Assembly: GCF_000026145.1 (NCBI RefSeq)
Contig: NC_009445.1
Location: 1,426,001-1,490,000 of the forward strand
Reading direction: 5' to 3'
DNA: 64,000 nucleotides
From: Bradyrhizobium sp. ORS 278
GTDB taxonomy: Bacteria > Pseudomonadota > Alphaproteobacteria > Rhizobiales > Xanthobacteraceae
The position numbers and the translations under genes were made by a program. Shown piece by piece: positions 1-64,000 of this stretch. The notes under the pieces were generated by a model, which was not told where the DNA came from, made no database searches, and saw only the letters and a program-made list of their open reading frames with translations. Position 1 is the first letter of the stretch, and each line of letters opens with the position of its first letter.

Positions 1-788
1 GTCGCGGCGGGATCGCCGGGACCGTTGGACAGGAACACGCCGTCCGGCTTCATCGCCATGATGTTCTCGGCCGAGGTCGTCGCCGGCACCACCGTCACCT
101 TGCAGCCGACGCCGGCGAGCAGGCGCAGGATGTTGCGCTTGATGCCGTAGTCGATGGCGACGACGTTGAACTCCGGCTTGGCCTGCTGGCCGAAACCCTC
201 GTTCCACACCCAGGGAGTTTCGTCCCAGTTGAAGCGCTGCGTCGAGGTGACCATCGGCACGAGGTCCATGCCCTCGAGGCCCGGCCACTCCCGCGCTTCC
301 TTCTTCAAGGCGTCGAGATCGAAGGTGCCGTCCTTGGAATGGGCGATCACGGCATTCGGCATGCCCTTGGAGCGGATCAGCGCGGTCAGCGCGCGCGTGT
401 CGATCCCTGAGAGCCCGATGATGCCGCGGGCGCGCAGCCATTGGTCGAGATGCCGTGTGGCGCGGTAGTTCGACGGATCTGATATCGCGGTGCGCAGGAT
501 CACCCCGCGCGCGCCCGGCGTCGCCGCCATGTTCACCGTCTCGATATCCTCGTCGTTGGTGCCGACGTTGCCGATATGCGGGAAGGTGAAGGTGATGAGT
601 TGTCCGGCATAGGACGGATCGGTCAGGATCTCCTCATAGCCGGTCATCGCGGTGTTGAAGCAGACCTCGCCCACGGCGTGGCCTTCGGCGCCGAGGCCGT
701 AGCCTTCCAGCACCGTTCCATCGGCGAGCACGAGGAGCGCGGTCGGTTTGTGGTCCGGCCAGGCAGCGTCAGTATCGATGTGTGTCAT
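1..788 (-). CDS. carA: Carbamoyl-phosphate synthase small subunit, N-terminal part (cut by window edge)
   Basis: This is the glutaminase subunit of carbamoyl-phosphate synthase, which makes carbamoyl phosphate for arginine and pyrimidine synthesis in the cytoplasm. The reading frame on the minus strand starts at the ATG at 786-788. It encodes the typical small-subunit N-terminal domain ([15 protein letters not shown], then [20 protein letters not shown]) and runs into the start of the class I amidotransferase domain (FLSNGPGDP). The catalytic Cys/His/Glu triad lies beyond the window edge, so only about 262 residues are visible. It is divergent from yqeY with about 190 bp between them. Family recognition is by sequence pattern and is strong. 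Confidence 0.95.
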
Positions 789-980
789 GAGGCCCCTACA
801 TAGTGGGACGAGAGCCCGACGTCAAAGCTGGAAGTGGCCGATTCACACGCGATTTCGGTCAATTTGCGCCGAGAATGGCCGGATTTCGTCGTCGGCGAGC
901 GGAACGGATGCGGAACCGAGTTGTCTCGCGGGGGCGAACCGCCTAGACCAGCCGTCAACCGAATTTACGAGGGCAAGATC

Positions 981-1436
981 ATGCTGCGCGACGACATCAA
1001 CAACGCGGTCAAGGAGGCGATGAAGGCCAAGGACGAGCGCAAGCTCTCCACCCTTCGCATGGTCAACTCGACCCTGAAGAACGCCGACATCGCCGCGCGC
1101 GGCGAGGGCAAGCCGCCGCTCACCGACTCCGACGTGCTCGCGGTGCTGCAGAAGATGATCAAGCAGCGCCACGAGTCCGTCGAGCTGTACGAAAAAGGCG
1201 GCCGCGCCGAGCTGGCCGCCAGTGAGCGTGAGGAGATCGCGGTGATATCCGCCTATCTGCCAAAGCAGATGAGCGACGACGAAGTGAAGTCGGCCATCGC
1301 AGCCGCCGTCACCGAGACCGGCGCTGCCGGCGTGAAGGACATGGGCAAGGTCATCGCGGTGCTGAAGGCGAAGTACACGGGCCAGATGGATTTCGCGAAG
1401 GCGAGCGCGCTGGTGAAGGCAGCGCTGTCGAGCTGA
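981..1436 (+). CDS. yqeY: GatB/YqeY domain protein
   Basis: This 151-residue protein matches the YqeY family, which resembles the tRNA-binding tail of the GatB subunit of aminoacyl-tRNA amidotransferase; its precise role is not settled. It starts MLRDDINNAVKEAMKAKD and contains the usual EEIAVISAYLPKQMS segment and a C-terminal GAAGVKDMGKVIAVLK block. The frame is open further upstream to 834, but the family begins at the ATG at 981. In many alphaproteobacteria yqeY sits close to dnaG and rpoD; here about 10.6 kb of other genes separates them. Confidence 0.93.
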   Translation: MLRDDINNAVKEAMKAKDERKLSTLRMVNSTLKNADIAARGEGKPPLTDSDVLAVLQKMIKQRHESVELYEKGGRAELAASEREEIAVISAYLPKQMSDDEVKSAIAAAVTETGAAGVKDMGKVIAVLKAKYTGQMDFAKASALVKAALSS

Positions 1437-1479
1437 TCTCTCGATTGTTACCCACGAGCGACCCGCAACGGCGGTGCGC

Positions 1480-1622
1480 TCCCTCTCCCCGTTCTTCACG
1501 GGGAGAGGGCTGGGGTGAGGGGCAGCCGCACGGGGAGTGTGCGCCGATAGACCTGTAACCCCTCACCCGGATTGCATCTTGCGATGCAATCCGACCTCTC
1601 CCCGCAAGCGGGGAGAGGTAAG
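1480..1622. repeat. Palindromic intergenic repeat, family A
   Basis: The segment has two arms built around CCTCTCCCCG...CGGGGAGAGG hairpins, with GGGTGAGGGG and CCCCTCACCC facing each other, and a small central palindrome (ATTGCATC...GATGCAAT). Related arms recur at 17883, 22914 and 24241. It looks like a REP/BIME-type element that can fold in RNA or DNA. Confidence 0.8.
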
Positions 1623-1671
1623 GGCCCGCACCAGCGCTTGAACTAACAACCGAGAGGGAAACACCTCCGCC

Positions 1672-3279
1672 ATGCTTCAGGAAACGTCCGACTACGACCA
1701 GCTGTATCGCGACTTCCGCTGGGACATCCCGGCGCAGTTCAACATCGCCGTCGCTACCTGCGACCGCCACGCCGACGGCACGGGCTGCCTCGCGCTGATC
1801 GTCGTCGAGGAGGATGGCGCCGCGCGCCGCGTGTCGTTCGACGAGTTGCGTGACGCCTCCTGCCGCTTCGCCAATGTGCTGAAGGCCGACGGCCTGGCGC
1901 AGGGCGATCGCGTCGCGGTGTTCCTGTCGCAATCTCTCGAGCTGCCGATCGTCCATCTCGCCGCCTTCCGCGCCGGCCTCGTCTCGGTGCCGCTGTTCAC
2001 GCTGTTCGGCGAGGACGCGCTGCAATTCCGCCTGCAGAACTCCGGCGCCAAGGTCGTGGTGACCGACACGACGGGCTTCGCCAAGCTCCAGCGCATCCGC
2101 GACCGGTTGCCCGAGCTCAAGACGATCTACGTCACCGACGGCGAAGGCAGCGGCGCCCGGCCGTTCTGGTCGACGCTGGAGCGCGCCTCGGCTCAATTCC
2201 CGACCGTCGCGACCTCGAGCAACGATCCCGCCATCATCATCTACACCTCCGGCACGACAGGAAATCCCAAGGGCGCGCTGCACGCCCATCGCGTGCTGCT
2301 CGGCCATCTGCCGAATGTCGAGATGGTGCACGGCTTCCTGCCGAAGCCCGGCGACGTGATGTGGACGCCGGCGGACTGGGCCTGGATCGGCGGGCTGTTC
2401 GATGCGCTGTTTCCGGCCTGGTATCACGCGGTGCCCGTGGTGGGCTATCGCGCCAGGAAGTTCGTGCCGCAGGCGGCGATGCAGCTGATGGCGGACTATC
2501 AGGTCCGCAACGTATTCCTGCCGCCGACAGCTTTGAAATTGATGCGTCAGGCCGACGTCAAGCATGATGGCGTCAAGCTGCGCAGCATCCTCACCGGGGG
2601 TGAGTCCCTTGGCGCCGAACTGCTCGACTGGGTGCGCGCGACCTTCGGCATCGACGCGCACGAGATCTATGGGCAGACCGAATGCAACCTCGTCGTCGGC
2701 AACAACGCAAAGCTGTTTCCGATCCGGCCGGGCTCGATGGGCAAGGCCACGCCGGGCTTCGAGGTGCTCATCGTCAACGAGAAGGGCGAGGAGCTGCCAC
2801 GCGGCGAGCGCGGCATCATCGGCGTGCGCCAGCCCAATCCCTGCACCATGATCGAATATTGGCGCAATCCCGAGGCGACGTCGAAGAAGTTCGCGGGCGA
2901 TGTGCTGCTGACGGGAGATCTCGGCACGCAGGATCAGGACGGCTATTTCTGGTACGCGAGCCGCGAGGACGACGTCATCACCTCGGCCGGCTACCGCATC
3001 GGCCCGGCGGAGATCGAGGACACCCTGCTCAAGCATCCCGCCGTTGCGCTTGCCGCCGTCGTCGGCATTCCCGATCCCGTACGCACCGAGGCGGTCAAGG
3101 CCTGGATCGTGCTGCGGTCCGGCTTCGTTGCGAATGACACGCTGTCGCGCAAGATCCAGGACTTCGTCAAGGTAAAGCTCGCGGCGCATGAATATCCGAG
3201 GCATGTCGAATTTACCGACAGCCTGCCGATGACGGCGACCGGCAAGGTGCTGAGGCGCGAGTTGCGCGCGCGGGGCTAG
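1672..3279 (+). CDS. Acyl-CoA synthetase (AMP-forming)
   Basis: This 535-residue member of the ANL adenylating superfamily should activate a carboxylic acid to an acyl-CoA through an acyl-AMP. The P-loop-like motif YTSGTTGNPKG is at residues 191-201, YGQTE at 333-337, and the hinge and C-terminal domain follow (SAGYRIGPAEIE, then TATGKVLRREL with the catalytic Lys). Length is usual for acetyl/medium-chain acyl-CoA synthetases. The start at 1672 is the first Met of the family-like N-terminus. Substrate chain length cannot be read from sequence; acetate or a short/medium-chain acid is likely. It stands alone between repeats, with no linked fatty-acid gene. Confidence 0.92.
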   Translation: MLQETSDYDQLYRDFRWDIPAQFNIAVATCDRHADGTGCLALIVVEEDGAARRVSFDELRDASCRFANVLKADGLAQGDRVAVFLSQSLELPIVHLAAFRAGLVSVPLFTLFGEDALQFRLQNSGAKVVVTDTTGFAKLQRIRDRLPELKTIYVTDGEGSGARPFWSTLERASAQFPTVATSSNDPAIIIYTSGTTGNPKGALHAHRVLLGHLPNVEMVHGFLPKPGDVMWTPADWAWIGGLFDALFPAWYHAVPVVGYRARKFVPQAAMQLMADYQVRNVFLPPTALKLMRQADVKHDGVKLRSILTGGESLGAELLDWVRATFGIDAHEIYGQTECNLVVGNNAKLFPIRPGSMGKATPGFEVLIVNEKGEELPRGERGIIGVRQPNPCTMIEYWRNPEATSKKFAGDVLLTGDLGTQDQDGYFWYASREDDVITSAGYRIGPAEIEDTLLKHPAVALAAVVGIPDPVRTEAVKAWIVLRSGFVANDTLSRKIQDFVKVKLAAHEYPRHVEFTDSLPMTATGKVLRRELRARG

Positions 3280-3333
3280 GCTGGGGCGCCCGACTGTGAA
3301 CGCGTAATTCTGGCAAACCTGTCGATTTGTTAC

Positions 3334-3462
3334 TCCGTCATGCCCGGGCTTGACCCGCCTGCGCGGCCGAAGCCGCGCTTCTGCGCGGCGAAGGCCCTGG
3401 CATCCACGTCTCTCCGAGACCGCCGAACGGCGTGGATGGCCGGGACAGCCCGGCCATGACGG
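3334..3462. repeat. Palindromic intergenic repeat, family B
   Basis: The ends are inverted: CCGTCATGCCCGGGC at the left and GCCCGGCCATGACGG at the right, with internal GCGCGGCGAAGGCC and ...GGCGTGGATGGCCGGGA blocks. Related copies are at 4473-4610, 40276-40357 and 53974-54060. Confidence 0.8.
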
Positions 3463-3587
3463 CGCGCAAAGATGCGGGCGCAAAACTAAGGCCTCTTCTT
3501 CGCCGCTCTGCCCACAAGTTGAAATTGAAATCATAGCCCTCCCGCTGTTAGCATCATGCGAACAAAAACAGTCAGGAGGGACCGCCG

Positions 3588-4364
3588 ATGACCGCATCCG
3601 TTTCGGGACGCAACGATCCCGTGGTGCGCCGCATCACCACGGCCGACATTGCCGAGGCCTTGACTCAGGGCCTGCGCGACTTCCAGGCGCAGCCGCTGTT
3701 CGGACTCGCCTTCGGCCTGATCTACGTGCTCGGCGGCATCAGCATCGTGCTGTGCGTGACCGCCTTCGGCATGGTCTATCTCGCTTATCCGCTGGCTGCG
3801 GGCTTTGCGCTGATCGGCCCGTTCGTCGCCATCGGTCTCTATGAAGTGAGCCGCCGGCGTGAGCTTGGGCAGCCGATCTCCTATAGTGGAATCTGGCAGA
3901 CCATCATCTCGCGCGGCGAGATCGGCTGGATGGCGTTCGTAACGTTGTTCTTCTTCATCATCTGGATGTATCAGGTGCGCCTGTTGATCGCGCTGCTGCT
4001 CGGGCTCAATGCCTCGTTCTCGAGCATCAAGGAGTTCATGACGGTGGTGCTGACCACGAACGAAGGCCTGCTGTTTCTGGCCATCGGCAACCTCGACGGC
4101 GCCGCGCTGTCACTGGTGCTGTTCTCGCTGACCGTGGTGTCGTTCCCGCTGCTGCTCGACCGCGACGTCGACTTCGTCACCGCGATGATCACCAGCGTGC
4201 GGGCGGTCGTGACCAGTCCGGGGCCGATGATCGGCTGGGCCGCGGTGATCACCGTGCTGCTGATCGTCTCGGCGTTGCCATACTTTCTCGGCCTGCTAGT
4301 GACCGTGCCGGTGCTGGGCCATGCGACCTGGCACCTCTATCGCCGGATCGTGGCACCGGCGTAA
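3588..4364 (+). CDS. DUF2189 family integral membrane protein
   Basis: A 258-residue inner-membrane protein of the DUF2189 type, with the family opening VVRRITTADIAEALTQGLRDF followed by about six hydrophobic segments. An SD-like AGGAGGGACC precedes the ATG at 3588. Function is unknown; the family is common in alphaproteobacteria and is often adjacent to respiratory or accessory genes. Here it stands between two family B repeats with no obvious partner. Confidence 0.85.
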   Translation: MTASVSGRNDPVVRRITTADIAEALTQGLRDFQAQPLFGLAFGLIYVLGGISIVLCVTAFGMVYLAYPLAAGFALIGPFVAIGLYEVSRRRELGQPISYSGIWQTIISRGEIGWMAFVTLFFFIIWMYQVRLLIALLLGLNASFSSIKEFMTVVLTTNEGLLFLAIGNLDGAALSLVLFSLTVVSFPLLLDRDVDFVTAMITSVRAVVTSPGPMIGWAAVITVLLIVSALPYFLGLLVTVPVLGHATWHLYRRIVAPA

Positions 4365-4472
4365 GCGCGCCCGGTGAAAGCTGTGATGACCGCGCGAGCC
4401 GTTGACTTGCACGCTCGTTTTCCTCTGCGGATCGTTGGTCGTCGCGCCGAACCATTCTGCGAATTGATTGAC

Positions 4473-4610
4473 TCCGTCATGCCCGGGCTTGTCCCGCCAG
4501 CGCGGCCGTGGCCGCTTCGGCGCGGCGAAGGCCCGGGCATCCACGTCGTTCTAAGCATGCTGAACGACGTGGATGGCCGGGACGGGCCTGGACGGGCCCG
4601 GCCATGACGA
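4473..4610. repeat. Palindromic intergenic repeat, family B
   Basis: Second copy of the repeat at 3334-3462, beginning with TCCGTCATGCCCGGGCTTG and ending with GGGCCCGGCCATGACGA. Two copies therefore bracket the DUF2189 gene in the same orientation. Confidence 0.8.
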
Positions 4611-4681
4611 CGCGGTGAGAGACGAACTCAAAACAGCGATCGCCAACTGCGATTTCCCTGGCCGGGAAGGATGAGAGGATC

Positions 4682-5104
4682 ATGCCGGACAACATCGCCC
4701 TGTTTGCCACCATCATCCTGCTGCTGCCGATGTTCTATCTGCTGCTGGCCGCGCCTGCCTTCCTGCTGGTGCGGCTCGATATCGTGCCGGTAACGCGGCT
4801 GCTGCGCGGCATGTTCGATTCCTACTTCGTGGCGCTGGCGATCGCCGGCGGCATCGGCACTCTGGCTGTTCTGGCGGACGGCCGTCCCGTCTTGTCCTTC
4901 GGCTTGGCATCGGTCGCCGGCTTCGCGCTGCTCTCCCGGCGCTGGTTCCTGCAGCGGATGGACGCGCGCATCCGCGAGCGGGATTCCGGCGATGCGACGG
5001 CCGTGCGCCAGCTGCGCTGGCTGCACTGGGGTGGCATGCTGAGCAACGCCGTCCAGGTCGGTGGCGTGCTGGCCTGCATTCCGCAGATCGCTGCGGTGTC
5101 CTAG
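4682..5104 (+). CDS. Small membrane protein of unknown function
   Basis: 140 residues with four predicted hydrophobic segments: an N-terminal stretch IALFATIILLLPMFYLLLAA, two segments in the middle, and one near the C-terminus. A short charged loop (MDARIRERDSGDAT) lies between helices 3 and 4. An SD-like GAGAGG lies a few bases before the ATG at 4682. I do not recognise a family with a known function. It is convergent with the SRPBCC gene that follows. Confidence 0.75.
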   Translation: MPDNIALFATIILLLPMFYLLLAAPAFLLVRLDIVPVTRLLRGMFDSYFVALAIAGGIGTLAVLADGRPVLSFGLASVAGFALLSRRWFLQRMDARIRERDSGDATAVRQLRWLHWGGMLSNAVQVGGVLACIPQIAAVS

Positions 5105-5111
5105 CCGTCGA

Positions 5112-5648
5112 CTAACCGGGAAGTCTGATCCCCAGCGCCTTCAACGCCGCCAGCATGCGCTCCGGCGGCGCCATCTTCACCGCGAGCGGCTTGCCGGTTT
5201 CGAGCAGGCTCTTGAGGCTTGACAGGATCGCCGGCCAGCCCTGGCGTCCGCCGGACAGGATGTCATCGGAGAGCGGGCGCTCATGTGCTTCGGTCATGGT
5301 GAGACGCACGGCATCGCCGGCCTGCTCGATCTCATAGGTAACCAGCGTGCGGCCGAGCGCCTCGACGAGGCCGGGCCAGTTGACGTCCCAGGTGATGGTC
5401 AAGCGGAATGGGGGCTCGCAGACGATCACTCGCCCGTTGATGTGCTCGGAGCCGTCGGGCGTGCGCACGATGAAGGCGCCGCCCACCAGCAGCTCAGCCT
5501 CGACTGCGAAGCCAAAGAAATATTGCCGGCTGAATTCGTCTGAGGTGAGTGCCTGCCAGACCTTCTCCGGGCTGGCGGCGATGTAGATCGTGTAGGCGGT
5601 CGCCGGCTTGAACTTGGAAAGGTCGACCGTGCGTCCCGGTTCAGTCAT
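5112..5648 (-). CDS. SRPBCC (AHSA1-type) domain protein
   Basis: 178 residues of the START-like SRPBCC fold, AHSA1 subgroup, beginning with KPATAYTIYIAASPEKVWQAL and containing the usual FSRQYFFGF and PPFRLTITW segments. Members bind hydrophobic ligands or act as co-chaperone-like modules; the ligand is unknown. Its ATG lies inside the end of the upstream ArsR gene (8-nt overlap), so the two are translated together. ArsR-SRPBCC pairs are widespread, and the regulator probably represses its own operon. Confidence 0.9.
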   Translation of the reverse strand: MTEPGRTVDLSKFKPATAYTIYIAASPEKVWQALTSDEFSRQYFFGFAVEAELLVGGAFIVRTPDGSEHINGRVIVCEPPFRLTITWDVNWPGLVEALGRTLVTYEIEQAGDAVRLTMTEAHERPLSDDILSGGRQGWPAILSSLKSLLETGKPLAVKMAPPERMLAALKALGIRLPG

Positions 5649-5955
5649 CGCCTTCCTCCAATCGCTTTTTCAACTCGCCGAGCGCGACCAGCCTGGCGCG
5701 CTCGAACTTCCTGATCCAGCGCTGGCCGATCTGATGGATCGGCACCGGATTGAGGAAATGCAGCTTCTCGCGGCCATGTCTGATCGTCGTGACCAGGTTG
5801 GCCGCCTCCAGAATCGCAAGGTGCTTGGTCACGGCCTGCCGCGTCATCGCGAGGCCGTCGCTCAGCTCGGTCAGGGTCTGGCCGTTCCGCGCATGAAGCC
5901 GGTCGAGCAGCATGCGCCGCGATGCGTCCGCAAGGGCCCTGAAGACCTCGTCCAT
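5641..5955 (-). CDS. ArsR-family transcriptional regulator
   Basis: A 104-residue winged-helix regulator from the ATG at 5953-5955 (MDEVFRALADASRRMLLDRL). The recognition helix region reads LAMTRQAVTKHLAILEAANL, and no metal-binding Cys cluster is present. That fits the ArsR subgroup paired with AHSA1 proteins rather than arsenic sensors. The frame is open to a TTG at 5973, but the ATG is the family start. The stop overlaps the SRPBCC start. A palindrome just upstream is a likely operator. Confidence 0.9.
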   Translation of the reverse strand: MDEVFRALADASRRMLLDRLHARNGQTLTELSDGLAMTRQAVTKHLAILEAANLVTTIRHGREKLHFLNPVPIHQIGQRWIRKFERARLVALGELKKRLEEGDD

Positions 5956-5968
5956 GGCGGACAAATTA

Positions 5969-5986
5969 GGCAACTAAACGGTTGCA
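5969..5986. promoter_or_regulatory. Putative ArsR operator
   Basis: The inverted repeat GCAAC-TAAACG-GTTGC spans 5970-5985, 15 bp before the ArsR start codon. Position and symmetry fit an autoregulatory ArsR operator; binding is inferred. Confidence 0.55.
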
Positions 5987-6037
5987 TGTCAAGCTGCCGA
6001 ATCTCCGGTGGCAGCTGCTCCTGGATCTTGCGTCCCG

Positions 6038-6361
6038 TCACCCGTCCAGGGCGGCGAGCCGGGCGAGCGTCGCAGAGAGGGCGATGCGACCTTCAGGAAA
6101 ATACCGGCAAAGAGCGTCCTCGTGCTTGTGCGGATAGCCGAGCAGATTGTTCAGGGATCCAATCATTGCCGCAAGCAGGCGGTCGGAGCGACAGGCGGGA
6201 GACGGCCATTCCTCGTAGATTGCTCTGACCTCGGAGCGATGCAGGCCGAACAGCGTATCGAACTCCCTCTCCGGAAAGAACGGTCCCTCGACGGTGGCGC
6301 CGAGCGCGCGATGCACGATCTGGAGATCTGCTGGCGAGAGGTTTCCTGGCAGGATGGACAT
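6038..6361 (-). CDS. Conserved hypothetical protein
   Basis: About 107 residues from the ATG at 6359-6361 (MSILPGNLSPADLQIVHRAL). Codon use matches neighbouring genes. There is no signal peptide or membrane segment, and the composition is that of a small soluble helical protein (EREFDTLFGLHRSEVRAIYEE near the middle). I do not recognise the family. It is divergent from the LysE gene with an 84-bp gap. A longer start (MSYTRRTS..., about 6417) is possible. Confidence 0.6.
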   Translation of the reverse strand: MSILPGNLSPADLQIVHRALGATVEGPFFPEREFDTLFGLHRSEVRAIYEEWPSPACRSDRLLAAMIGSLNNLLGYPHKHEDALCRYFPEGRIALSATLARLAALDG

Positions 6362-6445
6362 GGCGGTCTGCCGCCTCGGCGTCGCATGGCGTGGCGATGT
6401 CCTTCTGGTGTATGACATGGTGTCTTCCTTCGCGAGTCTTAATCC

Positions 6446-7066
6446 ATGTCCCTGCAAGTCTATCTCGCCTTCATCGCCGCCTGCGTCGCGCTCGCGCTGC
6501 TGCCCGGTCCTGTCGTGACTTTGCTGATCGCCAACGGGTTGCGCCATGGAACCCGCGCCGCGCTGATCAACATCGCCGGCGTCCAGACGGGCCTTGCGAT
6601 CGCGATCGGCATTGTCGCGATGGGCCTGACGACCCTGATGGCCACGATGGGCTATTGGTTCGAATGGGTGCGCCTGATCGGCGCGGCCTATCTGGTGTGG
6701 CTCGGCATCCAGCTGATCCGCTTCCCGGTCGAAGGCATCGCCGAAGGCGAGGCGCCGCCGCCGCCGCCACGCGGCGGCTTCTTCCTGCAGGGGCTCGTGG
6801 TGCTGCTGTCGAACCCCAAGGTGATGGTGTTCTTCGGCGCCTTTCTGCCTCAGTTCATGGACATGAGCCGGGATCATGTGCCGCAGGTCGCGCTGCTCGG
6901 CGTCACCTTCATGGTCGTCGCCGGCCTGACCGACGCCGTCTATGCGCTGCTCGCCGGCCGCGCGCGGAAAATGTTCTCAGCCAGACGCACCCGCCTGGTG
7001 TCGCGCATCTCCGGCGGCTTCATGATCGGCGGCGGCCTGTGGCTGGCGCTGACGCGGGCGCGGTGA
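6446..7066 (+). CDS. LysE/RhtB-family amino acid exporter
   Basis: 206 residues, the normal length for RhtB-type exporters, with six predicted helices. Family signatures are the N-terminal LALLPGPVVTLLIANGLRHG, GAAYLVWLGIQLIR, and the mid-protein FFLQGLVVLLSNPKVMVFFGAF. These inner-membrane proteins export amino acids or their derivatives; the substrate is not predictable. It is convergent with the phzF-like gene. Confidence 0.92.
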   Translation: MSLQVYLAFIAACVALALLPGPVVTLLIANGLRHGTRAALINIAGVQTGLAIAIGIVAMGLTTLMATMGYWFEWVRLIGAAYLVWLGIQLIRFPVEGIAEGEAPPPPPRGGFFLQGLVVLLSNPKVMVFFGAFLPQFMDMSRDHVPQVALLGVTFMVVAGLTDAVYALLAGRARKMFSARRTRLVSRISGGFMIGGGLWLALTRAR

Positions 7067-7084
7067 GAGCGCGTCGCTCGCGGC

Positions 7085-7921
7085 CTACAGGCTGATCGTG
7101 CCTTTCACCACCGGGGCGACGTCGCCGCCGATCCAGATGGTCCCGCCGTCCTGGGCGACGTGAACGCGGCCGGCGCGGCCGAGCGCGGCGCCCTGGGACG
7201 CGATGTAGTGCTTCGGAGCAATTCCGGCGCCGATCAGCCATTGCGCCAGACTTGCATTGAGGCTGCCCGTCACCGGGTCCTCGGCGCCGCTCCAGGTGAA
7301 AGCGCGGACCTCGTAATGCGCATCGCGCCCGTCCGTCGCGGGATCCCACGGCGCAACGACGCCGACCGGCTGCTGCGACAGTGCCAGCACGTTGAACTTG
7401 ATGTTCAGCAGATCCTGGCGCGAGTCCATGAGCACGGCGATCCAGCCCGGGCCGTTATCGGCCCACTGCACGGCGCGCATCGCCTCAGCCTTGATGCCGA
7501 GCGCGGCTGCGATCTTGGCTGTCAGCTCCGCGTCGACGGCGCCTGTCCGTCGAAGCGGCGGAGCGGCGAAGGCGAGACGATCGCCGTCACGCTTGATGCG
7601 CACGAGGCCCGCGAAGCATTCCTGCACCACGTGCTCGCCCTTCGGCCGGCCCCCGAGCGCGAGCCAGGCATGGGCCGAGCCGAGCGTCGGATGACCGGCA
7701 AACGGCAGCTCGCGCTGCGGCGTGAAGATGCGCACGCGGTAATCAGCGCCTGGATCCTGGGCACGCGACAAGAAGGTCGTTTCGGACAGATTGGTCCAAT
7801 TGGCGATCGTCTGCATCGCCGCATCGTCGAGGCCGTCGGCCTCGGCGATCACGGCAAGCGGGTTGCCCTTGAAGGCCACCTTGGAGAACACGTCGACTTG
7901 AAAGAACGGAAGTGTCGGCAT
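7085..7921 (-). CDS. PhzF-family isomerase/epimerase
   Basis: 278 residues with the PhzF diaminopimelate-epimerase-like double fold. The start MPTLPFFQVDVFS, the catalytic acid region WTNLSETTFL (Glu near residue 46), FAGHPTLGSAHAWL, and the C-terminal GAEDPVTGSLNASLAQWL are all classical. The start is the ATG at 7919-7921. The substrate is unknown; only a minority of the family work in phenazine synthesis. It lies directly downstream of the DUF1127 gene on the same strand and opposite a MocR regulator, which may control it. Confidence 0.92.
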   Translation of the reverse strand: MPTLPFFQVDVFSKVAFKGNPLAVIAEADGLDDAAMQTIANWTNLSETTFLSRAQDPGADYRVRIFTPQRELPFAGHPTLGSAHAWLALGGRPKGEHVVQECFAGLVRIKRDGDRLAFAAPPLRRTGAVDAELTAKIAAALGIKAEAMRAVQWADNGPGWIAVLMDSRQDLLNIKFNVLALSQQPVGVVAPWDPATDGRDAHYEVRAFTWSGAEDPVTGSLNASLAQWLIGAGIAPKHYIASQGAALGRAGRVHVAQDGGTIWIGGDVAPVVKGTISL

Positions 7922-7946
7922 TGCAGTGTTCTCCCCGATCACCTTG

Positions 7947-8150
7947 TCAGTCGCGCCAGAACGGCTTGTTGGCCTCTTCGTGGACCAGGGTCGGATCGAG
8001 GCCGCAGTCGCGCATCTGCTCGTTGTCGAGCAGCGCGAGCTCGGAGCGCCAGAACAGGCGCTGCAGCCAGAGATGGGGGACCTGGAGCAAATTGCTCTTT
8101 CCGTGAGCAACCTGCGGAGTTGCCCAACGCTGCGCCAGGGAATATGCCAT
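7947..8150 (-). CDS. DUF1127 small protein
   Basis: 67 residues ending RSELALLDNEQMRDCGLDPT...NKPFWRD, which matches the Arg-rich DUF1127 domain (…L..L.D..L.DIGL.....PFWR). Alphaproteobacterial members are small post-transcriptional or metabolic regulators. It is probably the first gene of a two-gene unit with phzF (25-bp gap) and is divergent from the MocR gene across a repeat-rich promoter region. Confidence 0.85.
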   Translation of the reverse strand: MAYSLAQRWATPQVAHGKSNLLQVPHLWLQRLFWRSELALLDNEQMRDCGLDPTLVHEEANKPFWRD

Positions 8151-8172
8151 GAGTCACCTATTGGTCTTCGAT

Positions 8173-8240
8173 TGCGTTGTTCGACGAGCAATCGCGCAGT
8201 AGATATCTCGGTGCAATCGAAACATTGCTCTCGGTGCAAT
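8173..8240. promoter_or_regulatory. Putative MocR operator region with direct repeats
   Basis: An 11-bp direct repeat CTCGGTGCAAT occurs at 8207-8217 and 8230-8240 (23-bp period). ATTGC/GCAAT half-sites also form inverted pairs around 8171-8192 and 8224-8240. MocR/PdxR regulators typically bind direct repeats spaced about two helical turns apart. It lies between the divergent DUF1127 and MocR genes. Confidence 0.5.
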
Positions 8241-8245
8241 ATAGC

Positions 8246-9586
8246 ATGAATGCCTCGTATACGACCCTGGTGGACGACATCGCCGAGGACATCGCGCAAG
8301 GCCGGCTGAAGGCCGGCGACCGGCTGCCGCCGCAGCGCCAGTTCGCCTATGAGCGAGGAATTGCCGCATCCACGGCAGCCCGCGTCTATGCCGAATTATT
8401 GCGCAGGGGTCTCGTCGTGGGCGAGGTCGGCCGCGGCACCTTCGTCGCAGGCGAGCCGGTGCCCGTGCCACCGTCGTTGCGGCTCGAGGCGTTCGACGGC
8501 CGCATCGATCTCGAGTTCAATTTTCCGACGCTGCCCGATCAGGCGGCGTTGATCGCGAAGTCGCTGGCCGCCTGGCAGCGGCCGGAGAAGCTGGCGCCGG
8601 TGCTGGCGCCGATCACGCAGCGCCGGCTGGTCGAGGCCGGGCGTACCGCCGCAGCTTTTTTCGCGGGCGAACGCTGGCGCCCGCGCGCGGAGAACTTCGT
8701 GTTCGCCGGCAGCGGGCGGCAGTCGCTGGCGGCGGCGATCTCGGCGCTGGTGCCGGTCGGCGGCCGGCTCGGCGTCGAGGCCGTGACCTATCCGATGATC
8801 AAGGGCATCGCGGCGCGGCTCGGCGTCGCGCTCGTGCCGATCGCGATGGACGCCGAGGGCATCCGTCCGGATGCGCTGACGAAGGCGCATCGCACGAGCG
8901 CACTCAATGCAATCTATATTCAGCCAGTAATGCAGAACCCGCTCGGGCTCACCATGAGCGACGCGCGCCGCGAGGAGATCGTGCGGCTCGTCCGCAAGCA
9001 CGACCTGATGATCATCGAGGACCTTGTCTACGGATTCCTGAGCGATCAGGTCTCGCTCGCTTCGCAGGCGGAGGAGCGCGTCATCATCGTCGACAGCCTC
9101 GCCAAGCGTCTCGCGCCGGGCATTGCGGTCGGCTTCCTCTACGTGCCCTCGCATCTGCGCGAGAAATTCGCCGCAACGGTGCGGACGGGCGCGTGGTCGG
9201 TGACCTCGCTTGCGCTGGCCGCGGGCATGGGACTGCTCGCGGACGGCACCGCGGCCGAGATCACCCGGCGCAAGCGTGCGGACGCGCTGGTCCGGCAGGC
9301 GATCGTCGCCGAGTGCCTGGCTGGGCATCGCATCGACGCCGATCCGCGCTCCTATCACGTCTGGCTGCATCTGCCCGAAGGCTGGCGCGCCGAGGCGCTG
9401 ACGGCCGCCGCCGCACGTGCAGGCATCGCGATCACGCCGGCGAGCGCGTTCGCGGTGGCGCATGGCCACTCACCGAATGCTGTCAGGCTCGCGCTCGGCC
9501 TGCCGAGCCATGACGATCTGCGCACCGCCTTGTGGCGCCTCGCCGGCCTCCTGTCGCATCACGACGCTTCCGACATGACGGAGTGA
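8246..9586 (+). CDS. MocR-type regulator (GntR winged helix fused to aminotransferase fold)
   Basis: 446 residues from the ATG at 8246. Residues 1-70 are a GntR winged helix (LKAGDRLPPQRQFAYERGIA, then STAARVYAELLRRGLV). The rest is a fold-type I aminotransferase domain with NPLG near residue 233, IEDLVYGFL, and the PLP-binding Lys in DSLAKRLAPG (about K287). Such proteins usually bind PLP and act as regulators rather than enzymes. The frame is open upstream to 8177, but that would run through the putative operator repeats. It is divergent from DUF1127-phzF. Confidence 0.92.
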   Translation: MNASYTTLVDDIAEDIAQGRLKAGDRLPPQRQFAYERGIAASTAARVYAELLRRGLVVGEVGRGTFVAGEPVPVPPSLRLEAFDGRIDLEFNFPTLPDQAALIAKSLAAWQRPEKLAPVLAPITQRRLVEAGRTAAAFFAGERWRPRAENFVFAGSGRQSLAAAISALVPVGGRLGVEAVTYPMIKGIAARLGVALVPIAMDAEGIRPDALTKAHRTSALNAIYIQPVMQNPLGLTMSDARREEIVRLVRKHDLMIIEDLVYGFLSDQVSLASQAEERVIIVDSLAKRLAPGIAVGFLYVPSHLREKFAATVRTGAWSVTSLALAAGMGLLADGTAAEITRRKRADALVRQAIVAECLAGHRIDADPRSYHVWLHLPEGWRAEALTAAAARAGIAITPASAFAVAHGHSPNAVRLALGLPSHDDLRTALWRLAGLLSHHDASDMTE

Positions 9587-9606
9587 GCACTGCTGCTCTC
9601 ACTGAT

Positions 9607-9676
9607 CGTCATTTCGGGGCAAGGCCGCAGGCCTTGAGCCCGGAATCTCGAGATTGTTGAGCGCCCGGAATGACGT
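9607..9676. repeat. Palindromic intergenic repeat, family C
   Basis: A 70-bp imperfect palindrome opening CGTCATTTCGGGGC and closing GCCCGGAATGACG, with GGCCGCAGGCC inside. The downstream gap between the MocR and amidohydrolase genes holds little else. Relatives lie near 25420-25605. Confidence 0.65.
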
Positions 9677-9719
9677 CGGGCGGAGAATCTGGCGCTGAGG
9701 TTGTGCTCCAAACAGCGCT

Positions 9720-10523
9720 CTAGGCGAGCCCCTGGCCGCGCAACTCGCTCTCGATCTCGCCGAGGATGCGGATCAGCCGCTCCGCCCAGATCTGCTGGCC
9801 CTCGGGCTCGGCGATCTCGTTCTGCCGGATCTCGATGCCTGACGTGATCAGCCCGCGGCCCTCGCCATGCACGGGGATGGTGTAGTCGGTGTTGTCTCCG
9901 ACCGCATAGGGCTGGTTGTCGCCGACCACGAGATCTGGCTCGGCGCGCAGTGCCTTCAACAGCAGCGGCGGCAGCACATTGTCATGCTGATACAGCGTGC
10001 CGATGTGCCAGGGCCTCGCAATGCCGGCGTAGACCGGCGTGAAGCTGTGCAATGCGACGAGGATCGTCGGCCGCCCCTTGGCCTTGCGCGCATCGAGCAT
10101 GGCGGTGATGCGGTCGTGATAGGGATCGAAGATTGCGCGCCGCCGCAGCTCGGCGTCCTCGTGCGTCAGTCCCTCATTGCCGGGAATGGTCGTGCGCTCG
10201 CTGATCATCGGGATCGAGTTGGGCGCCTTCGGCGAGCGGTTGCAGTCGATCACAAGCCGTGAATAGCGCTGCGCCACCAGATGCGCATCGAGCGCACGCG
10301 ACAGCTGCTCGGCGACGCCCGCGATGCCGATGTCCCAGGCGATGTGCCGCTCCAGCTCGCTCTCGGGAAGGCCGAGATCGCCGAGCGCGCGCGGCAGCAA
10401 TCGGCCGTAATGATCGCAGGTGAACACAAGCGCCGAGGCGCCGTCCGCGTTCTGCTCAAAGACCGGCGGAACTTCGTCGCTTTGAAGGAGTCGTGTTGAT
10501 GCGGTCGTGCTCGGTTGCGTCAT
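9720..10523 (-). CDS. N-formylglutamate amidohydrolase family protein
   Basis: 267 residues of the FGase family, which hydrolyses N-formylglutamate at the end of one histidine degradation route; many paralogues act on unknown formyl or acyl amino acids. Matching segments are LVFTCDHYGRLLP at the N-terminus, HIAWDIGIAGVAEQL, LVIDCNRSP, and LVALHSFTP. No hut genes are nearby, so the role in histidine use is unproven. It is divergent from the transglutaminase-like gene across 167 bp. Confidence 0.88.
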   Translation of the reverse strand: MTQPSTTASTRLLQSDEVPPVFEQNADGASALVFTCDHYGRLLPRALGDLGLPESELERHIAWDIGIAGVAEQLSRALDAHLVAQRYSRLVIDCNRSPKAPNSIPMISERTTIPGNEGLTHEDAELRRRAIFDPYHDRITAMLDARKAKGRPTILVALHSFTPVYAGIARPWHIGTLYQHDNVLPPLLLKALRAEPDLVVGDNQPYAVGDNTDYTIPVHGEGRGLITSGIEIRQNEIAEPEGQQIWAERLIRILGEIESELRGQGLA

Positions 10524-10690
10524 GATCAGGTTCGTTGCTCATTCGGGCGCCACGACGAACGACGATTGAGCAGAGGTCAACCTGGATCGGATCGTCGAAA
10601 ACCACGATGATGATTCGATGACGATGCCGGTCCCGGCGGTCGATCACAAGGCCTGATATTGCCAGGCCTGTGCACAGGCGGAAGAGGTGA

Positions 10691-11518
10691 ATGATGGAGA
10701 TCAAGGTCGGGTTCGAGATCGCCTATGCCGCGCCCGCGGCGACCCCGATGGTGATCATGCTGTCGATCCATCCCTCGCGCCGCCAGGACCTCATCGGCAA
10801 CGAGACCATCGTGACCGAGCCGGTGGTGCCGATCAGCTTCTACCACGACAGCTTCGGCAACATTTGCGGCCGGCTGGTGGCCCCGAGCGGCGGCGTCACC
10901 TTTCATGGCAGCGCCATCGTGCGCGACAGCGGGTTGCCCGATGCTGTCGAGCCGAAGGCGCAACAATTGCCGATCGACCAGCTGCCAGACGATCTGCTGC
11001 TGTATCTGATGCCGAGCCGCTATTGCGAGACCGACAAGCTCACCGACGTCGCCTGGTCGCTGTTCGCCCAGGTGCCGGCGGGCTGGGCGCGGGTGCAGGC
11101 GATCTGCGATTTCGTCCACAAGCATGTCAGCTTCGGCTACGAGCACGCCCATCACATGAAGTCGGCGCACGACGTCTATCAGCAGCGCACCGGCGTCTGC
11201 CGCGACTTCGCGCATCTGGCGCTGACCCTGTGCCGCTGCATGGGCATCCCCGCGCGCTATTGCACCGGCTACATGGGCGATATCGGCATTCCGCCGGAGC
11301 CTTATCCGATGGATTTCTCCGGCTGGTTTCAGGCCTATCTCTCTGGCCAGTGGTTCACCTTCGATGCCCGCCACAACACCCCGCGTATCGGCCGCATCCT
11401 GATGGCCACGGGCCGCGATGCCGCCGACGTCGCGCTGTCGACCTCGTTCGGCCGGATGACGCTGACCAAATTCCACGTCGTCAGCGACGAGATCGTGCCG
11501 GCCCGCGGCGCGGCGTGA
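10691..11518 (+). CDS. Transglutaminase-like cysteine protease family protein
   Basis: 275 residues with a transglutaminase-like core: the active-site Cys in RTGVCRDFAHLALTLCR (about C170) and the following GIPARYCTGYMG and WFTFDARHN segments supply the Cys-His-Asp arrangement. The N-terminal beta domain (FEIAYAAPAATPMVIML) is typical of bacterial members. A GGAAGAGG ribosome site precedes ATGATG; either Met could start. The substrate is unknown. It is followed closely by a gamma-glutamylcyclotransferase-like gene, perhaps co-transcribed. Confidence 0.9.
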   Translation: MMEIKVGFEIAYAAPAATPMVIMLSIHPSRRQDLIGNETIVTEPVVPISFYHDSFGNICGRLVAPSGGVTFHGSAIVRDSGLPDAVEPKAQQLPIDQLPDDLLLYLMPSRYCETDKLTDVAWSLFAQVPAGWARVQAICDFVHKHVSFGYEHAHHMKSAHDVYQQRTGVCRDFAHLALTLCRCMGIPARYCTGYMGDIGIPPEPYPMDFSGWFQAYLSGQWFTFDARHNTPRIGRILMATGRDAADVALSTSFGRMTLTKFHVVSDEIVPARGAA

Positions 11519-11555
11519 GCTGGCCTTGGCGCGCCGGTGCGGCTATGCAAGCGCC

Positions 11556-11966
11556 ATGAGCTCCGATACGACCCCTGATCTATTGTTCGTCTACGGCACC
11601 CTGATGCGCGGCTTCGATCATCCGATGGCGCGGCTGCTGTCGGCCCATGCCGATTTCATCGCGGAAGCCAGTTGCTGCGGCCGGCTGTACCGCATCCAGC
11701 ATTATCCGGGTCTCGTGCTCTCGGAGGATGCCGCAGATCAGGTCCAAGGCGAGCTGTTCCGGCTGCGCCAGCCGGAGCCGATGCTGCGCGAGTTCGACAT
11801 GTACGAGGCCTGCGGCGAGGGCTTTGCGCAGCCGACGGAGTATCTGCGCCAGCGCCTCGACGTGACGCTCGCCGACGGCTCGGTTCGCGAGGCCTGGACC
11901 TATGTCTACAATTGGCCGGTCGACGAGGCCTCCCGCATCGCCTCGGGCCGCTTTTTGGCGCCTTAA
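11556..11966 (+). CDS. Gamma-glutamylcyclotransferase (AIG2-like) family protein
   Basis: 136 residues of the GGCT/AIG2 fold, with the diagnostic LLFVYGTLMRGFDHPMA at the N-terminus and the FDMYEACG segment holding the likely catalytic Glu. Family members cyclise gamma-glutamyl amines to pyroglutamate or act on related adducts. The frame is open from 11526, but the ATG at 11556 gives the family N-terminus. It follows the transglutaminase-like gene by 37 bp. Confidence 0.9.
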   Translation: MSSDTTPDLLFVYGTLMRGFDHPMARLLSAHADFIAEASCCGRLYRIQHYPGLVLSEDAADQVQGELFRLRQPEPMLREFDMYEACGEGFAQPTEYLRQRLDVTLADGSVREAWTYVYNWPVDEASRIASGRFLAP

Positions 11967-12074
11967 CGGTCGCCCGCGGCCTGTGAATAGCCCGGACAAG
12001 GCCGAGGAAGTTCACATTTCGTACACGGCTGCCTATATGCGTAAGTCCAGCAGAACAGGACCGCCACACCGCCC

Positions 12075-14081
12075 ATGGCCCGCTTCACGCCCGAATTCCT
12101 CGACGAGCTGCGCGCCCGGCTTCCGGTGTCGGATGTCGTCGGCAAGCGCGTGAAGCTCAAGAAGGCGGGGCGCGAGTGGAAGGGGCTGTCGCCGTTCCAG
12201 CAGGAGAAGACGCCGTCCTTCTACGTCAACGACCAGAAGGGTTTCTATCACGACTTCTCCTCCGGCAAGCACGGCAACATCTTCGACTTCATCATGGAGA
12301 CCGAGGGCTGCTCGTTCCCCGAGGCCGTGGAGCGGCTGGCAGGACTCGCCGGCCTGGCGCTGCCGGTGGCGACGCCGGATGCGGCGCGCGAGGCGCGGCA
12401 ACGCAAGACGCTGTATGACGTGATGGAGCTGGCGGCGAAGTTCTTCGCCGACACGCTGGCCTCCAGGCACGGCGCAAGAGCCCGCGGCTATCTCGCCGAT
12501 CGCGCGATCTTGCCGCAGACGCAGCTTCAGTTCCGGCTCGGCTACGCGCCGCCGGATCGCTTCGCGCTGAAGGAACATCTCGGCGCGCAGGGCGTGCCGG
12601 TCAACGACATGGTCGAGGCGGGGCTGCTCATTGGCGGCGAGGACATTCCCGTGCCGTACGACCGCTTCAAAGACCGCGTGATGTTCCCGATCACCGACCT
12701 CCGCGGCCGCGTCATCGCCTTCGGCGGCCGGGCGATGCAGAAGGACGTGCCGGCGAAATATTTGAACTCGCCGGAGACGCCGCTCTTCCACAAGGGCGAC
12801 AATCTCTACAACCTGGCCAGCGCCCGCCAGGCTGCGCACAACGGCGCGCCGATGATCGTGGTCGAGGGCTATGTCGACGTCATCGCGCTGGTCGCGGCGG
12901 GCTTTGCCGGCGCGGTGGCGCCGCTCGGCACCGCGCTGACCGAGAGCCAGCTGTCCTTGATCTGGAAGATGGTCGACGAGCCGATCCTGTGCTTCGACGG
13001 CGACCGCGCCGGCCAGAAGGCGGCCCATCGCGCCGCCGATATCGCGCTGCCGCTGCTCAAGCCGGGCAAGAGCCTGCGCTTCGCGCTGCTGCCCGAGGGC
13101 CAGGACCCGGACGATCTCGTCCGCTCCGGCGGCCGCGGCGCGGTCGAGGAGGTGCTGAAAATCGCAAAGCCGCTCGCCGAGGTGATCTGGTCGCGCGAGA
13201 TCGAGGGCGGCAGCTTCAACACTCCCGAGCGGCGCGCCGCGCTGGAGGCGCGCATCGGCCAGCTCACCGGCGCCATCGCCGACGAGGTGGTACGCCGTTA
13301 TTACAAGCAGGACCTCAGCAACCGCCTTTACCAAGCCTTCGCCCCTGACGGCGGCCGCAGGTTCAGCCGCGGGTTCGGTGCCGAATCAGGACGCCGGATT
13401 GCCCCGCGCGGTCCCGGTTCCGGACAGCAGGGGCGGTTATCCACAGGGGGCGGCCGCCGCGGCGGTCCGCCATCCACAGGCCCGGCGATGGCCCGCGGCC
13501 CCTATATGGCGGCCAGCCCGCAGCTTGCCATGAGTCCGATCATGCGCGGCCAGCGCTCGGCGATCTCGCGCCGCGAGGCGCTGATCCTGCAATGCCTGAT
13601 CAACCACCCCTGGCTGCTGCACGACCATCTCGAGGAGATCGCAGCGCTCGAGCTCGCCCACCCCGAGGCGCACAAGCTCCGCGCCGCCATCATCGCCGCC
13701 TTCGCCCACGACCACCACCATTCGCCGGATCCCAACGAGCAGGCCGAGAAGATGCGCGCGGACCTCGAAAAGGGCGGCTTTTCCGAGCTTCTTCAACGGG
13801 TTGAGCGGGCGATCACGACGCCTGCGGTGTGGGCCGCCAAGCCCGGCGCGGCGCGCGATGACGTTCTTGCGACATGGCACCAGCTCGTCGCCTTGCATCG
13901 GCAATGGCACTCCTTACTTAGGGAATTGAAGGATGCCGAGCTTGCGTTGGGAGAGGACCCGAGCGAGCCGAACATGGGCTGGTTGAGGGACGTGAAGGCC
14001 AGGATGGCCGAGATGGATGGCACCGAAGCGCTGATCGAAGGCTTCGGGGAACTGTCCGGACGTACCAACCGAAACGTGTAG
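12075..14081 (+). CDS. dnaG: DNA primase
   Basis: 668 residues. DnaG makes RNA primers at the replication fork and partners DnaB. The N-terminal domain (residues 1-100), the TOPRIM catalytic core (VVEGYVDVIAL, then CFDGDRAGQKAA) and a C-terminal helicase-binding domain after a Gly/Arg-rich linker (about 450-495) are present. In the N-terminal zinc-finger domain the usual Cys/His/Cys/Cys ligands appear as Ser39, Gln42, Asp60 and Ser63, so zinc binding is probably lost. rpoD follows 408 bp downstream, the usual neighbour. Confidence 0.97.
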   Translation: MARFTPEFLDELRARLPVSDVVGKRVKLKKAGREWKGLSPFQQEKTPSFYVNDQKGFYHDFSSGKHGNIFDFIMETEGCSFPEAVERLAGLAGLALPVATPDAAREARQRKTLYDVMELAAKFFADTLASRHGARARGYLADRAILPQTQLQFRLGYAPPDRFALKEHLGAQGVPVNDMVEAGLLIGGEDIPVPYDRFKDRVMFPITDLRGRVIAFGGRAMQKDVPAKYLNSPETPLFHKGDNLYNLASARQAAHNGAPMIVVEGYVDVIALVAAGFAGAVAPLGTALTESQLSLIWKMVDEPILCFDGDRAGQKAAHRAADIALPLLKPGKSLRFALLPEGQDPDDLVRSGGRGAVEEVLKIAKPLAEVIWSREIEGGSFNTPERRAALEARIGQLTGAIADEVVRRYYKQDLSNRLYQAFAPDGGRRFSRGFGAESGRRIAPRGPGSGQQGRLSTGGGRRGGPPSTGPAMARGPYMAASPQLAMSPIMRGQRSAISRREALILQCLINHPWLLHDHLEEIAALELAHPEAHKLRAAIIAAFAHDHHHSPDPNEQAEKMRADLEKGGFSELLQRVERAITTPAVWAAKPGAARDDVLATWHQLVALHRQWHSLLRELKDAELALGEDPSEPNMGWLRDVKARMAEMDGTEALIEGFGELSGRTNRNV

Positions 14082-14489
14082 ATCTGCGGCCCGGCGCCCT
14101 GTCGTTGACGAGCACATTCCGGCCCGGCTGGTGTCAGCGGTCACGGGCCCGCGCGAAAAGACTCGCCAAATCCATGGTTTGGCTGCAAAAACAGGGTTAA
14201 TCGAAGTTTAAGAGGTCCGGGGCATTTTCTGCAGCAGATGGGTTGGTTTCGCTGTCGGACACCCGCGCTCTTCCCGAGCGCCGGATTCGATTGCAAAACC
14301 GGTATCGCTTTTGCAAGAAACGCGCGCCGGTCCAAAACGGGACGACACCAGCGACAGATCTAGAGGGTGGCGACGTGAGATGTGCGCCGCCCTTTCCGCG
14401 TCGAGAACAGTTTGAGTAGAGCAGGCGGGCGCCGCGATGCCAAGGGCGAAGATGCCACGGGCGAAGCGGGCGCGTTTCGGGAGCAATGA
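14082..14489. other. Intergenic region upstream of rpoD
   Basis: A 408-bp gap between dnaG and rpoD. It contains no credible ORF, tRNA or hairpin with a T-run. A somewhat AT-richer stretch (about 14160-14340) could hold the rpoD promoters, but I cannot assign -35/-10 boxes with confidence. Confidence 0.5.
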
Positions 14490-16601
<2,112 letters not shown>

Positions 16602-16617
16602 TCGACGCATTAGCTGT

Positions 16618-16645
16618 CATTGCCGGGCTTGACCCGGCAATCCAT
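16618..16645. repeat. Short palindrome after rpoD
   Basis: CATTGCCGGGCTTGACCCGGCAATC forms a stem and resembles one arm of the family C repeats. It lies just before the rpoD terminator. Confidence 0.5.
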
Positions 16646-16655
16646 CAGAACAACG

Positions 16656-16683
16656 CGGCGAACCGAAGGTTCGCCGTTTTTTT
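16656..16683 (+). terminator. Rho-independent terminator of rpoD
   Basis: A perfect 9-bp stem CGGCGAACC / GGTTCGCCG with a GAA loop is followed by seven T (16677-16683). Confidence 0.92.
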
Positions 16684-16712
16684 ATGGCCAATGAACACTC
16701 GACAACTCTTGC

Positions 16713-17000
16713 CTAACAATCGTGCCTGGTCTTCCACCGAAGCTCGAATTCCTCTCGCGAAACTTCCTCGGCCACGAACTCAGGGGCCTGCGCGATCTCG
16801 TCGAGGGGAGGCACAGCAATCTTTCCGAGCCCCGTCCGATCGGTCGCCTCGGTCGCGCTTGCAAAGCCTATGCTGCCGTCCCGAAAGATCTCCAGCTTGC
16901 GCGTTTCGAAGCGATCGCCATCGAGCTCGCTCCAGAGATCGACCGGCTCATCCTCGAGATCGTGCAGCCAGCGCACTCGGATGTAGGCTTTTTCACTCAT
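16713..17000 (-). CDS. DUF6881-like small protein
   Basis: 95 residues from the ATG at 16998-17000 (MSEKAYIRVRWLHDLEDEP). The pattern of a short beta strand ending in W.HD..DEP, then WSELDGDRFETRKLEIFRDG and an acidic C-terminal segment, matches my recollection of the DUF6881 family, whose function is unknown. Base composition is lower in GC than rpoD. It is divergent from a second small gene at 17070. It might be an immunity-type protein, but that rests on neighbours only. Confidence 0.65.
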   Translation of the reverse strand: MSEKAYIRVRWLHDLEDEPVDLWSELDGDRFETRKLEIFRDGSIGFASATEATDRTGLGKIAVPPLDEIAQAPEFVAEEVSREEFELRWKTRHDC

Positions 17001-17069
17001 GCCTGAGATATTGTCGCGACCTCTGTCGAAACACAATGGCCGGTCTCCGGCCGCCAGAGAAGTTCATCC

Positions 17070-17303
17070 ATGTCAAATCTCTTCGCGGTCATGAAGCTGC
17101 TCGACGAACTCCGTCTCAACTTTTTCATCGAGCGGACACGACCGGATTCCATTCGGCTGTCGGTCACCTTGGTCGGCGAGCGGCTGGAAATCGAGGTGTT
17201 CGAGGACGACCATATTGAATTTAGCCGCTTCCGCGGAGACGAGAGCGTGGAAAGCGGCTATGATGAGTTGCTGCGGCTTCTGCGGTCTCAAACGGGCCCA
17301 TGA
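17070..17303 (+). CDS. Small hypothetical protein
   Basis: 77 residues (MSNLFAVMKLLDELRLNFFI...). The alternating pattern with SIRLSVTLVGERLEIEVFED and a final YDELLRLL suggests a compact alpha/beta protein. Similar small proteins accompany toxin and Rhs-type genes in other bacteria, which I know only as a general pattern. It is lower in GC than the core genes and is followed 85 bp later by an NTF2-like immunity-type gene on the same strand. Confidence 0.65.
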   Translation: MSNLFAVMKLLDELRLNFFIERTRPDSIRLSVTLVGERLEIEVFEDDHIEFSRFRGDESVESGYDELLRLLRSQTGP

Positions 17304-17388
17304 TTGGAAGCAGGCCCGCTGCATCCCTTTCGATGCGAGAGGTTGGATCGCGGCAGAGCAGTTTGTCTTGATAGGCCGAGGTGATCGT

Positions 17389-17700
17389 ATGAATCGCGCG
17401 CTGGTGCTGGTGTTGTCGACTGCGGCATCGCTCGGAGCAGCGACCATCGTGTCGCCATGTGCCTTGGCAGATAGCGTGTCGATGAAATCGCCGCAGTTTA
17501 CAGCTGCGCGTATCGCGGAGCGCTATCTCGCGGTTCACTATCCCGCCTTTGATACGATAGCGATGCCGCCGATTGTTGACGACGAGGGAGACGTATGGAA
17601 GGTATCCTACGAATTGCCGCCGAATATGGCAGGTGGAAATCCCGTGATCGTGGTCGAGAAGACGTCTTGGAAAGTTCTTCGCGTCTATCATGAACAATAG
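17389..17700 (+). CDS. Secreted NTF2-fold immunity-type protein
   Basis: 103 residues from the ATG at 17389. Residues 1-27 form a Sec signal peptide (MNRALVLVLSTAASLGAAT..., ending ...CALADS). The mature part, AARIAERYLAVHYPAFD then WKVSYELPPNMAGGNPVIVV and KTSWKVLRVYHEQ, has the pattern I associate with the NTF2-fold immunity domain of polymorphic-toxin systems. A signal peptide would place it in the periplasm, where an incoming toxin could be neutralised. No toxin gene is visible nearby. Confidence 0.65.
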   Translation: MNRALVLVLSTAASLGAATIVSPCALADSVSMKSPQFTAARIAERYLAVHYPAFDTIAMPPIVDDEGDVWKVSYELPPNMAGGNPVIVVEKTSWKVLRVYHEQ

Positions 17701-17882
17701 AATGGGAGTTAAACGTACGTGGTGAGCAAAGGCGCGTGCGCCATGGTTGGCTGGCATCGCCGTCGCGTGCGCCGCGCTTAACGCTAATGACTTTACTTGA
17801 GGTATTGGCAGAGGCGTGCCGCTTGCGGCGTCGTATTGTCTGCTCTGTTAACAAAGTAGTTTGCTCAAAGCTGTTAGATGCA
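17701..17882. other. Intergenic, no recognised feature
   Basis: An AT-richer stretch following the immunity-type gene. I see no credible gene or hairpin before the family A repeat starts at 17883. Confidence 0.5.
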
Positions 17883-18043
17883 GTGCCCTCTCCCCTTGTG
17901 GGAGAGGGCATCTCCGGCCCATCCACGCGTTCGGTTGGGTGAGGGGTATCTTTCAGCGAGTCGAATTCGTCGAGGCATGCCCCTCACCCAACCGAGCTTG
18001 CGGCGCTTTCCCACATGCCCTCTCCCACAAGGGGAGAGGGCAC
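17883..18043. repeat. Palindromic intergenic repeat, family A
   Basis: A 161-bp inverted repeat: the outer arms GTGCCCTCTCCCCTTGTGGG / CCCACAAGGGGAGAGGGCAC are nearly perfect complements, and inner arms GGTTGGGTGAGGGG / CCCCTCACCCAACC repeat the symmetry. The same design occurs at 24241-24402. Confidence 0.9.
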
Positions 18044-18203
18044 AGTCATGGGCGCCGGGCTCGTGGTCACCACGACGCTTCCGACGCTCAGCCACTGTGT
18101 CCGTACTTGTCCGCATCGCTCCGGGAGAAGGCCGAACTTTCCGCTGACATGGCGCAGGGTGCCGCTGCTACGCATGAGGTCCCCCACCGGTCCCCCCCCC
18201 TTC

Positions 18204-19145
18204 ATGCACAACGACAATCCTCCTTCATTCTCATCAAGCGACATCCCAAGCGCCGCGGCCATCTGGCCGCCCCTGCGCCCCTTCATCGCCGCCGAAGCCC
18301 GGCTCGCAACCCGTGCAGCCGAAACACCCCTCACTTCCTTCCTCTACGAATTCCTCCGCTTCGGCGTGAAGCAGGCTTGGGCCTGTCTGTTCGGCGGCAT
18401 CGCGGTGGCGCTGATGCTTCTGACGTGGCGGTTCTACCCGGCGCAGGCGCCGCTCGCGCGTTACGACTTCCTGCTGCTCTGCATGCTCGGCGTCCAGGTC
18501 GCGCTGCTCGCGCTCGGGCTCGAGACGTGGGAGGAGGCCAAGGTCATCCTGATCTATCATCTCGTCGGTACCGCGATGGAGCTGTTCAAGACCGCGACCG
18601 GCTCGTGGATCTATCCCGAGCCGAGCCTGATCCGGCTGGGCGGCGTGCCGCTGTTCTCCGGCTTCATGTATTCCTGCATCGGCAGCTATCTCTGCCGGGT
18701 CTGGCGGCTGTTCGATTTCCGCTTCACCGGCCATCCCTCGCGGCGCTGGCTGATCGGTTTGAGCGCTGCGATCTATCTCAACTTCTTCACCGACCATTAC
18801 GGCCTCGATCTCCGGCTCGTGCTGTTCGGCTGGGCCGCGCTGCTGTTCGCGCCCGCCACCGTGCACTTCAAGGTCTGGCGCGTGCACCGGTCGATGCCGC
18901 TGCTGCTCGGGCTGATCCTGGTGTCGCTGTTCATCTGGCTGTCGGAGAACATCGGCACCTTGTCGCGCACCTGGATCTATCCGGCGCAGGCGCAGGGCTG
19001 GGCGATGGTGTCGCCCGCCAAGCTCGGCTCGTGGGTCCTGCTCTTGATCATCAGCTACACGCTGGTCAGCCTGATCAACCGGCCGCGGGGGATGGACATC
19101 AAGGCAAACGCACACTTGCCGGAGCGCGAGAAGCAAGCCGCGTAG
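18204..19145 (+). CDS. DUF817 integral membrane protein
   Basis: 313 residues from the ATG at 18204. After a short polar N-terminus it has about eight hydrophobic helices with DUF817 signatures: LETWEEAKVILIYHLVGTAM, GSWIYPEPS, YSCIGSYLCRVWRLFDFRF, and a second TWIYPAQAQGW. Function is unknown; the paired SWIYPEP/TWIYPAQ segments suggest two related half-sites in the membrane. The frame is open back to 18015, but that would read through the family A repeat. Confidence 0.88.
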   Translation: MHNDNPPSFSSSDIPSAAAIWPPLRPFIAAEARLATRAAETPLTSFLYEFLRFGVKQAWACLFGGIAVALMLLTWRFYPAQAPLARYDFLLLCMLGVQVALLALGLETWEEAKVILIYHLVGTAMELFKTATGSWIYPEPSLIRLGGVPLFSGFMYSCIGSYLCRVWRLFDFRFTGHPSRRWLIGLSAAIYLNFFTDHYGLDLRLVLFGWAALLFAPATVHFKVWRVHRSMPLLLGLILVSLFIWLSENIGTLSRTWIYPAQAQGWAMVSPAKLGSWVLLLIISYTLVSLINRPRGMDIKANAHLPEREKQAA

Positions 19146-19154
19146 CGCGCTGCC

Positions 19155-19283
19155 GTAGGGTGGGCAAAGGCGCTGGCACGGTGGTGAGGCAGGCAGCGGT
19201 GTCGCGCGCCGTGCCCACCGCGCGTCGCGGCAGGCTGCTGATGGTGGGCACGCGCTTACGCGCTTTGCTCACCCTACGGGAGC
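19155..19283. repeat. Intergenic repeat, family E (copy 1)
   Basis: Begins GTAGGGTGGGCAAAGGCGC and ends GCTTTGCTCACCCTACGG, with GTCGCGCGCCGTGCCCACCGC in between. A related copy is at 21888-22050, in the same orientation and also next to a copy of the small gene family found at 22057. Confidence 0.75.
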
Positions 19284-19478
19284 GCGGCTGAGCGACTTCT
19301 TCTTCGCCGTGACGCGCTCCAGCGACTTGATCGCCAGCGGCGGGGCGGCCGGATTGTTCGGCGATGGGCGATCTTCCATGATGAAGCTGCGCGCACGGTC
19401 GTCGCCGTCGACGCCGCCGAGTAGCCTTCCCATGACCACGACGGACGTGGACACGACAGCATCGCGGAAAGGGCGCAT
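19269..19478 (-). pseudogene. Truncated paralogue of the small gene at 22057-22293
   Basis: The C-terminal part, LLGGVDGDDRARSFIMED and APPLAIKSLERVTAKKK, aligns with LLGGLDGDEPARGFIMEQ and RPPLQIKSLERVGAKKK of the gene at 22057-22293. Homology stops upstream of that point, so the first 30 or so residues of the intact gene are missing, and the C-terminus is extended by about ten residues. I read it as a decayed duplicate rather than a working gene. Its 3' end overlaps a family E repeat, as in the intact copy's surroundings. Confidence 0.65.
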
Positions 19479-19593
19479 GATCGCATTCGCACCGCACTGC
19501 CCCTCGCAACATGCTTAATGAATTGTTTACGCCTCTCACCGAAGCTCCGGCGGGCGACCGAATGACGCTCGCATTCCGGCATTCTGCCCTGTC

Positions 19594-21822
19594 GTGACAG
19601 AACATGACGATGGCGGCCGATCCCTGGACATTTTCAGCATGCAGCCAGCCTTGCGGAAGCGCGACGATGTCGCCGACCTGTTCGCCCAGGCGAGCGCGTT
19701 TCACCGCTCCGGCGATCTGGCCAAGGCTCAGGCCGGCTACAGGAAGATCCTCAAGAAGCGGCCAAATCATTTCGGCGCGCTGTATCAGCTTGGACTGTCC
19801 GAACACCAGAGCCGCAAGTCCGACGAGGCGGAGCGCCTGCTGAAGCGGGCGCTGCTGGTCGAGCCGCGGTCCGTCGAGGCGCGGTATGCGCGGGCGGTCG
19901 TCCTGTCCGCGCTGCAGCGGGACAGCGAGGCACTGAGCTGCTTCGACGATCTCCTCGCCTTGAAGCCGGATCTTTTCGACGCGCATCTGGAGCGCGGCAA
20001 GCTGTTGTCGCGTCTCCGGCGTTTCGCCGACGCGGCCGTCAGCTACGACCACGCCATGCTGATCAATCCGCAGCGGCTGGACGTGTTGATCAACAAGGGC
20101 GAAGCGCTGCACTATCTCGGCCGCTTCGTCGATGCGATCGCGTGCTACGACCAGCTGCTCGCGGCCCATCCCACGCATCTGGCCGCGCTGATCAATCGGG
20201 GCTGCGCGTTCAAGGATCTGCGCCGCGCCGACGAGGCGATCGCCGATTTCGACCGGGCGCTGGCCCTGTCGCCGGACGACACGATTGCGCTGATCAATCG
20301 CGGCGAGACGTTCCTGACGCTGAAACGCAACGCCGACGCGCTCCACGATTTCGACCGCGTGATCGCGCTCGATCCGCAATTTGCGCTGGGCTGGCTCGGC
20401 CGCGCCAATGTCCTGATGTTGAACAAGCAGGTGAGCGAGGCGCTGGAGGCCTGCCAGCGTGCGCTCGCGATCGAGCCGAACTCGGCAAAGGCGCTGAACC
20501 AGATCGGTCAATGCCACGCGCTGCTGGGCGATGCGCAGGCCGCTGTCGCCTGTTTCGATGCCGCGCTCGCGATCGACCCGGCCGACGAGATCGCGCTGGA
20601 GAGCCGGATCTTCTCATTGGATTTCTGCGAGGTCGGCTTTGCTCAGCATCAGGCGGCCCGGTCGGAGTGGTGGCGCCGGATCGGCTCCAAGATCGCCGAG
20701 ATGCATCCGCCTCACCATGCCAATGATCCCGATCCCGATCGACGGATCGTCGTGGGCTACGTGTCGGGTGATTTCAAGGAGCATTCCGCCGCCCGCACCT
20801 TCCGCCCCGTGATCCAGAGCCATGACAAGTCGCAGGTCGAGGTGATCTGCTACTCGAATTCGCCGATTCAGGACGCGATCACGGACACGTTCCGGCAGGC
20901 CGCCGATCGATGGCGCGACGTGACGCAATGGTCCGACGATCAGCTCGCAGATTGCATCGGGGTCGACAAGGTCGACATCCTCGTCGACCTGTCCGGGCAC
21001 TCGCGCGGCAACCGGCTGAGCACCTTTGCGCGCAAGCCGGCCCCCATCCAGGTCACCGCGTGGGGCCATGCGACCGGCACCGGCCTGGCGACGATGGATT
21101 ATCTGTTCGGCGATCCGGTCATGGCGCCTCCGGAGATGCGTCACCTGTTTACGGAGCAGATCTACGATCTGCCAAGCTTGATCATCATCGAGCCGCCGCC
21201 TTCGGGACTGCGCAGCCTCGAGGCCCCGGTGACGTCCAACGGCCATGTCACCTACGGCGCGTTCACCAGGGCGAACCGGTTGTCCAGTGCCGTCCTCGAC
21301 GTCTGGGCCCGCATCCTGCGCGCCGACGTCGCCGCCCGATTGCTGGTCAAGGATTATCTGCTCAGCGATGCTGCGATCCAGGCCAGGCTGCTGGCCGACT
21401 TCGCCGCGCGCGGCATCGCGCCGGAGCGTATCGACCTGATCGGGCCGACCTCCCGCGACGAGCATCTGGCTGCGCACCGGCTGATCGACATCTGGCTCGA
21501 TCCTTTTCCCAATGGCGGCGGCGTCTCGGTCTGGGAAGCCCTGCACATGGGCGTGCCGGTCGTATCGAAGCTCGGCAACGGAATGTGCAGCCGGGCCGGC
21601 GGCGCGATCCTGTCGGCGATCGGCATGGCCGACTGGGTCGCCACCGATGACGATGAGTATGTGGACATCGCCTTGCGCGCGACGCCGGACCGGCTCAACA
21701 CGCTCCGTCGCCAGCTCCCCGACCTCATCGCGGAACGCTGCGCTCCGTCCGTCTACACCAGGGCTGTCGAAGCGGCCTATCGCACGATGTGGCAGACCTA
21801 TTGCCGCGGTCGGCGGGCCTGA
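19594..21822 (+). CDS. TPR-repeat protein with O-GlcNAc transferase-like (GT41) domain
   Basis: 742 residues from a GTG start. Residues 25-340 are about nine tetratricopeptide repeats (for example ALINRGCAFKDLRRADEAIA, ALNQIGQCHALLGDAQAAVA). The rest is a GT41/SPINDLY-like domain: VVGYVSGDFKEHSAARTF, ILVDLSGHSRGNRLSTFA (catalytic-type His), and DIWLDPFPNGGGVSVWEALH in the nucleotide-sugar-binding half. Eukaryotic relatives add GlcNAc to Ser/Thr; bacterial ones have few known targets. The gene is bracketed by direct copies of family E repeat plus small gene. Confidence 0.92.
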   Translation: MTEHDDGGRSLDIFSMQPALRKRDDVADLFAQASAFHRSGDLAKAQAGYRKILKKRPNHFGALYQLGLSEHQSRKSDEAERLLKRALLVEPRSVEARYARAVVLSALQRDSEALSCFDDLLALKPDLFDAHLERGKLLSRLRRFADAAVSYDHAMLINPQRLDVLINKGEALHYLGRFVDAIACYDQLLAAHPTHLAALINRGCAFKDLRRADEAIADFDRALALSPDDTIALINRGETFLTLKRNADALHDFDRVIALDPQFALGWLGRANVLMLNKQVSEALEACQRALAIEPNSAKALNQIGQCHALLGDAQAAVACFDAALAIDPADEIALESRIFSLDFCEVGFAQHQAARSEWWRRIGSKIAEMHPPHHANDPDPDRRIVVGYVSGDFKEHSAARTFRPVIQSHDKSQVEVICYSNSPIQDAITDTFRQAADRWRDVTQWSDDQLADCIGVDKVDILVDLSGHSRGNRLSTFARKPAPIQVTAWGHATGTGLATMDYLFGDPVMAPPEMRHLFTEQIYDLPSLIIIEPPPSGLRSLEAPVTSNGHVTYGAFTRANRLSSAVLDVWARILRADVAARLLVKDYLLSDAAIQARLLADFAARGIAPERIDLIGPTSRDEHLAAHRLIDIWLDPFPNGGGVSVWEALHMGVPVVSKLGNGMCSRAGGAILSAIGMADWVATDDDEYVDIALRATPDRLNTLRRQLPDLIAERCAPSVYTRAVEAAYRTMWQTYCRGRRA

Positions 21823-21887
21823 GCGCCTGTGTTCTCGACAACTGGCCCCGCTCTGTGAGCACAGCCGAGCCGCATGGCGCGCGCTGC

Positions 21888-22050
21888 CGTAGGGCGGGTA
21901 AAGGAGCTGGTGCGGGGTGAAGCCGGAGATGCTGTCGCGCGCCGTACCCGCCGCGCCCCGTGGTACGCTCCGAATGCTGGGCAGGGCGCGTGAGGCTGTC
22001 TTCGTCGCAGAAGCAGTTCGGGCGCGCCTTTGCGCACCCTACAGCAGCTC
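21888..22050. repeat. Intergenic repeat, family E (copy 2)
   Basis: Begins CGTAGGGCGGGTAAAGGAGC and ends GCGCACCCTACAGC, with GTCGCGCGCCGTACCCGCCGC inside, matching the layout of 19155-19283. Confidence 0.7.
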
Positions 22051-22056
22051 GGCCGG

Positions 22057-22293
22057 CTACTTCTTCTTTGCCCCAACGCGCTCCAGCGACTTGATCTGGA
22101 GCGGCGGGCGGCCGGATTTTTCGGCGATGTCGCGGTCCTGCTCCATGATGAAGCCGCGCGCGGGTTCGTCGCCGTCGAGGCCGCCGAGCAACTCGGCCGG
22201 AACGCGGCGGTTGGAGCGCTGCGAGCCGTCCTCATAGGTCACGTTGAAGAAGGCGAATTCGCCTTTGGGATTGGAGCCGGGTTTTTTCGCCAT
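22057..22293 (-). CDS. Small conserved hypothetical protein
   Basis: 78 residues, MAKKPGSNPKGEFAFFNVTY at the start and a basic C-terminus ending GAKKK. It is soluble and charged, without a recognisable domain. The Tyr-Glu-Asp-Gly turn and the final Lys-rich tail might indicate nucleic-acid or ribosome association, but that is only composition. A truncated relative lies at 19269-19478. It is probably a real gene because the paralogue retains the same frame and core. Confidence 0.75.
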   Translation of the reverse strand: MAKKPGSNPKGEFAFFNVTYEDGSQRSNRRVPAELLGGLDGDEPARGFIMEQDRDIAEKSGRPPLQIKSLERVGAKKK

Positions 22294-22504
22294 GGATGGC
22301 GCTTTACGGCGGCGGAGGCGGTCCGGTCAATGCCAGAAAATGCTTATCCGGCGCCCGAATTTGACATTTTCGTCATATGGTTTTCGTGGAATCGGCAGGA
22401 CGCCCGAACGGATCGCGGGCCGGACCAGCAGATCCAAAACTCCTCGATTTTGCCGGATGAAAGTGCGTTCATCGCGCATGTCCCATTCGCACCGAATACA
22501 GCCC

Positions 22505-22885
22505 ATGTCGATGCCGCAACTGACCATCTGGTACAACACGCGCTGTCCGGTCTGCGACGCCGGCATCGACTGGCAGCGCAACAAGCTGTTGGCACTGGTG
22601 AAGTCGGGCCGCATCGCGTTCAAGGACATCAACGAGCAGCCGGAGGCGCTGGCCGCGTTCGGCGCCGATGTCGACGATGTCCGCCGTCGGCTGCACGCCA
22701 CCGACGAGGACGGCCAGCTGATCACCGGCGCCGACGTCGCGCTGTTGCTGTGGAAGCTGACGCCGGGCGAGGGCTGGCTCGCCACGCTGCTCGGCAATCG
22801 CGTGCTACGCCCGCTGACGCGCTTCGGCTACGACCGGTTTGCGGACGTGCTGTTCGCCTGGAACAAGCGCAAGGGCCATTGGTGA
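22505..22885 (+). CDS. DCC-family (DUF393) thiol-disulfide oxidoreductase-like protein
   Basis: 126 residues. The thioredoxin-like opening LTIWYNTRCPVCDAGIDW holds a CxxC pair (CPVC), followed by IAFKDINEQPEAL and ATDEDGQLITGADVALLLW, typical of the DUF393/DCC family (variant motif, since the usual D-x-x-C-x-x-C opening reads N-T-R-C-P-V-C). The redox partner is unknown. Two starts (MSMPQ at 22505 or MPQ at 22511) are possible. Confidence 0.88.
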   Translation: MSMPQLTIWYNTRCPVCDAGIDWQRNKLLALVKSGRIAFKDINEQPEALAAFGADVDDVRRRLHATDEDGQLITGADVALLLWKLTPGEGWLATLLGNRVLRPLTRFGYDRFADVLFAWNKRKGHW

Positions 22886-22913
22886 GGCGGAGCCTGCTCT
22901 CGCCCCAGGGGCC

Positions 22914-23119
22914 GGTGCGCTCCCCTCCCCCTTGCGGGGAGGGGTCGGGGGTGGGGGTCCACGAATCGCGCTGCCGCTGAGACGTACAGCTCTCGCTGAG
23001 CGTCTCCAAGCACCGATCGAATTGGTGCTCGCACCCGTGTTGTTGTGCGCATCTCACTGAGGTCAACACCCGGAGACCCCCACCCCCGATCCCTCCCTGC
23101 AGGGGGAAGGGAGCGCACC
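22914..23119. repeat. Palindromic intergenic repeat, family A-like
   Basis: Outer arms GGTGCGCTCCCCTCCCCCTT / AGGGGGAAGGGAGCGCACC and inner arms GGGGGTGGGGGTCC / GGACCCCCACCCCC-like segments form a long inverted repeat with a roughly 110-bp centre. The layout resembles the other family A elements, but the arms differ. Confidence 0.75.
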
Positions 23120-23142
23120 GCGGGTGGAGCAGCGGCTTGCGT

Positions 23143-23457
23143 TCATCTTCCGCGCACCTTCACCCGTGCATGCACCCTCGTGCCGCCGCGCGGGCCGTCC
23201 TCATCGTCGCTACCGCCGAGCGCCATGATCGCGGTGCCCATCGCGGTCGAGCCGAAGGTGACGAAGAACGAGCCGAGCAGCAGGCCGATGGCGACGCCCG
23301 GCGAGTGATCGGCGAAGATCAGGTGGCGCAGGCCCCAGGGATCGAGCAGCAGCAGGCCACCGACCAGCACCACGGCCATCACGAGCCCGAGCGCGAGGTT
23401 GATCGCGAGCAGGCGGAACAGGGGCGATTGCAGCACTCGGTGCTGACTTCGCGGCAT
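23143..23457 (-). CDS. Small membrane protein of unknown function
   Basis: 104 residues from the ATG at 23455-23457. Two hydrophobic helices are visible (LLAINLALGLVMAVVLVGGL and a GVAIGLLLGSFFVTFGSTAM segment), followed by an acidic turn (GGSDDEDGPRGG) and a basic C-terminus. The topology suggests a two-helix inner-membrane hairpin. I do not recognise a characterised family. Confidence 0.75.
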   Translation of the reverse strand: MPRSQHRVLQSPLFRLLAINLALGLVMAVVLVGGLLLLDPWGLRHLIFADHSPGVAIGLLLGSFFVTFGSTAMGTAIMALGGSDDEDGPRGGTRVHARVKVRGR

Positions 23458-23602
23458 CGGCGATCTCCTGAAGATCGTGAACGACGGCGGAATCGTAGCA
23501 CCGATCGCGCCCCACTCAAGGCCGGAACCGCCCGGTCCGGACAGGGCTGATCCGACCGGATCTTGCATCGTTTTGGAACAGGTTCGCGGCGCCGCGGCGC
23601 TG

Positions 23603-24121
23603 TCAGGCCGCCTCGCCTTCGGCCACGCCGTGCTGCTTGGCGATCACGCTCTGCCAGACGCCGGCAATGGCGCGCTGCGTCTCCGGCGCGATCAGGCAAT
23701 GGCCCTCGTGATCGAAGCCGCAGAACCGCGCCGAGGGATCCTTCCGGGTCTCGATCAGCGCCTTGTTGATCAGCTCCAGCGACGCCATCACCTGACCGAT
23801 GTTCTGCAGCCGGGTGTGATGCAGGATGTCGATCAGGCGGAACATCATCACCGGCGGCTGGCCCAGAGCGATGCCCGGGCGGCCGAATTCGAAGAACACG
23901 TTGACCGCCGGCAGCACGCCCTGGATCTGCGCCAGGATCTTGCCGGCGTCGTCGGCGCTGCAGGCGACCAGATGCGCGCCGGGCACCGGCAGCGCGGGGG
24001 GCGCCGGTGGCGCCTCCTCCGGGCCGAGCCCGAGTCCCGCCAGCACCTGATGCTCGATCCAGCGCCGCACCTCCGGTGGCGCCGAGCGGATCTGGTCGGC
24101 GGTCAGCGTAATCCCGATCAT
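23603..24121 (-). CDS. Conserved hypothetical protein
   Basis: 172 residues. The N-terminal helix-rich opening LTADQIRSAPPEVRRWIEHQ and a Pro-rich linker (PPAPPALPVPG) precede a globular part (FFEFGRPGIALGQPPVMMFR, then DHEGHCLIAPETQRAIAGVW). There is no signal peptide or membrane segment. I do not recognise the function; the domain split suggests a small DNA/protein-binding helix joined to a separate core. Confidence 0.72.
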   Translation of the reverse strand: MIGITLTADQIRSAPPEVRRWIEHQVLAGLGLGPEEAPPAPPALPVPGAHLVACSADDAGKILAQIQGVLPAVNVFFEFGRPGIALGQPPVMMFRLIDILHHTRLQNIGQVMASLELINKALIETRKDPSARFCGFDHEGHCLIAPETQRAIAGVWQSVIAKQHGVAEGEAA

Positions 24122-24240
24122 GGCGTCGTCTCCTTTTGCGCGGAATTTTAGGAAGTGAGCATGGCGCGGTATTGACGAGGATCAAGGGGGGATATGCGGG
24201 AGGGGTACACGCGGGTTCAGCAACATCGCTGCTCGATACA

Positions 24241-24402
24241 GTGCCCTCGCCCCTTGTGGGAGAGGGCATGTACGGCCCATCAGACAATGCGGTTGGGTGA
24301 GGGGTCTCTCTCCGCGAGCGTCGCCCGCGGAGAGAGACCCCTCACCAAACCGAGTTCGTTGTGCTGTCCTACATGCCCTCTCCCACAAGGGGCGAGGGCG
24401 CA
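24241..24402. repeat. Palindromic intergenic repeat, family A
   Basis: Arms GTGCCCTCGCCCCTTGTGGG / CCCACAAGGGGCGAGGGCGC with inner GGTTGGGTGAGGGGTCTCTC / GAGAGACCCCTCACCAAACC. It is closely related to 17883-18043; paired changes in the outer arms keep the stem, which suggests selection on the fold. Confidence 0.9.
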
Positions 24403-24582
24403 TTAACCGCCAGCTCGCCGCGCGGCGGGCGTTTTCTGACGCGACGAGTTCGTCGAACATCTTACCCATAAACAAGCTCCATGACACAGCCGGATCACAC
24501 AGCGGCCTGCCATCATTTTGACGCCGCGCTTTCCGCCATGGCATGATCGCCTTCGATTGGATGAATCATCAGGGATCCCCGC

Positions 24583-25398
24583 ATGCTCCGTCGTCTTGCC
24601 TTGCTGTTCGCGGCCTCGTTCTCCGCTTATGTCGCGGCCGGCTCCGCGCAGGCCGCGCGCTGCGGCGGTGACTTCAATACCTTCATCGCGAACGTCTCCG
24701 CTGAAGCGCAGAGCGCCGGCGTCTCGGCCGGCACGGTCAGCCAGGCGCTGTCTGGCGTCACGCTCGATCCCGCCGTGCTCGCCTTCGACCGCCGCCAGCG
24801 CTACACCTTCAACAAGAGCTTCGAGCAGTACGTCTCGACCCGCGTCGGCGCGGGGCGCGTCAATGGTGGCCGAGCGATGTTGCAGCGGCATGCGGCGCTG
24901 CTGTCGAAGATCGAGCAGCAATACGGCGTGCCGCGTCAGATCCTGGTCGCGATCTGGGGGCTCGAGACCGATTTCGGCAAGGGCGACATGGGCAAGCTGC
25001 CGGTGATCCGCACGCTCGCCACGCTCGCGCATGATTGCCGCCGCACCGAGCTGTTCCAGACCGAGCTGCTGGCCGCGCTGAAGATCGTCGAGCGCGGCGA
25101 TCTCGGCTTGCGCGACCTGATCGGCGCCTTCGCCGGCGAGATCGGCCAGACCCAGTTCCTGCCCTCGTCCTACATCAAATACGGCGTCGACTTCGACGGC
25201 GACGGCCGCGTCGACCTCCGCCACTCCACCGCCGACGTGCTGGCCTCCACCGCCAACCTGCTGCACAGCAACGGCTTCAAGATGGGCCAGCCTTATGACG
25301 AGGGCTCGGCGAATTTCGATGCGATGCGCGAGTGGAACAGGGCGGTGATCTACCGAAAGACGATCGGCTACTATGCGGATCAATTGATGGGGCGGTGA
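24583..25398 (+). CDS. Lytic murein transglycosylase (MltB-like, SLT_2 type)
   Basis: 271 residues with a signal peptide (about residues 1-24, ending SAQA-A). The catalytic Glu sits in AIWGLETDFGKG (about E128), and GEIGQTQFLPSSYIKYGVDF is the family's second signature. It should cleave peptidoglycan glycan strands to 1,6-anhydro products in the periplasm. The protein lacks the lipobox of MltB, so it is soluble, and no C-terminal peptidoglycan-binding domain is present. Confidence 0.94.
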   Translation: MLRRLALLFAASFSAYVAAGSAQAARCGGDFNTFIANVSAEAQSAGVSAGTVSQALSGVTLDPAVLAFDRRQRYTFNKSFEQYVSTRVGAGRVNGGRAMLQRHAALLSKIEQQYGVPRQILVAIWGLETDFGKGDMGKLPVIRTLATLAHDCRRTELFQTELLAALKIVERGDLGLRDLIGAFAGEIGQTQFLPSSYIKYGVDFDGDGRVDLRHSTADVLASTANLLHSNGFKMGQPYDEGSANFDAMREWNRAVIYRKTIGYYADQLMGR

Positions 25399-25419
25399 AG
25401 CACGCCGTCCCCTCATCTT

Positions 25420-25605
25420 CGATGTCATGCCCCGCGAAGGCGGGACATCCAGTACGCCGTGCCGGCTCTGCTCGGAAATGACTCGCTGTGAATACTGGAT
25501 CGCCCCGGTCAAGCCGGGCGATCCAGCTTCGAGTGTCGCTACAGCGCTCACCCCATCCACGCCGTCATTGCGGGCTCGTGCTGCGCACGCCCCGGAATGA
25601 CGATC
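25420..25605. repeat. Intergenic repeats, family C-like
   Basis: Several short inverted units: GATGTCATGCCCCGCGAAGG, ACTGGATCGCCCCGGTCAAG, and GTCATTGCGGGCTCGTGCTG ending CCCCGGAATGACGA. They fill the gap after the transglycosylase gene together with the family D element. Confidence 0.6.
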
Positions 25606-25631
25606 GAAGAAAACGGGCCACATACCCGCCA

Positions 25632-26110
25632 TGCGCAAACTGCCCGTCGTGTTAGTTTGTCGCACGATGCGCCCTTGTGCCGTCGGGCAAATCAGCCGCA
25701 CATTTCCGCTCGTCCCGGCCCGCCGGAGGGGCGTTTCGCGATCGTCTCGAGGCGCGGGCCGTTGGATGCGATGGGCGCAGAGCTCCGCAGCGTGGCTTGT
25801 CCGCGCCGACGAACGGAGCGATGCGCACGCCGAAATCGTGGCGTTCCGATACCCCGAAGCTGGTATCAACCCGGGTCATGCTAGCGCGTTGCCTTGGGGA
25901 TGGTGGCCAAAAAGCCCGGCGCACCAGGGAGACCACGTATAAGGTGTCAACCCATTGCGCAGGGAGGGCCGGGTCCGTCCGGCTGAACCTGTGGTGACCG
26001 CCGCGTGCATTTTCTTCGCACGCGGGCCGCAGGCCTCAGCCGAGGCCTGGCTCTCCCTGCGCCCTCCATCTCGACGAGGGCGGCGAAGGTACACAACTCG
26101 GACGCATCAC
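25632..26110. repeat. Long dispersed repeat, family D (copy 1)
   Basis: A roughly 450-bp non-coding element sharing, in order, CAAACTGCCCGTCGTG, CTTGTGCCGTCGGGCAAATC, GGGGCGTTTCGCGATCGTC, GACGAACG, GCAGGGAGGGCCGG, CTGTGGTGACCGCCG and CTCCCTGCGCCCT with the inverse strand of 33165-33622. It has diverged but keeps the order. No ORF in it looks real. It accounts for most of the 745-bp gap before the SDR gene. Confidence 0.8.
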
Positions 26111-26143
26111 GCGCCGCGAGACAAGTTTCGCTTATCCTGAGTT

Positions 26144-26983
26144 TCACCCTTCCTTCGCGGCCGCCTTCTCCAGCCGCTTCGCCATCACCTTCCAATAGGT
26201 GCCGGGCATGAACCGCTGCAACAGGTCCATGAAGCGCGCATCGCCGCCGATCAGGATGCGCGGCTCGTTGCGCTCGATGCCCTGGATGATGCGCAGCGCC
26301 GCGTCGCGAGGGCTGGTCTTGGCGAGCCGCTCGAAGCGCTCGATTGCCTGCACGCGGCGCGCATTGTCCGTCATGCCTGTGCCGGCACGGGCGTTGCGCG
26401 CGATCGCGGTCGCGACGCCGCCGGGATGCACCACCGACAGCTTCACCGGGCTGTTCGCCGTCGCGAGCTCATGACGCAGGCTCTCGGAAAACCCGCGCAC
26501 TGCGAACTTCGCTGCCGCATAGGCGGACTGGCCGGGCGGCGCGATGATGCCGAAGATCGAGGACAGGTTGACGATATGCGCTTCCGGCTGGCGCGACAGA
26601 TGCGGCAGGAACGCGCGGGTGCCGTGCACGACGCCCCAGAAATTGATATTGAACAGCCACTCGATCTCGGCCTGCTCGATCTCGTGGAAGGCGCCGAACA
26701 GCGCCACGCCGGCGTTGTTGACGACGATGTTGAGAGCGGGATGCGCAGCCGTGGCGTCCGCGGCGAATTGCGCGATCGCCGACGCATCGCTGACGTCCAG
26801 CCGGTGCATCGTGACCTTGCGGCCGGACGCGGCAAGCTCCGCCGCGACGCTCGCAAGGCCGGCTTCGTCGCGGTCGGCGAGTGCGAGATCACAACCGCGC
26901 GCGGCCATTTCCAGCGCCAGTGCGCGGCCGATGCCGCTGGCCGCGCCGGTGATCGCCGCGGCCGCCTTGTCGATTGCCGTCAT
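26144..26983 (-). CDS. Short-chain dehydrogenase/reductase
   Basis: 279 residues from the ATG at 26981-26983. Cofactor loop TGAASGIG, the NNAG motif, and the Ser-Tyr-Lys active site (NLSSIFG, YAAAKFAVRG) are intact. Acidic residue LADRDEAG after the second strand suggests NAD(H), with the caveat that specificity is hard to call. The C-terminal tail (LLQRFMPGTYWKVMAKRLEK) resembles SDRs of lipid or hydrophobic substrates. It is divergent from the response-regulator gene. Confidence 0.93.
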   Translation of the reverse strand: MTAIDKAAAAITGAASGIGRALALEMAARGCDLALADRDEAGLASVAAELAASGRKVTMHRLDVSDASAIAQFAADATAAHPALNIVVNNAGVALFGAFHEIEQAEIEWLFNINFWGVVHGTRAFLPHLSRQPEAHIVNLSSIFGIIAPPGQSAYAAAKFAVRGFSESLRHELATANSPVKLSVVHPGGVATAIARNARAGTGMTDNARRVQAIERFERLAKTSPRDAALRIIQGIERNEPRILIGGDARFMDLLQRFMPGTYWKVMAKRLEKAAAKEG

Positions 26984-27131
26984 TGCCGCATCCTGCCCCT
27001 TCGCTTCGCGGCCCGCGTTCCAAATGCCGCGATCACCTTGCGTCACTTTTTCGCATTGGAACCGAACCATCTGCCGGCTTTGCTTTTAACTCAGACTGCA
27101 AATGGGAAGGCACGTTTTTTGGAGGTATTGC

Positions 27132-27536
27132 ATGGGACAGTCGCAGCCGTTCCGCGCCACGGCGCTGATCGTGGAGGACGATCCGACGCAGCGCGAGATG
27201 ATCTCGCTGCTGCTCGAGGAGAGCGAGTATGACGTGATCGCGTGCGAGAGTGCCGAGGCGGCGGAGTTGGTCTTGAACAGGCCGGGCAACCGGGTCGTGC
27301 TGCTGATGACTGACGTCAACCTCGCGGGCCGGATGAGCGGTGTAGAGCTCGCGCATATCGCGCGGGCGCGCCATCCGCACATCAACATCGTGGTCACCTC
27401 GGGCCGGCCGCTGTCGCAGCCGCTGCCGGGCGATGCCAAGTTCTGGGCCAAGCCCTGGGCGCCCCTCGACGTGCTGCGTGAGGCCGAGGTGAGCCTCGAA
27501 CGCGCGCCGGAGCTGCAGCGGAGGCAAGCGGAGTAG
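27132..27536 (+). CDS. Single-domain response regulator
   Basis: 134 residues consisting only of a receiver domain. The acidic pocket is IVEDDPTQ, the phospho-acceptor Asp is in LLMTDVNLAGRMSG, and the conserved Thr/Ser and Lys positions read VVTSGRP and WAKPW. GGAGG lies 6 bases before the ATG at 27132. With no output domain, it probably acts by protein contact or as a phosphate sink. No histidine kinase gene is adjacent, so the partner is elsewhere. Confidence 0.92.
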   Translation: MGQSQPFRATALIVEDDPTQREMISLLLEESEYDVIACESAEAAELVLNRPGNRVVLLMTDVNLAGRMSGVELAHIARARHPHINIVVTSGRPLSQPLPGDAKFWAKPWAPLDVLREAEVSLERAPELQRRQAE

Positions 27537-27708
27537 GGCGGAGTTGGCGATCCGATGGCGGTGGTCGTGCGGACCGGATTGACGAACCCTCCCGGGCACC
27601 CCATTTCTGGAATTACGAACAGCGCCGAGGCGGAGCGCGTGATGGGGCCGGGAAGGACGGCGCCTGCGGAGACCGGGTGGAAGTCGCCCTCCCACCCGGG
27701 AAGTGCAA

Positions 27709-27789
27709 CTACTTCTTCTTCGCAGCCTTCTTGGTCTTCTTCGCGGTCTTCTTGGTGGCCTTGGCGGCCTTCTTCGCCTTCTTCGCCAT
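27709..27789 (-). CDS. Tiny Lys/Ala-rich histone-like peptide
   Basis: A 26-residue ORF from the ATG at 27787-27789 with a GAGGA ribosome site in the right place. The product is almost entirely Lys, Ala and Thr in a KKAKKAAKATKK pattern, like the C-terminal tail of histone H1 or bacterial H1-like proteins. It should bind nucleic acid through charge alone. Most of the frame is AAG codons, so a chance ORF seems unlikely, although a low-complexity remnant of a longer gene is possible. Confidence 0.6.
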   Translation of the reverse strand: MAKKAKKAAKATKKTAKKTKKAAKKK

Positions 27790-28163
27790 GGAATCCTCGT
27801 CAGGAGTTGATGGATTGCAACGCGACTTCGAGGCTCGTGCTGGCGCGGGCCAGCTATGCATCAGCCTCGGGTGTCAATCCCAACAGATTCGCGGAGCGAT
27901 GCCTCACGCTGTCACCAGTGTGCTCACGCTTATCCACAGCTCGCTGCGTTCGGATATCGCGCGCCGTTCGGACGAGCGGCGATAGCGGGGTTAACAGCAG
28001 CCAAATGATGTCTTCATTGATTCAAAACCAAGGCGCGAATTTGGTGGAGGAATTGAGGAGCCGTTAAGTGCGCCGCGCTCATGTTGCCGCCGATGACAGG
28101 GAAGGCCATGAGTACGGCGTTGGTGAATGTTAAGGACAGGACTTGCGTCGTCCTGCGGTCGGG
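27790..28163. other. Intergenic, no recognised feature
   Basis: A stretch upstream of the diguanylate cyclase gene and of the Lys-rich peptide gene. Local AT-rich patches (around 28000-28060) might hold promoters; no hairpin or ORF stands out. Confidence 0.45.
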
Positions 28164-29390
28164 ATGCTGAACGTTCCGACGCTGTGGACCGCCTTCGTGG
28201 TCAACTTCCTCGCGCTGGGCCTGATCTGGGCCTACGTGATGCGCAGCTATCCGAATCTGGAATCGGCGCGCTACTGGACGGCGTCCGCCTTCATGTGCGC
28301 GCCCGCCGCGCTGTTCGCGCTCGGCCGGTTCTATTTCGGATCCTACGTGCCGCTGCTCGCCGGCGCGTCGCTGATGACGCTGGCCATCTGCCTCGCCGCA
28401 ATGGGCGTCGAGCGCTTCTATGGCCAGAAGGCCTCCTGGCGGCTGAGCTTCGCGGTGGTCGCCGTGACCTGCGCGTCGATCATCTTCTTTCTCGACGTCT
28501 ACGACCACGGCCCGCTCCGGATCCTGTGCTATTCGATTGGTCAGGCCATCCCGATGGCCATGATCGCGCGGCTGGTGCTCGATGCAAGAAACGGCCCGAT
28601 CAACCCTGGCGCCCGGTTGGCCGGGCTGTTGTCGCTTCTCATCATCGCGGTCTTCGCCGGCCGCTCGGTTGCGGGCTTTGTCGGCGCCGATTTCAACTTC
28701 AGCCATTCGAGCAACGGCCAGGCGGCCGCGGTGCTGGTGCTGATTTTCCTGTCGATGTCGCTGAACTTCGGCTTTCTGCTGATGGCCGTGAACCGGCTGC
28801 GCAACGAGGCCGCCGATCTGGCGCTGCTCGACGACCTCACCGGCGTCTCCAACCGCCGCCACCTGATGCAGCGGCTCACCGAGGAGTGCGCCCGCGCCGA
28901 GCGCTCGGGGCGGGCGTTTGCGTTGCTGGTGATCGATCTCGACGGCTTCAAGCTCATCAACGACAATTATGGTCACGCGACCGGAGATGCCTGCCTGCAG
29001 CACTTCACGCTGATGGCCCAGACCAGGCTGCGCCCGGGCGACATGCTGGCGCGCACCGGCGGCGACGAGTTCTGTATTCTGCTGCCGTCCTCCTCGGTGC
29101 GCGAGGGGGCGATGATCGCGCGGCGGATCCTGCAGGTCTGCCGCGACGATGCCGAGGCTTGCGCCGGGGCCGACGTGCCGATCGAGGTCTCGATCGGCGT
29201 CGCCGAATGGACCCGCGATGTCGGCGCGTTTCCGGACCGGGTGATGGCGCGGGCGGATCAGGCGCTTTATGCGGCCAAGAAGGACGGCAAGAGCCGCTTC
29301 GCCGTCTACCAGGACGCGCCCGCTTTGGCGCCCGAAGAGATCCATCCCATCGCCATGCACCAGCCGAAGCAGGATGCCGCGGCTGAGTAG
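28164..29390 (+). CDS. Membrane-bound diguanylate cyclase (GGDEF)
   Basis: 408 residues from the ATG at 28164 (a TTG at 28143 is also in frame). About six or seven membrane helices occupy residues 1-215, then a cytoplasmic GGDEF domain (DDLTGVSNRRHLMQRL to the end). The active site RTGGDEFCILLP is intact, and an RxxD inhibitory site (RPGD) lies five residues before it, so product feedback is likely. It should make cyclic di-GMP. No EAL domain is attached. The amidase gene follows by about 20 bp. Confidence 0.93.
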   Translation: MLNVPTLWTAFVVNFLALGLIWAYVMRSYPNLESARYWTASAFMCAPAALFALGRFYFGSYVPLLAGASLMTLAICLAAMGVERFYGQKASWRLSFAVVAVTCASIIFFLDVYDHGPLRILCYSIGQAIPMAMIARLVLDARNGPINPGARLAGLLSLLIIAVFAGRSVAGFVGADFNFSHSSNGQAAAVLVLIFLSMSLNFGFLLMAVNRLRNEAADLALLDDLTGVSNRRHLMQRLTEECARAERSGRAFALLVIDLDGFKLINDNYGHATGDACLQHFTLMAQTRLRPGDMLARTGGDEFCILLPSSSVREGAMIARRILQVCRDDAEACAGADVPIEVSIGVAEWTRDVGAFPDRVMARADQALYAAKKDGKSRFAVYQDAPALAPEEIHPIAMHQPKQDAAAE

Positions 29391-29409
29391 CGGTGCTATC
29401 GTTCCGGCC

Positions 29410-30033
29410 ATGCGGCCGATCCGAACCTTCCTCAAGGCAGCCGTCGCGCTGCTTCTTCTCATGGACGCGGCGTCCGCCGACGATCTCGCCGCGCTCGCCC
29501 GGACGTCCGGCACGCCGGACATCCCTGGCCTGAACATCGTCTGGCTGGCGCCGTGGGGCGCGCCGGAGAAAGCGCACCCCTGGACCAACATCATCGTCCA
29601 CCAGACCGAGGGCCCGGCGGGCTCCGCGCGGGCCGGGGCGCTGGCGCAGGCCAAAAACCCAAAACGGCGCGGCGTCACCCTGTGGGTGGAAACCGATGGC
29701 ACCGTGTATTGGGCGGTGCCGGAAACCCTGGTCACGCTGCATGGCGACGGCGCCAACCGCAACGACAACCGCTATATCGACAACGCATCGACCTATCGCA
29801 AGGTGGTGCGCGACAATTCCATCGGCGTGGAGTTCGCCGGCAACTATCCCGACGTCACCACGCCCGCCACCGACGCCCAGATCGCCGCGTGGCGCGTGCT
29901 CTCGAAGCTGCTCCGGCTGCGCTACCAGATTCCGCGGGAGCGGATCTATGCGCACAACTGGATCGACTACAAGGACGCCCGCTATTGCGAGGGCTGTGCG
30001 CTGGCCGAGCTCGCGCGCGCCGCGCCGGACTAG
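29410..30033 (+). CDS. Secreted N-acetylmuramoyl-L-alanine amidase (type 2)
   Basis: 207 residues with an N-terminal signal peptide (FLKAAVALLLLMDAASA). The amidase_2 fold is indicated by WTNIIVHQTEGPAG, NSIGVEFAGNYP and YAHNWIDYKDARYCEGC, which supply the zinc His ligands and the third Cys/Asp ligand. It should cleave the bond between MurNAc and the stem peptide in the periplasm. It follows the diguanylate cyclase gene closely and may be co-transcribed. Confidence 0.9.
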   Translation: MRPIRTFLKAAVALLLLMDAASADDLAALARTSGTPDIPGLNIVWLAPWGAPEKAHPWTNIIVHQTEGPAGSARAGALAQAKNPKRRGVTLWVETDGTVYWAVPETLVTLHGDGANRNDNRYIDNASTYRKVVRDNSIGVEFAGNYPDVTTPATDAQIAAWRVLSKLLRLRYQIPRERIYAHNWIDYKDARYCEGCALAELARAAPD

Positions 30034-30072
30034 CTCTCTTCAACCGTTCTCAAACAACCTTCCTCAACAAGA

Positions 30073-30092
30073 AGCCGGCGTCTCCGCCGGCT
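30073..30092 (-). terminator. Hairpin between amidase and rpoH
   Basis: An 8-bp stem AGCCGGCG / CGCCGGCT with a 4-nt loop. On the minus strand it is followed by TTCTTGTTG, so it is better placed to end rpoH than the amidase gene. The T-run is weak. Confidence 0.5.
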
Positions 30093-30133
30093 CCGATCGC
30101 ATCCAAAAACCACCTTCAAGCAAGCCGCGCCGT

Positions 30134-31033
30134 CTAGTGCGCGGCCTCCAGCGCCGCCGCCTCCTGCTTGGCGATGGCGCCCTTGACGGCGGACTGCACC
30201 TTCTCGAACGCGCGCACCTCGATCTGGCGGACGCGCTCGCGCGACACGCCGAACTCGGCCGCGAGATCCTCGAGCGTCATCGGCTCGTCGGCCAGCCGCC
30301 GCGCCTCGAAGATGCGGCGCTCGCGCGCATTCAACACGCCGATCGCGCCGTTCAGCGCCTGCCGGCGGTGGTCGTATTCCTCGTGCTCGGCCATGATGGC
30401 TTCCTGGTTGGGCGAGGTATCGACCAGCCAGTCCTGCCATTCGCCCGCTTCGCCGTCGTCGCGGATCGGCGCGTTCAGCGAGGCGTCGCCGCCGAGGCGG
30501 CGGTTCATGTCGATCACGTCCTGATCGGTCACGCCGAGGCGCTTCGCGATCAGCTTGACCTGGTCCGGACGCAGATCGCCTTCATCCAGCGCCGAGATCT
30601 TGCTCTTCGCCTTGCGCAGGTTGAAGAACAGCTTCTTCTGGTTCGCGGTGGTGCCCATCTTCACGAGCGACCACGACCGCAGGATGTACTCTTGTATCGA
30701 CGCCTTGATCCACCACATGGCGTAGGTGGCGAGGCGAAAACCCTTCTCGGGCTCGAACCGCTTCACCGCCTGCATCAGGCCGACATTGCCTTCCGACACG
30801 ACTTCGGATATCGGCAGGCCGTAGCCGCGATAGCCCATGGCGATCTTGGCCACGAGCCTGAGGTGGCTGGTCACGAGTTTATGGGCTGCGTCGCTGTCGT
30901 CATGCTCACGCCAACGCTTGGCGAGCATGTACTCCTCCTGCGGTTCCAGCATCGGGAACTTGCGGATCTCGGAGAGGTAGCGAGCAAGACCGGATTCTCC
31001 GTTGAGAACCGGCAGTGTAGCTGTACGGGCCAT
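30134..31033 (-). CDS. rpoH: RNA polymerase heat-shock sigma factor
   Basis: 299 residues, the normal length for alphaproteobacterial RpoH. Region 2 is LVAKIAMGYRGYGLPISEVV then FRLATYAMWWIKASIQEYIL; the RpoH-box-like segment TTANQKKLFFNLRKAKSKIS and region 4 (FGVSRERVRQIEVRAFEKVQ) follow. It directs transcription of chaperone and protease genes under heat or other stress. Many rhizobia carry several rpoH copies; only one lies here. Confidence 0.95.
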   Translation of the reverse strand: MARTATLPVLNGESGLARYLSEIRKFPMLEPQEEYMLAKRWREHDDSDAAHKLVTSHLRLVAKIAMGYRGYGLPISEVVSEGNVGLMQAVKRFEPEKGFRLATYAMWWIKASIQEYILRSWSLVKMGTTANQKKLFFNLRKAKSKISALDEGDLRPDQVKLIAKRLGVTDQDVIDMNRRLGGDASLNAPIRDDGEAGEWQDWLVDTSPNQEAIMAEHEEYDHRRQALNGAIGVLNARERRIFEARRLADEPMTLEDLAAEFGVSRERVRQIEVRAFEKVQSAVKGAIAKQEAAALEAAH

Positions 31034-31252
31034 CGAGCGCCCTCCAGTTGGTTCAGGCCCCCGATAGCGGCGGGCCAGGCAAAACGGTCACTTGGTTAAA
31101 GCCAACCGGTTTGCGACGTTCCATGCGTCGACCATTCGACGCAGACGCAACATACACCAAAATTCGTCCCCCGTGGAAGGATTCCGGGGGTCACGACCCC
31201 GTGTGAGCGCATTAAGAATTTGACATGATTGCATTTTTCTGAACGGCCTGCG
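31034..31252. other. Intergenic upstream of rpoH
   Basis: A 219-bp AT-richer gap that should hold the rpoH promoter and possibly the end of the pseudouridine synthase transcript. I cannot define boxes reliably. Confidence 0.45.
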
Positions 31253-32248
31253 TCATAGCGCCGCTCGCAGCGCCTCTCCCAAAAGAGAAAGATCCTCCGG
31301 AAGCTCCGATTCCCAGCGCATGATGTCTCCCGTCCGCGGGTGCTCAATTACCAACAAATAGGCATGCAGCGCCTGTCGTCCGAGTGAGTCGAGCGCTGCC
31401 CGCGCCCGCTCGGACAGCTGGTTCGCCTTGGTCTTGAAATGCGGGCCATAGACGGCATCGCCCAGCAGCGGATGCCCGAGATGGGCGAGATGCACCCGGA
31501 TCTGGTGGGTGCGCCCGGTCTCGAGATGGCAGGCGATCAGCGAGGCCACCGGCTTGCCGTCGCGGCCGGTAAAACTCTCCTGCACCTCGTAATGCGTGAT
31601 GGCCTCGCGGCCCTTCGCCCGCACCGCCATCTTGTCGCGGGCGTGCGGATGGCGGTCGATGGCGGCGTTGATGGTGCCGTGCGGCCGGTGCGGCACCCCC
31701 CAGGCGAACGCCAGATAGCCGCGCTCCATCGCGCCGGTGCGGCCGTGATCGGCGAACTGCGCGCTCAAGGAGGCGTGCGCCATATCGTTCTTGGCGACCA
31801 CCATTAGCCCGGTGGTGTCCTTGTCGAGCCGGTGCACGATGCCCGGCCGCTTCACCCCGCCGATCCCCGACAGACTGGCGCCGCAATGCGCGATCAGCGC
31901 GTTGACCAGCGTCCCGGTCTCGTGCCCGGCGGCGGGATGCACCACGAGGCCTGAGGGCTTGTCGATGACGATGATATCGTCGTCCTCGTAGATGATCTGA
32001 AGCGGGATCGCCTCGGCCTGCGGCTCGGGCGCGACGGCCTCCGGCACGTCGATTGTGATCGTGTCGCCGGTTGTGACGTGATAAGCGGGGTCGCGCACGG
32101 CGCCCGAACCAAAGCTGTCTGAAGTCAGGCTCACCTGTCCGGCCAGGATCAGCGCCTTCAGCCGCGACCGCGACAGCTCCGGCAGCCGCGCCGCCAGCAC
32201 GCGATCGAGCCGCGGCGAGCCTTCGTCGCCGGCGACAATGATCGTCAT
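31253..32248 (-). CDS. RluA-family ribosomal RNA pseudouridine synthase
   Basis: About 331 residues from the ATG at 32246-32248 (MTIIVAGDEGSPRLDRVLAA). An S4 RNA-binding domain comes first, then the catalytic domain with GIVHRLDKDTTGLMVVAK (catalytic Asp) and the later ETGRTHQIRVHLAHLGHPLL. By length and layout it is RluD-like, which modifies 23S rRNA helix 69, but RluC-type specificity is possible. A longer start at 32281 would overlap the first codon of the divergent gene. Confidence 0.92.
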   Translation of the reverse strand: MTIIVAGDEGSPRLDRVLAARLPELSRSRLKALILAGQVSLTSDSFGSGAVRDPAYHVTTGDTITIDVPEAVAPEPQAEAIPLQIIYEDDDIIVIDKPSGLVVHPAAGHETGTLVNALIAHCGASLSGIGGVKRPGIVHRLDKDTTGLMVVAKNDMAHASLSAQFADHGRTGAMERGYLAFAWGVPHRPHGTINAAIDRHPHARDKMAVRAKGREAITHYEVQESFTGRDGKPVASLIACHLETGRTHQIRVHLAHLGHPLLGDAVYGPHFKTKANQLSERARAALDSLGRQALHAYLLVIEHPRTGDIMRWESELPEDLSLLGEALRAAL

Positions 32249-32279
32249 CAGACCGTGGGATTGTGAAGTCGAGATGTCC

Positions 32280-32618
32280 ATGAATACTACCGTTGCGCCC
32301 GAGCCGTCCTCGCCCGAGCAGGCCCAGCTGATGGCGCGGCTGCGGCGCATGATGATGATCGCGGGCGTGACCACCTCGGTCGCGATCGCGGTTCTCCTGG
32401 TCGCCATCGGCTATCGCCTTTTCCGCGGCGATGGAAGCACGGCGTCAGGCCCGGACCTCACCGCCATGCTGCCGAAGGGCGCTCGCATCGTCTCGACCGG
32501 CACCGCCGGCGACCGCCTGGCGGTCACCCTGGATGTGGGGGGCGCCACCGAAATCCGCACCTTCGACGCCAAAACCCTCAAACCCACCGGCCGCCTCCGC
32601 TTCGCCACGGAGCCGTAG
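32280..32618 (+). CDS. Single-pass membrane protein, possibly DUF6476-like
   Basis: 112 residues. A short polar N-terminus, a membrane helix (VTTSVAIAVLLVAIGYRLF), and a small periplasmic beta-rich domain (KGARIVSTGTAGDRLAVTLD). Small membrane proteins of this kind are often encoded head-to-head with RluA-type synthases in alphaproteobacteria; the DUF6476 match is from memory and not certain. An alternative ATG lies 6 bp upstream. Function is unknown. Confidence 0.7.
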   Translation: MNTTVAPEPSSPEQAQLMARLRRMMMIAGVTTSVAIAVLLVAIGYRLFRGDGSTASGPDLTAMLPKGARIVSTGTAGDRLAVTLDVGGATEIRTFDAKTLKPTGRLRFATEP

Positions 32619-32699
32619 GGGCAGGGGGGCGCCCAACCTCCCCACCGCCGCTTGCGAGACGACCGCCCCCGATGCGCAGCGCCGCCCTCGGTGCCAGAC

Positions 32700-32840
32700 C
32701 CTCATGGTGAGGAGGCGCGCGCCCATCGGCGTGTGAGAGCCCACCGGCCCACATTCGCGGGCCGTCTCGAACCATGAGACCCGCGCTGGGGCCTCGCCCT
32801 TCGAGACGCCCGCCTTGGGGCGGGCTCCTCAGGGTGAGGA
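32700..32840. repeat. Palindromic intergenic repeat, family F
   Basis: Opens with CTCATGGTGAGGAGGCGC and closes with GGGCTCCTCAGGGTGAGGA, with internal CCGTCTCGAACCATGAGACC. The rest of the 384-bp gap between the membrane protein gene and the tRNA shows nothing else recognisable. Confidence 0.65.
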
Positions 32841-33002
32841 GAAAAAGTTCTATCGGATGGACCCCGCCGCGGGCGCCGCGCCGAAGGCCCGGCTTCAGGC
32901 GCCCTGAGGCTGGTGCCGACAACCGTTCCGCAACGTCGGCAACGAAAATTGCGTCTTCCGTCTTGCGGCGCGGCGCGTTCAAGGCTATGCGGTTCACCTC
33001 AC

Positions 33003-33077
33003 GCTCCCTTCGTCTAGCGGTTAGGACGCGGCCCTCTCAAGGCTGAAACAGGGGTTCGATTCCCCTAGGGAGCGCCA
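33003..33077 (+). tRNA. tRNA-Glu (anticodon CUC)
   Basis: Cloverleaf check: acceptor GCTCCCT pairs with AGGGAGC; anticodon stem CGGCC/GGCTG encloses the loop CTCTCAA, giving anticodon CTC; T-stem-loop AGGGGTTCGATTCCCCT; discriminator G and encoded CCA (33075-33077). It decodes GAG. It lies about 600 bp before the AT-richer restriction-modification island. Confidence 0.97.
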
Positions 33078-33164
33078 TCATCAGGCGCTCAACCCTTCAT
33101 CTCTGACCCGTACGCGCGGCTCCTCAGCCTCGCGACGCGTTTCCGCGTCCGAGCTTTGCTCTCA

Positions 33165-33622
33165 GGCACGCCCTTCTCGAAAGAAGGGCGCAGGGAAGGC
33201 CGGGTGCAGGCCGCACCCATGGCCCGCCTGCAGAAAAGAAAGCAGGCGGCAGTCACCACAGGATTGGCCGAACAACCGGCCTTCCCTGCGCGATGGGTTT
33301 TACGGCTGCTCCGTGCTCTCCCAGGGGACCGGGCTTGCTTGCCCCCGTCATCGGGATGTCGCCGACCAAGACACCAGCGTCGGGGTGTCGGGACCACACG
33401 GCTTGACCGTCCGCGAGGGGATCGTTCGTCCGTACGCGAAACGCGCACTGCGACCCCAGGCGGCCACCGCATCTCCCGCTCCACGGTCCGTGACGATCGC
33501 GAAACGCCCCTTCAGTGAGCGGAAGACGCGGGGAGCATCGATCTGATTTGCCCGACGGCACAAGGGTTAAGTTGCCCGACGGAATGCGACAAGCTGCCAC
33601 GACGGGCAGTTTGGGCACGGGT
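33165..33622. repeat. Long dispersed repeat, family D (copy 2, inverted)
   Basis: The reverse complement of this segment carries the same ordered blocks as 25632-26110: AACTGCCCGTCGTGG, CTTGTGCCGTCGGGCAAATC, GGGGCGTTTCGCGATCGTC, GGACGAACG, GCGCAGGGAAGGCCGG, CCTGTGGTGACTGCCGCC and CCTTCCCTGCGCCCTTC. It sits between tRNA-Glu and the restriction-modification island. Confidence 0.8.
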
Positions 33623-33639
33623 GCGGTGCGTGCGGGCCG

Positions 33640-34105
33640 TCGGCTCGACATCGATGTCGTCCCTGTCGCGATCAGTCTAACGCAACCATTTTGTATCTTC
33701 CTTTACCGAATGATATCTGGCGGAAACGACGCGTCCCGCAATAGAGCTAAGCGCTCGATAAGCTTGCCCGAGTGGAGTCGCTTCTCAGCTTCGCGGTCCG
33801 CAACTCGAAGCCCGTGAGACTGCTTATCGCCCAACGCTTATCGGCGGTGCACCACCTGACTATTGTGTATTATGCTACGAAGAATCGCAGGCAGCAGAGA
33901 TCAACCGTCAAGTCTACCGAGGACGAAATTCTCTCTCAATTTGCCCGGAGACAAAAGGGAGCATCCGCGTCGGAGCAGTCTTGCGATGACCGATCATCAG
34001 CTAGTCGGAAGTTTACTGGCAAAATAGACAACAACACCGAGCCTGACATTGCTCAGGTTTGCCGACCGAACTAAAAACTGACCGATACGCAAAGCGAAAG
34101 TCGTT
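33640..34105. other. AT-richer left flank of the restriction-modification island
   Basis: Base composition drops sharply after the family D repeat. No ORF here has a convincing start site, length or family resemblance. It is best read as island border or decayed DNA plus the promoter of the methyltransferase gene. Confidence 0.5.
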
Positions 34106-36307
34106 ATGGCAAAGATTGAAGATTTGATTGCAAGAATCCCGGACGCCGGCCTCCGTATCGCGATAGGCAATGAAGTTAGGGAACTGAAGAAGGCTAAGAA
34201 ATTCGGACTGGTTTTCGAGAATCACTTGCCTGAGACGGTTCAACTCCCAAACCTGCCTGTCAGAGTCGGGGAAACGGTTGCCCGCAAACGGGATTCAGGG
34301 GAAATCTTGTGGATCGTGAAATCGATTCAAAAGGGGGTCGCAACACTTAGGCCAATGATTGAAGCGCCGACTCAAAATGAAATGCCCGTTGATGTCGGTA
34401 TTGACGAGCTGGTTGTCGTCAGGCGCTTCGGTGATCCAATCTATCCCACCTTGGTGTCAGTTGACAGGGTGAATCGAGGCGGACCGCAGAAGCCTTGGCA
34501 CACGCTCATTAAGGCGGACAATTTTCACGCCCTGCAGCTTTTGCTTTTCTGCTACCCGTCATCCGTGGACGTCATCTATATCGACCCGCCTTATAACTCC
34601 GGTGCGCGCGACTGGAAGTACAACAATGACTATGTTGATAAGACCGATACTTTCCGGCACTCGAAGTGGCTATCAATGATGAAGAAGAGGCTTCTAATCG
34701 CGAAGCATCTCCTCAAGCCCGATGGGGTTCTCATCGTAACCATAGATGAGAACGAGCTTCACCACTTAGGCCTGCTGCTGGAGGATGTATTTGAATCTTA
34801 CCTTCGTCACACTGTAACGATCGTTATAAACCCGAAGGGTGCCGGCAAGAGAAATTTTGCCCGAACAGAAGAGCACGCACTCTTTTGTGTCCCAAAAACG
34901 GGGCAGGCAATCGTCAACGCGAATATGCTTCGTGATCTGTCAAGAGTCGGGCTCTCTACCGAGATGGTTCAAGAAGAGTTCGACGAAGAGCTTGATGACG
35001 AGCCAGCCGAGCTTGCAGACGAAACCTCCGACGATGGATCTTTATTTGAACAGCAACTTTCCGACGATGTCGGATTAGACGAGCTGCCATTTCCGCCGGA
35101 CGAACTAGATCAATGGGAGCTTCGACATGCGCGTCGACGCGGCAATGAATCTAGCTATCGGCATCAGCGTAAGAATCAGTTCTATCCAATCTACATTGAT
35201 GAAAAGAGGCGGGTGGTCGAAGAGATTGGTGAGCCGCTTCTTCCTCTCGAAGCTCAACCGAGCTTCAAGAAAAAAAATGGTCTGACGCCCGTTTGGCCAA
35301 TTGACAAAGAGGGGAATCATCGCTGCTGGCGATTCATTGCGTCTTCCATGAAGAAAATTCATGAAGAGAAGCGGCTGGTCGTAGGCAGGCAAGACCCAAC
35401 CACAAAAGGCTGGACCCTCAACTATTGGATTCCGAAGAGCAAAACTAAAAATGTCAAAACGGTCTGGTGGCACGCTCGCCACGACGCAGGCACTCACGGG
35501 ACCAGTATGCTCCACAAGATTCTCGGGCGACGCGATGCTTTTCCTTTTCCAAAATCTCTTTACGCTACCCGAGATGCGCTCCTGACTGTAATTGGAAGTC
35601 GCCCTAATGCTCTCGTTCTAGATTTTTTCGCTGGTTCAGGTACTACTTTGCACGCTACAGCTCTACTGAATGCCCAGCTTGGTGGAAGTCGACGTTGCAT
35701 TCTCGTATCTAATAATGAGCCGGGTGCTACCGTCGCTGGTAAGCTTCGCCGCAAACAAATATATCCCGGAGACGCGGATTACGAAGCTGCGGGTATCTGT
35801 GAGAGTGTAACTTGGCCGCGGTGTAAGTTTGTCATCAATGGTAAACGCGATGACGGAACAGAGCTTGCTGGGACTTACCTAGACATTGAGGGGCACGAGA
35901 AAAATCTGCGTTGGTCGGACGGCTTTGAAGAGAATATCGAGTATTTCAATCTCGACTTTCTCGAGCCAGATGAGGTAGCCCGAGGAGATGCTTTTCGATC
36001 GATTCTTCCAATTCTTTGGTTGATTGCTGGGGCGTCGGGCGAGCGTGAAGACTCTAAGGGCACGTCTGCCTGGCACCTTCCGGCGCGCTCTCCCTATGCA
36101 GTTTTAATACGCGAAAAGGAGTTCTTGCACTTCAAAGAACGGTTGGCAGGGCGGAGTGACGTTGATTGGGTTTTCTTGGTGACTGATAGCGAAGAAAACT
36201 TTGCCCTCATGCGTCGTGCTCTCGGTAAGAAATACAAATGCTATCAGCTCTACAAGCAGTATCTTGAGAATTTTCGGATCAACGTGGCCGAAGTACTGAT
36301 GGATTAG
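34106..36307 (+). CDS. mod: Type III-like DNA methyltransferase (Mod subunit)
   Basis: 733 residues. The beta-class order is seen: catalytic DPPY at residues 160-163 (DVIYIDPPYNSG) and the AdoMet-binding FAGSG at 508-512 (VLDFFAGSGTTLHATALL). The large region between (about 240-480) includes an acidic stretch (EELDDEPAELADETSDDGS) and probably the target-recognition domain. It should methylate adenine N6 or cytosine N4 in its target. GC content and codon use are well below the surrounding genes, indicating transfer. The res gene follows after 5 bp. Confidence 0.93.
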   Translation: MAKIEDLIARIPDAGLRIAIGNEVRELKKAKKFGLVFENHLPETVQLPNLPVRVGETVARKRDSGEILWIVKSIQKGVATLRPMIEAPTQNEMPVDVGIDELVVVRRFGDPIYPTLVSVDRVNRGGPQKPWHTLIKADNFHALQLLLFCYPSSVDVIYIDPPYNSGARDWKYNNDYVDKTDTFRHSKWLSMMKKRLLIAKHLLKPDGVLIVTIDENELHHLGLLLEDVFESYLRHTVTIVINPKGAGKRNFARTEEHALFCVPKTGQAIVNANMLRDLSRVGLSTEMVQEEFDEELDDEPAELADETSDDGSLFEQQLSDDVGLDELPFPPDELDQWELRHARRRGNESSYRHQRKNQFYPIYIDEKRRVVEEIGEPLLPLEAQPSFKKKNGLTPVWPIDKEGNHRCWRFIASSMKKIHEEKRLVVGRQDPTTKGWTLNYWIPKSKTKNVKTVWWHARHDAGTHGTSMLHKILGRRDAFPFPKSLYATRDALLTVIGSRPNALVLDFFAGSGTTLHATALLNAQLGGSRRCILVSNNEPGATVAGKLRRKQIYPGDADYEAAGICESVTWPRCKFVINGKRDDGTELAGTYLDIEGHEKNLRWSDGFEENIEYFNLDFLEPDEVARGDAFRSILPILWLIAGASGEREDSKGTSAWHLPARSPYAVLIREKEFLHFKERLAGRSDVDWVFLVTDSEENFALMRRALGKKYKCYQLYKQYLENFRINVAEVLMD

Positions 36308-36312
36308 CGCGC

Positions 36313-38787
36313 ATGAAAGTTGAGCTTAAGACCTTCCAAACTGATGCGGCGCTTAGCGTTATCGAAGAGATTGACGAGGCGAGGGTAGCGGTCGGCAAGG
36401 GTAAGCTGCAAGCGGTTGTATTGAGTGCTCCCACCGGGTCAGGAAAGACTATTACAGTCGCTGCTGTCATCGAGTGGATACTGAGCGGTGCGGATGGAGT
36501 CGTCGCGCGCCCCAACACCGTGTTTCTTTGGCTGTCCGACTCGCCCGAACTGAACAACCAGAGCGCAGCAAAGCTCATTGGCGCCTGTGAAAACGTGACC
36601 TTCAATAAGGTCATTATTGTGGAGAGCGAAACATTCGATGAGGAGCGCCTGCGAGCAGGTTACGTATACTTCATCAATACCCAACTGCTCGGGAAAGATA
36701 AGTTGTTAACGAAGGGGGGGGACAAGAAGAATTTCACTTTCTGGCAGACCGTCGCTAACACCGTCAGTGCCTCTCCAATGGACTTTATCTTAGTAATCGA
36801 TGAGGCTCATCGCGGCGCGAGCGTGGCGGAACGAACTCGCAAGCCAATCATGCAGAAATTCATTACCGGCTCCGAGGAAGACGGTTTGCCACCTGTTCCA
36901 CTCGTCCTTGGTATGAGTGCCACGCCGCAGCGTTTTACCGATCTGCTCGGAAATACGGCGCGGACTCAGCGTCCAGTTGGTATTACTGCGGAAATCGCTC
37001 GCGCAAGCGGACTGCTTAAGGATTTGATCGTTGTAACCTGCCCGAAGACAGGCGCTCAAAGTGATCTCACTCTCCTGGAGCAAGCGGCAAGCCGATGGAA
37101 GCAGTTTCGCGACAAGTGGTCTGAATATTGTGCAAGAGAGAAAGAGGCCGAGATAGTCCGGCCCGTACTCGTGGTTCAGGTGGAGGATGGCACAGAGACT
37201 GTATTGAGTCGTACTCCCCTCCATGAGGTAGTTAAAGTGGTCGAGCGACAAATAGGGTCGCTCGGGCCGAATGAGATTGTGCACTGTTTTCAAGAAAGGC
37301 AGGACATCACTTATGGCGGCAGAATCATCCGGCGCATCGATGCATCGCGGATACAAGATGCAGCAGAAGTCAAAGTGGTTCTGTTTAAGACTGCGTTGAC
37401 TACCGGTTGGGACTGTCCGCGAGCGGAAGTCATGATGAGCTTTCGTCGCGCGCAAGATCCAACAAGCATTGCTCAGCTTGTCGGTCGAATGATCCGTGCG
37501 CCACTCGCGAGAAGAGTTGAGAGTGATGAGCTTCTGAACACCGTTGATCTTTATCTCCCGCACTACGACTCTGATGCGTTGGAGCGAGTTTTGGCAAAGT
37601 TGCGAAGCCCTGATGAGCAGGAGGGGATGCCTTCCGAAGTAACAACGAAAGCGGTCGAATATTCTCGAAATGCTGATCTTGCCACTGTGTTCGCATCTCT
37701 GAGCAAATTGCCTACCTATAGCGTTAGTCGCGTGCCAAAGATGAGCGATGTGAAAAGGGCGTTGCGCTTGGCAGGAATGCTGGCGCATGTCGGAATAGAT
37801 GTCGATGCTGATGATGAAATCCGAGAGAGGCTGACTTCTAAGCTGAAGGACTTGCGCGATAACTGTGCCCTTGACGATCCTGCGTGGACACAGATTGTGA
37901 GTGATGGCAGTGGGATCGATGTTGACGTGACTGCCGTGGCTCTCGGAACCATGAGCGTGGCAAGTCGTCAAACTGATCGCATTGCTTTGTCCCCTGAAAA
38001 TATTGATCACCTGTTCGAGGAGGCGGGCCGCAGGCTCGCTCCGTCAGAAGGGCTTCATCGGACGTATTGGAAACGCTTTCATGATCGCGAGAATCCAGGT
38101 TTGGCAAAGGTTGAGCTGTTTGCTCTGATCCGCCGAGCGGGGACTCTTGCGCAAGTTGAAGATGTAGCGCGTAGTTGCTTCGACAGTTGGTGGCTGAAAA
38201 ACAAATCGAAGATTGCCGTCTTGCCCGCTTCGGAGAAGGCGCGCTTCCAGTTGCTCGTGCAAGCAAGCGGTAAAGCGGTGAGGCAGGAACTGGAGTTGCC
38301 GCTTACGATCGTCGAAAAGCCTGGCGCTCGGACATGGAAGAATCACTTGTTTGTCGATCTTGCTGGCAATTTCGCCGCAAATATGAATAGCTGGGAAGAG
38401 GATTGTTTAGAATGGGCGGCACAATCACCCGATTTCGTCTGTTGGCTGCGTAATTTACCCCGTCGTGAATGGGCGCTTTGTGTTCCCTATGAAAGCGGCG
38501 GGGAAAAGCCGTTCTATCCCGATTTTCTGATAGTACGAAAGTCTGGAACTTCATTCGTCGTGGATGTAATGGAACCGCACGACGATAGTCGGACCGATAC
38601 TTGGGCCAAAGTGAAGGGGCTTGCTAGCTTTGCGGATGAACACCATCTGGCGTTCGGGCGTTTAATGATTGGCCGAAAAAAGAACGGTGCTCTGCAATTT
38701 ATAGATGTGTCAGAAGCGAAGACGCGTGCGAAGGCTCGCAAGCTAGCAGCATCGGCGGACTTAGAATCACTCTTTGAGGATGCTTAA
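36313..38787 (+). CDS. res: Type III-like restriction helicase/endonuclease (Res subunit)
   Basis: 824 residues. Superfamily 2 helicase motifs: Walker A APTGSGKT (P40-T46), DEAH at 163-166 (VIDEAHRG), SATPQRF, and motif VI QLVGRMIR at 388-395. The C-terminal nuclease-like segment has Asp737 in FYPDFLIV followed by FVVDVMEPHDDS (D751, E754), where a canonical PD-(D/E)xK site would need a Lys after the second acid. Together with mod it should form an ATP-driven restriction complex, or a related defence complex if the nuclease site is inactive. Confidence 0.9.
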   Translation: MKVELKTFQTDAALSVIEEIDEARVAVGKGKLQAVVLSAPTGSGKTITVAAVIEWILSGADGVVARPNTVFLWLSDSPELNNQSAAKLIGACENVTFNKVIIVESETFDEERLRAGYVYFINTQLLGKDKLLTKGGDKKNFTFWQTVANTVSASPMDFILVIDEAHRGASVAERTRKPIMQKFITGSEEDGLPPVPLVLGMSATPQRFTDLLGNTARTQRPVGITAEIARASGLLKDLIVVTCPKTGAQSDLTLLEQAASRWKQFRDKWSEYCAREKEAEIVRPVLVVQVEDGTETVLSRTPLHEVVKVVERQIGSLGPNEIVHCFQERQDITYGGRIIRRIDASRIQDAAEVKVVLFKTALTTGWDCPRAEVMMSFRRAQDPTSIAQLVGRMIRAPLARRVESDELLNTVDLYLPHYDSDALERVLAKLRSPDEQEGMPSEVTTKAVEYSRNADLATVFASLSKLPTYSVSRVPKMSDVKRALRLAGMLAHVGIDVDADDEIRERLTSKLKDLRDNCALDDPAWTQIVSDGSGIDVDVTAVALGTMSVASRQTDRIALSPENIDHLFEEAGRRLAPSEGLHRTYWKRFHDRENPGLAKVELFALIRRAGTLAQVEDVARSCFDSWWLKNKSKIAVLPASEKARFQLLVQASGKAVRQELELPLTIVEKPGARTWKNHLFVDLAGNFAANMNSWEEDCLEWAAQSPDFVCWLRNLPRREWALCVPYESGGEKPFYPDFLIVRKSGTSFVVDVMEPHDDSRTDTWAKVKGLASFADEHHLAFGRLMIGRKKNGALQFIDVSEAKTRAKARKLAASADLESLFEDA

Positions 38788-38801
38788 AAGGGGACGTCCA
38801 C

Positions 38802-38845
38802 TGACATTTTAGCGATGTTGGAATAAGAAACATCGCTGATTGTCA
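38802..38845. terminator. Inverted repeat at the island's right edge
   Basis: A 9-bp stem AGCGATGTT / AACATCGCT (38811-38819 and 38829-38837) is extended by TGACA / TGTCA at its outer ends. No T-run follows, so it may be a factor-assisted terminator of res or an island-border palindrome. Confidence 0.5.
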
Positions 38846-38896
38846 TGAGACCGGTTGTGTTGAAGCAATATCAGAACAAATAGCTTCAGCGTGAGG

Positions 38897-40081
38897 CTAC
38901 GCCATCCTCACCGCCAACCCCAGCGGCCCGCGAAACCCGAACCCGTGCCACCGCACGCTGGCCGCATCCACCAGCTCCATCTTCGGAAACCGCTCGAACA
39001 GCAGCGGCAGCAGGATGGCGCCGACGGTGCGGCGGGAGAGGTGGGCGCCGGCGCAGTGGTGGGGGCCGTTGCCGAAGGCCTGGTGGGGGTTGGGGTCGCG
39101 CAGCGCGTTGTAGTGCTCGCCGTCGGTGAACAGCTCCTCGTCGCGGTTGGCGGAGGCCTGGATGGTCATCACGGTGTCGCCCTTCGGGATCAGGCAGCCG
39201 CGGATCTCGGTGTCCTCCATCACCAGGCGTGAGCTCGCCTGGATCGGCGCCACCCAGCGCACGCCTTCCTCGAAGGCGGCGCGCCATGTGTTGTCCGCGC
39301 GCACGGCCTCCAACTGCTCCGGGTTGGTCAGCAGGCCGTAGAGGATCGTCAGCAGCGCGTCGCGCGGCTCGTTGATGCCGCCGCCGATCGCGATCTTGAT
39401 GTTGGCGATGATCTGGCTCTCGGGGATCGGGTTCTTCGCGTTGACCATGAAGGAGAGCGCAGAGGAATCCGGCTCCGCCCTGACACGCTCCATGTTGGCG
39501 CGGATGCAGCGGTCCATCTCGGCATTGGCGCGGTCGCTGGCGTCGAACGGACCCGGCGTCCAGCCGAAATTGCCGGCGCCGTCGATCAGGGTCTGCGACC
39601 AGCGCTGCATCTCCTCGTCGCTGGCATCCGGCACGCCCATCACTTCAGCGAGGATGCGCGCGGCCAGCGGGCCGGCGAGCGCCGGGAACAGATCGACGGT
39701 CTCGCCGCGCGGCAGCCGGTCGAGATACTCATTGGCGAACTTCGTGTAGAGCGGCTCCCAGACGGCTTCGATCGTCTTCGGCATCAAGGCCGGCATCATC
39801 GCCATGCGCTCGGCGCGGTGCTCGTCGTGATCCTTGCGCATCAGGGTGTGCGCGAGGAAGGCGCGCTTCATCGGCGTGTTCGGATCGTCGGACGAGAACA
39901 GCGCCGCATTGTCCTTCACATATTTCGTGTCGGCCGCCTTGGTGAGGAACGTCCGGCCCACCGACTTGACGCGCAGCACCGGCGCTTCGCGGCGCAGGCG
40001 CTGGTAGATCGGGTAGGGATCGCGCGTCAGCTCGGCGATGGTGATGGTCTCGTCGAGAGGAGCCAGGCTTGCGGTCAGCAT
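38897..40081 (-). CDS. Cytochrome P450
   Basis: 394 residues, typical of soluble bacterial P450s. The haem loop AFGNGPHHCAGAHLSRR carries the axial Cys343, and the ExxR pair is E272/R275. In the I-helix the segment AIGGGINEPRDAL has Pro239 after Glu238 where most P450s have Thr, so oxygen activation may differ from the textbook pair. No ferredoxin or reductase gene is adjacent, so electrons must come from elsewhere. The substrate is unknown. GC content returns to the local norm here. Confidence 0.94.
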   Translation of the reverse strand: MLTASLAPLDETITIAELTRDPYPIYQRLRREAPVLRVKSVGRTFLTKAADTKYVKDNAALFSSDDPNTPMKRAFLAHTLMRKDHDEHRAERMAMMPALMPKTIEAVWEPLYTKFANEYLDRLPRGETVDLFPALAGPLAARILAEVMGVPDASDEEMQRWSQTLIDGAGNFGWTPGPFDASDRANAEMDRCIRANMERVRAEPDSSALSFMVNAKNPIPESQIIANIKIAIGGGINEPRDALLTILYGLLTNPEQLEAVRADNTWRAAFEEGVRWVAPIQASSRLVMEDTEIRGCLIPKGDTVMTIQASANRDEELFTDGEHYNALRDPNPHQAFGNGPHHCAGAHLSRRTVGAILLPLLFERFPKMELVDAASVRWHGFGFRGPLGLAVRMA

Positions 40082-40275
40082 GGGGCGCTCCTGTGAGGTG
40101 CGGGCCGGCGCGGCGGTGATGACGACGATAGGGGCGGGGGTGGCGCCGTCAATGCTGGTGCACTACGGATCTGAACGTCGACGGATCGCCCCCGTTCCGC
40201 GGCGCACGCGTGGTGCACCGCACCTGATGCGATGCTGCGACGGCGTGCGATGCGATAGGGGGATCGTATCTCCTT

Positions 40276-40357
40276 CAGCAACGTCATGGCCGAGCCTTCG
40301 CCGCGCCGAAGCGGCTACGGCCGCGCAGGCGGGACAGGCCCGGCCATGACGTTGCTG
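40276..40357. repeat. Palindromic intergenic repeat, family B (short form)
   Basis: Ends CAGCAACGTCATGGCC and GGCCATGACGTTGCTG are perfect complements, with CCGCGCCGAAGCGGC inside. The central GTGGATG block of the longer family B copies is missing. Confidence 0.8.
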
Positions 40358-40419
40358 AGAGAGAAGCGAGTTCGGACTGCAATCGCCGCAGGTGGTTTTC
40401 CGCGCGGAGCGGCCGGTGG

Positions 40420-40959
40420 TCAGTAGCGGCCGCCGCTGCGTTCCTGCTGCTTGATCCAGTCGGACAATGTCTTGGGCGCGGCGACGGCGGCGCCGGAGCG
40501 CGATGGCTTCGGCGTCGAACCGCGGCCGCTTCCGCTGTTCGCCTCCGCGGGCGCGCGTGGCCGCAGAGCGGCATGGGGGCTCGCGCCGCCACGCGACGCC
40601 GCGGCGAGCCTATCGGCTTCCTCCTTCTCCAGCCGCAGCTTGCGCAGCCGTTCCATCTTTTCGCGCTCGGGATCGGGCGGCGGCGGCGGCAACTCGCGCT
40701 GGCGGGCTTCCTCGGCGGAGATCAGCAGCGCCTTGATGGCGGGCTCGCCGAGCGCCTTGCACGCCTCGAGGCGGTGCAGGCCCTCGACCAGCACGAAATG
40801 ATCCTTGTCGCGGCGGACGAGGATGGGCTCGCGCTGGCCGGACTCCAGAATGCTCTCGGCGAGTTCATCGACCAGCTCCGGCTTCAGCGCTTTGCGCTTC
40901 TTGTCGGGAACGTGGATCTTGTCGATCGGGAAGCTTTCCGGTGCGGACACGTGCGACAC
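40420..40959 (-). CDS. ParB-like N-terminal domain protein
   Basis: About 179 residues from a GTG at 40957-40959. The ParB/sulfiredoxin-like core is FPIDKIHVPDKKRKALKPEL, then ESILESGQREPILVRRD and FVLVEGLHRLEACKALGEPA. A charged coiled-coil segment (PDPEREKMERLRKLRLEKEE) and an Ala/Ser/Pro-rich tail follow. It lacks the HTH and dimerisation domains of chromosomal ParB, so plasmid-type or CTPase partition functions are unlikely. The start is uncertain; another in-frame GTG is at 40948-40950. Confidence 0.8.
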   Translation of the reverse strand: MSHVSAPESFPIDKIHVPDKKRKALKPELVDELAESILESGQREPILVRRDKDHFVLVEGLHRLEACKALGEPAIKALLISAEEARQRELPPPPPDPEREKMERLRKLRLEKEEADRLAAASRGGASPHAALRPRAPAEANSGSGRGSTPKPSRSGAAVAAPKTLSDWIKQQERSGGRY

Positions 40960-41089
40960 TCCGTCAGGGCGCCCTCTTGGGCGCGTGCGTGTCCAATGCC
41001 GCGGTCGGACAGAGTCACGATCGCCAAGGCGGACACGCGAGGCGTACAATAGGGACATTCCGGCGGTTGCCGCAAGCAGCGGCGCGCTT

Positions 41090-41130
41090 GGCAAGGGAGC
41101 GACTGGCAAGGGAGCGACTGGCAAGGGAGC
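41090..41130 (+). repeat. Tandem 15-bp repeat upstream of the VOC gene
   Basis: The unit GGCAAGGGAGCGACT occurs at 41090-41104 and 41105-41119 and then partly at 41120-41130. Each copy holds an AAGGGAG ribosome-site-like core; the last one is 5-6 bases before the VOC start codon. Confidence 0.85.
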
Positions 41131-41135
41131 ATCGC

Positions 41136-41522
41136 ATGCTTCTGTGGACGATCATCGGCGTGGCCGACGTGGCCCGCAGCGTCGCGTGGTATCAAGCGCT
41201 GCTGGGCCTGCGAGAGATCCCGCCTGCGCATGATTATTTCGGGCAGGTCATCGCCGACGACGGCACCGTGCTGCTGTGCTGCCACGCCTGGGGCGCGCAT
41301 GAGCATCCGTCGCTGACGTCGCCGCAGGCGGCCGCTCCCGGCAACGGGCTGTTGCTGTTCTTCCGGCTCGCGGCGTTCGACGACGCCTTGCAGCGCGCGC
41401 GGCGGCTCGTTGAGGCGCTCGACGAGGAGCCGCACCGCAATCCCAACACGGGAACTCTCGAATTCGCGCTGCGCGATCCCGACGGCTATTGCGTCACGGT
41501 CAGCGCGGCGACGGCTTGCTGA
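41136..41522 (+). CDS. Glyoxalase/bleomycin-resistance (VOC) family protein
   Basis: 128 residues of the vicinal-oxygen-chelate fold: LWTIIGVADVARSVAWYQAL with GLREIPP, then HRNPNTGTLEFALRDPDGYC near the C-terminus. Members include glyoxalases, dioxygenases and antibiotic-binding proteins; the chemistry here is unknown. The ATG at 41136 follows three tandem ribosome-site-like repeats. The region upstream of it is not part of the protein, although the frame is open. Confidence 0.9.
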   Translation: MLLWTIIGVADVARSVAWYQALLGLREIPPAHDYFGQVIADDGTVLLCCHAWGAHEHPSLTSPQAAAPGNGLLLFFRLAAFDDALQRARRLVEALDEEPHRNPNTGTLEFALRDPDGYCVTVSAATAC

Positions 41523-41631
41523 GCGACGGGAACTCCGCCGGCGGGCGGCGCGGCGGCCCGCGACGGCGAAAGTCGCTCGCGTGTCAATCGAGGCTGCTAT
41601 GCTGCATCGCCCCAACAGGAGGATGACGCTG

Positions 41632-42612
41632 ATGAAGACACGCTCGCTCGTGGCCATGCTGGCCGGATTGGCCTTCGCGCTGCCGACCGTTGCTGTCGCC
41701 GAGGACGCGCCGGTCGAGCAGCAGCTCGTCGACGCGATGAACAAGGTGTTCGGCGTGCACGCCGGATTCCGCGCCAATCACGCCAAGGGCGTGGTGGTCG
41801 AGGGCAAGTTCAAGCCGTCGGCGGAGGCGGCCGGCTTGAGCAAGGCGGCGCTGTTCAGCGGGGCGGAGATCCCGGTGACGGTGCGGTTCTCCGATTCCAC
41901 CGGCGTGCCGAATTTGCCGGACGGCTCGGGCGATGCCAATCCGCACGGCATGGCGGTGAAGTTTCATCTCGCCGACGGCAGCGACGTCGACCTCGTGATC
42001 AACTCGCTGAAGTTCTTCCCCGTCTCGACGGCGGCGGAGCTGCGCGACCTGTTCCTGGCGATCGCCGACAGCGGGCCGAACGCGGCCAAGCCGACCAGGC
42101 TCGATCAGTTCATCGGCAGCCATCCGTCGGCGCCGGCCGCGCTCGGCACCATCGCGACGCCGGACAGCTTTGCCGACGAGGCCTATTTCGGCGTCAACGC
42201 CTTCGTGCTCGTGAACAAGGACGGCGCGAGGCAGGCGGTGCGCTGGCAGATGCTGCCGCAGAAGGTGGTGCATCTCGACAAGGACGACGCCGCCAGGCGC
42301 GCGCCGGACTTCCTGATGGCCGAGCTGCCGGCGCGGCTGAAGCAGGGGTCCGTGACCTTCCGCTTCATGGCGCAGCTCGCGGCCGCCGGCGACGATACCA
42401 AGGATCCGGCCAAGCCGTGGCCCGACGACCGCAAGCTGGTCGAGCTCGGCGTGCTCACGATCGACAAGGCGGTCGACGACAGCGACGCCGCGCAGAAGAA
42501 GCTCCTGTTCCTGCCGAGCCAGCTCACCGACGGCATCGAGGCCTCCGACGATCCGATGATCGACATCCGCAGCGCCGCCTACGCGATCTCGTTCTCGCGG
42601 CGCAATCCGTGA
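41632..42612 (+). CDS. Periplasmic catalase-related protein (SrpA-like)
   Basis: 326 residues. The ATG at 41632 is chosen because AGGAGG ends 9 bases before it, while the upstream ATG at 41623 has no spacing. A clear signal peptide (MKTRSLVAMLAGLAFALPTV, cut after AVA) directs export. The mini-catalase core shows NHAKGVVVEGKFKPS (distal His), VTVRFSDSTG, GDANPHGMAVKFHL, and a C-terminal RSAAYAISFSRRNP (proximal Tyr). It probably acts as a haem peroxidase or weak catalase in the periplasm. Confidence 0.92.
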   Translation: MKTRSLVAMLAGLAFALPTVAVAEDAPVEQQLVDAMNKVFGVHAGFRANHAKGVVVEGKFKPSAEAAGLSKAALFSGAEIPVTVRFSDSTGVPNLPDGSGDANPHGMAVKFHLADGSDVDLVINSLKFFPVSTAAELRDLFLAIADSGPNAAKPTRLDQFIGSHPSAPAALGTIATPDSFADEAYFGVNAFVLVNKDGARQAVRWQMLPQKVVHLDKDDAARRAPDFLMAELPARLKQGSVTFRFMAQLAAAGDDTKDPAKPWPDDRKLVELGVLTIDKAVDDSDAAQKKLLFLPSQLTDGIEASDDPMIDIRSAAYAISFSRRNP

Positions 42613-43221
42613 GCGGTTCGCGGCGCGTGAGCGCTGCGACGACGCGCGGGCCGCGAATGCGGATGCATTGCGGCCCCGCTTGCCGGACCCCGCCGTGGGA
42701 TCGGTGAGGTCTCGCCACATTCGCTGGCATTGCGGCGCGGCCGCGCCATCTTTTGTCCTGATCGATGGCGCCGCGCCCGGCGCATGATCACCGCGCGGCG
42801 TTGCCGACGCGCATCATCACCGGCGCCGGATGTCGTGCTGACGGCACACCGATCCAAATGCGACTGCAACATCGCGTGTAGCAACCGAAGCGAGTAGTTC
42901 GTCGCGCCCGGCCGGACTCATCAGGAGCGGCGATCGCGAAACGCCCTGTGGCAAGCGGTCTGACGGCATCGCGCGGCGTCTGCGTTTGCCTGCTAACGAT
43001 CGGCGCGGCCCGCGTGATCGACGCACTCTGCGACGTAATCGTGTCGCGCCGCTTGTTTTCGCCTGAATCCTGCATCTTCGCTGCAACACTCCAAACGGAA
43101 TGTTTGACGGCGGATCGTCGGGAACCGCATTCCCTAGCAATGACAATTTTCAATTCAGATCGCGACACAATCCGACCCTCCTGATGCGGCCGTCGCTTGT
43201 TGCGGCACGTGTTCAGGAGTT
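42613..43221. other. Long intergenic region before the Omp gene
   Basis: 609 bp without a credible gene. A short stretch near 42927-42946 (GCGGCGATCGCGAAACGCCC) matches a core block of the family D repeat and may be a remnant. The rest probably holds the promoter of the outer-membrane protein gene, which I cannot delimit. Confidence 0.45.
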
Positions 43222-44988
43222 ATGAGTTCGATGCGTCGCGTATTTGGCGTGTGTCTTTGCCTATCGACTTTCGCAGGTAGTACGACATCGGTCTGGGCGA
43301 CTGATCTTGCCCTGCCACCACCTCTCCCGCCGCCGGATGTGTTCGCCTACAGGTGGAGCGGCTGCCACGCCGGCGCCAACGCCGGCATGGCGTGGTCGCG
43401 CCAGCAGCAGAACTGGAGCCAGCTCGCCAATGCCGGCGCCGCGCCCGCGCAGCCTGCTCCGCAGCCGGTCGGCAACGTCAACAATCCGCCGCCGGCAAAT
43501 CCGCCGGTGGTTGCGAATCCCCCGCCGAACCCGCCGCCGCCGAACAACCCTGGCGGGAACAATGGCGGAGGCAAGCCGCCCACCAACAAGCCGCCGCACT
43601 ACGGCGATCACGGCGGCGGCTGGTGGAAGCCGGGCAAGCCCTATCACGGCGACAAGGATCATGATTGGGCGAACGGCAAGCCGCCGTACAAGCACGACCA
43701 CGATAAGTACGACCACGACAAGCATGATCACGACAAGTACGATCATGACAAATACGATCACGACGACCATCATTGGCCACAGGTCGGGTCGAAAGGTGGC
43801 GACAAGCCGTCATGGCCCTGGCAGACGCCGTACAAGGACAAGGACGACAAGGACAAGTACGACAACTACAAGGACGTCAAGTACAGCGACAACTGGTTCG
43901 GCAAGACGCACGACGACGACCATGACAAGTCGCGCGGCTGGTCGCAGCTGCAGTCCAGCGGCTATTCCGACCGGTCCTCCTGGCTCAGCCGCGACAAGGA
44001 CGACGACAAGAAGGGCGGCGGCTGGGGCGGCAAGAAGGACGATGGCTATGACAAGCCTTCGTTCGGCTGGTCGAAGCAGCCGGCGAAGGACGGACACGAC
44101 AGCTACGCCTGGATAAAGCCGGATCATCACGACGACGACAAGCATGGCGGCGGTTACGGCTGGGGCGGCAAGCCGCGCGACGATGACGACGGCAAGGGCG
44201 GCTATGGCGGCAAGCCGGACAAGGATCATTGGGAGCACCACGGCGGCAATGATGATCACGGCGGCTGGCCGTATCACCCGGGCAAGCCGGGCTGGCCGCC
44301 GAAGAACCCGCCGCCGAAAAATCCCCCGCCGCAGGGCAACAACAATCCGCCTGCGCAGAATCCTCCCGCGCAGAATCCTCCTGTCCAGAATCCGCCCCCG
44401 GTCGCGGGTGGCGGCAATGTCGCGCCGCTGCCGGTGGCGGCCGTGCAGATCCCGACCGCCATGTCCAGCAATGGCAGCGACGTCGTCGGCGGACTGCAGC
44501 TCGGCTGCGATTATCAGCTCGACCGGTTCGTCGTCGGCATCCAGGCGATGGCCGATCTCGGCAACATCAACGTGTCCGGCCCGCTCGCGCCCGGGCTGAC
44601 GCTGAACACGCGCACCAGCAATCTCTATACGGCCACCGTGCGCGCCGGCTATCTCGTGACGCCGGAGATCCTCGCCTATGTCCGCGGCGGCGCGGCGTGG
44701 ACGCGGACCACCGTCGGGGTTGCCAACACCGCCACCGGACAGTCCGCCAGCGTCGCGTTCAACCGCAGCGGCTGGACGGTGGGCGCCGGCGTCGAGTGGA
44801 TGTTCGCCCGCAACTGGTCGGCCTTCGCCGAATACGACTACGCCGATTTCGGCACCGCCACCGGCGTGCTGCCGGGCGCGGCCGCGATCACCGGCGGGCC
44901 GAACGTCGTCAGCCAGAAGACGCAGCTCCACACCGCGATGATCGGTGTGAACTACCGGTTCGAGATGCTGTCGCGCGCCGGCCGCTGA
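43222..44988 (+). CDS. Omp25-like outer-membrane barrel with giant His/Asp/Lys/Gly-rich insert
   Basis: About 588 residues. A signal peptide (RRVFGVCLCLSTFAGSTTSV, cut after WA) precedes DLALPPPLPPP and the first barrel-like strand (YRWSGCHAGANAGMAWS). Residues about 60-410 are low complexity: Pro/Asn-rich ends, a KYDHDKHDHDKYDHDK run, and Gly/Lys/Asp/Trp segments. From about 412 on, the remaining strands of an Omp25/RopB-type eight-stranded barrel follow (VGGLQLGCDYQLDRF, SWSAFAEYDYADFG-like segments, ending MIGVNYRFEML). The insert sits where an external loop should be. A second ATG at 43231 is better spaced from AGGAG. Confidence 0.85.
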   Translation: MSSMRRVFGVCLCLSTFAGSTTSVWATDLALPPPLPPPDVFAYRWSGCHAGANAGMAWSRQQQNWSQLANAGAAPAQPAPQPVGNVNNPPPANPPVVANPPPNPPPPNNPGGNNGGGKPPTNKPPHYGDHGGGWWKPGKPYHGDKDHDWANGKPPYKHDHDKYDHDKHDHDKYDHDKYDHDDHHWPQVGSKGGDKPSWPWQTPYKDKDDKDKYDNYKDVKYSDNWFGKTHDDDHDKSRGWSQLQSSGYSDRSSWLSRDKDDDKKGGGWGGKKDDGYDKPSFGWSKQPAKDGHDSYAWIKPDHHDDDKHGGGYGWGGKPRDDDDGKGGYGGKPDKDHWEHHGGNDDHGGWPYHPGKPGWPPKNPPPKNPPPQGNNNPPAQNPPAQNPPVQNPPPVAGGGNVAPLPVAAVQIPTAMSSNGSDVVGGLQLGCDYQLDRFVVGIQAMADLGNINVSGPLAPGLTLNTRTSNLYTATVRAGYLVTPEILAYVRGGAAWTRTTVGVANTATGQSASVAFNRSGWTVGAGVEWMFARNWSAFAEYDYADFGTATGVLPGAAAITGGPNVVSQKTQLHTAMIGVNYRFEMLSRAGR

Positions 44989-45017
44989 TCGCGCGCGTCG
45001 CGGCTCTCGGTCATGAC

Positions 45018-45050
45018 AAGGCCGCCTGGTTCGTCCAGGCGGCCTTTTGC
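45018..45050 (+). terminator. Rho-independent-type terminator after the Omp gene
   Basis: A 12-bp perfect stem AAGGCCGCCTGG / CCAGGCGGCCTT with a 5-nt loop, followed by TTGC TGTT. It lies 30 bp after the stop codon. Confidence 0.75.
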
Positions 45051-45145
45051 TGTTGCCGAACCGGCGGCTGGCCTGCATTGAACGTTTCGGCGTCGCGCGT
45101 GGACACATGGATCCGGCCGCGTGAACGGCAGACGGAGGATTTCGC

Positions 45146-47974
45146 ATGACGATCGTCTCGCGGGCGCTGCTGACCTGCTGTGCCCTGCTGATCGCCCCGA
45201 TCGGCGCAAGCGCGCAGACGCCGCTGGTCGAGGAGGCCGCAGCGCCGGCCGAGCCATATCAGGGCCCGTTCGCCTATGACGAGCAGGAGACGGTGGTGGC
45301 GCGGTCGCCGACCGGGGCCGTGTCGCTCGATCTGCCGCCGGGGCTCTCGCTGCGCGACTACGAGGCGTCGCCGGCCGGCACCGAGGTCGCCGTCATCGTC
45401 GAGGATGCATCGCGCCGCCAGCAGGTGGCCTTCTGGGCGTTCGGCCGCGAGGGATTTGCCCGCCGCATCGACGTGCCCGCGCAGACGCGGCTCGCCTCGA
45501 TCACCTGGCACCCGCACGGCAAGGCGCTGTTCCTGCTGGCCATCGGCGAGCGCGGATCGCAGATCCTCAAGCTCGACGCCAAGGCAGCGAGCTTCACGGC
45601 GCAGACGGTTTATTCCAGCGCCGCGCCTTTGCGACGGCTCGTTGTCGGCCCGCGGCCCTTCGAGGTGAACGGCGAGAAGGCGCCGGTGCTGCGGCTGTTC
45701 TTCGGCGAGAGGCTCGCCAGCGGCGCCTACGCCCTGCGTACGGTCACCGAGACCGGCAAGGCGTTGTACACGGTGGTCGGGCCGCAGCGCGACGCCGGCA
45801 AGACGAACGACGATGACGCACCGAACACCACGATCGCGCCGTCGGCGCTGCCGCTGCAGTTCCATCCGGCCGGCAACCAGCTCATCTGGGAGGACCAGAA
45901 GAAGTGCCTGCACAAGCTCGGCTACGGCGTCGACAATTGGGGCAAGAGCGCGCCGTTCGGCCGCGACTGCGGCCATACGCTGACCTACGCGCCGAACGGC
46001 ATCGCTGCGATCGACTGGCAGCCGGGGCAGCCCGGCATCCGCATCAAGGGCCTCGTCGACGGCTCCGACCAGCCGGCGCTCAGCGAGTACAAGCTCGATT
46101 CGGTGCCGTCGCAGATGCCCGACGGCCGCGGCGTCATCGCGCTGACCGCTGACGGAGCGACCAGGAGTCTGCGCTATCTGCCGATCGCCGTGCCGCTCGC
46201 CGATGTCGCCAATGCCTGGATGTACATGGAGAGCGCTGCCGACCAGCAGGCCTTCCTGCGGGATCGCGGTCTATTCCGGCCGTTGCCGGAGATCGACCAG
46301 CTCTTCAAGCTCTACGATACCGAATCCTATCAATGCGGCGCGCCTGACACCCGGATGCCGACGCGGCCCTATCTGGTGACCACGGACCTGTTCTGGGAAT
46401 TGTACAGCGCGGCCTTCGACGGGCTGTTCATCATCCTGGAGCGTGAACAGGCGGGGCCCGCCCTCGCGCGTTTCGTCGCGGCGGCGGATGCGGAGCTTGC
46501 GAAGCGCCATCCGGGCAGCCGCATGGCCATCGCATTCGCCGCGGCGCATGCCGTGCTCGAAGGCCGCAGCGACTCCAACGCGGAAGCGCGCCTGATCGTA
46601 GCGGCCCGCGGCTCTGCGCAGTCGCTGGCGCTGCAGGCACCGCTGGACTTCGCGCAGTTCAAGCCGCGCGGGCACTACACGACGGATGCGCAGAAGCGCT
46701 ATTTCGGCGCGGTGCGCTATCTCAGCGCGCTGCCGCTGTCGGCCGAGGACACCGCGATGCTGCGTGGCCTCGATGCCGCCGTCGGCAAAGCGGCGACCGA
46801 CTGGATCGCCGTTTACCGGCCGTTCATCGCCTCGTCGCGGTTCGACCTCGTCTGGGGCGGCGCCGCCTCGACCATCGCCTCGCATCCGGACACGCGCGGC
46901 ACGCGGCTGTTCCCGTTGTCCTGGGGCTGGGACAATGAGGCGCTCGACAATGTCGTCGATCATGCCGAGCGGCCGGACGCCGAGCGTATCACCTCCCGCG
47001 ACGGCGGCTCGCGCCTGTTGCCGTCGGGTCTCGACTTTGCGGCGATTGCCGGCAACCGGCTGGCAGGCGAACTGCTCAGCCGCGACTTCGCCACCTATCC
47101 CAATCTCGCCGGCCGTATCGCCGCCGTGCGGCAGCGCTTTGTTGCCGCCGGCGGCAGGTCGCGCGGTGGCCTCTACGACTCCTGGATCGCCGCGCTGGCC
47201 ACGCAATGGGCCGACAGCACGACGGCTTCGGCGGTCGCGGGACCAGTGTGGAACGCCAAGCGCCTGCAGACCGGCCTCGCCTCATGGGCGACGCTGCGCC
47301 ATGCCACCGTGCTGGTCAACGACAAGACTGTGGCCGAATGCGGCGAGGGCGGCTTCGAGGCGATCGTGATGCAGCCGCCGCGCGGCTATGTCGAGCCTGA
47401 TCCGGCAAGCTTCGCGGCGATCGCCGACCTGTTCGAGGCCACCATCGCGATAGTCCGGGACAGCCGGAGCCTTGCGGCAGATGCCGCGGCCAATGCGCGT
47501 CTCCGCGACGGCATCATCCGGCGCCTGACGGAGTCGCGCGACACCATCCGCAAATATCAGAACATCGCCGAGAAGGAGTTGAAGGGCGAGGGGCTGAGTG
47601 CGGAGGACTTCAGGCTGATCCAATATGTCGGCCGCGCCGCCGAGCACAATTTCCTGATCTTCTCCAGCCTGTCGAACCCGCAATACGCGCTGTCCAACCC
47701 CGACCCGATGATGAAGGTGGTCGACGTCGCCGATGCGCCGTCGGAGACGCGCGAGCTCGGGGTCGGCCGGCCGCTCGAATGGGACCACATCGTGCCGTAC
47801 AGCGGCCGCTCGGAGATCGTCAAGGGCGGTGTCTATTCCTACTACGAGTTCGCCTCGCCGCAGCCGATCGATGACGCCGCCTGGCGCAAGGTGGTCGATG
47901 CGCAGGTGCGGCCGGATTGGGTGGCGCGGCACCTGTCGGCGAACGTGCTGTCGTGTCCGGCGCGTCAGCCGTGA
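45146..47974 (+). CDS. Secreted DUF3160 family protein
   Basis: 942 residues with a signal peptide (LLTCCALLIAPIGASA-Q). Residues about 25-340 look beta-rich, with WD-like segments (AEVAVIVEDASRRQQVAFWA type). From about 350 the DUF3160 domain is recognisable (RPYLVTTDLFWELYSAAFDG, then HWWDNEALDNVV-like and WDHIVPYSGRSEIVKGGVYS). The function of DUF3160 is unknown; it is exported. The stop codon overlaps the next gene's start by one base (TGATG), so the two products are probably made in fixed ratio. Confidence 0.85.
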   Translation: MTIVSRALLTCCALLIAPIGASAQTPLVEEAAAPAEPYQGPFAYDEQETVVARSPTGAVSLDLPPGLSLRDYEASPAGTEVAVIVEDASRRQQVAFWAFGREGFARRIDVPAQTRLASITWHPHGKALFLLAIGERGSQILKLDAKAASFTAQTVYSSAAPLRRLVVGPRPFEVNGEKAPVLRLFFGERLASGAYALRTVTETGKALYTVVGPQRDAGKTNDDDAPNTTIAPSALPLQFHPAGNQLIWEDQKKCLHKLGYGVDNWGKSAPFGRDCGHTLTYAPNGIAAIDWQPGQPGIRIKGLVDGSDQPALSEYKLDSVPSQMPDGRGVIALTADGATRSLRYLPIAVPLADVANAWMYMESAADQQAFLRDRGLFRPLPEIDQLFKLYDTESYQCGAPDTRMPTRPYLVTTDLFWELYSAAFDGLFIILEREQAGPALARFVAAADAELAKRHPGSRMAIAFAAAHAVLEGRSDSNAEARLIVAARGSAQSLALQAPLDFAQFKPRGHYTTDAQKRYFGAVRYLSALPLSAEDTAMLRGLDAAVGKAATDWIAVYRPFIASSRFDLVWGGAASTIASHPDTRGTRLFPLSWGWDNEALDNVVDHAERPDAERITSRDGGSRLLPSGLDFAAIAGNRLAGELLSRDFATYPNLAGRIAAVRQRFVAAGGRSRGGLYDSWIAALATQWADSTTASAVAGPVWNAKRLQTGLASWATLRHATVLVNDKTVAECGEGGFEAIVMQPPRGYVEPDPASFAAIADLFEATIAIVRDSRSLAADAAANARLRDGIIRRLTESRDTIRKYQNIAEKELKGEGLSAEDFRLIQYVGRAAEHNFLIFSSLSNPQYALSNPDPMMKVVDVADAPSETRELGVGRPLEWDHIVPYSGRSEIVKGGVYSYYEFASPQPIDDAAWRKVVDAQVRPDWVARHLSANVLSCPARQP

Positions 47975-49398
47975 TGCGGGCCGCGCTGGCGCTGCTGCTC
48001 GTCGTCTCCGGCTTGGCAGCCGCGGAGGCGGCGGAGGTTGATGCCGCGCGGCTGCTGTTCACCGGCGACATCATGCTATCGCGACAGGTGGCGCGCGAGA
48101 TCGCCGCGCGCGGTGGCCTGTCGCCGTGGCACGGCATGAGCGACATGTTCCGGCGCGCCGATCTCGTTGTCGGAAATTTCGAGGGTACGGTGGGCACGGC
48201 CGAGGCGTGCGACGCGCCGAGGGAGCTGTGCTTCGCGGTCGATCCGCGCCTCGTGGGGCTGCTCAAGCACGCCGGCTTCACGGCGCTCGGTATCGCCAAC
48301 AATCATTCGGGCGATCTCGGCGCGACCGGACGGAAGGCGACGCGCGAGGCGTTGCATGCCGCCGGCCTCGGTGCGATCGGCTCGGCGGAGTCTCCGGCGT
48401 TCCTCAAGGTCCGCGGGCGCACGCTGGCGCTGATCAGCCTCAATCTCGTGCCGGGCCGCGACGGCCAGATCGATCAGGTCCCGTCCTGGCCTGTGGCCCA
48501 GAAGCTGCGGCTGGCGCGGGCGCTGGCGGATTGGGTGCTCGTGTCCGTGCATTGGGGCAAGGAACTCGCCGACTGGGTGGTGCCCGAGCAGGAGTCCGCG
48601 GCGCGGTGGCTGGTAGCACAAGGCGCTGACCTCATCATCGGCGCGCATCCGCATGTCGTGCAGCCGCCGGCCTGCGTCGACGGCAAGCCAGTGTTCTATT
48701 CGCTCGGCAATCACGTGTTCGACCAGAAATATCCACTCACCAAGCGCGGCCTGATCGCCGATTGCGAGATCGAGGACGACCGACTGGTCTGCAGCGGCCT
48801 GCCGACCGGCACGCCGGATGGCTCGGCGTATCCCGTGCTGTCAGCAACGCCAGAGCAGTCGGCTTCCAGTCTCGCGCAATGTCCCGTCCAGGCCGGCCCG
48901 CCGCTGCGCGTCGCGGGGCTGACCATCGGTCCGTGGCTTCGCGATGGCGAGATCGTCTCGGATCGGCTCGTTCTCGAAGGCCGCGCCAAGGCAAGCCGTT
49001 GGCGGACGCCGCCGCGCGCGCTGCTGTCAGCTGAAGCGGGACGGCTCGTCGCCGACCAGCCGCCGCTGCTGTTCACGCTGGAGCGCCATGCCTCGCCGAT
49101 CGACGGCGAGGACGGTCCGCGTCCCTATGTCTACGAAGTCACGATGCATGGCCTGGTCGCCAGATGGCGCGGCTCCGCGCTGGCCTGGCCGCTGCTCGAC
49201 GCCGTGCTGATCGCCGATGATGCCGGGCAGTCGTATCTGTGCGCGCTGCATCGTGGCGATTCCTTCATCATGCTGGACACGGCCACGCCGTCGGCGACGC
49301 GAACGCAGGCCTATGCCTGGAACGGCTTCGGCTTCACCGGCGTGAATGACGGCGAGCTTGCCGCGCGCTGTGCGCAGCGTTTCGCGCCGGTCAATTGA
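47974..49398 (+). CDS. CapA-like metallophosphatase-fold secreted protein
   Basis: 474 residues from the ATG overlapping the DUF3160 stop. A signal peptide (LALLLVVSGLAAAEA) precedes a CapA/PgsA domain with the metal-site motifs LLFTGDIMLSRQV, VVGNFEGTVG, GIANNHSGDLGATG, VSVHWGKE, LIIGAHPHVVQPP and FYSLGNHVFD. CapA proteins take part in poly-gamma-glutamate or capsule formation, but no pgs/cap synthase genes are nearby. The coupling to DUF3160 suggests a shared envelope role that I cannot name. Confidence 0.9.
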   Translation: MRAALALLLVVSGLAAAEAAEVDAARLLFTGDIMLSRQVAREIAARGGLSPWHGMSDMFRRADLVVGNFEGTVGTAEACDAPRELCFAVDPRLVGLLKHAGFTALGIANNHSGDLGATGRKATREALHAAGLGAIGSAESPAFLKVRGRTLALISLNLVPGRDGQIDQVPSWPVAQKLRLARALADWVLVSVHWGKELADWVVPEQESAARWLVAQGADLIIGAHPHVVQPPACVDGKPVFYSLGNHVFDQKYPLTKRGLIADCEIEDDRLVCSGLPTGTPDGSAYPVLSATPEQSASSLAQCPVQAGPPLRVAGLTIGPWLRDGEIVSDRLVLEGRAKASRWRTPPRALLSAEAGRLVADQPPLLFTLERHASPIDGEDGPRPYVYEVTMHGLVARWRGSALAWPLLDAVLIADDAGQSYLCALHRGDSFIMLDTATPSATRTQAYAWNGFGFTGVNDGELAARCAQRFAPVN

Positions 49399-49479
49399 GC
49401 GCAAGTCCAGTGAGTGCAAGTCCACTCAGTGCAAGCCTACTCAGTGCACGCCCAACATAGCGCCGGGCGGCTGCAACTC

Positions 49480-50517
49480 TCAGACGGTCTCACGAGCTCC
49501 CGACGCCGCGGCTCGCTTGATCGCGGCGATCACGCGCAGCGTGTTCAGGCCCTCGCGACCGCTGACCACCGGAGCGGCCGTGCCGCGGATGACCGCGCAG
49601 AAATTCCCAATCTGCCGGGCGAGCGGCTCCTGCATGTCATAGCTGAGCCGCTCGCGCGCGATCGGTGCCCACCAGCTCGCCGCATCCGGATGATGCCACA
49701 GGTCGAGCTGCGGGATCGCGAGCGACCCCTTCGTGCCGCCGATCTGGTAGCAGCTTTCCTGCGTCCGGCTGTAGGCCGGGTTCTCGCCACTGGTGAACTC
49801 GTAGCTCCAGGGCGCCTGCACCGTATCGGACACGCTGAACGTGCCGAGCGCGCCGGACTCGAAGTGCAGGATCATCGCCGCCGTATCCTCGACGGCATGG
49901 CCGCGGACCTGGTTGGACTGTGCCGCCTGCACTGCGACGATGTCGCCGCAGAGATAGCGTAGCAAATCGATGTCGTGGCTGAGATTGATCAGCACCGGGC
50001 CGGCGCCGGCCTCGCGGCGCCAGGCCGGCGCGAAATAATCGTGCGGCTTGATCAGCCAGAATACGCCATGGATGGCGACGATCCGGCCGAGACGGCCGGT
50101 GTCGATCTCGGCCTTGGCGCGCTGGATCATCGGATTGTGGCGGCGGTGATGACCGGTCAGGAGCGGCACGCCGGCGCGTTCGAAGGCCTCGACCAGTGTC
50201 TGCGCCGCTGCGACGTCATCGGCCAGGGGCTTCTCGATCAGCGCCGGCAGTCCCGCGGCCAGGCAGGCCATGCCGTTGGCGACGTGCAGCTGGTTCGGCG
50301 TGGCGATGACCACGCCGTCGGGCCGGTGCTCGGCCGGAAGCGCGTCAAGCGACGAATAACAGCGGACGCCGCGCGCTTGCGCAAGCTCGTTGGCGGCGGG
50401 CGCCGGATCGATGATCGCCGTCAGCACCGCTTCCGGACAGGCGTCGATCTGCTCGATGTGACGCCGGCCGATGAGACCCGCTCCGGCGACGGCCAAACGG
50501 ACAGGGAGACTGATCAA
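49480..50517 (-). CDS. Gfo/Idh/MocA family oxidoreductase
   Basis: 345 residues. The N-terminal Rossmann motif is [17 protein letters not shown], then the conserved [12 protein letters not shown] (catalytic-type Lys in EKP) and a C-terminal alpha/beta domain. It should be an NAD(P)-dependent sugar, cyclitol or quinate/shikimate-type dehydrogenase. Its start overlaps the aroQ stop (ATGA), so it acts with a 3-dehydroquinate dehydratase; this favours quinate or shikimate catabolism, by inference. Confidence 0.9.
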
Positions 50518-50969
50518 TGGCCGGCCTTGCCCTCGTCGAGCAGCCTGGCGACCCGCCGGAGCGCGAGCTGATAGCCCTGGGTGCCGAAGCCCGCCATGAC
50601 ACCGTCGGCGCGCTTGGAGACGAAGGAGTGGTGACGGAATTCCTCGCGCTTGTGCACGTTGGAAATGTGGACCTCGATGACCGTCCCGTCGAACGCGTTG
50701 AGCGCATCGAGGATCGCGACCGATGTATGAGTGAACGCGCCGGGATTGATGACGATGCCGCCGGCGGTCTCGCGCGCCTCATGGATCCAGTCGATCAGCT
50801 CGTATTCGCGGTTCGACTGGTGGAAGCGGATCTCGAGCCCGAGCTCTGCCGCCAACGCCCTGCAGTCCCGCTCCACGTCGGCCATGGTCTCACGGCCGTA
50901 GATCTCGGGCTGACGCTTGCCGAGCAGGTTGAGGTTGGGCCCGTTGAGAACGTAGACGAGGCTGCTCAT
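50514..50969 (-). CDS. aroQ: Type II 3-dehydroquinate dehydratase
   Basis: 151 residues, dodecameric type II family. Signatures are [19 protein letters not shown] (with the catalytic Tyr), [37 protein letters not shown], and [20 protein letters not shown] (catalytic His). It interconverts 3-dehydroquinate and 3-dehydroshikimate. It heads a two-gene unit overlapping a Gfo/Idh/MocA oxidoreductase by 4 nt, so a catabolic role is as likely as a biosynthetic one. Confidence 0.94.
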
Positions 50970-51230
50970 GGGAGAACTCCAGTTCGGGATGCGCTGCACC
51001 TGCGCGACGCCGTCGGCACGTGCTTGCCATGAAGCGCGCGCCTTTGGCAACCGCGGAGCCCCTTTTCGGCAAAAGCCGCCCGAGGGAGAAGCCTGGTGCC
51101 TGCGCCTGGCCCGTCGCCGGCATGCCTTGACGCGGATCAAGGCGGGGTGTTGTAGTCGTCTCAATATGACGCCAAGACCCGCGGGACGGCTGCCGACCGC
51201 AGGGGCAGGGGAGAGAGCCGGAGGAGGGAG

Positions 51231-52193
51231 ATGGGGCGTTCGCCCGGAAAATCCCATTCGGACCGCGTGCTCGACGTCGTCGCCAAGGGGGCGCCGGCGG
51301 TTTCGGCGTTGGCGGCGTCCTGGCGCCGCTCCGGTCATCTCCACGCGCTCGATCCCGCCACCCACGCGCCATCCTGCCGACTGACGGCAGCCGAGATTGC
51401 CGAGGCGCGCGAGCGGCTCGGGCGGCTGCTCGCGATCGCGCAAGCAAGCCTCGACCGGCTGTTTCTTGCCGTCGGCGGCGTCGGGTGCTCGGTGCTGCTG
51501 GCCGATGCCGACGGCACCGTGGTCGACCGGCGCGGCGCGCGCGGCGACGATTCGACCTTCGATTCCTGGGGGCTGTGGATCGGCGCGGTGTGGAGCGAGC
51601 GGCACGAAGGCACCAACGCGATCGGCACCTGCCTGGTCGAGAAGCGGCCGCTGACCATCGACCGCGATCAGCACTATCTCACCCGCAATGCCAGGCTGTT
51701 CTGCACGACGGCGCCGATCTTCGACGAGCATGGCCAGCTCAAGGCAGCGCTCGACGTCTCATCCTGCCGCGCCGATCTCACCGAAGGCTTCGGCCGGCTG
51801 ATCGCGACCACCGTCGCCGATGCCGCGCGCCTGATCGAGGCGGAGAATTTCCGCCAGGCCTTTCCGCACGCGCGCATCGTGCTGACGCCGGACAGCGAGC
51901 GCGACATCAACTCGATGCTCGCGGTCGACGGCAACGATCTTGTCGTCGGCGCCACCCGCGCGGCGCGTCGGGCGCTCGGCCTGTCGGCCTCGGCGCTGGC
52001 GCGTCCGGTGCCGGCCGGCGACCTGATCAAGGGCGTGCCCGCGGCGGGTGACGACATCGATGCCGCCGAGCGCGCGGTTTTGAAGCGCGCCCTGGCGCGC
52101 GCTGGCGGCAACGTGTCGAGGGCCGCCAAGGAGCTCGACATGTCCAGGGCCACCTTGCATCGGAAGATGAAGCGGCTCGGGCTGGAGCGCTGA
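51231..52193 (+). CDS. AcoR-like regulator without AAA+ domain (GAF plus Fis-type HTH)
   Basis: 320 residues. The N-terminal AcoR-type segment ([20 protein letters not shown]) and a GAF-like domain ([50 protein letters not shown]) are followed by a linker and a Fis-type helix-turn-helix ([20 protein letters not shown]). The sigma-54 AAA+ ATPase found in AcoR and its relatives is absent, so it cannot open sigma-54 promoters itself. A perfect palindrome lies 31 bp after its stop, before the aldehyde dehydrogenase gene, its likely target. Confidence 0.88.
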
Positions 52194-52224
52194 GCGCGGC
52201 GCAATCCGCAATCCGGCGTCGAGC

Positions 52225-52242
52225 TGTCGCAGAACTGCGACA
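52225..52242. promoter_or_regulatory. Putative operator before the aldehyde dehydrogenase gene
   Basis: The perfect inverted repeat TGTCGCAG-AA-CTGCGACA lies about 100 bp before the dehydrogenase ATG and just after the regulator gene. The TGTCGC/GCGACA half-sites resemble those I associate with AcoR-type regulators; binding is inferred. Confidence 0.65.
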
Positions 52243-52340
52243 CTTCCGGCGACGCGCCGCCGCCGCCTACTGGTCTGCAAACCCGGTTTGAACGAGCCTC
52301 TCTCCAACGCCGTGTGCATCGGCGTGAATGGGAGAGACAG

Positions 52341-53858
<1,518 letters not shown>

Positions 53859-53973
53859 AGGCTGGGGCGGGGCCGGTCGGGCATGAGCGCCCCGGCCGGC
53901 CCGTGCGCCAGCCCATGTCGGCGCAGCCATCGTCATTGACGAACGCAGTTTTGTGCTCGTCTCTTGCCCGCGT

Positions 53974-54060
53974 CGTCATGGCCGGGCCTGTCCCGGCCAT
54001 CCACGTCGTCCGACTTTCCGAGAACGGCGTGGATGCCCGGGACAGGCCCGGGCATGACGG
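53974..54060. repeat. Palindromic intergenic repeat, family B
   Basis: Starts CGTCATGGCCGGGCCTGTCC and ends GGGACAGGCCCGGGCATGACG, with GGCGTGGATGCC inside. It fills most of the 298-bp gap between the dehydrogenase and J-domain genes and may end both convergent transcripts. Confidence 0.8.
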
Positions 54061-54156
54061 AGCAACTAATAAGTAGGATCGTCCGCTGGGACAGCTCTGC
54101 ATCTCCAGATGCGGTAGTGGCGCATCTCGACGGGGCGCCCTGCGGCTTCCAACCTG

Positions 54157-54624
54157 CTAGTCCAGTTGCGCCAGCAGGGCCTCGCGCGCCTCGGATATGC
54201 GCCGGTAGAGCTCGTTGCTGCCGCCGGCATCGGGGTGCGCTGATTTGGCGAGCCTCCTGAAGCCCGCGTTGATCTCCATCGCCGTCAGGCGGCCCTGCAG
54301 CGGCAGGTTGAGCAGCGCGCGATAGGCTTCGTCATCTTCGTCCCGTGAGAGCTGATCGAGCAAGGCGCGCCTCGCCGCGCGTGCCGCAATGCGCAAGCCG
54401 TCCTGATCCTCGCGCCAGCGCTGCTGCGACATCACGAGGCAGGCGCCGAACGAGATCTGGCCGTGCGTCTCCAACTCGTCGAGGCTGAACGGCCCGACGA
54501 CGTCATAGGGCGGCGCGAGCGATGCCAGCCGGCCGGCCGCCCCGTCGACAATCGGGCCGAGCCGGACCGTATCGACGATGCCCATCGACCCGTTCCAGAT
54601 CACCCATTCCCCGGCGCTCGTCAT
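54157..54624 (-). CDS. J-domain (DnaJ-like) protein
   Basis: 155 residues from the ATG at 54622-54624. The N-terminal half (DVVGPFSLDELETHGQISFG, QDGLRIAARAARRALLDQLS) is not recognised. The C-terminal 60 residues form a J domain with the HPD tripeptide in RLAKSAHPDAGGSNELYRRI, so it should stimulate an Hsp70 ATPase. The J domain is at the C-terminus rather than the usual N-terminus. The open frame continues upstream into the frameshifted Rieske gene, with no stop in between. Confidence 0.8.
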   Translation of the reverse strand: MTSAGEWVIWNGSMGIVDTVRLGPIVDGAAGRLASLAPPYDVVGPFSLDELETHGQISFGACLVMSQQRWREDQDGLRIAARAARRALLDQLSRDEDDEAYRALLNLPLQGRLTAMEINAGFRRLAKSAHPDAGGSNELYRRISEAREALLAQLD

Positions 54625-54680
54625 GCGGCCACTCGTATCGATGCGGCGTTTGTCCGCGCTCCTCGCTTCGCGCGCCGACG

Positions 54681-55020
54681 TCAGGCTGGCGTCCGCGCCG
54701 GCTTCACCGGGCCGACATCGACCTGGATCTCGCCACCTTCGATCTGCAGCGGATAGGAATGCAGCGCATTGCGCACGAGATGCGTGATGCATTTTGCCGC
54801 TCGTGCTGTCGAAGCCCCATTGATGGTGCGGACAGGTGATGGTCTTGCCGTCGAAAGTGGCTTCGGTCAGCGGCACGTCGGCATGCGGACAACGTCCGCG
54901 CCATGCCGTCAGCGCGCCGCCGTCCGGCCAGAGCAGCAGCACGCTTTTCTTGCCGACCTGGAACAGGCCCATGCCGCCTTCGGAGATGGCGCTTGTCGGA
55001 CAGACTGCGGTGAAAGCCAT
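54681..55020 (-). pseudogene. Rieske-type ferredoxin, frame shifted by one base
   Basis: Starts at the ATG at 55018-55020. The Rieske cluster motifs RCPHADVPL and TCPHHQWGF supply two Cys and two His ligands and are intact. After GKM the expected ending (CITHLVRNALHSYPL, then EGGEIQVDVGPV and a stop at 54681-54683) continues in the neighbouring frame; removing one T from TTTT at 54792-54795 restores it. As read, the frame instead runs into the J-domain gene. The intact form, about 112 residues, resembles TmoC-type electron carriers. A sequencing error is possible. Confidence 0.8.
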
Positions 55021-55132
55021 CGGATCGCCTATTGATGATGCCGTTGGACTTGCTCTCGCAATTTCCGGACCAGCGGATTCGGACGCAAACCGACGACTCA
55101 TTGTCGCAAACCCGACAAGCAGTCGATGCGAA

Positions 55133-57010
55133 CTAATGACGGCCGAGCGCAGCCAAGAACTCCGCCTGCGGAATGAACAGGCCCTGGGCGCGGACCAGGC
55201 CACGGCCGAGATCGCACAGCAGGTCGCCCTTGCCGAACAGGCTCTCGGCGCCGGGTTCATCCAGCACGATCTGCGCATTCACGGCATTGGCGACCTTCAG
55301 GCAGACCTTGAGCGGCAGGTTGGATTTGATCAGTCCGGTGACGACCGCGCGATCGGGACGCTGGGTCGCCAGCACCAGATGGATGCCGGCGGCACGGCCC
55401 TTGCCGGCGATGCGCGCGACCAGCGCCTCGAACTCCTTCTTGTCGTCGCGACCGGCCAGGATCAAATCGGCGAACTCGTCGAAGATCAGCACCAGGAAGG
55501 GCAGGTCGGTCTTGCCCGCCTTGATGTAGTCGTCGAGATTGACGACGCCCGCGCCGTTCAGGATCTGATAGCGCGCATCCATCTCCTTGACGGCGTCGCG
55601 CAGGATTCTCAGCGCCTCGCCAAGCGTGGTCGCGACGGGGCGCCACAGATAGGGACTGCCGCCGACGCCGGAGAAGGTCAGGATCTTCGGATCGATCAGC
55701 GCGATCTTGACCTGCTCGGGCGAGCCGCGTAGCAGCATGCTGGCGACCATGGCCTTGAGCCATTCGCTCTTGCCGCTTCCGGTGGAGCCGGCGACCAGCG
55801 CGTGACAGGTGTTGGGATCGGCGAAATCGGCGATGATCGGGTTGCCTTCAACGTCGATGCCGACGGGGAAGCTCACGGTGCTCTTCAGGGCGGATGCGAG
55901 CGGCCCGGCCAGCGCGTCCTTCAGCAGGCACGGCTTCGGATCAGGCCGCGGCAGATCGAGAATGACGAAGCCTTTGCCGGCCTTGATCAGCGGCGGCTCG
56001 GCGAGGTCGAGCTTGACCTGCAGGTCGGCAGCGCGGTTGGCGAGCGAGGCGACCTTCACGCCGGGACCCGGCGTGAGCCGTAGCCGGATCAATTGCGGTC
56101 CCTCGATGACGTCGGCGCAGTCGACGGCGAGATTGAAACTGCTGAAAGCCTCGACGACGGCCTTGCCGAGCGGGTTCGCGCCAGGCCGCAGCGCAGGCGC
56201 GCCTGCTTCGACGGGCGTTGGCGGGACCGCTCGTGTATCGGGTGTCGCGGCCGCGGAACGCGACGGCGTGACGGCCGTGTCGTCGAACATCTCCCGCAGT
56301 ACCGGATCGACCATGCCGGTGAAGATGTCCTTCAACTCCTCCGGAGCGACCGAGACCTCCTGGAAGTCCGGCAGATAGTACTCCAGCGTTCCTGCGAATT
56401 CGCAGCCTGGCCGCCAGATCGGCAACAGGTGCGCATAGATCGAAAGCTGCACCAGATCGGCCTTCTGCCGCGCGCCCTGGCTGAGCTTGTAGTCGACGAC
56501 CTCGAGATGCTGCTCAGGATGGATGCGGATGGCATCGACGCGGCCGCGGATTTCCACGACGGTGTTGCCGACCGGCACGGGAATACGCGCCAGATTCTGC
56601 TCGGCACCGACGAAGACGTCCTGCCAGTTCTCGAAATGGCGCGTCCGTGCCCGCAGCGCGATCAGCCGGGCGCAGAAGCGGCGCATCCGCTCGGTGAAGA
56701 CCGCAGCGTCCTCGCCGCGGCCGGCTTCGAACAATTTATCGGTGAGGGCCTGCAGCGAATTCGCCCAGAGATGATCGACCAGCGCATCGACGGTATCGAT
56801 CCTTGACGCGGCCCTCAGGCTGCCGCGCGCCGTCAGCCAGCCGACCAGCTTCTCGACCTCCTTGTGGAACGTCACGCCCATCGCACGCACTGTGCCGACC
56901 GGCGCGAAGCTCTTGGTCGACGGCTTCTCGCCACGCAGCCATCTGGCGCGCCAGTCGGGATCGAGCACGGCGAAGGTGAGCTCTGTCGCCGTTATGCTGT
57001 GATGCGCCAT
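55133..57010 (-). CDS. PD-(D/E)xK nuclease fused to FtsK/SpoIIIE DNA translocase
   Basis: 625 residues from the ATG at 57008-57010. Residues 1-235 form a RecB/Cas4-like nuclease: His49 (VTFHKEVEKL), Asp159 (EIRGRVDAI), D173-x-K175 (LEVVDYKLSQ), and QLSIY at 188-192. After a Pro/Ala-rich linker (about 248-278), residues 280-625 hold an FtsK alpha/beta domain (RLRLTPGPGVKVASLANRAA) and motor: Walker A GSTGSGKS (408-415), Walker B VLIFDEFADL (507-516), ATQRPD (548-553), and GAESLFGKGDLL. No membrane domain or gamma domain is present. It overlaps the ATPase gene by 19 nt. Confidence 0.9.
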   Translation of the reverse strand: MAHHSITATELTFAVLDPDWRARWLRGEKPSTKSFAPVGTVRAMGVTFHKEVEKLVGWLTARGSLRAASRIDTVDALVDHLWANSLQALTDKLFEAGRGEDAAVFTERMRRFCARLIALRARTRHFENWQDVFVGAEQNLARIPVPVGNTVVEIRGRVDAIRIHPEQHLEVVDYKLSQGARQKADLVQLSIYAHLLPIWRPGCEFAGTLEYYLPDFQEVSVAPEELKDIFTGMVDPVLREMFDDTAVTPSRSAAATPDTRAVPPTPVEAGAPALRPGANPLGKAVVEAFSSFNLAVDCADVIEGPQLIRLRLTPGPGVKVASLANRAADLQVKLDLAEPPLIKAGKGFVILDLPRPDPKPCLLKDALAGPLASALKSTVSFPVGIDVEGNPIIADFADPNTCHALVAGSTGSGKSEWLKAMVASMLLRGSPEQVKIALIDPKILTFSGVGGSPYLWRPVATTLGEALRILRDAVKEMDARYQILNGAGVVNLDDYIKAGKTDLPFLVLIFDEFADLILAGRDDKKEFEALVARIAGKGRAAGIHLVLATQRPDRAVVTGLIKSNLPLKVCLKVANAVNAQIVLDEPGAESLFGKGDLLCDLGRGLVRAQGLFIPQAEFLAALGRH

Positions 57011-59097
57011 TGCAGGAAGATGGTCTTGGGCCCGGGATGGGCCTTGAGATTGGGATGCGCCTCGACGCTGCGCAACAAGGGATCGCGCAGCTCCTTGCGC
57101 CCGAGCCTGTCGAGCACGACGGAGATGTCGACGATGCGCTGCTCGCGGACGAGGTCGAGCACAGTCCGCAGATCGTCGCCGTCGAGTGCGTGGGACGCGT
57201 CTGTCGTTTGCCTGGTCGTGCGCTGCGGGTTCGCCGCCGGTCCGCCGGCATCGACGCTGCGCACCTTGATCGGCATCCCGGCGGTGGCGATGTCGGCGAG
57301 GAACGGCGCGAAGCGTGTCTGCAGCCAGGCGAGGGTGGCGGGACCCGAAAATGCGATATTGCCCTGCAGCGCATTGGAATAGAGCTCGCGCGCGGCATGC
57401 AACTCGCAGACCTGATCGAGCGTCAACTCGACGATGCGGAAGCCGTGGCGGCCCGCCTGGTCCATCGTCGCCTTGGCGACCGCCCAGGACGGCCGCGGCA
57501 CGCGGGCGAGGTCGGGCGTGCGGAACACATAGGTGAGCGCAGGGCGGCCGCTTTGAGGGCCAGACAAAGCAATCGCCTCGTCGGCAATCGCCTTCCAGCG
57601 ACGCCAATGATCGCCGCCTTCGAAAGCGAAGTAGACTCTGCGATCCGGCCAGCGCCATTCGAAAGAGAAGTAGCGCCGCCCTGAGGTCCGACCCGCCTTC
57701 ACCCCGGTCATGGCCTGGCCGACATCCTTGGCGAACCACATGAGGCAGTCCTGATTGTAGACCTGCAGCGCTTTTTGGGAGCGGATATTGTTGAGCTCGA
57801 TCTGGAAGAGATCGTCGAGGGTTTGCGGCGAAGGGGGCGCCGCATCGGGCCGCGCCAGCGCCGTGAAGCGGTCCTCCGCGCGCATCAGTAGCGCGCGTAC
57901 GCCGAGCTCGGTCAGCGTCGAGAACAGATCGTCCAGCCACGCGTCAGAAAAGAAGCGTGCGGCGTCCCTGGGCTGCATGCCGCACAGCGTCAGCCTGTTC
58001 TCGATCAGCTCGCGCGCGCCGGCCTTGGTGATGCCCTCGAGCGCAATCTCCTGCGAGAAGCGGTCGCGATGCGCCGGCTCAAGATGCGGCTTGATGTCCT
58101 CGACCCAGTTGCGCTGGTTCGCGGTCACCACGGTGAGGTGGTTGCGCAACTCGGCATAGAGCTGCTCGATACAATTGCCGAGCGCCTTGATCAGCAAGGC
58201 ATCGCTGGCGTAGCACTCGGTCTGGTCGAAGCAGAACACGAAGGGCCGGTAGTAGGACGCGAGCTGACAGAGACCCTGCAGCCTGCCGAAGCTCAGGGCA
58301 TTGATCTCCTGCGGAGTGACGTCGCCGCGGCCGTCATTGTCGGCCTGGTCCAGACGCAACTGCTCGACCTCCTCCGGCTCCAGCGGCTCGGCGCGCAGCC
58401 ATTTCAGCGCCGCGCGCCGCCGCTCGCCGTCGGCCTCATCGAAGGCGCAGGCGACGAGAATCTTGAGCCAGGCCTTCTCGTGCCCATGCAGGTCGATGTG
58501 CCGACTCCTGAGCAGCCCGGCCAGCCGGTTGATCGGTCCGTTGCTGGCGAACAGCGCGCTCAGCCATCCGAGACGGGCCGGCATCTCGGCCGCAGGCAGC
58601 GTGCCGCTGGCGAGACGCCGCAGCGCGGGCACGGCCGCCGCGATCTCGGGCGCGCCGTTCTCAGCAAAGTCCGCGACGATATGCGCCAAGGTTCCGACCG
58701 CAAGCGAGCTCAGCTGGCTCGGCGCCTCCGCGCTCCCGTCGTCGGGACGGTCGAGTTCCTGCAGCGTGAGCAGCAGGATCGACTGCCATGCTTTATAAGG
58801 ATCCTGGAACGGTCGCAAATAGACCTTGGTGGCCTTGCGTCCAAGCGCGGTAAACAGCCGGCCGAGCAGATGCGATTTGCCGTAGCCGCGATCCGGCGAC
58901 ACGACCAGCTGGGCGCGATCGGACTTGACCGGGCTGCTGCGGGGCAGTTCGCCTCCCTCGAGCGCGGCGAACTTGGTGAGCACGCGGTTCAGCGGCGCAT
59001 CGTTGAGCCCGTTGACCGAGAACGTCACGTCGCGCGGCTCGCGGACGATGGCGTCCTCGAATGGATTGACCTGGATGCCGACGTAAGGGTTGCTCAT
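56992..59097 (-). CDS. P-loop ATPase of the nuclease-translocase operon
   Basis: 701 residues. The Walker A motif is SPDRGYGKSH (residues 67-76), and a Walker B-like motif is FVFCFDQTE (D291, E294), where DQTE replaces the usual DE pair. The N-terminal NPFEDAIVREPRDVTFSVNG and long helical C-terminus suggest a STAND/ORC-like AAA+ protein that clamps or loads something. I do not recognise a named family. Its ATG overlaps the stop of the upstream gene (ATGA), and its end overlaps the nuclease-FtsK start, so the three proteins are made together. Confidence 0.85.
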   Translation of the reverse strand: MSNPYVGIQVNPFEDAIVREPRDVTFSVNGLNDAPLNRVLTKFAALEGGELPRSSPVKSDRAQLVVSPDRGYGKSHLLGRLFTALGRKATKVYLRPFQDPYKAWQSILLLTLQELDRPDDGSAEAPSQLSSLAVGTLAHIVADFAENGAPEIAAAVPALRRLASGTLPAAEMPARLGWLSALFASNGPINRLAGLLRSRHIDLHGHEKAWLKILVACAFDEADGERRRAALKWLRAEPLEPEEVEQLRLDQADNDGRGDVTPQEINALSFGRLQGLCQLASYYRPFVFCFDQTECYASDALLIKALGNCIEQLYAELRNHLTVVTANQRNWVEDIKPHLEPAHRDRFSQEIALEGITKAGARELIENRLTLCGMQPRDAARFFSDAWLDDLFSTLTELGVRALLMRAEDRFTALARPDAAPPSPQTLDDLFQIELNNIRSQKALQVYNQDCLMWFAKDVGQAMTGVKAGRTSGRRYFSFEWRWPDRRVYFAFEGGDHWRRWKAIADEAIALSGPQSGRPALTYVFRTPDLARVPRPSWAVAKATMDQAGRHGFRIVELTLDQVCELHAARELYSNALQGNIAFSGPATLAWLQTRFAPFLADIATAGMPIKVRSVDAGGPAANPQRTTRQTTDASHALDGDDLRTVLDLVREQRIVDISVVLDRLGRKELRDPLLRSVEAHPNLKAHPGPKTIFLQWRITA

Positions 59098-59864
59098 GGA
59101 TCGTTCTTGACGACGACGGTCACGAAAGGTTCCGGAAAGCCGGCGAGCTTGATGCCGGCATCCATTTCCTCCTTCGGAAGATCGACCGTCGTCGTCGGAT
59201 GGATCGTGACCCGTCCGGCCTTCGTCTCCTCGATCAGCAGGCGATGCAGGTCCTCCTTCGTCGTTCCGCTCGCCTTCATGAGATCGAAGATCTTCACCGC
59301 GGAGAAGCCGCCTTGTTCGCCCTTGAGGCGGCGATAGGCCGGGAGCAGGTCTCCCAGGGTGAGAGCGCCCGCGGCAGCGCCATCATGCGAAGGTGCCTCG
59401 CTCTCGGACGCCGCGGCGGCGAAGCCGAAATAGTCGGCTGCGACATCGCGATGCAGATAATATTTCGAGCTACCGCAGGTCAGCTCCACGATCGCCTGGC
59501 TGGCGACGGCGTGCTTCAGTCCGTCGGGAAAGAACTTCTTGTTCAGCCCGGTGATTTTCTTCTCAAGCCCTGGCTTGGAGATCAGCTTGACGCCGGAGGC
59601 GGCGATCAGCCGCACGATCGCCTGGCTCGCCGTCTCCACGGAAGGGCCGTGACCGCTGGCGAAATACAGCTGCGCGACGCCCTGCCTCAGTGGCCCCCAG
59701 ATCGCACCTTCGCGCGTGAGCGAGGCGAGATGCTCGCGCAGCTCCGGCGAGACGACTTTCGCAGCCGCCTTGCCGCCGAACGTCGTTTTGATCCTGGCGA
59801 GGCTCATTCCGGAGTCGCCGGCCTTGATGATGGCGGGCAGGAGGTCGTCGAGCTTCGCGGCCAT
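59094..59864 (-). CDS. Multi-winged-helix-like protein, first gene of the operon
   Basis: 256 residues from the ATG at 59862-59864, with GGGGTGA 7 nt before it; the frame is open to 60035, but the upstream part reads like low-quality sequence. Three similar helical units are visible: LDDLLPAIIKAGDSGMSLAR, SQAIVRLIAASGVKLISKP and LGDLLPAYRRLKGEQGGFSA, each followed by a short beta-hairpin-like stretch, as in winged helices. The C-terminus ends in a conserved-looking EPFVTVVVKND. It probably binds DNA or bridges the ATPase and translocase. No known family recognised. Confidence 0.75.
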   Translation of the reverse strand: MAAKLDDLLPAIIKAGDSGMSLARIKTTFGGKAAAKVVSPELREHLASLTREGAIWGPLRQGVAQLYFASGHGPSVETASQAIVRLIAASGVKLISKPGLEKKITGLNKKFFPDGLKHAVASQAIVELTCGSSKYYLHRDVAADYFGFAAAASESEAPSHDGAAAGALTLGDLLPAYRRLKGEQGGFSAVKIFDLMKASGTTKEDLHRLLIEETKAGRVTIHPTTTVDLPKEEMDAGIKLAGFPEPFVTVVVKNDP

Positions 59865-60033
59865 GGCAGTCACCCCTGCGGGGGGAACCGCCAGCAGCAA
59901 GATCACCAGCGCAGGTCCAACTCCCCCGTCATCGCCGTTGTTTGCCATATCTGTCGCGGGCGCGCGAGTCCGTCGTCCTCGGTCCGTCACGTCTGTGTTG
60001 TTTGAGCCGTTTGGCGAAGGCAGTCTAAACGAC

Positions 60034-60060
60034 AAAACGCCGCCCGGGAGGGGCGGCGTT
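60034..60060 (-). terminator. Terminator of the ABC transporter operon
   Basis: Stem AACGCCGCC / GGCGGCGTT with a 7-nt loop; on the minus strand it is followed by TTTTGTC. It ends the binding-protein gene and separates it from the nuclease-translocase operon. Confidence 0.85.
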
Positions 60061-60094
60061 GCAGAGCAGGTCGATCAGAGCGGAGGGTCGCGCT

Positions 60095-61042
60095 CTACTC
60101 CTTCCGCTCCGAGGTCCAGCCCTTGTATTCGGCGACGTTGTCGCGCGTGATCAGCTTGGACGGCAGGAGCTCTACGGTGGACGCCGGCTTCTGGCCGTTG
60201 AGCAGGCCGACGCCGATCTGCACGGCGCGGCGCGCCATGAAGAACGGATCCTGCGAGGCGGAGGCCTGGATCTGCGGGGTGGCCGGATCCTTCAGGGCGG
60301 CCTCGATGTCCGGGGCGCCGTCGACGGAGGTGATGATGATGCCGGTGCGTCCCTGCTGACGGGCGGCGAGATCGGTGCCGATCGCCTGCGGATCGTTGAT
60401 CGCGAAGATCGCATCGATCTTCGCGTAGCGCGTCAGGTAGCCCTGCGCCACGGTGAGGCCGCCTTCGCGCGAGCCCTTGCCGTCCTGGTCGCTCGACAGC
60501 ACCTTGATGCCCGGGGCCTTGGCGAACACGCTCTTGCAGCCATTGACGCGGTCAATCACGGCCGACACCTGCGGGCCGTTCTGGATGATCACGTCGCCCT
60601 TGCCGCCGAGCTTGTCGACGATGTACTGGCAGGAGATCTCGCCGGCCTGCACGTTGTTGGTGGTGACGGTGGCATCGGCGCCCTCGGCCGCGGTGTCGAC
60701 CGCGACGACGAGAATGCCCGCCGCCTGTGCCTTCTTGATCGCCGGGCCGATCGCCTTGGGATCACCGGGATTGAGCAGGATCATATCGACGCCGGCGGCG
60801 ATGAAATTGTCGATCTGGGTGACCTGCTTGCCGAGATCGTATTCGAAGCCGACCGCGGTGATCTTGACGTTGGGATTGGTCTTCTTGGCTTCGAACTCGG
60901 CGCCCTTCGACAGGGCGACGAAGAACGGATTGCCGAGCGAGCCGAGCGAGACGCCGATCGATTTCAGCTCCTTGGCCGAGGACGGCGCGGAGCTCATGAC
61001 AAGCGCCAGCGCGGCACCGGCGAGCGAAATGGTCTTCAACAT
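60095..61042 (-). CDS. Sugar ABC transporter periplasmic binding protein (RbsB-like)
   Basis: 315 residues. A signal peptide (LKTISLAGAALALVMSSAPS) precedes a type I periplasmic binding domain: SIGVSLGSLGNPFFVALSKG, ILLNPGDPKAIGPAIKKAQA, DAIFAINDPQAIGTDLAARQ and IIITSVDGAPDIEAAL are family landmarks. It should deliver a pentose, hexose or cyclitol to the permease encoded just upstream. It is the last gene of the operon. Confidence 0.93.
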   Translation of the reverse strand: MLKTISLAGAALALVMSSAPSSAKELKSIGVSLGSLGNPFFVALSKGAEFEAKKTNPNVKITAVGFEYDLGKQVTQIDNFIAAGVDMILLNPGDPKAIGPAIKKAQAAGILVVAVDTAAEGADATVTTNNVQAGEISCQYIVDKLGGKGDVIIQNGPQVSAVIDRVNGCKSVFAKAPGIKVLSSDQDGKGSREGGLTVAQGYLTRYAKIDAIFAINDPQAIGTDLAARQQGRTGIIITSVDGAPDIEAALKDPATPQIQASASQDPFFMARRAVQIGVGLLNGQKPASTVELLPSKLITRDNVAEYKGWTSERKE

Positions 61043-61142
61043 TGGTTTCCTCCCTGGTCCTTTTTAAATCCCTGCGCACGGCGGACCAGCGGCCGTGGAA
61101 GAACGTTGAAGCTTGCCGCCATCAGCGGCCCGCCGGTTGATC

Positions 61143-62174
61143 TCAGGTGCGGGCCGAGCCCTGTAGCCGGTAGCGGTCGAGCGCGACGGCGCCGATGATG
61201 ACGAGGCCCTTGATGACGTATTGCCAGATGTCGGACACGCCGACCAATATGAGCCCGTTCGACAACACGGCGATGATGAGCGCGCCGACCAGGGTACCCC
61301 AGATCGAGCCGATGCCGCCGACGAAGGAGGTGCCGCCGAGGATGACCGCGGTGATCGCGTCGAGCTCGTAGGACTGGCCGAGCTGCAGGCCGTTCGCCGC
61401 GTAGAGCCGCGCCGCCTGCATGCCGCCGCCCAGGCCGGCGAGCAGGCCGGACATGCCGTAGACGAACAGCAGCACGCCCCAGACCTTGATGCCGGCGAGC
61501 CGCGCCGCGCTCTCATTGCCGCCGACGGCGTAGATGTGCACGCCGAGCACGGTGCGGCGCAGGATCAGCCACGAGCCGAGGATGACGAGCAGCGCGATCA
61601 CCGACAGCCAGGGAATCGAGAGCACGCCGGGAATGATCGTCAGCGAGGCGTTGCCGATGAAGGCGTAGGGGATCGTCGGGTTGAACACGGTGGTGTCGCC
61701 GCCCATCAGGCGGGCGAGGCCGCGCACCGCGGTGAGCGAGCCGAGCGTGACAATGAAGGGCGGCAGCCTGAGCAGCGCGATCAGCGCGCCGTTGACGACG
61801 CCGAAGGCAAGGCCCGTGAGCACCGCGGCCGGCAGCCACAGCGCGCCGAGCTCGGGCATCTTCGACAATGTCAGGCCGGCCATCGCAGCCGCGGCAAGGA
61901 TCGAGCCGACAGAGAGATCGATCCCGCCGGTCAGGATCACGAAGGTCATGCCGGCCGCAAGCACGGTGTTGACGGCGGCCTGCTGCAGCACGATGCCGAG
62001 ATTCTGTCCGGTGAAGAAGCGCCCCTCCGACAGCATGTGGAAGCCGATGCACAGGATCAGCAGCACCGGCAGCATGCCGGCGGCGCGGATCATCACCCGC
62101 AACCGCTGCTGCTTGTTGTCGGATGTCGACGGCAGCGTTACGACCTTGGCTTGAGCTGAGCTGTTATCAGGCAT
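61143..62174 (-). CDS. Sugar ABC transporter permease (RbsC-like)
   Basis: 343 residues from the ATG at 62172-62174. About nine or ten helices with the family core [20 protein letters not shown] then [20 protein letters not shown], and [20 protein letters not shown] near the C-terminus. It forms the membrane channel with the upstream ATPase, whose gene it overlaps by 8 nt. Confidence 0.93.
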
Positions 62175-63690
62175 CGACGTGCTCCGTCCCGGTGGCCAGC
62201 GCCATGATGTCTTCCTGGGTGATGGGTGATGCCGTGCTCTGCTGCAACTCGCCGGCGAGATGGCCTTCGCGCATGACAAGCACGCGGTCGCAGATGCCGA
62301 GAATCTCCGGCAGGTCGGACGAGATCACCAGGATCGCGGTGCCGGCCTTGGCGAGATTGTCGATGATCGAATAGATCTCCGACTTGGCGCCGACATCGAC
62401 GCCGCGCGTCGGCTCGTCTAGGATCAGGACCTTCGGCGCGGTCGCGAGCAGGCGCGACAGCAGCACCTTCTGCTGATTGCCGCCCGACAGGCCGCCGACG
62501 GTGACGCCGGGATTGGGCGCCCGGATGCCGAGCGCGCTGAACGCCTCGTCGGCCCGCTCGCGCGCCTTGTCGCGGTCGAGGAGGCCGCCGAGCCTGGCGT
62601 CGCGGCCGATCACCGCGAGGTTGATGTTGTCGGCACAGGACATGTCGAGGAACAGGCCGAGCGCCTTGCGGTCCTCGGTGAGATAGGCGATGCCGGCGTC
62701 GAGCGCGTCGCGCGGCGTCTCGATCTCGATACGCTCGCCGTCGAGCTCCAGATGCCCTGTCGTCCTGGGCGTCGCGCCGATGATGAGATGCGCGAGCTCG
62801 GTGCGCCCGGCGCCGATCAATCCGGCGAGACCGACGACTTCGCCGGCATGCACCGTGAGCGAGCATCCCTTGACGCGATGGCCGTCGCCGAGATCGACCG
62901 CCGTGAGCACCGCGCGGTCGCGCTTGGCGTGCGGGTCGTGGTCCTTCTTGTAGAACGACGACACGTCACGCCCGACCATCATGCGCACGATGCTGTCGGC
63001 GCGGATCTCCGGCTTGTCGAGCGAGCCCACCAGCCGGCCGTCGCGCAGCACAGTGACGCGATCGCCGAGCGCGTAGACCTCGTCCATGCGGTGCGAGATG
63101 TAGATGATGGCAAGGCCTTCCGAGCGCAGCTGGCGGATCAAGGCAAACAGCTTCTCGCTCTCGCCGGCTGATAGCGAGGTGGTCGGCTCGTCCATGATCA
63201 GGATCTTCGAGCGCGCATGCAGCGCGCGGGCGATCTCGACCAGCTGACGCTGTCCCATCGACAATTCGGCAACCAGCGTCGCGGCCGAGAAGTCGGCGCC
63301 GAGCCGCTGCAGGATCGGTCCAACGGCGTCGCGCATGGCATTGCGCGCGAGCAGGCCGGATTGCGACAGCTCGCGTCCGAGATAGATGTTCTCGGCGACC
63401 GTCAGGTTCGGCGCCAGCGACAACTCCTGGTAGATGATCGCGATGCCGGCATTGCGGCCGCCCATCGGCCCCTCGATACGCACGACCTCGCCATCGATGC
63501 GGATCTCGCCGCCGGGATCGGGGCGGTAGGCGCCGGAGAGGATTTTCATCAAGGTGGATTTGCCGGCGCCGTTTTCGCCCATCAGCGCATGAACTTCGCC
63601 GGCATAGACGGTCAGGTCGACCTTCTGCAGGGCCTTGATGGCGAAGAATGACTTCGACACCCCGCGCATCTCGAGGATCGGACCTTTCAT
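62167..63690 (-). CDS. Sugar ABC transporter ATP-binding protein (RbsA-like)
   Basis: 507 residues from the ATG at 63688-63690, with GGGAGG just before it. It has two fused ABC domains: the first has a full Walker A ([12 protein letters not shown]), signature [15 protein letters not shown] and [11 protein letters not shown]; the second has the degenerate Walker A ([12 protein letters not shown]) and signature [15 protein letters not shown] usual for this family. It powers monosaccharide import with the permease and binding protein downstream. An upstream TTG could extend it by four residues. Confidence 0.94.
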
Positions 63691-63825
63691 CGTGCCTCCC
63701 AACGCACGTCGTCTTATCTCCCGCGGCTCATTGATGTCGGCGCGGGGACGCCATTAAACTAGAGGCTGTTGCCGAATACAATATGAAAGACCATCGACGT
63801 GCCACGTCGGCGCTTGTGGCGCCCG

Positions 63826-64000
63826 CTAAGGCCGGCGATACAGCCGGCGCCAGTGCCGCAGCCGCTCGGCATAGTCTGCCGCCAGCCCGGGATCCGGCAC
63901 AAAGGAGCGCACGCGCGCCGGCGGCGTGCAGACATCGGCTATGTCTTCACCGGTCACGGCGAGCCGCGCCAGTCGCGCGGCCCCGAAGGCCGCGCCGGTT
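63826..64000 (-). CDS. FGGY-family sugar kinase, C-terminus only (xylulokinase-like)
   Basis: The minus-strand frame ending at 63826-63828 encodes TGAAFGAARLARLAVTGEDI followed by VCTPPARVRSFVPDP and YAERLRHWRRLYRRP, the pattern of FGGY kinase C-termini, closest to xylulokinases. The rest of the gene is outside the window. It would be the first visible gene of the transporter operon, so the imported sugar is probably phosphorylated as a ketose such as xylulose; this is inference. Confidence 0.8.
   Translation of the reverse strand, partial: TGAAFGAARLARLAVTGEDIADVCTPPARVRSFVPDPGLAADYAERLRHWRRLYRRP

Follow-up and report, generated by a model that had tools for sequence, protein, structure and literature searches.

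Rakesh, Aravind and Krishnan (NAR 2024; PMC10853773) used comparative genomics to predict a set of anti-invader systems, which they call 'HerA/FtsK capture' systems and which include an Orc/CDC6 class. The underlying idea is that motors which pump DNA are commandeered by defence systems so that invaders can be intercepted. As the section on this class describes it, each ATPase invariably carries an inactive REase between its ATPase core and a C-terminal winged helix-turn-helix (wHTH) domain, and is accompanied by an active REase; one set has an FtsK with an FtsK-alpha domain, and the genes lie in mobile neighbourhoods. A subset has a further gene for a fast-evolving protein of two to four wHTH domains. 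The same account distinguishes two REase families among the capture systems, and a 3'-5' exonuclease fused to FtsK in some of them. A literature search that took in a minority of subscription journals found neither a bench test nor a name for the Orc/CDC6 class, and no report of anti-phage or anti-plasmid activity of any member.

Two further systems bear on the comparison. SspFGH (PMC8092258) contains a Walker A protein and a protein that ends in an FtsK, and damages unmodified DNA. A 2026 paper on BREX (PMC12839542) restates the capture model, with sensor domains that localise the apparatus and a pump that captures DNA and feeds it to a nuclease.

Three overlapping genes of Bradyrhizobium sp. 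ORS 278 closely fit the description of the Orc/CDC6 class. They lie in a stretch of 64,000 nucleotides (positions 1,426,001 to 1,490,000 of NC_009445.1, hereafter the window, whose numbering we use) of a genome assembled as one contig of 7,456,587 bases. An ORF check placed all three on the minus strand at the positions below, which agree with a first-pass annotation made from the letters alone, and all three frames are open. Transcription runs from A (59864-59094) to B (59097-56992) to C (57010-55133), and a single stretch at the second junction encodes both the terminus of B and the beginning of C.

59094..59864, minus strand: gene A, 256 residues, three predicted winged-helix modules (residues about 1-72, 73-146 and 167-256)
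59649..59864, minus strand: first winged helix of A (wHTH1), residues 1-72, the least conserved of the three
59094..59097, minus strand: A/B overlap, 4 nt
56992..59097, minus strand: gene B, 701 residues, predicted ORC/Cdc6-type AAA+ ATPase with an REase-like middle part and a C-terminal winged helix
58870..58899, minus strand: Walker A of B, SPDRGYGKSH, residues 67-76
58216..58233, minus strand: Walker B region of B, CFDQTE, residues 289-294
57298..57780, minus strand: residues 440-600 of B, candidate inactive REase fold without D...ExK, from secondary-structure order
56995..57186, minus strand: C-terminal winged helix of B, residues 638-701, predicted from secondary-structure order alone
56992..57010, minus strand: B/C overlap, 19 nt, B ending QWRITA-stop and C starting MAHHSI
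55133..57010, minus strand: gene C, 625 residues, fusion of PD-(D/E)xK nuclease, FtsK-alpha and FtsK motor
56435..56536, minus strand: nuclease core of C, D159, D173-x-K175 and Q188-x3-Y192, kept in 13 of 13 aligned proteins
55976..56170, minus strand: FtsK-alpha of C, residues about 281-345 (PF17854 at residues 283-341)
55157..55918, minus strand: FtsK motor of C, residues about 365-618 (PF01580 at residues 365-552)

We consider it probable (roughly 0.6) that the trio is an anti-invader system of the Orc/CDC6 capture class. The class, as described, and the trio have in common an Orc/CDC6 ATPase (in the trio with a candidate extra domain ahead of a predicted C-terminal wHTH), an active nuclease, an FtsK with FtsK-alpha, a separate multi-wHTH protein and a compact operon. 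Four of the class features are present in the trio by motif or model; the other two, the inactive REase and the wHTH of the ATPase, are consistent as candidates. The nuclease differs: that of the trio is RecB/Cas4-like by motif, whereas the class account speaks of two REase families. The first-pass annotation had proposed a related but distinct defence or DNA-processing system that it could match to no named one, and had said that membership of a described system would overturn this. The proposed role is likely, given the architecture, rarity, decay and exchanged parts set out below. The absence of a match does not stand, because section 22 of PMC10853773 gives the same parts list for the Orc/CDC6 class, two of the parts being candidates here, and membership of a described system is thus largely what we find.

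C is the fusion of a PD-(D/E)xK nuclease to an FtsK motor that the annotation had seen in it. Pfam assigns it PDDEXK_1 (PF12705, 5e-11), FtsK_alpha (PF17854, 3.6e-7) and FtsK_SpoIIIE (PF01580, 2.8e-40), so that C brings to the comparison an active nuclease, by motif, and an FtsK motor with FtsK-alpha above the cut-off. The PD-(D/E)xK residues are intact, which suggests a competent nuclease, and H49, ahead of the core, is also kept in 13 of 13 aligned proteins. We take the nuclease to be of the RecB/Cas4 type, with which weak matches to Cas4, AddA and AddB agree. Among the homologues listed, P0227 and P0234 give no Pfam PDDEXK_1 match, and P0234 retains the nuclease residues. The motor has a Walker A (GSTGSGKS), a Walker B (FDEF) and a TQRPD motif; TGSGKS, FDEF and TQRPD are preserved throughout the 13 aligned proteins. 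Among the near relatives listed, this motor is the most conserved part of the whole trio (mean identity 84.6%) and the lid of the ATPase the least conserved part of B (51.6%). Such means describe near relatives, since the protein lists hold the best 120 of 309, 1851 and 200 matches and, for B and C, only the candidates sharing most words were scored; after selection by length they rest on 117 proteins of A, 112 of B and 112 of C, and for the linkers on 115, 111 and 45 respectively.

B is probably an ATPase of the ORC/Cdc6 type. The first half of its predicted structure has an ORC-like fold, which fits this assignment, and on that model we count the Orc/CDC6-family AAA+ ATPase of the capture class as present. 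Foldseek backing was weak, with one match at E <= 0.001 and TM-scores of 0.25 or so, and Pfam gave a sub-threshold AAA_16 match (0.0023) and one at chance level (0.46). In an alignment of 41 proteins that counts the one from the window, S67, P68, G71, K74, S75 and H76 of Walker A are invariant and D69, R70, Y72 and G73 at least 90% conserved; in the Walker B region C289, D291 and T293 are invariant, and F290, Q292 and E294 reach at least 90%. Both motifs, including the DQTE that had been called unusual, are present in B as annotated. A Walker B aspartate is usually followed directly by a glutamate. The DQTE of B has none at that place, and ATP hydrolysis by B is uncertain for this reason.

The middle part of B occupies the position, and has the alpha/beta order, expected of an inactive REase without ExK, on secondary structure alone: a predicted helix at 449-462, strands at 467-470, 477-482 and 487-491, a helix at 498-512 and a strand at 520-526. 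No REase family was found by Pfam at 0.1 across 41 members of the B family, and the B profile drew chance-level rows and no REase from PDB sequences. The structure-match rows hold no REase-type folds and barely cover residues past 423; structures were predicted for whole A and whole B, residues 440-600 being modelled as part of the latter. Further on, predicted helices at 640-653, 658-665 and 668-680 and strands at 684-688 and 693-697 follow the helix-helix-helix-strand-strand order of a candidate wHTH (640-697), whose mean identity among 112 homologues is 75.2%.

A is predicted to be a chain of winged helices, as had been suggested. Its AlphaFold2 model contains three helix-helix-helix-strand-strand modules and supports this reading. 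The sequence gave zero Pfam matches at E up to 1, and its profile drew only chance-level rows from PDB sequences. Over 117 homologues wHTH1 averages 56.8% identity to the window's protein, and its two companion modules average 73.4 and 75.0%.

The three genes recur as a unit. We counted 13 distinct loci with a relative of B (the window, L002-L006, L014-L019 and L051; a second plasmid record from the strain of L051 was left out). Eight of them, namely the window, L002-L006, L015 and L019, have the order A-B-C, and the 19-nt B/C overlap is exact in all eight. At the A/B junction six have the 4-nt overlap and two a 2-nt gap; in L019 B is frame-broken and both pieces were taken for this count. That 8 of 13 loci have the unit, and that every one of the eight repeats the 19-nt overlap, argues that it is not a product of chance, and bears out the earlier view that genes overlapping by 4 and 19 nt belong together. 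Homologues standing singly in housekeeping contexts with no co-conservation, which the annotation had named as evidence against itself, are not the pattern we see.

The other loci carry partial or remote versions. L014 has a weak match to A (E 5e-4, best domain 0.0065), followed by a B fused to FtsK-alpha and motor, a fusion from which both the last winged helix of B and the nuclease are missing. Of the trio, L016-L018 show a remote B alone, whose Walker B region reads CFDR; the gene ahead of it overlaps by 4 nt in L016 and L018 and is a cut-off piece in L017. At E up to 1 the A profile matched none of these three, and a search for C in them found nothing, the contig of L016 being just 3.75 kb long. 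L051 is a fragment of B on a plasmid, near IS6 transposase genes.

Several other machines resemble the trio in part. DndFGH, as treated in PMC10853773, also consists of three proteins, one with several wHTH domains (DndG), one with a P-loop (DndF) and one joining a nuclease to an FtsK/HerA motor (DndH), and in outline the trio may work like it. By contrast, the same source has DndF as a kinase-like P-loop protein and DndH as a many-domain protein. No Dnd-named family was among the PADLOC or NCBIfam matches of A, B and C, though these collections may lack such models. As for BREX (BrxC, BrxA) and the BREX-related capture systems, no PglZ and no methyltransferase, BrxX included, was recognised directly beside the trio among the ORFs scanned or read. 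On the strength of the literature we weighed both DndFGH and BREX as identities for the trio and took up neither.

In SspFGH (PMC8092258) a Walker A protein and a middle component are joined by a third protein that has an FtsK-like motor at its end, and SspH is the best PADLOC match of C (1.6e-52). Alignment with SspH spans residues 342-601 of C (243-614 in one PADLOC model); SspH has about 1766 residues and C 625, and the FtsK part is all that they have in common. PADLOC includes models of SspF and SspG, and A and B match neither. Comparison by hhalign gave probabilities of 0.0% for B with SspF and 0.8% for A with SspG, at low power with one sequence each. No sspBCD was recognised among the neighbours scanned or read, and no SspH was found in the strain's own genome at 1e-60. 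We rejected membership of SspFGH because the alignment of C is limited to its FtsK part and because no match was found for A or B. The motor of C also matches PADLOC mad8 (9.4e-24) and HerA models; for mad8 the match is confined to residues 379-590, in the motor, and no other MADS part was among the PADLOC matches of the trio. In the profile search against defence models that the first-pass annotation had proposed, no PADLOC model matched A or B at E up to 1.

Cellular FtsK shares FtsK-alpha and motor with C. It differs in having a membrane part and a gamma domain, neither of which was among the 11 Pfam matches of C at E up to 1, and in lacking the added nuclease. The genome carries another FtsK elsewhere, with a stronger match. 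Whole-sequence scores of the motor of C favour cellular FtsK (207.6 and 197.3 bits, against 119.4 and 110.9 for SspH), whereas best single-domain scores do not separate the two (126.1 and 105.7 against 118.9 and 110.1), so these scores do not decide whether the motor was captured from a cellular FtsK.

The trio is rare. B was found in one of 60 relatives, two of 242 genomes of the genus and one of 397 of the order, and in six of 398 of the phylum, three of these remote; each count includes the window's own genome, the genome sets overlap, and few candidates were scored per genome (2-4 for the profile), so copies may be missed. A peptide-pattern scan of 84,980 species genomes yielded five loci, four of them outside the genus. 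Among the best 120 matches listed, named relatives of B include Bradyrhizobium, Rhodoplanes and Rhodovulum. A plasmid search returned two records, both from Methylosinus trichosporium OB3b and matching over 34% of B, with no relative of C at 1e-60 and no whole trio. At the settings used, 111 pattern stretches from viral contigs contained zero relatives and a phage collection gave no match.

Where it occurs in the genus, the trio shows decay and loss at a shared site. In G170 and SSBR45G (L004) it adjoins the same genes as in the window (60095-63702), which in our reading encode a sugar ABC transporter. In G089 the neighbours to either side are likewise the same, and most of the trio is lacking: blastn found remnants equivalent to window positions 56336-56540, within C, and about the first 21 nt of A, and no counterpart of 55119-56335 or 56541-59843. 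Eight Bradyrhizobium stretches around the transporter genes were compared with a set of window proteins; the seven besides G089 have the three transporter genes in common with that set and nothing more. B is split across two frames in G170, where a sequencing error is possible, and a B protein from B. oligotrophicum S58 is just 510 residues long.

The recognition parts of the trio look as if they have been exchanged between lineages, judging from two proteins. In P0011 (Bradyrhizobium sp. USDA 4353), residues 1-420 of B are 74.3% identical to P0016, a protein from a short contig only, and 64.0-65.7% identical to six Bradyrhizobium-type proteins (P0001-P0006), whereas over residues 426-703 those six come closer (83.6-89.2%) than P0016 does (74.6%). 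Similarly, wHTH1 of A in P0248 (B. oligotrophicum) is 76.4% identical to P0264, which is S58 and bears the same species name, and 75.7% to P0288, and its identity to five further proteins of Bradyrhizobium type is 52.7-59.5%; for the rest of A the values are 75.7, 70.5 and 78.9-85.6%. Faster change alone would not give different nearest neighbours for different parts of one protein. A changing target, contacted by A and by the N-terminal half of B, would be expected to leave such a pattern of conservation.

From the way the trio is built, its rarity, its decay in relatives and the apparent exchange of its recognition parts, we infer a defence role. A, with three winged helices of which the first is the most variable, would recognise a feature of invader DNA. 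B, which has its own predicted winged helix, would assemble on DNA at that place and load C, as the analogy of ORC/Cdc6 and TnsC suggests; in L014 the fusion of B to FtsK points to direct contact between B and C. C would act as a gamma-less FtsK-type translocase, probably a ring as in FtsK, that pumps DNA into its own PD-(D/E)xK domain, which would cut. The target, the rule separating self from non-self, the assembly and the defence outcome we infer. Tentatively, we can imagine a stand-alone restriction machine that is free of modification, in which the ORC/Cdc6-like loader sets the pump and RecB-type nuclease on an invader and targets are chosen through the exchangeable wHTH1 of A and AAA+ half of B; these would recombine while motor and nuclease stay fixed, as the specificity subunits of Type I systems swap.

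The trio is a compact three-gene form of a predicted capture system, with its motifs intact, and one relative is naturally null for it at the shared site. It therefore offers a direct test of how a nuclease, working with an FtsK pump and a loader of ORC type, could distinguish foreign DNA from the cell's own when the set includes no modification enzyme.

Around the unit the genes differ from genus to genus. A simple gene finder called 91 ORFs in six loci, counting those of the trio itself; we scanned 30 of them and found no mobile-element or recognised defence family by Pfam at 1e-5. This speaks against a defence-island setting; variable surroundings, for which the annotation had proposed to look, are indeed found, and they are metabolic. 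Beside the trio we recognised no gene for DNA modification. Four of the 30 ORFs had no match, one has an EndoU nuclease domain, and most are metabolic. Elsewhere in the window, 16 to 21 kb from the trio, a Type III restriction-modification pair follows a tRNA gene.

Those metabolic flanks would also suit an accessory set for DNA repair or chromosome processing, in which A and B recruit C to damaged or stalled DNA and C acts as in HerA-NurA or RecB-type resection. C does combine a RecB/Cas4-type nuclease with an FtsK that has the FtsK-alpha domain of its cellular counterpart, its BLAST scores are higher to two cellular FtsK (184 and 176 bits) than to two SspH (116 and 106), and the trio keeps the same transporter neighbours in three Bradyrhizobium (the window, G170 and SSBR45G). 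However, a repair core would hardly be so rare in genus and order, deleted in the close relative G089 and frame-broken in G170, and its recognition parts would hardly be discordant between lineages; we regard this explanation as rather unlikely. Very doubtful is a part of a mobile element, with a TnsC-like ATPase, a nuclease and a DNA pump that move or maintain it. The 30 flanking ORFs contain no transposase or integrase family, and inverted repeats between 54000 and 60200 (59 pairs) include none among the 25 longest, all imperfect, that brackets the trio. At the search settings applied, viral contigs and phages yielded no relative and plasmids no complete one, and the GC content of the trio (65.8%) equals that of its surroundings (64.9% for the window). 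We think it just as improbable that the trio is a decayed or neutral remnant without present function: breakage or loss in relatives, and the shortened B of S58, would fit such a fate, whereas in the window the frames are open, and the motifs are kept across distant loci.

The trio (A, a three-winged-helix protein; B, an ORC/Cdc6-type AAA+ ATPase; C, a nuclease-FtsK fusion) has been lost from a close relative, where a deletion scar (L043:9420-9624) retains the flanks on both sides and, as sole remnant, a piece of the nuclease part. Immediately past gene C, on the same strand, are stretches (54157-55050, end points hand-chosen) that match a Rieske [2Fe-2S] family at 3.2e-15 and, below threshold, DnaJ at 0.00047. 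At another locus, L019, the trio likewise adjoins a Rieske open reading frame.

Two homologues of A, P0249 and P0250, exceed the usual length at 337 and 434 residues, and alignment of the A homologues reveals an additional N-terminal module copy in P0249. At L014:3027-6281, B, FtsK-alpha and the FtsK motor are joined in a single open frame without the nuclease; the last winged helix of B is also missing.

Remote B-like genes, in which the Walker B region reads CFDR[LM]ED, are carried by three further loci (L016, L017 and L018). No FtsK-nuclease gene was found beside remote B in any of them. In L016, which is on a contig of only 3.75 kb, and in L018, the upstream gene overlaps B by 4 nt, and the A profile gives no match to it.

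Another Bradyrhizobium genome encodes SspF, SspG and SspH (L057:6409-15385), and SspH was detected in 3 of 117 genomes of the genus at a cut-off of 1e-60. The window itself has a Type III restriction-modification pair:

33003-33077, tRNA-Glu, a short distance before the pair
34106-38787, Type III restriction-modification pair (Mod and Res genes)
34106-36307, Mod methyltransferase (PADLOC MTase_III, 4.6e-123)
36313-38787, Res helicase-nuclease (Pfam ResIII, 2.4e-13)

GC content around the pair is low (56.5-57.9% in 4-kb bins of the window), and the pair is likely a small insert gained by horizontal transfer. Elsewhere in the window, 45146-47974 encodes a 942-residue protein with DUF3160 (2.6e-62).
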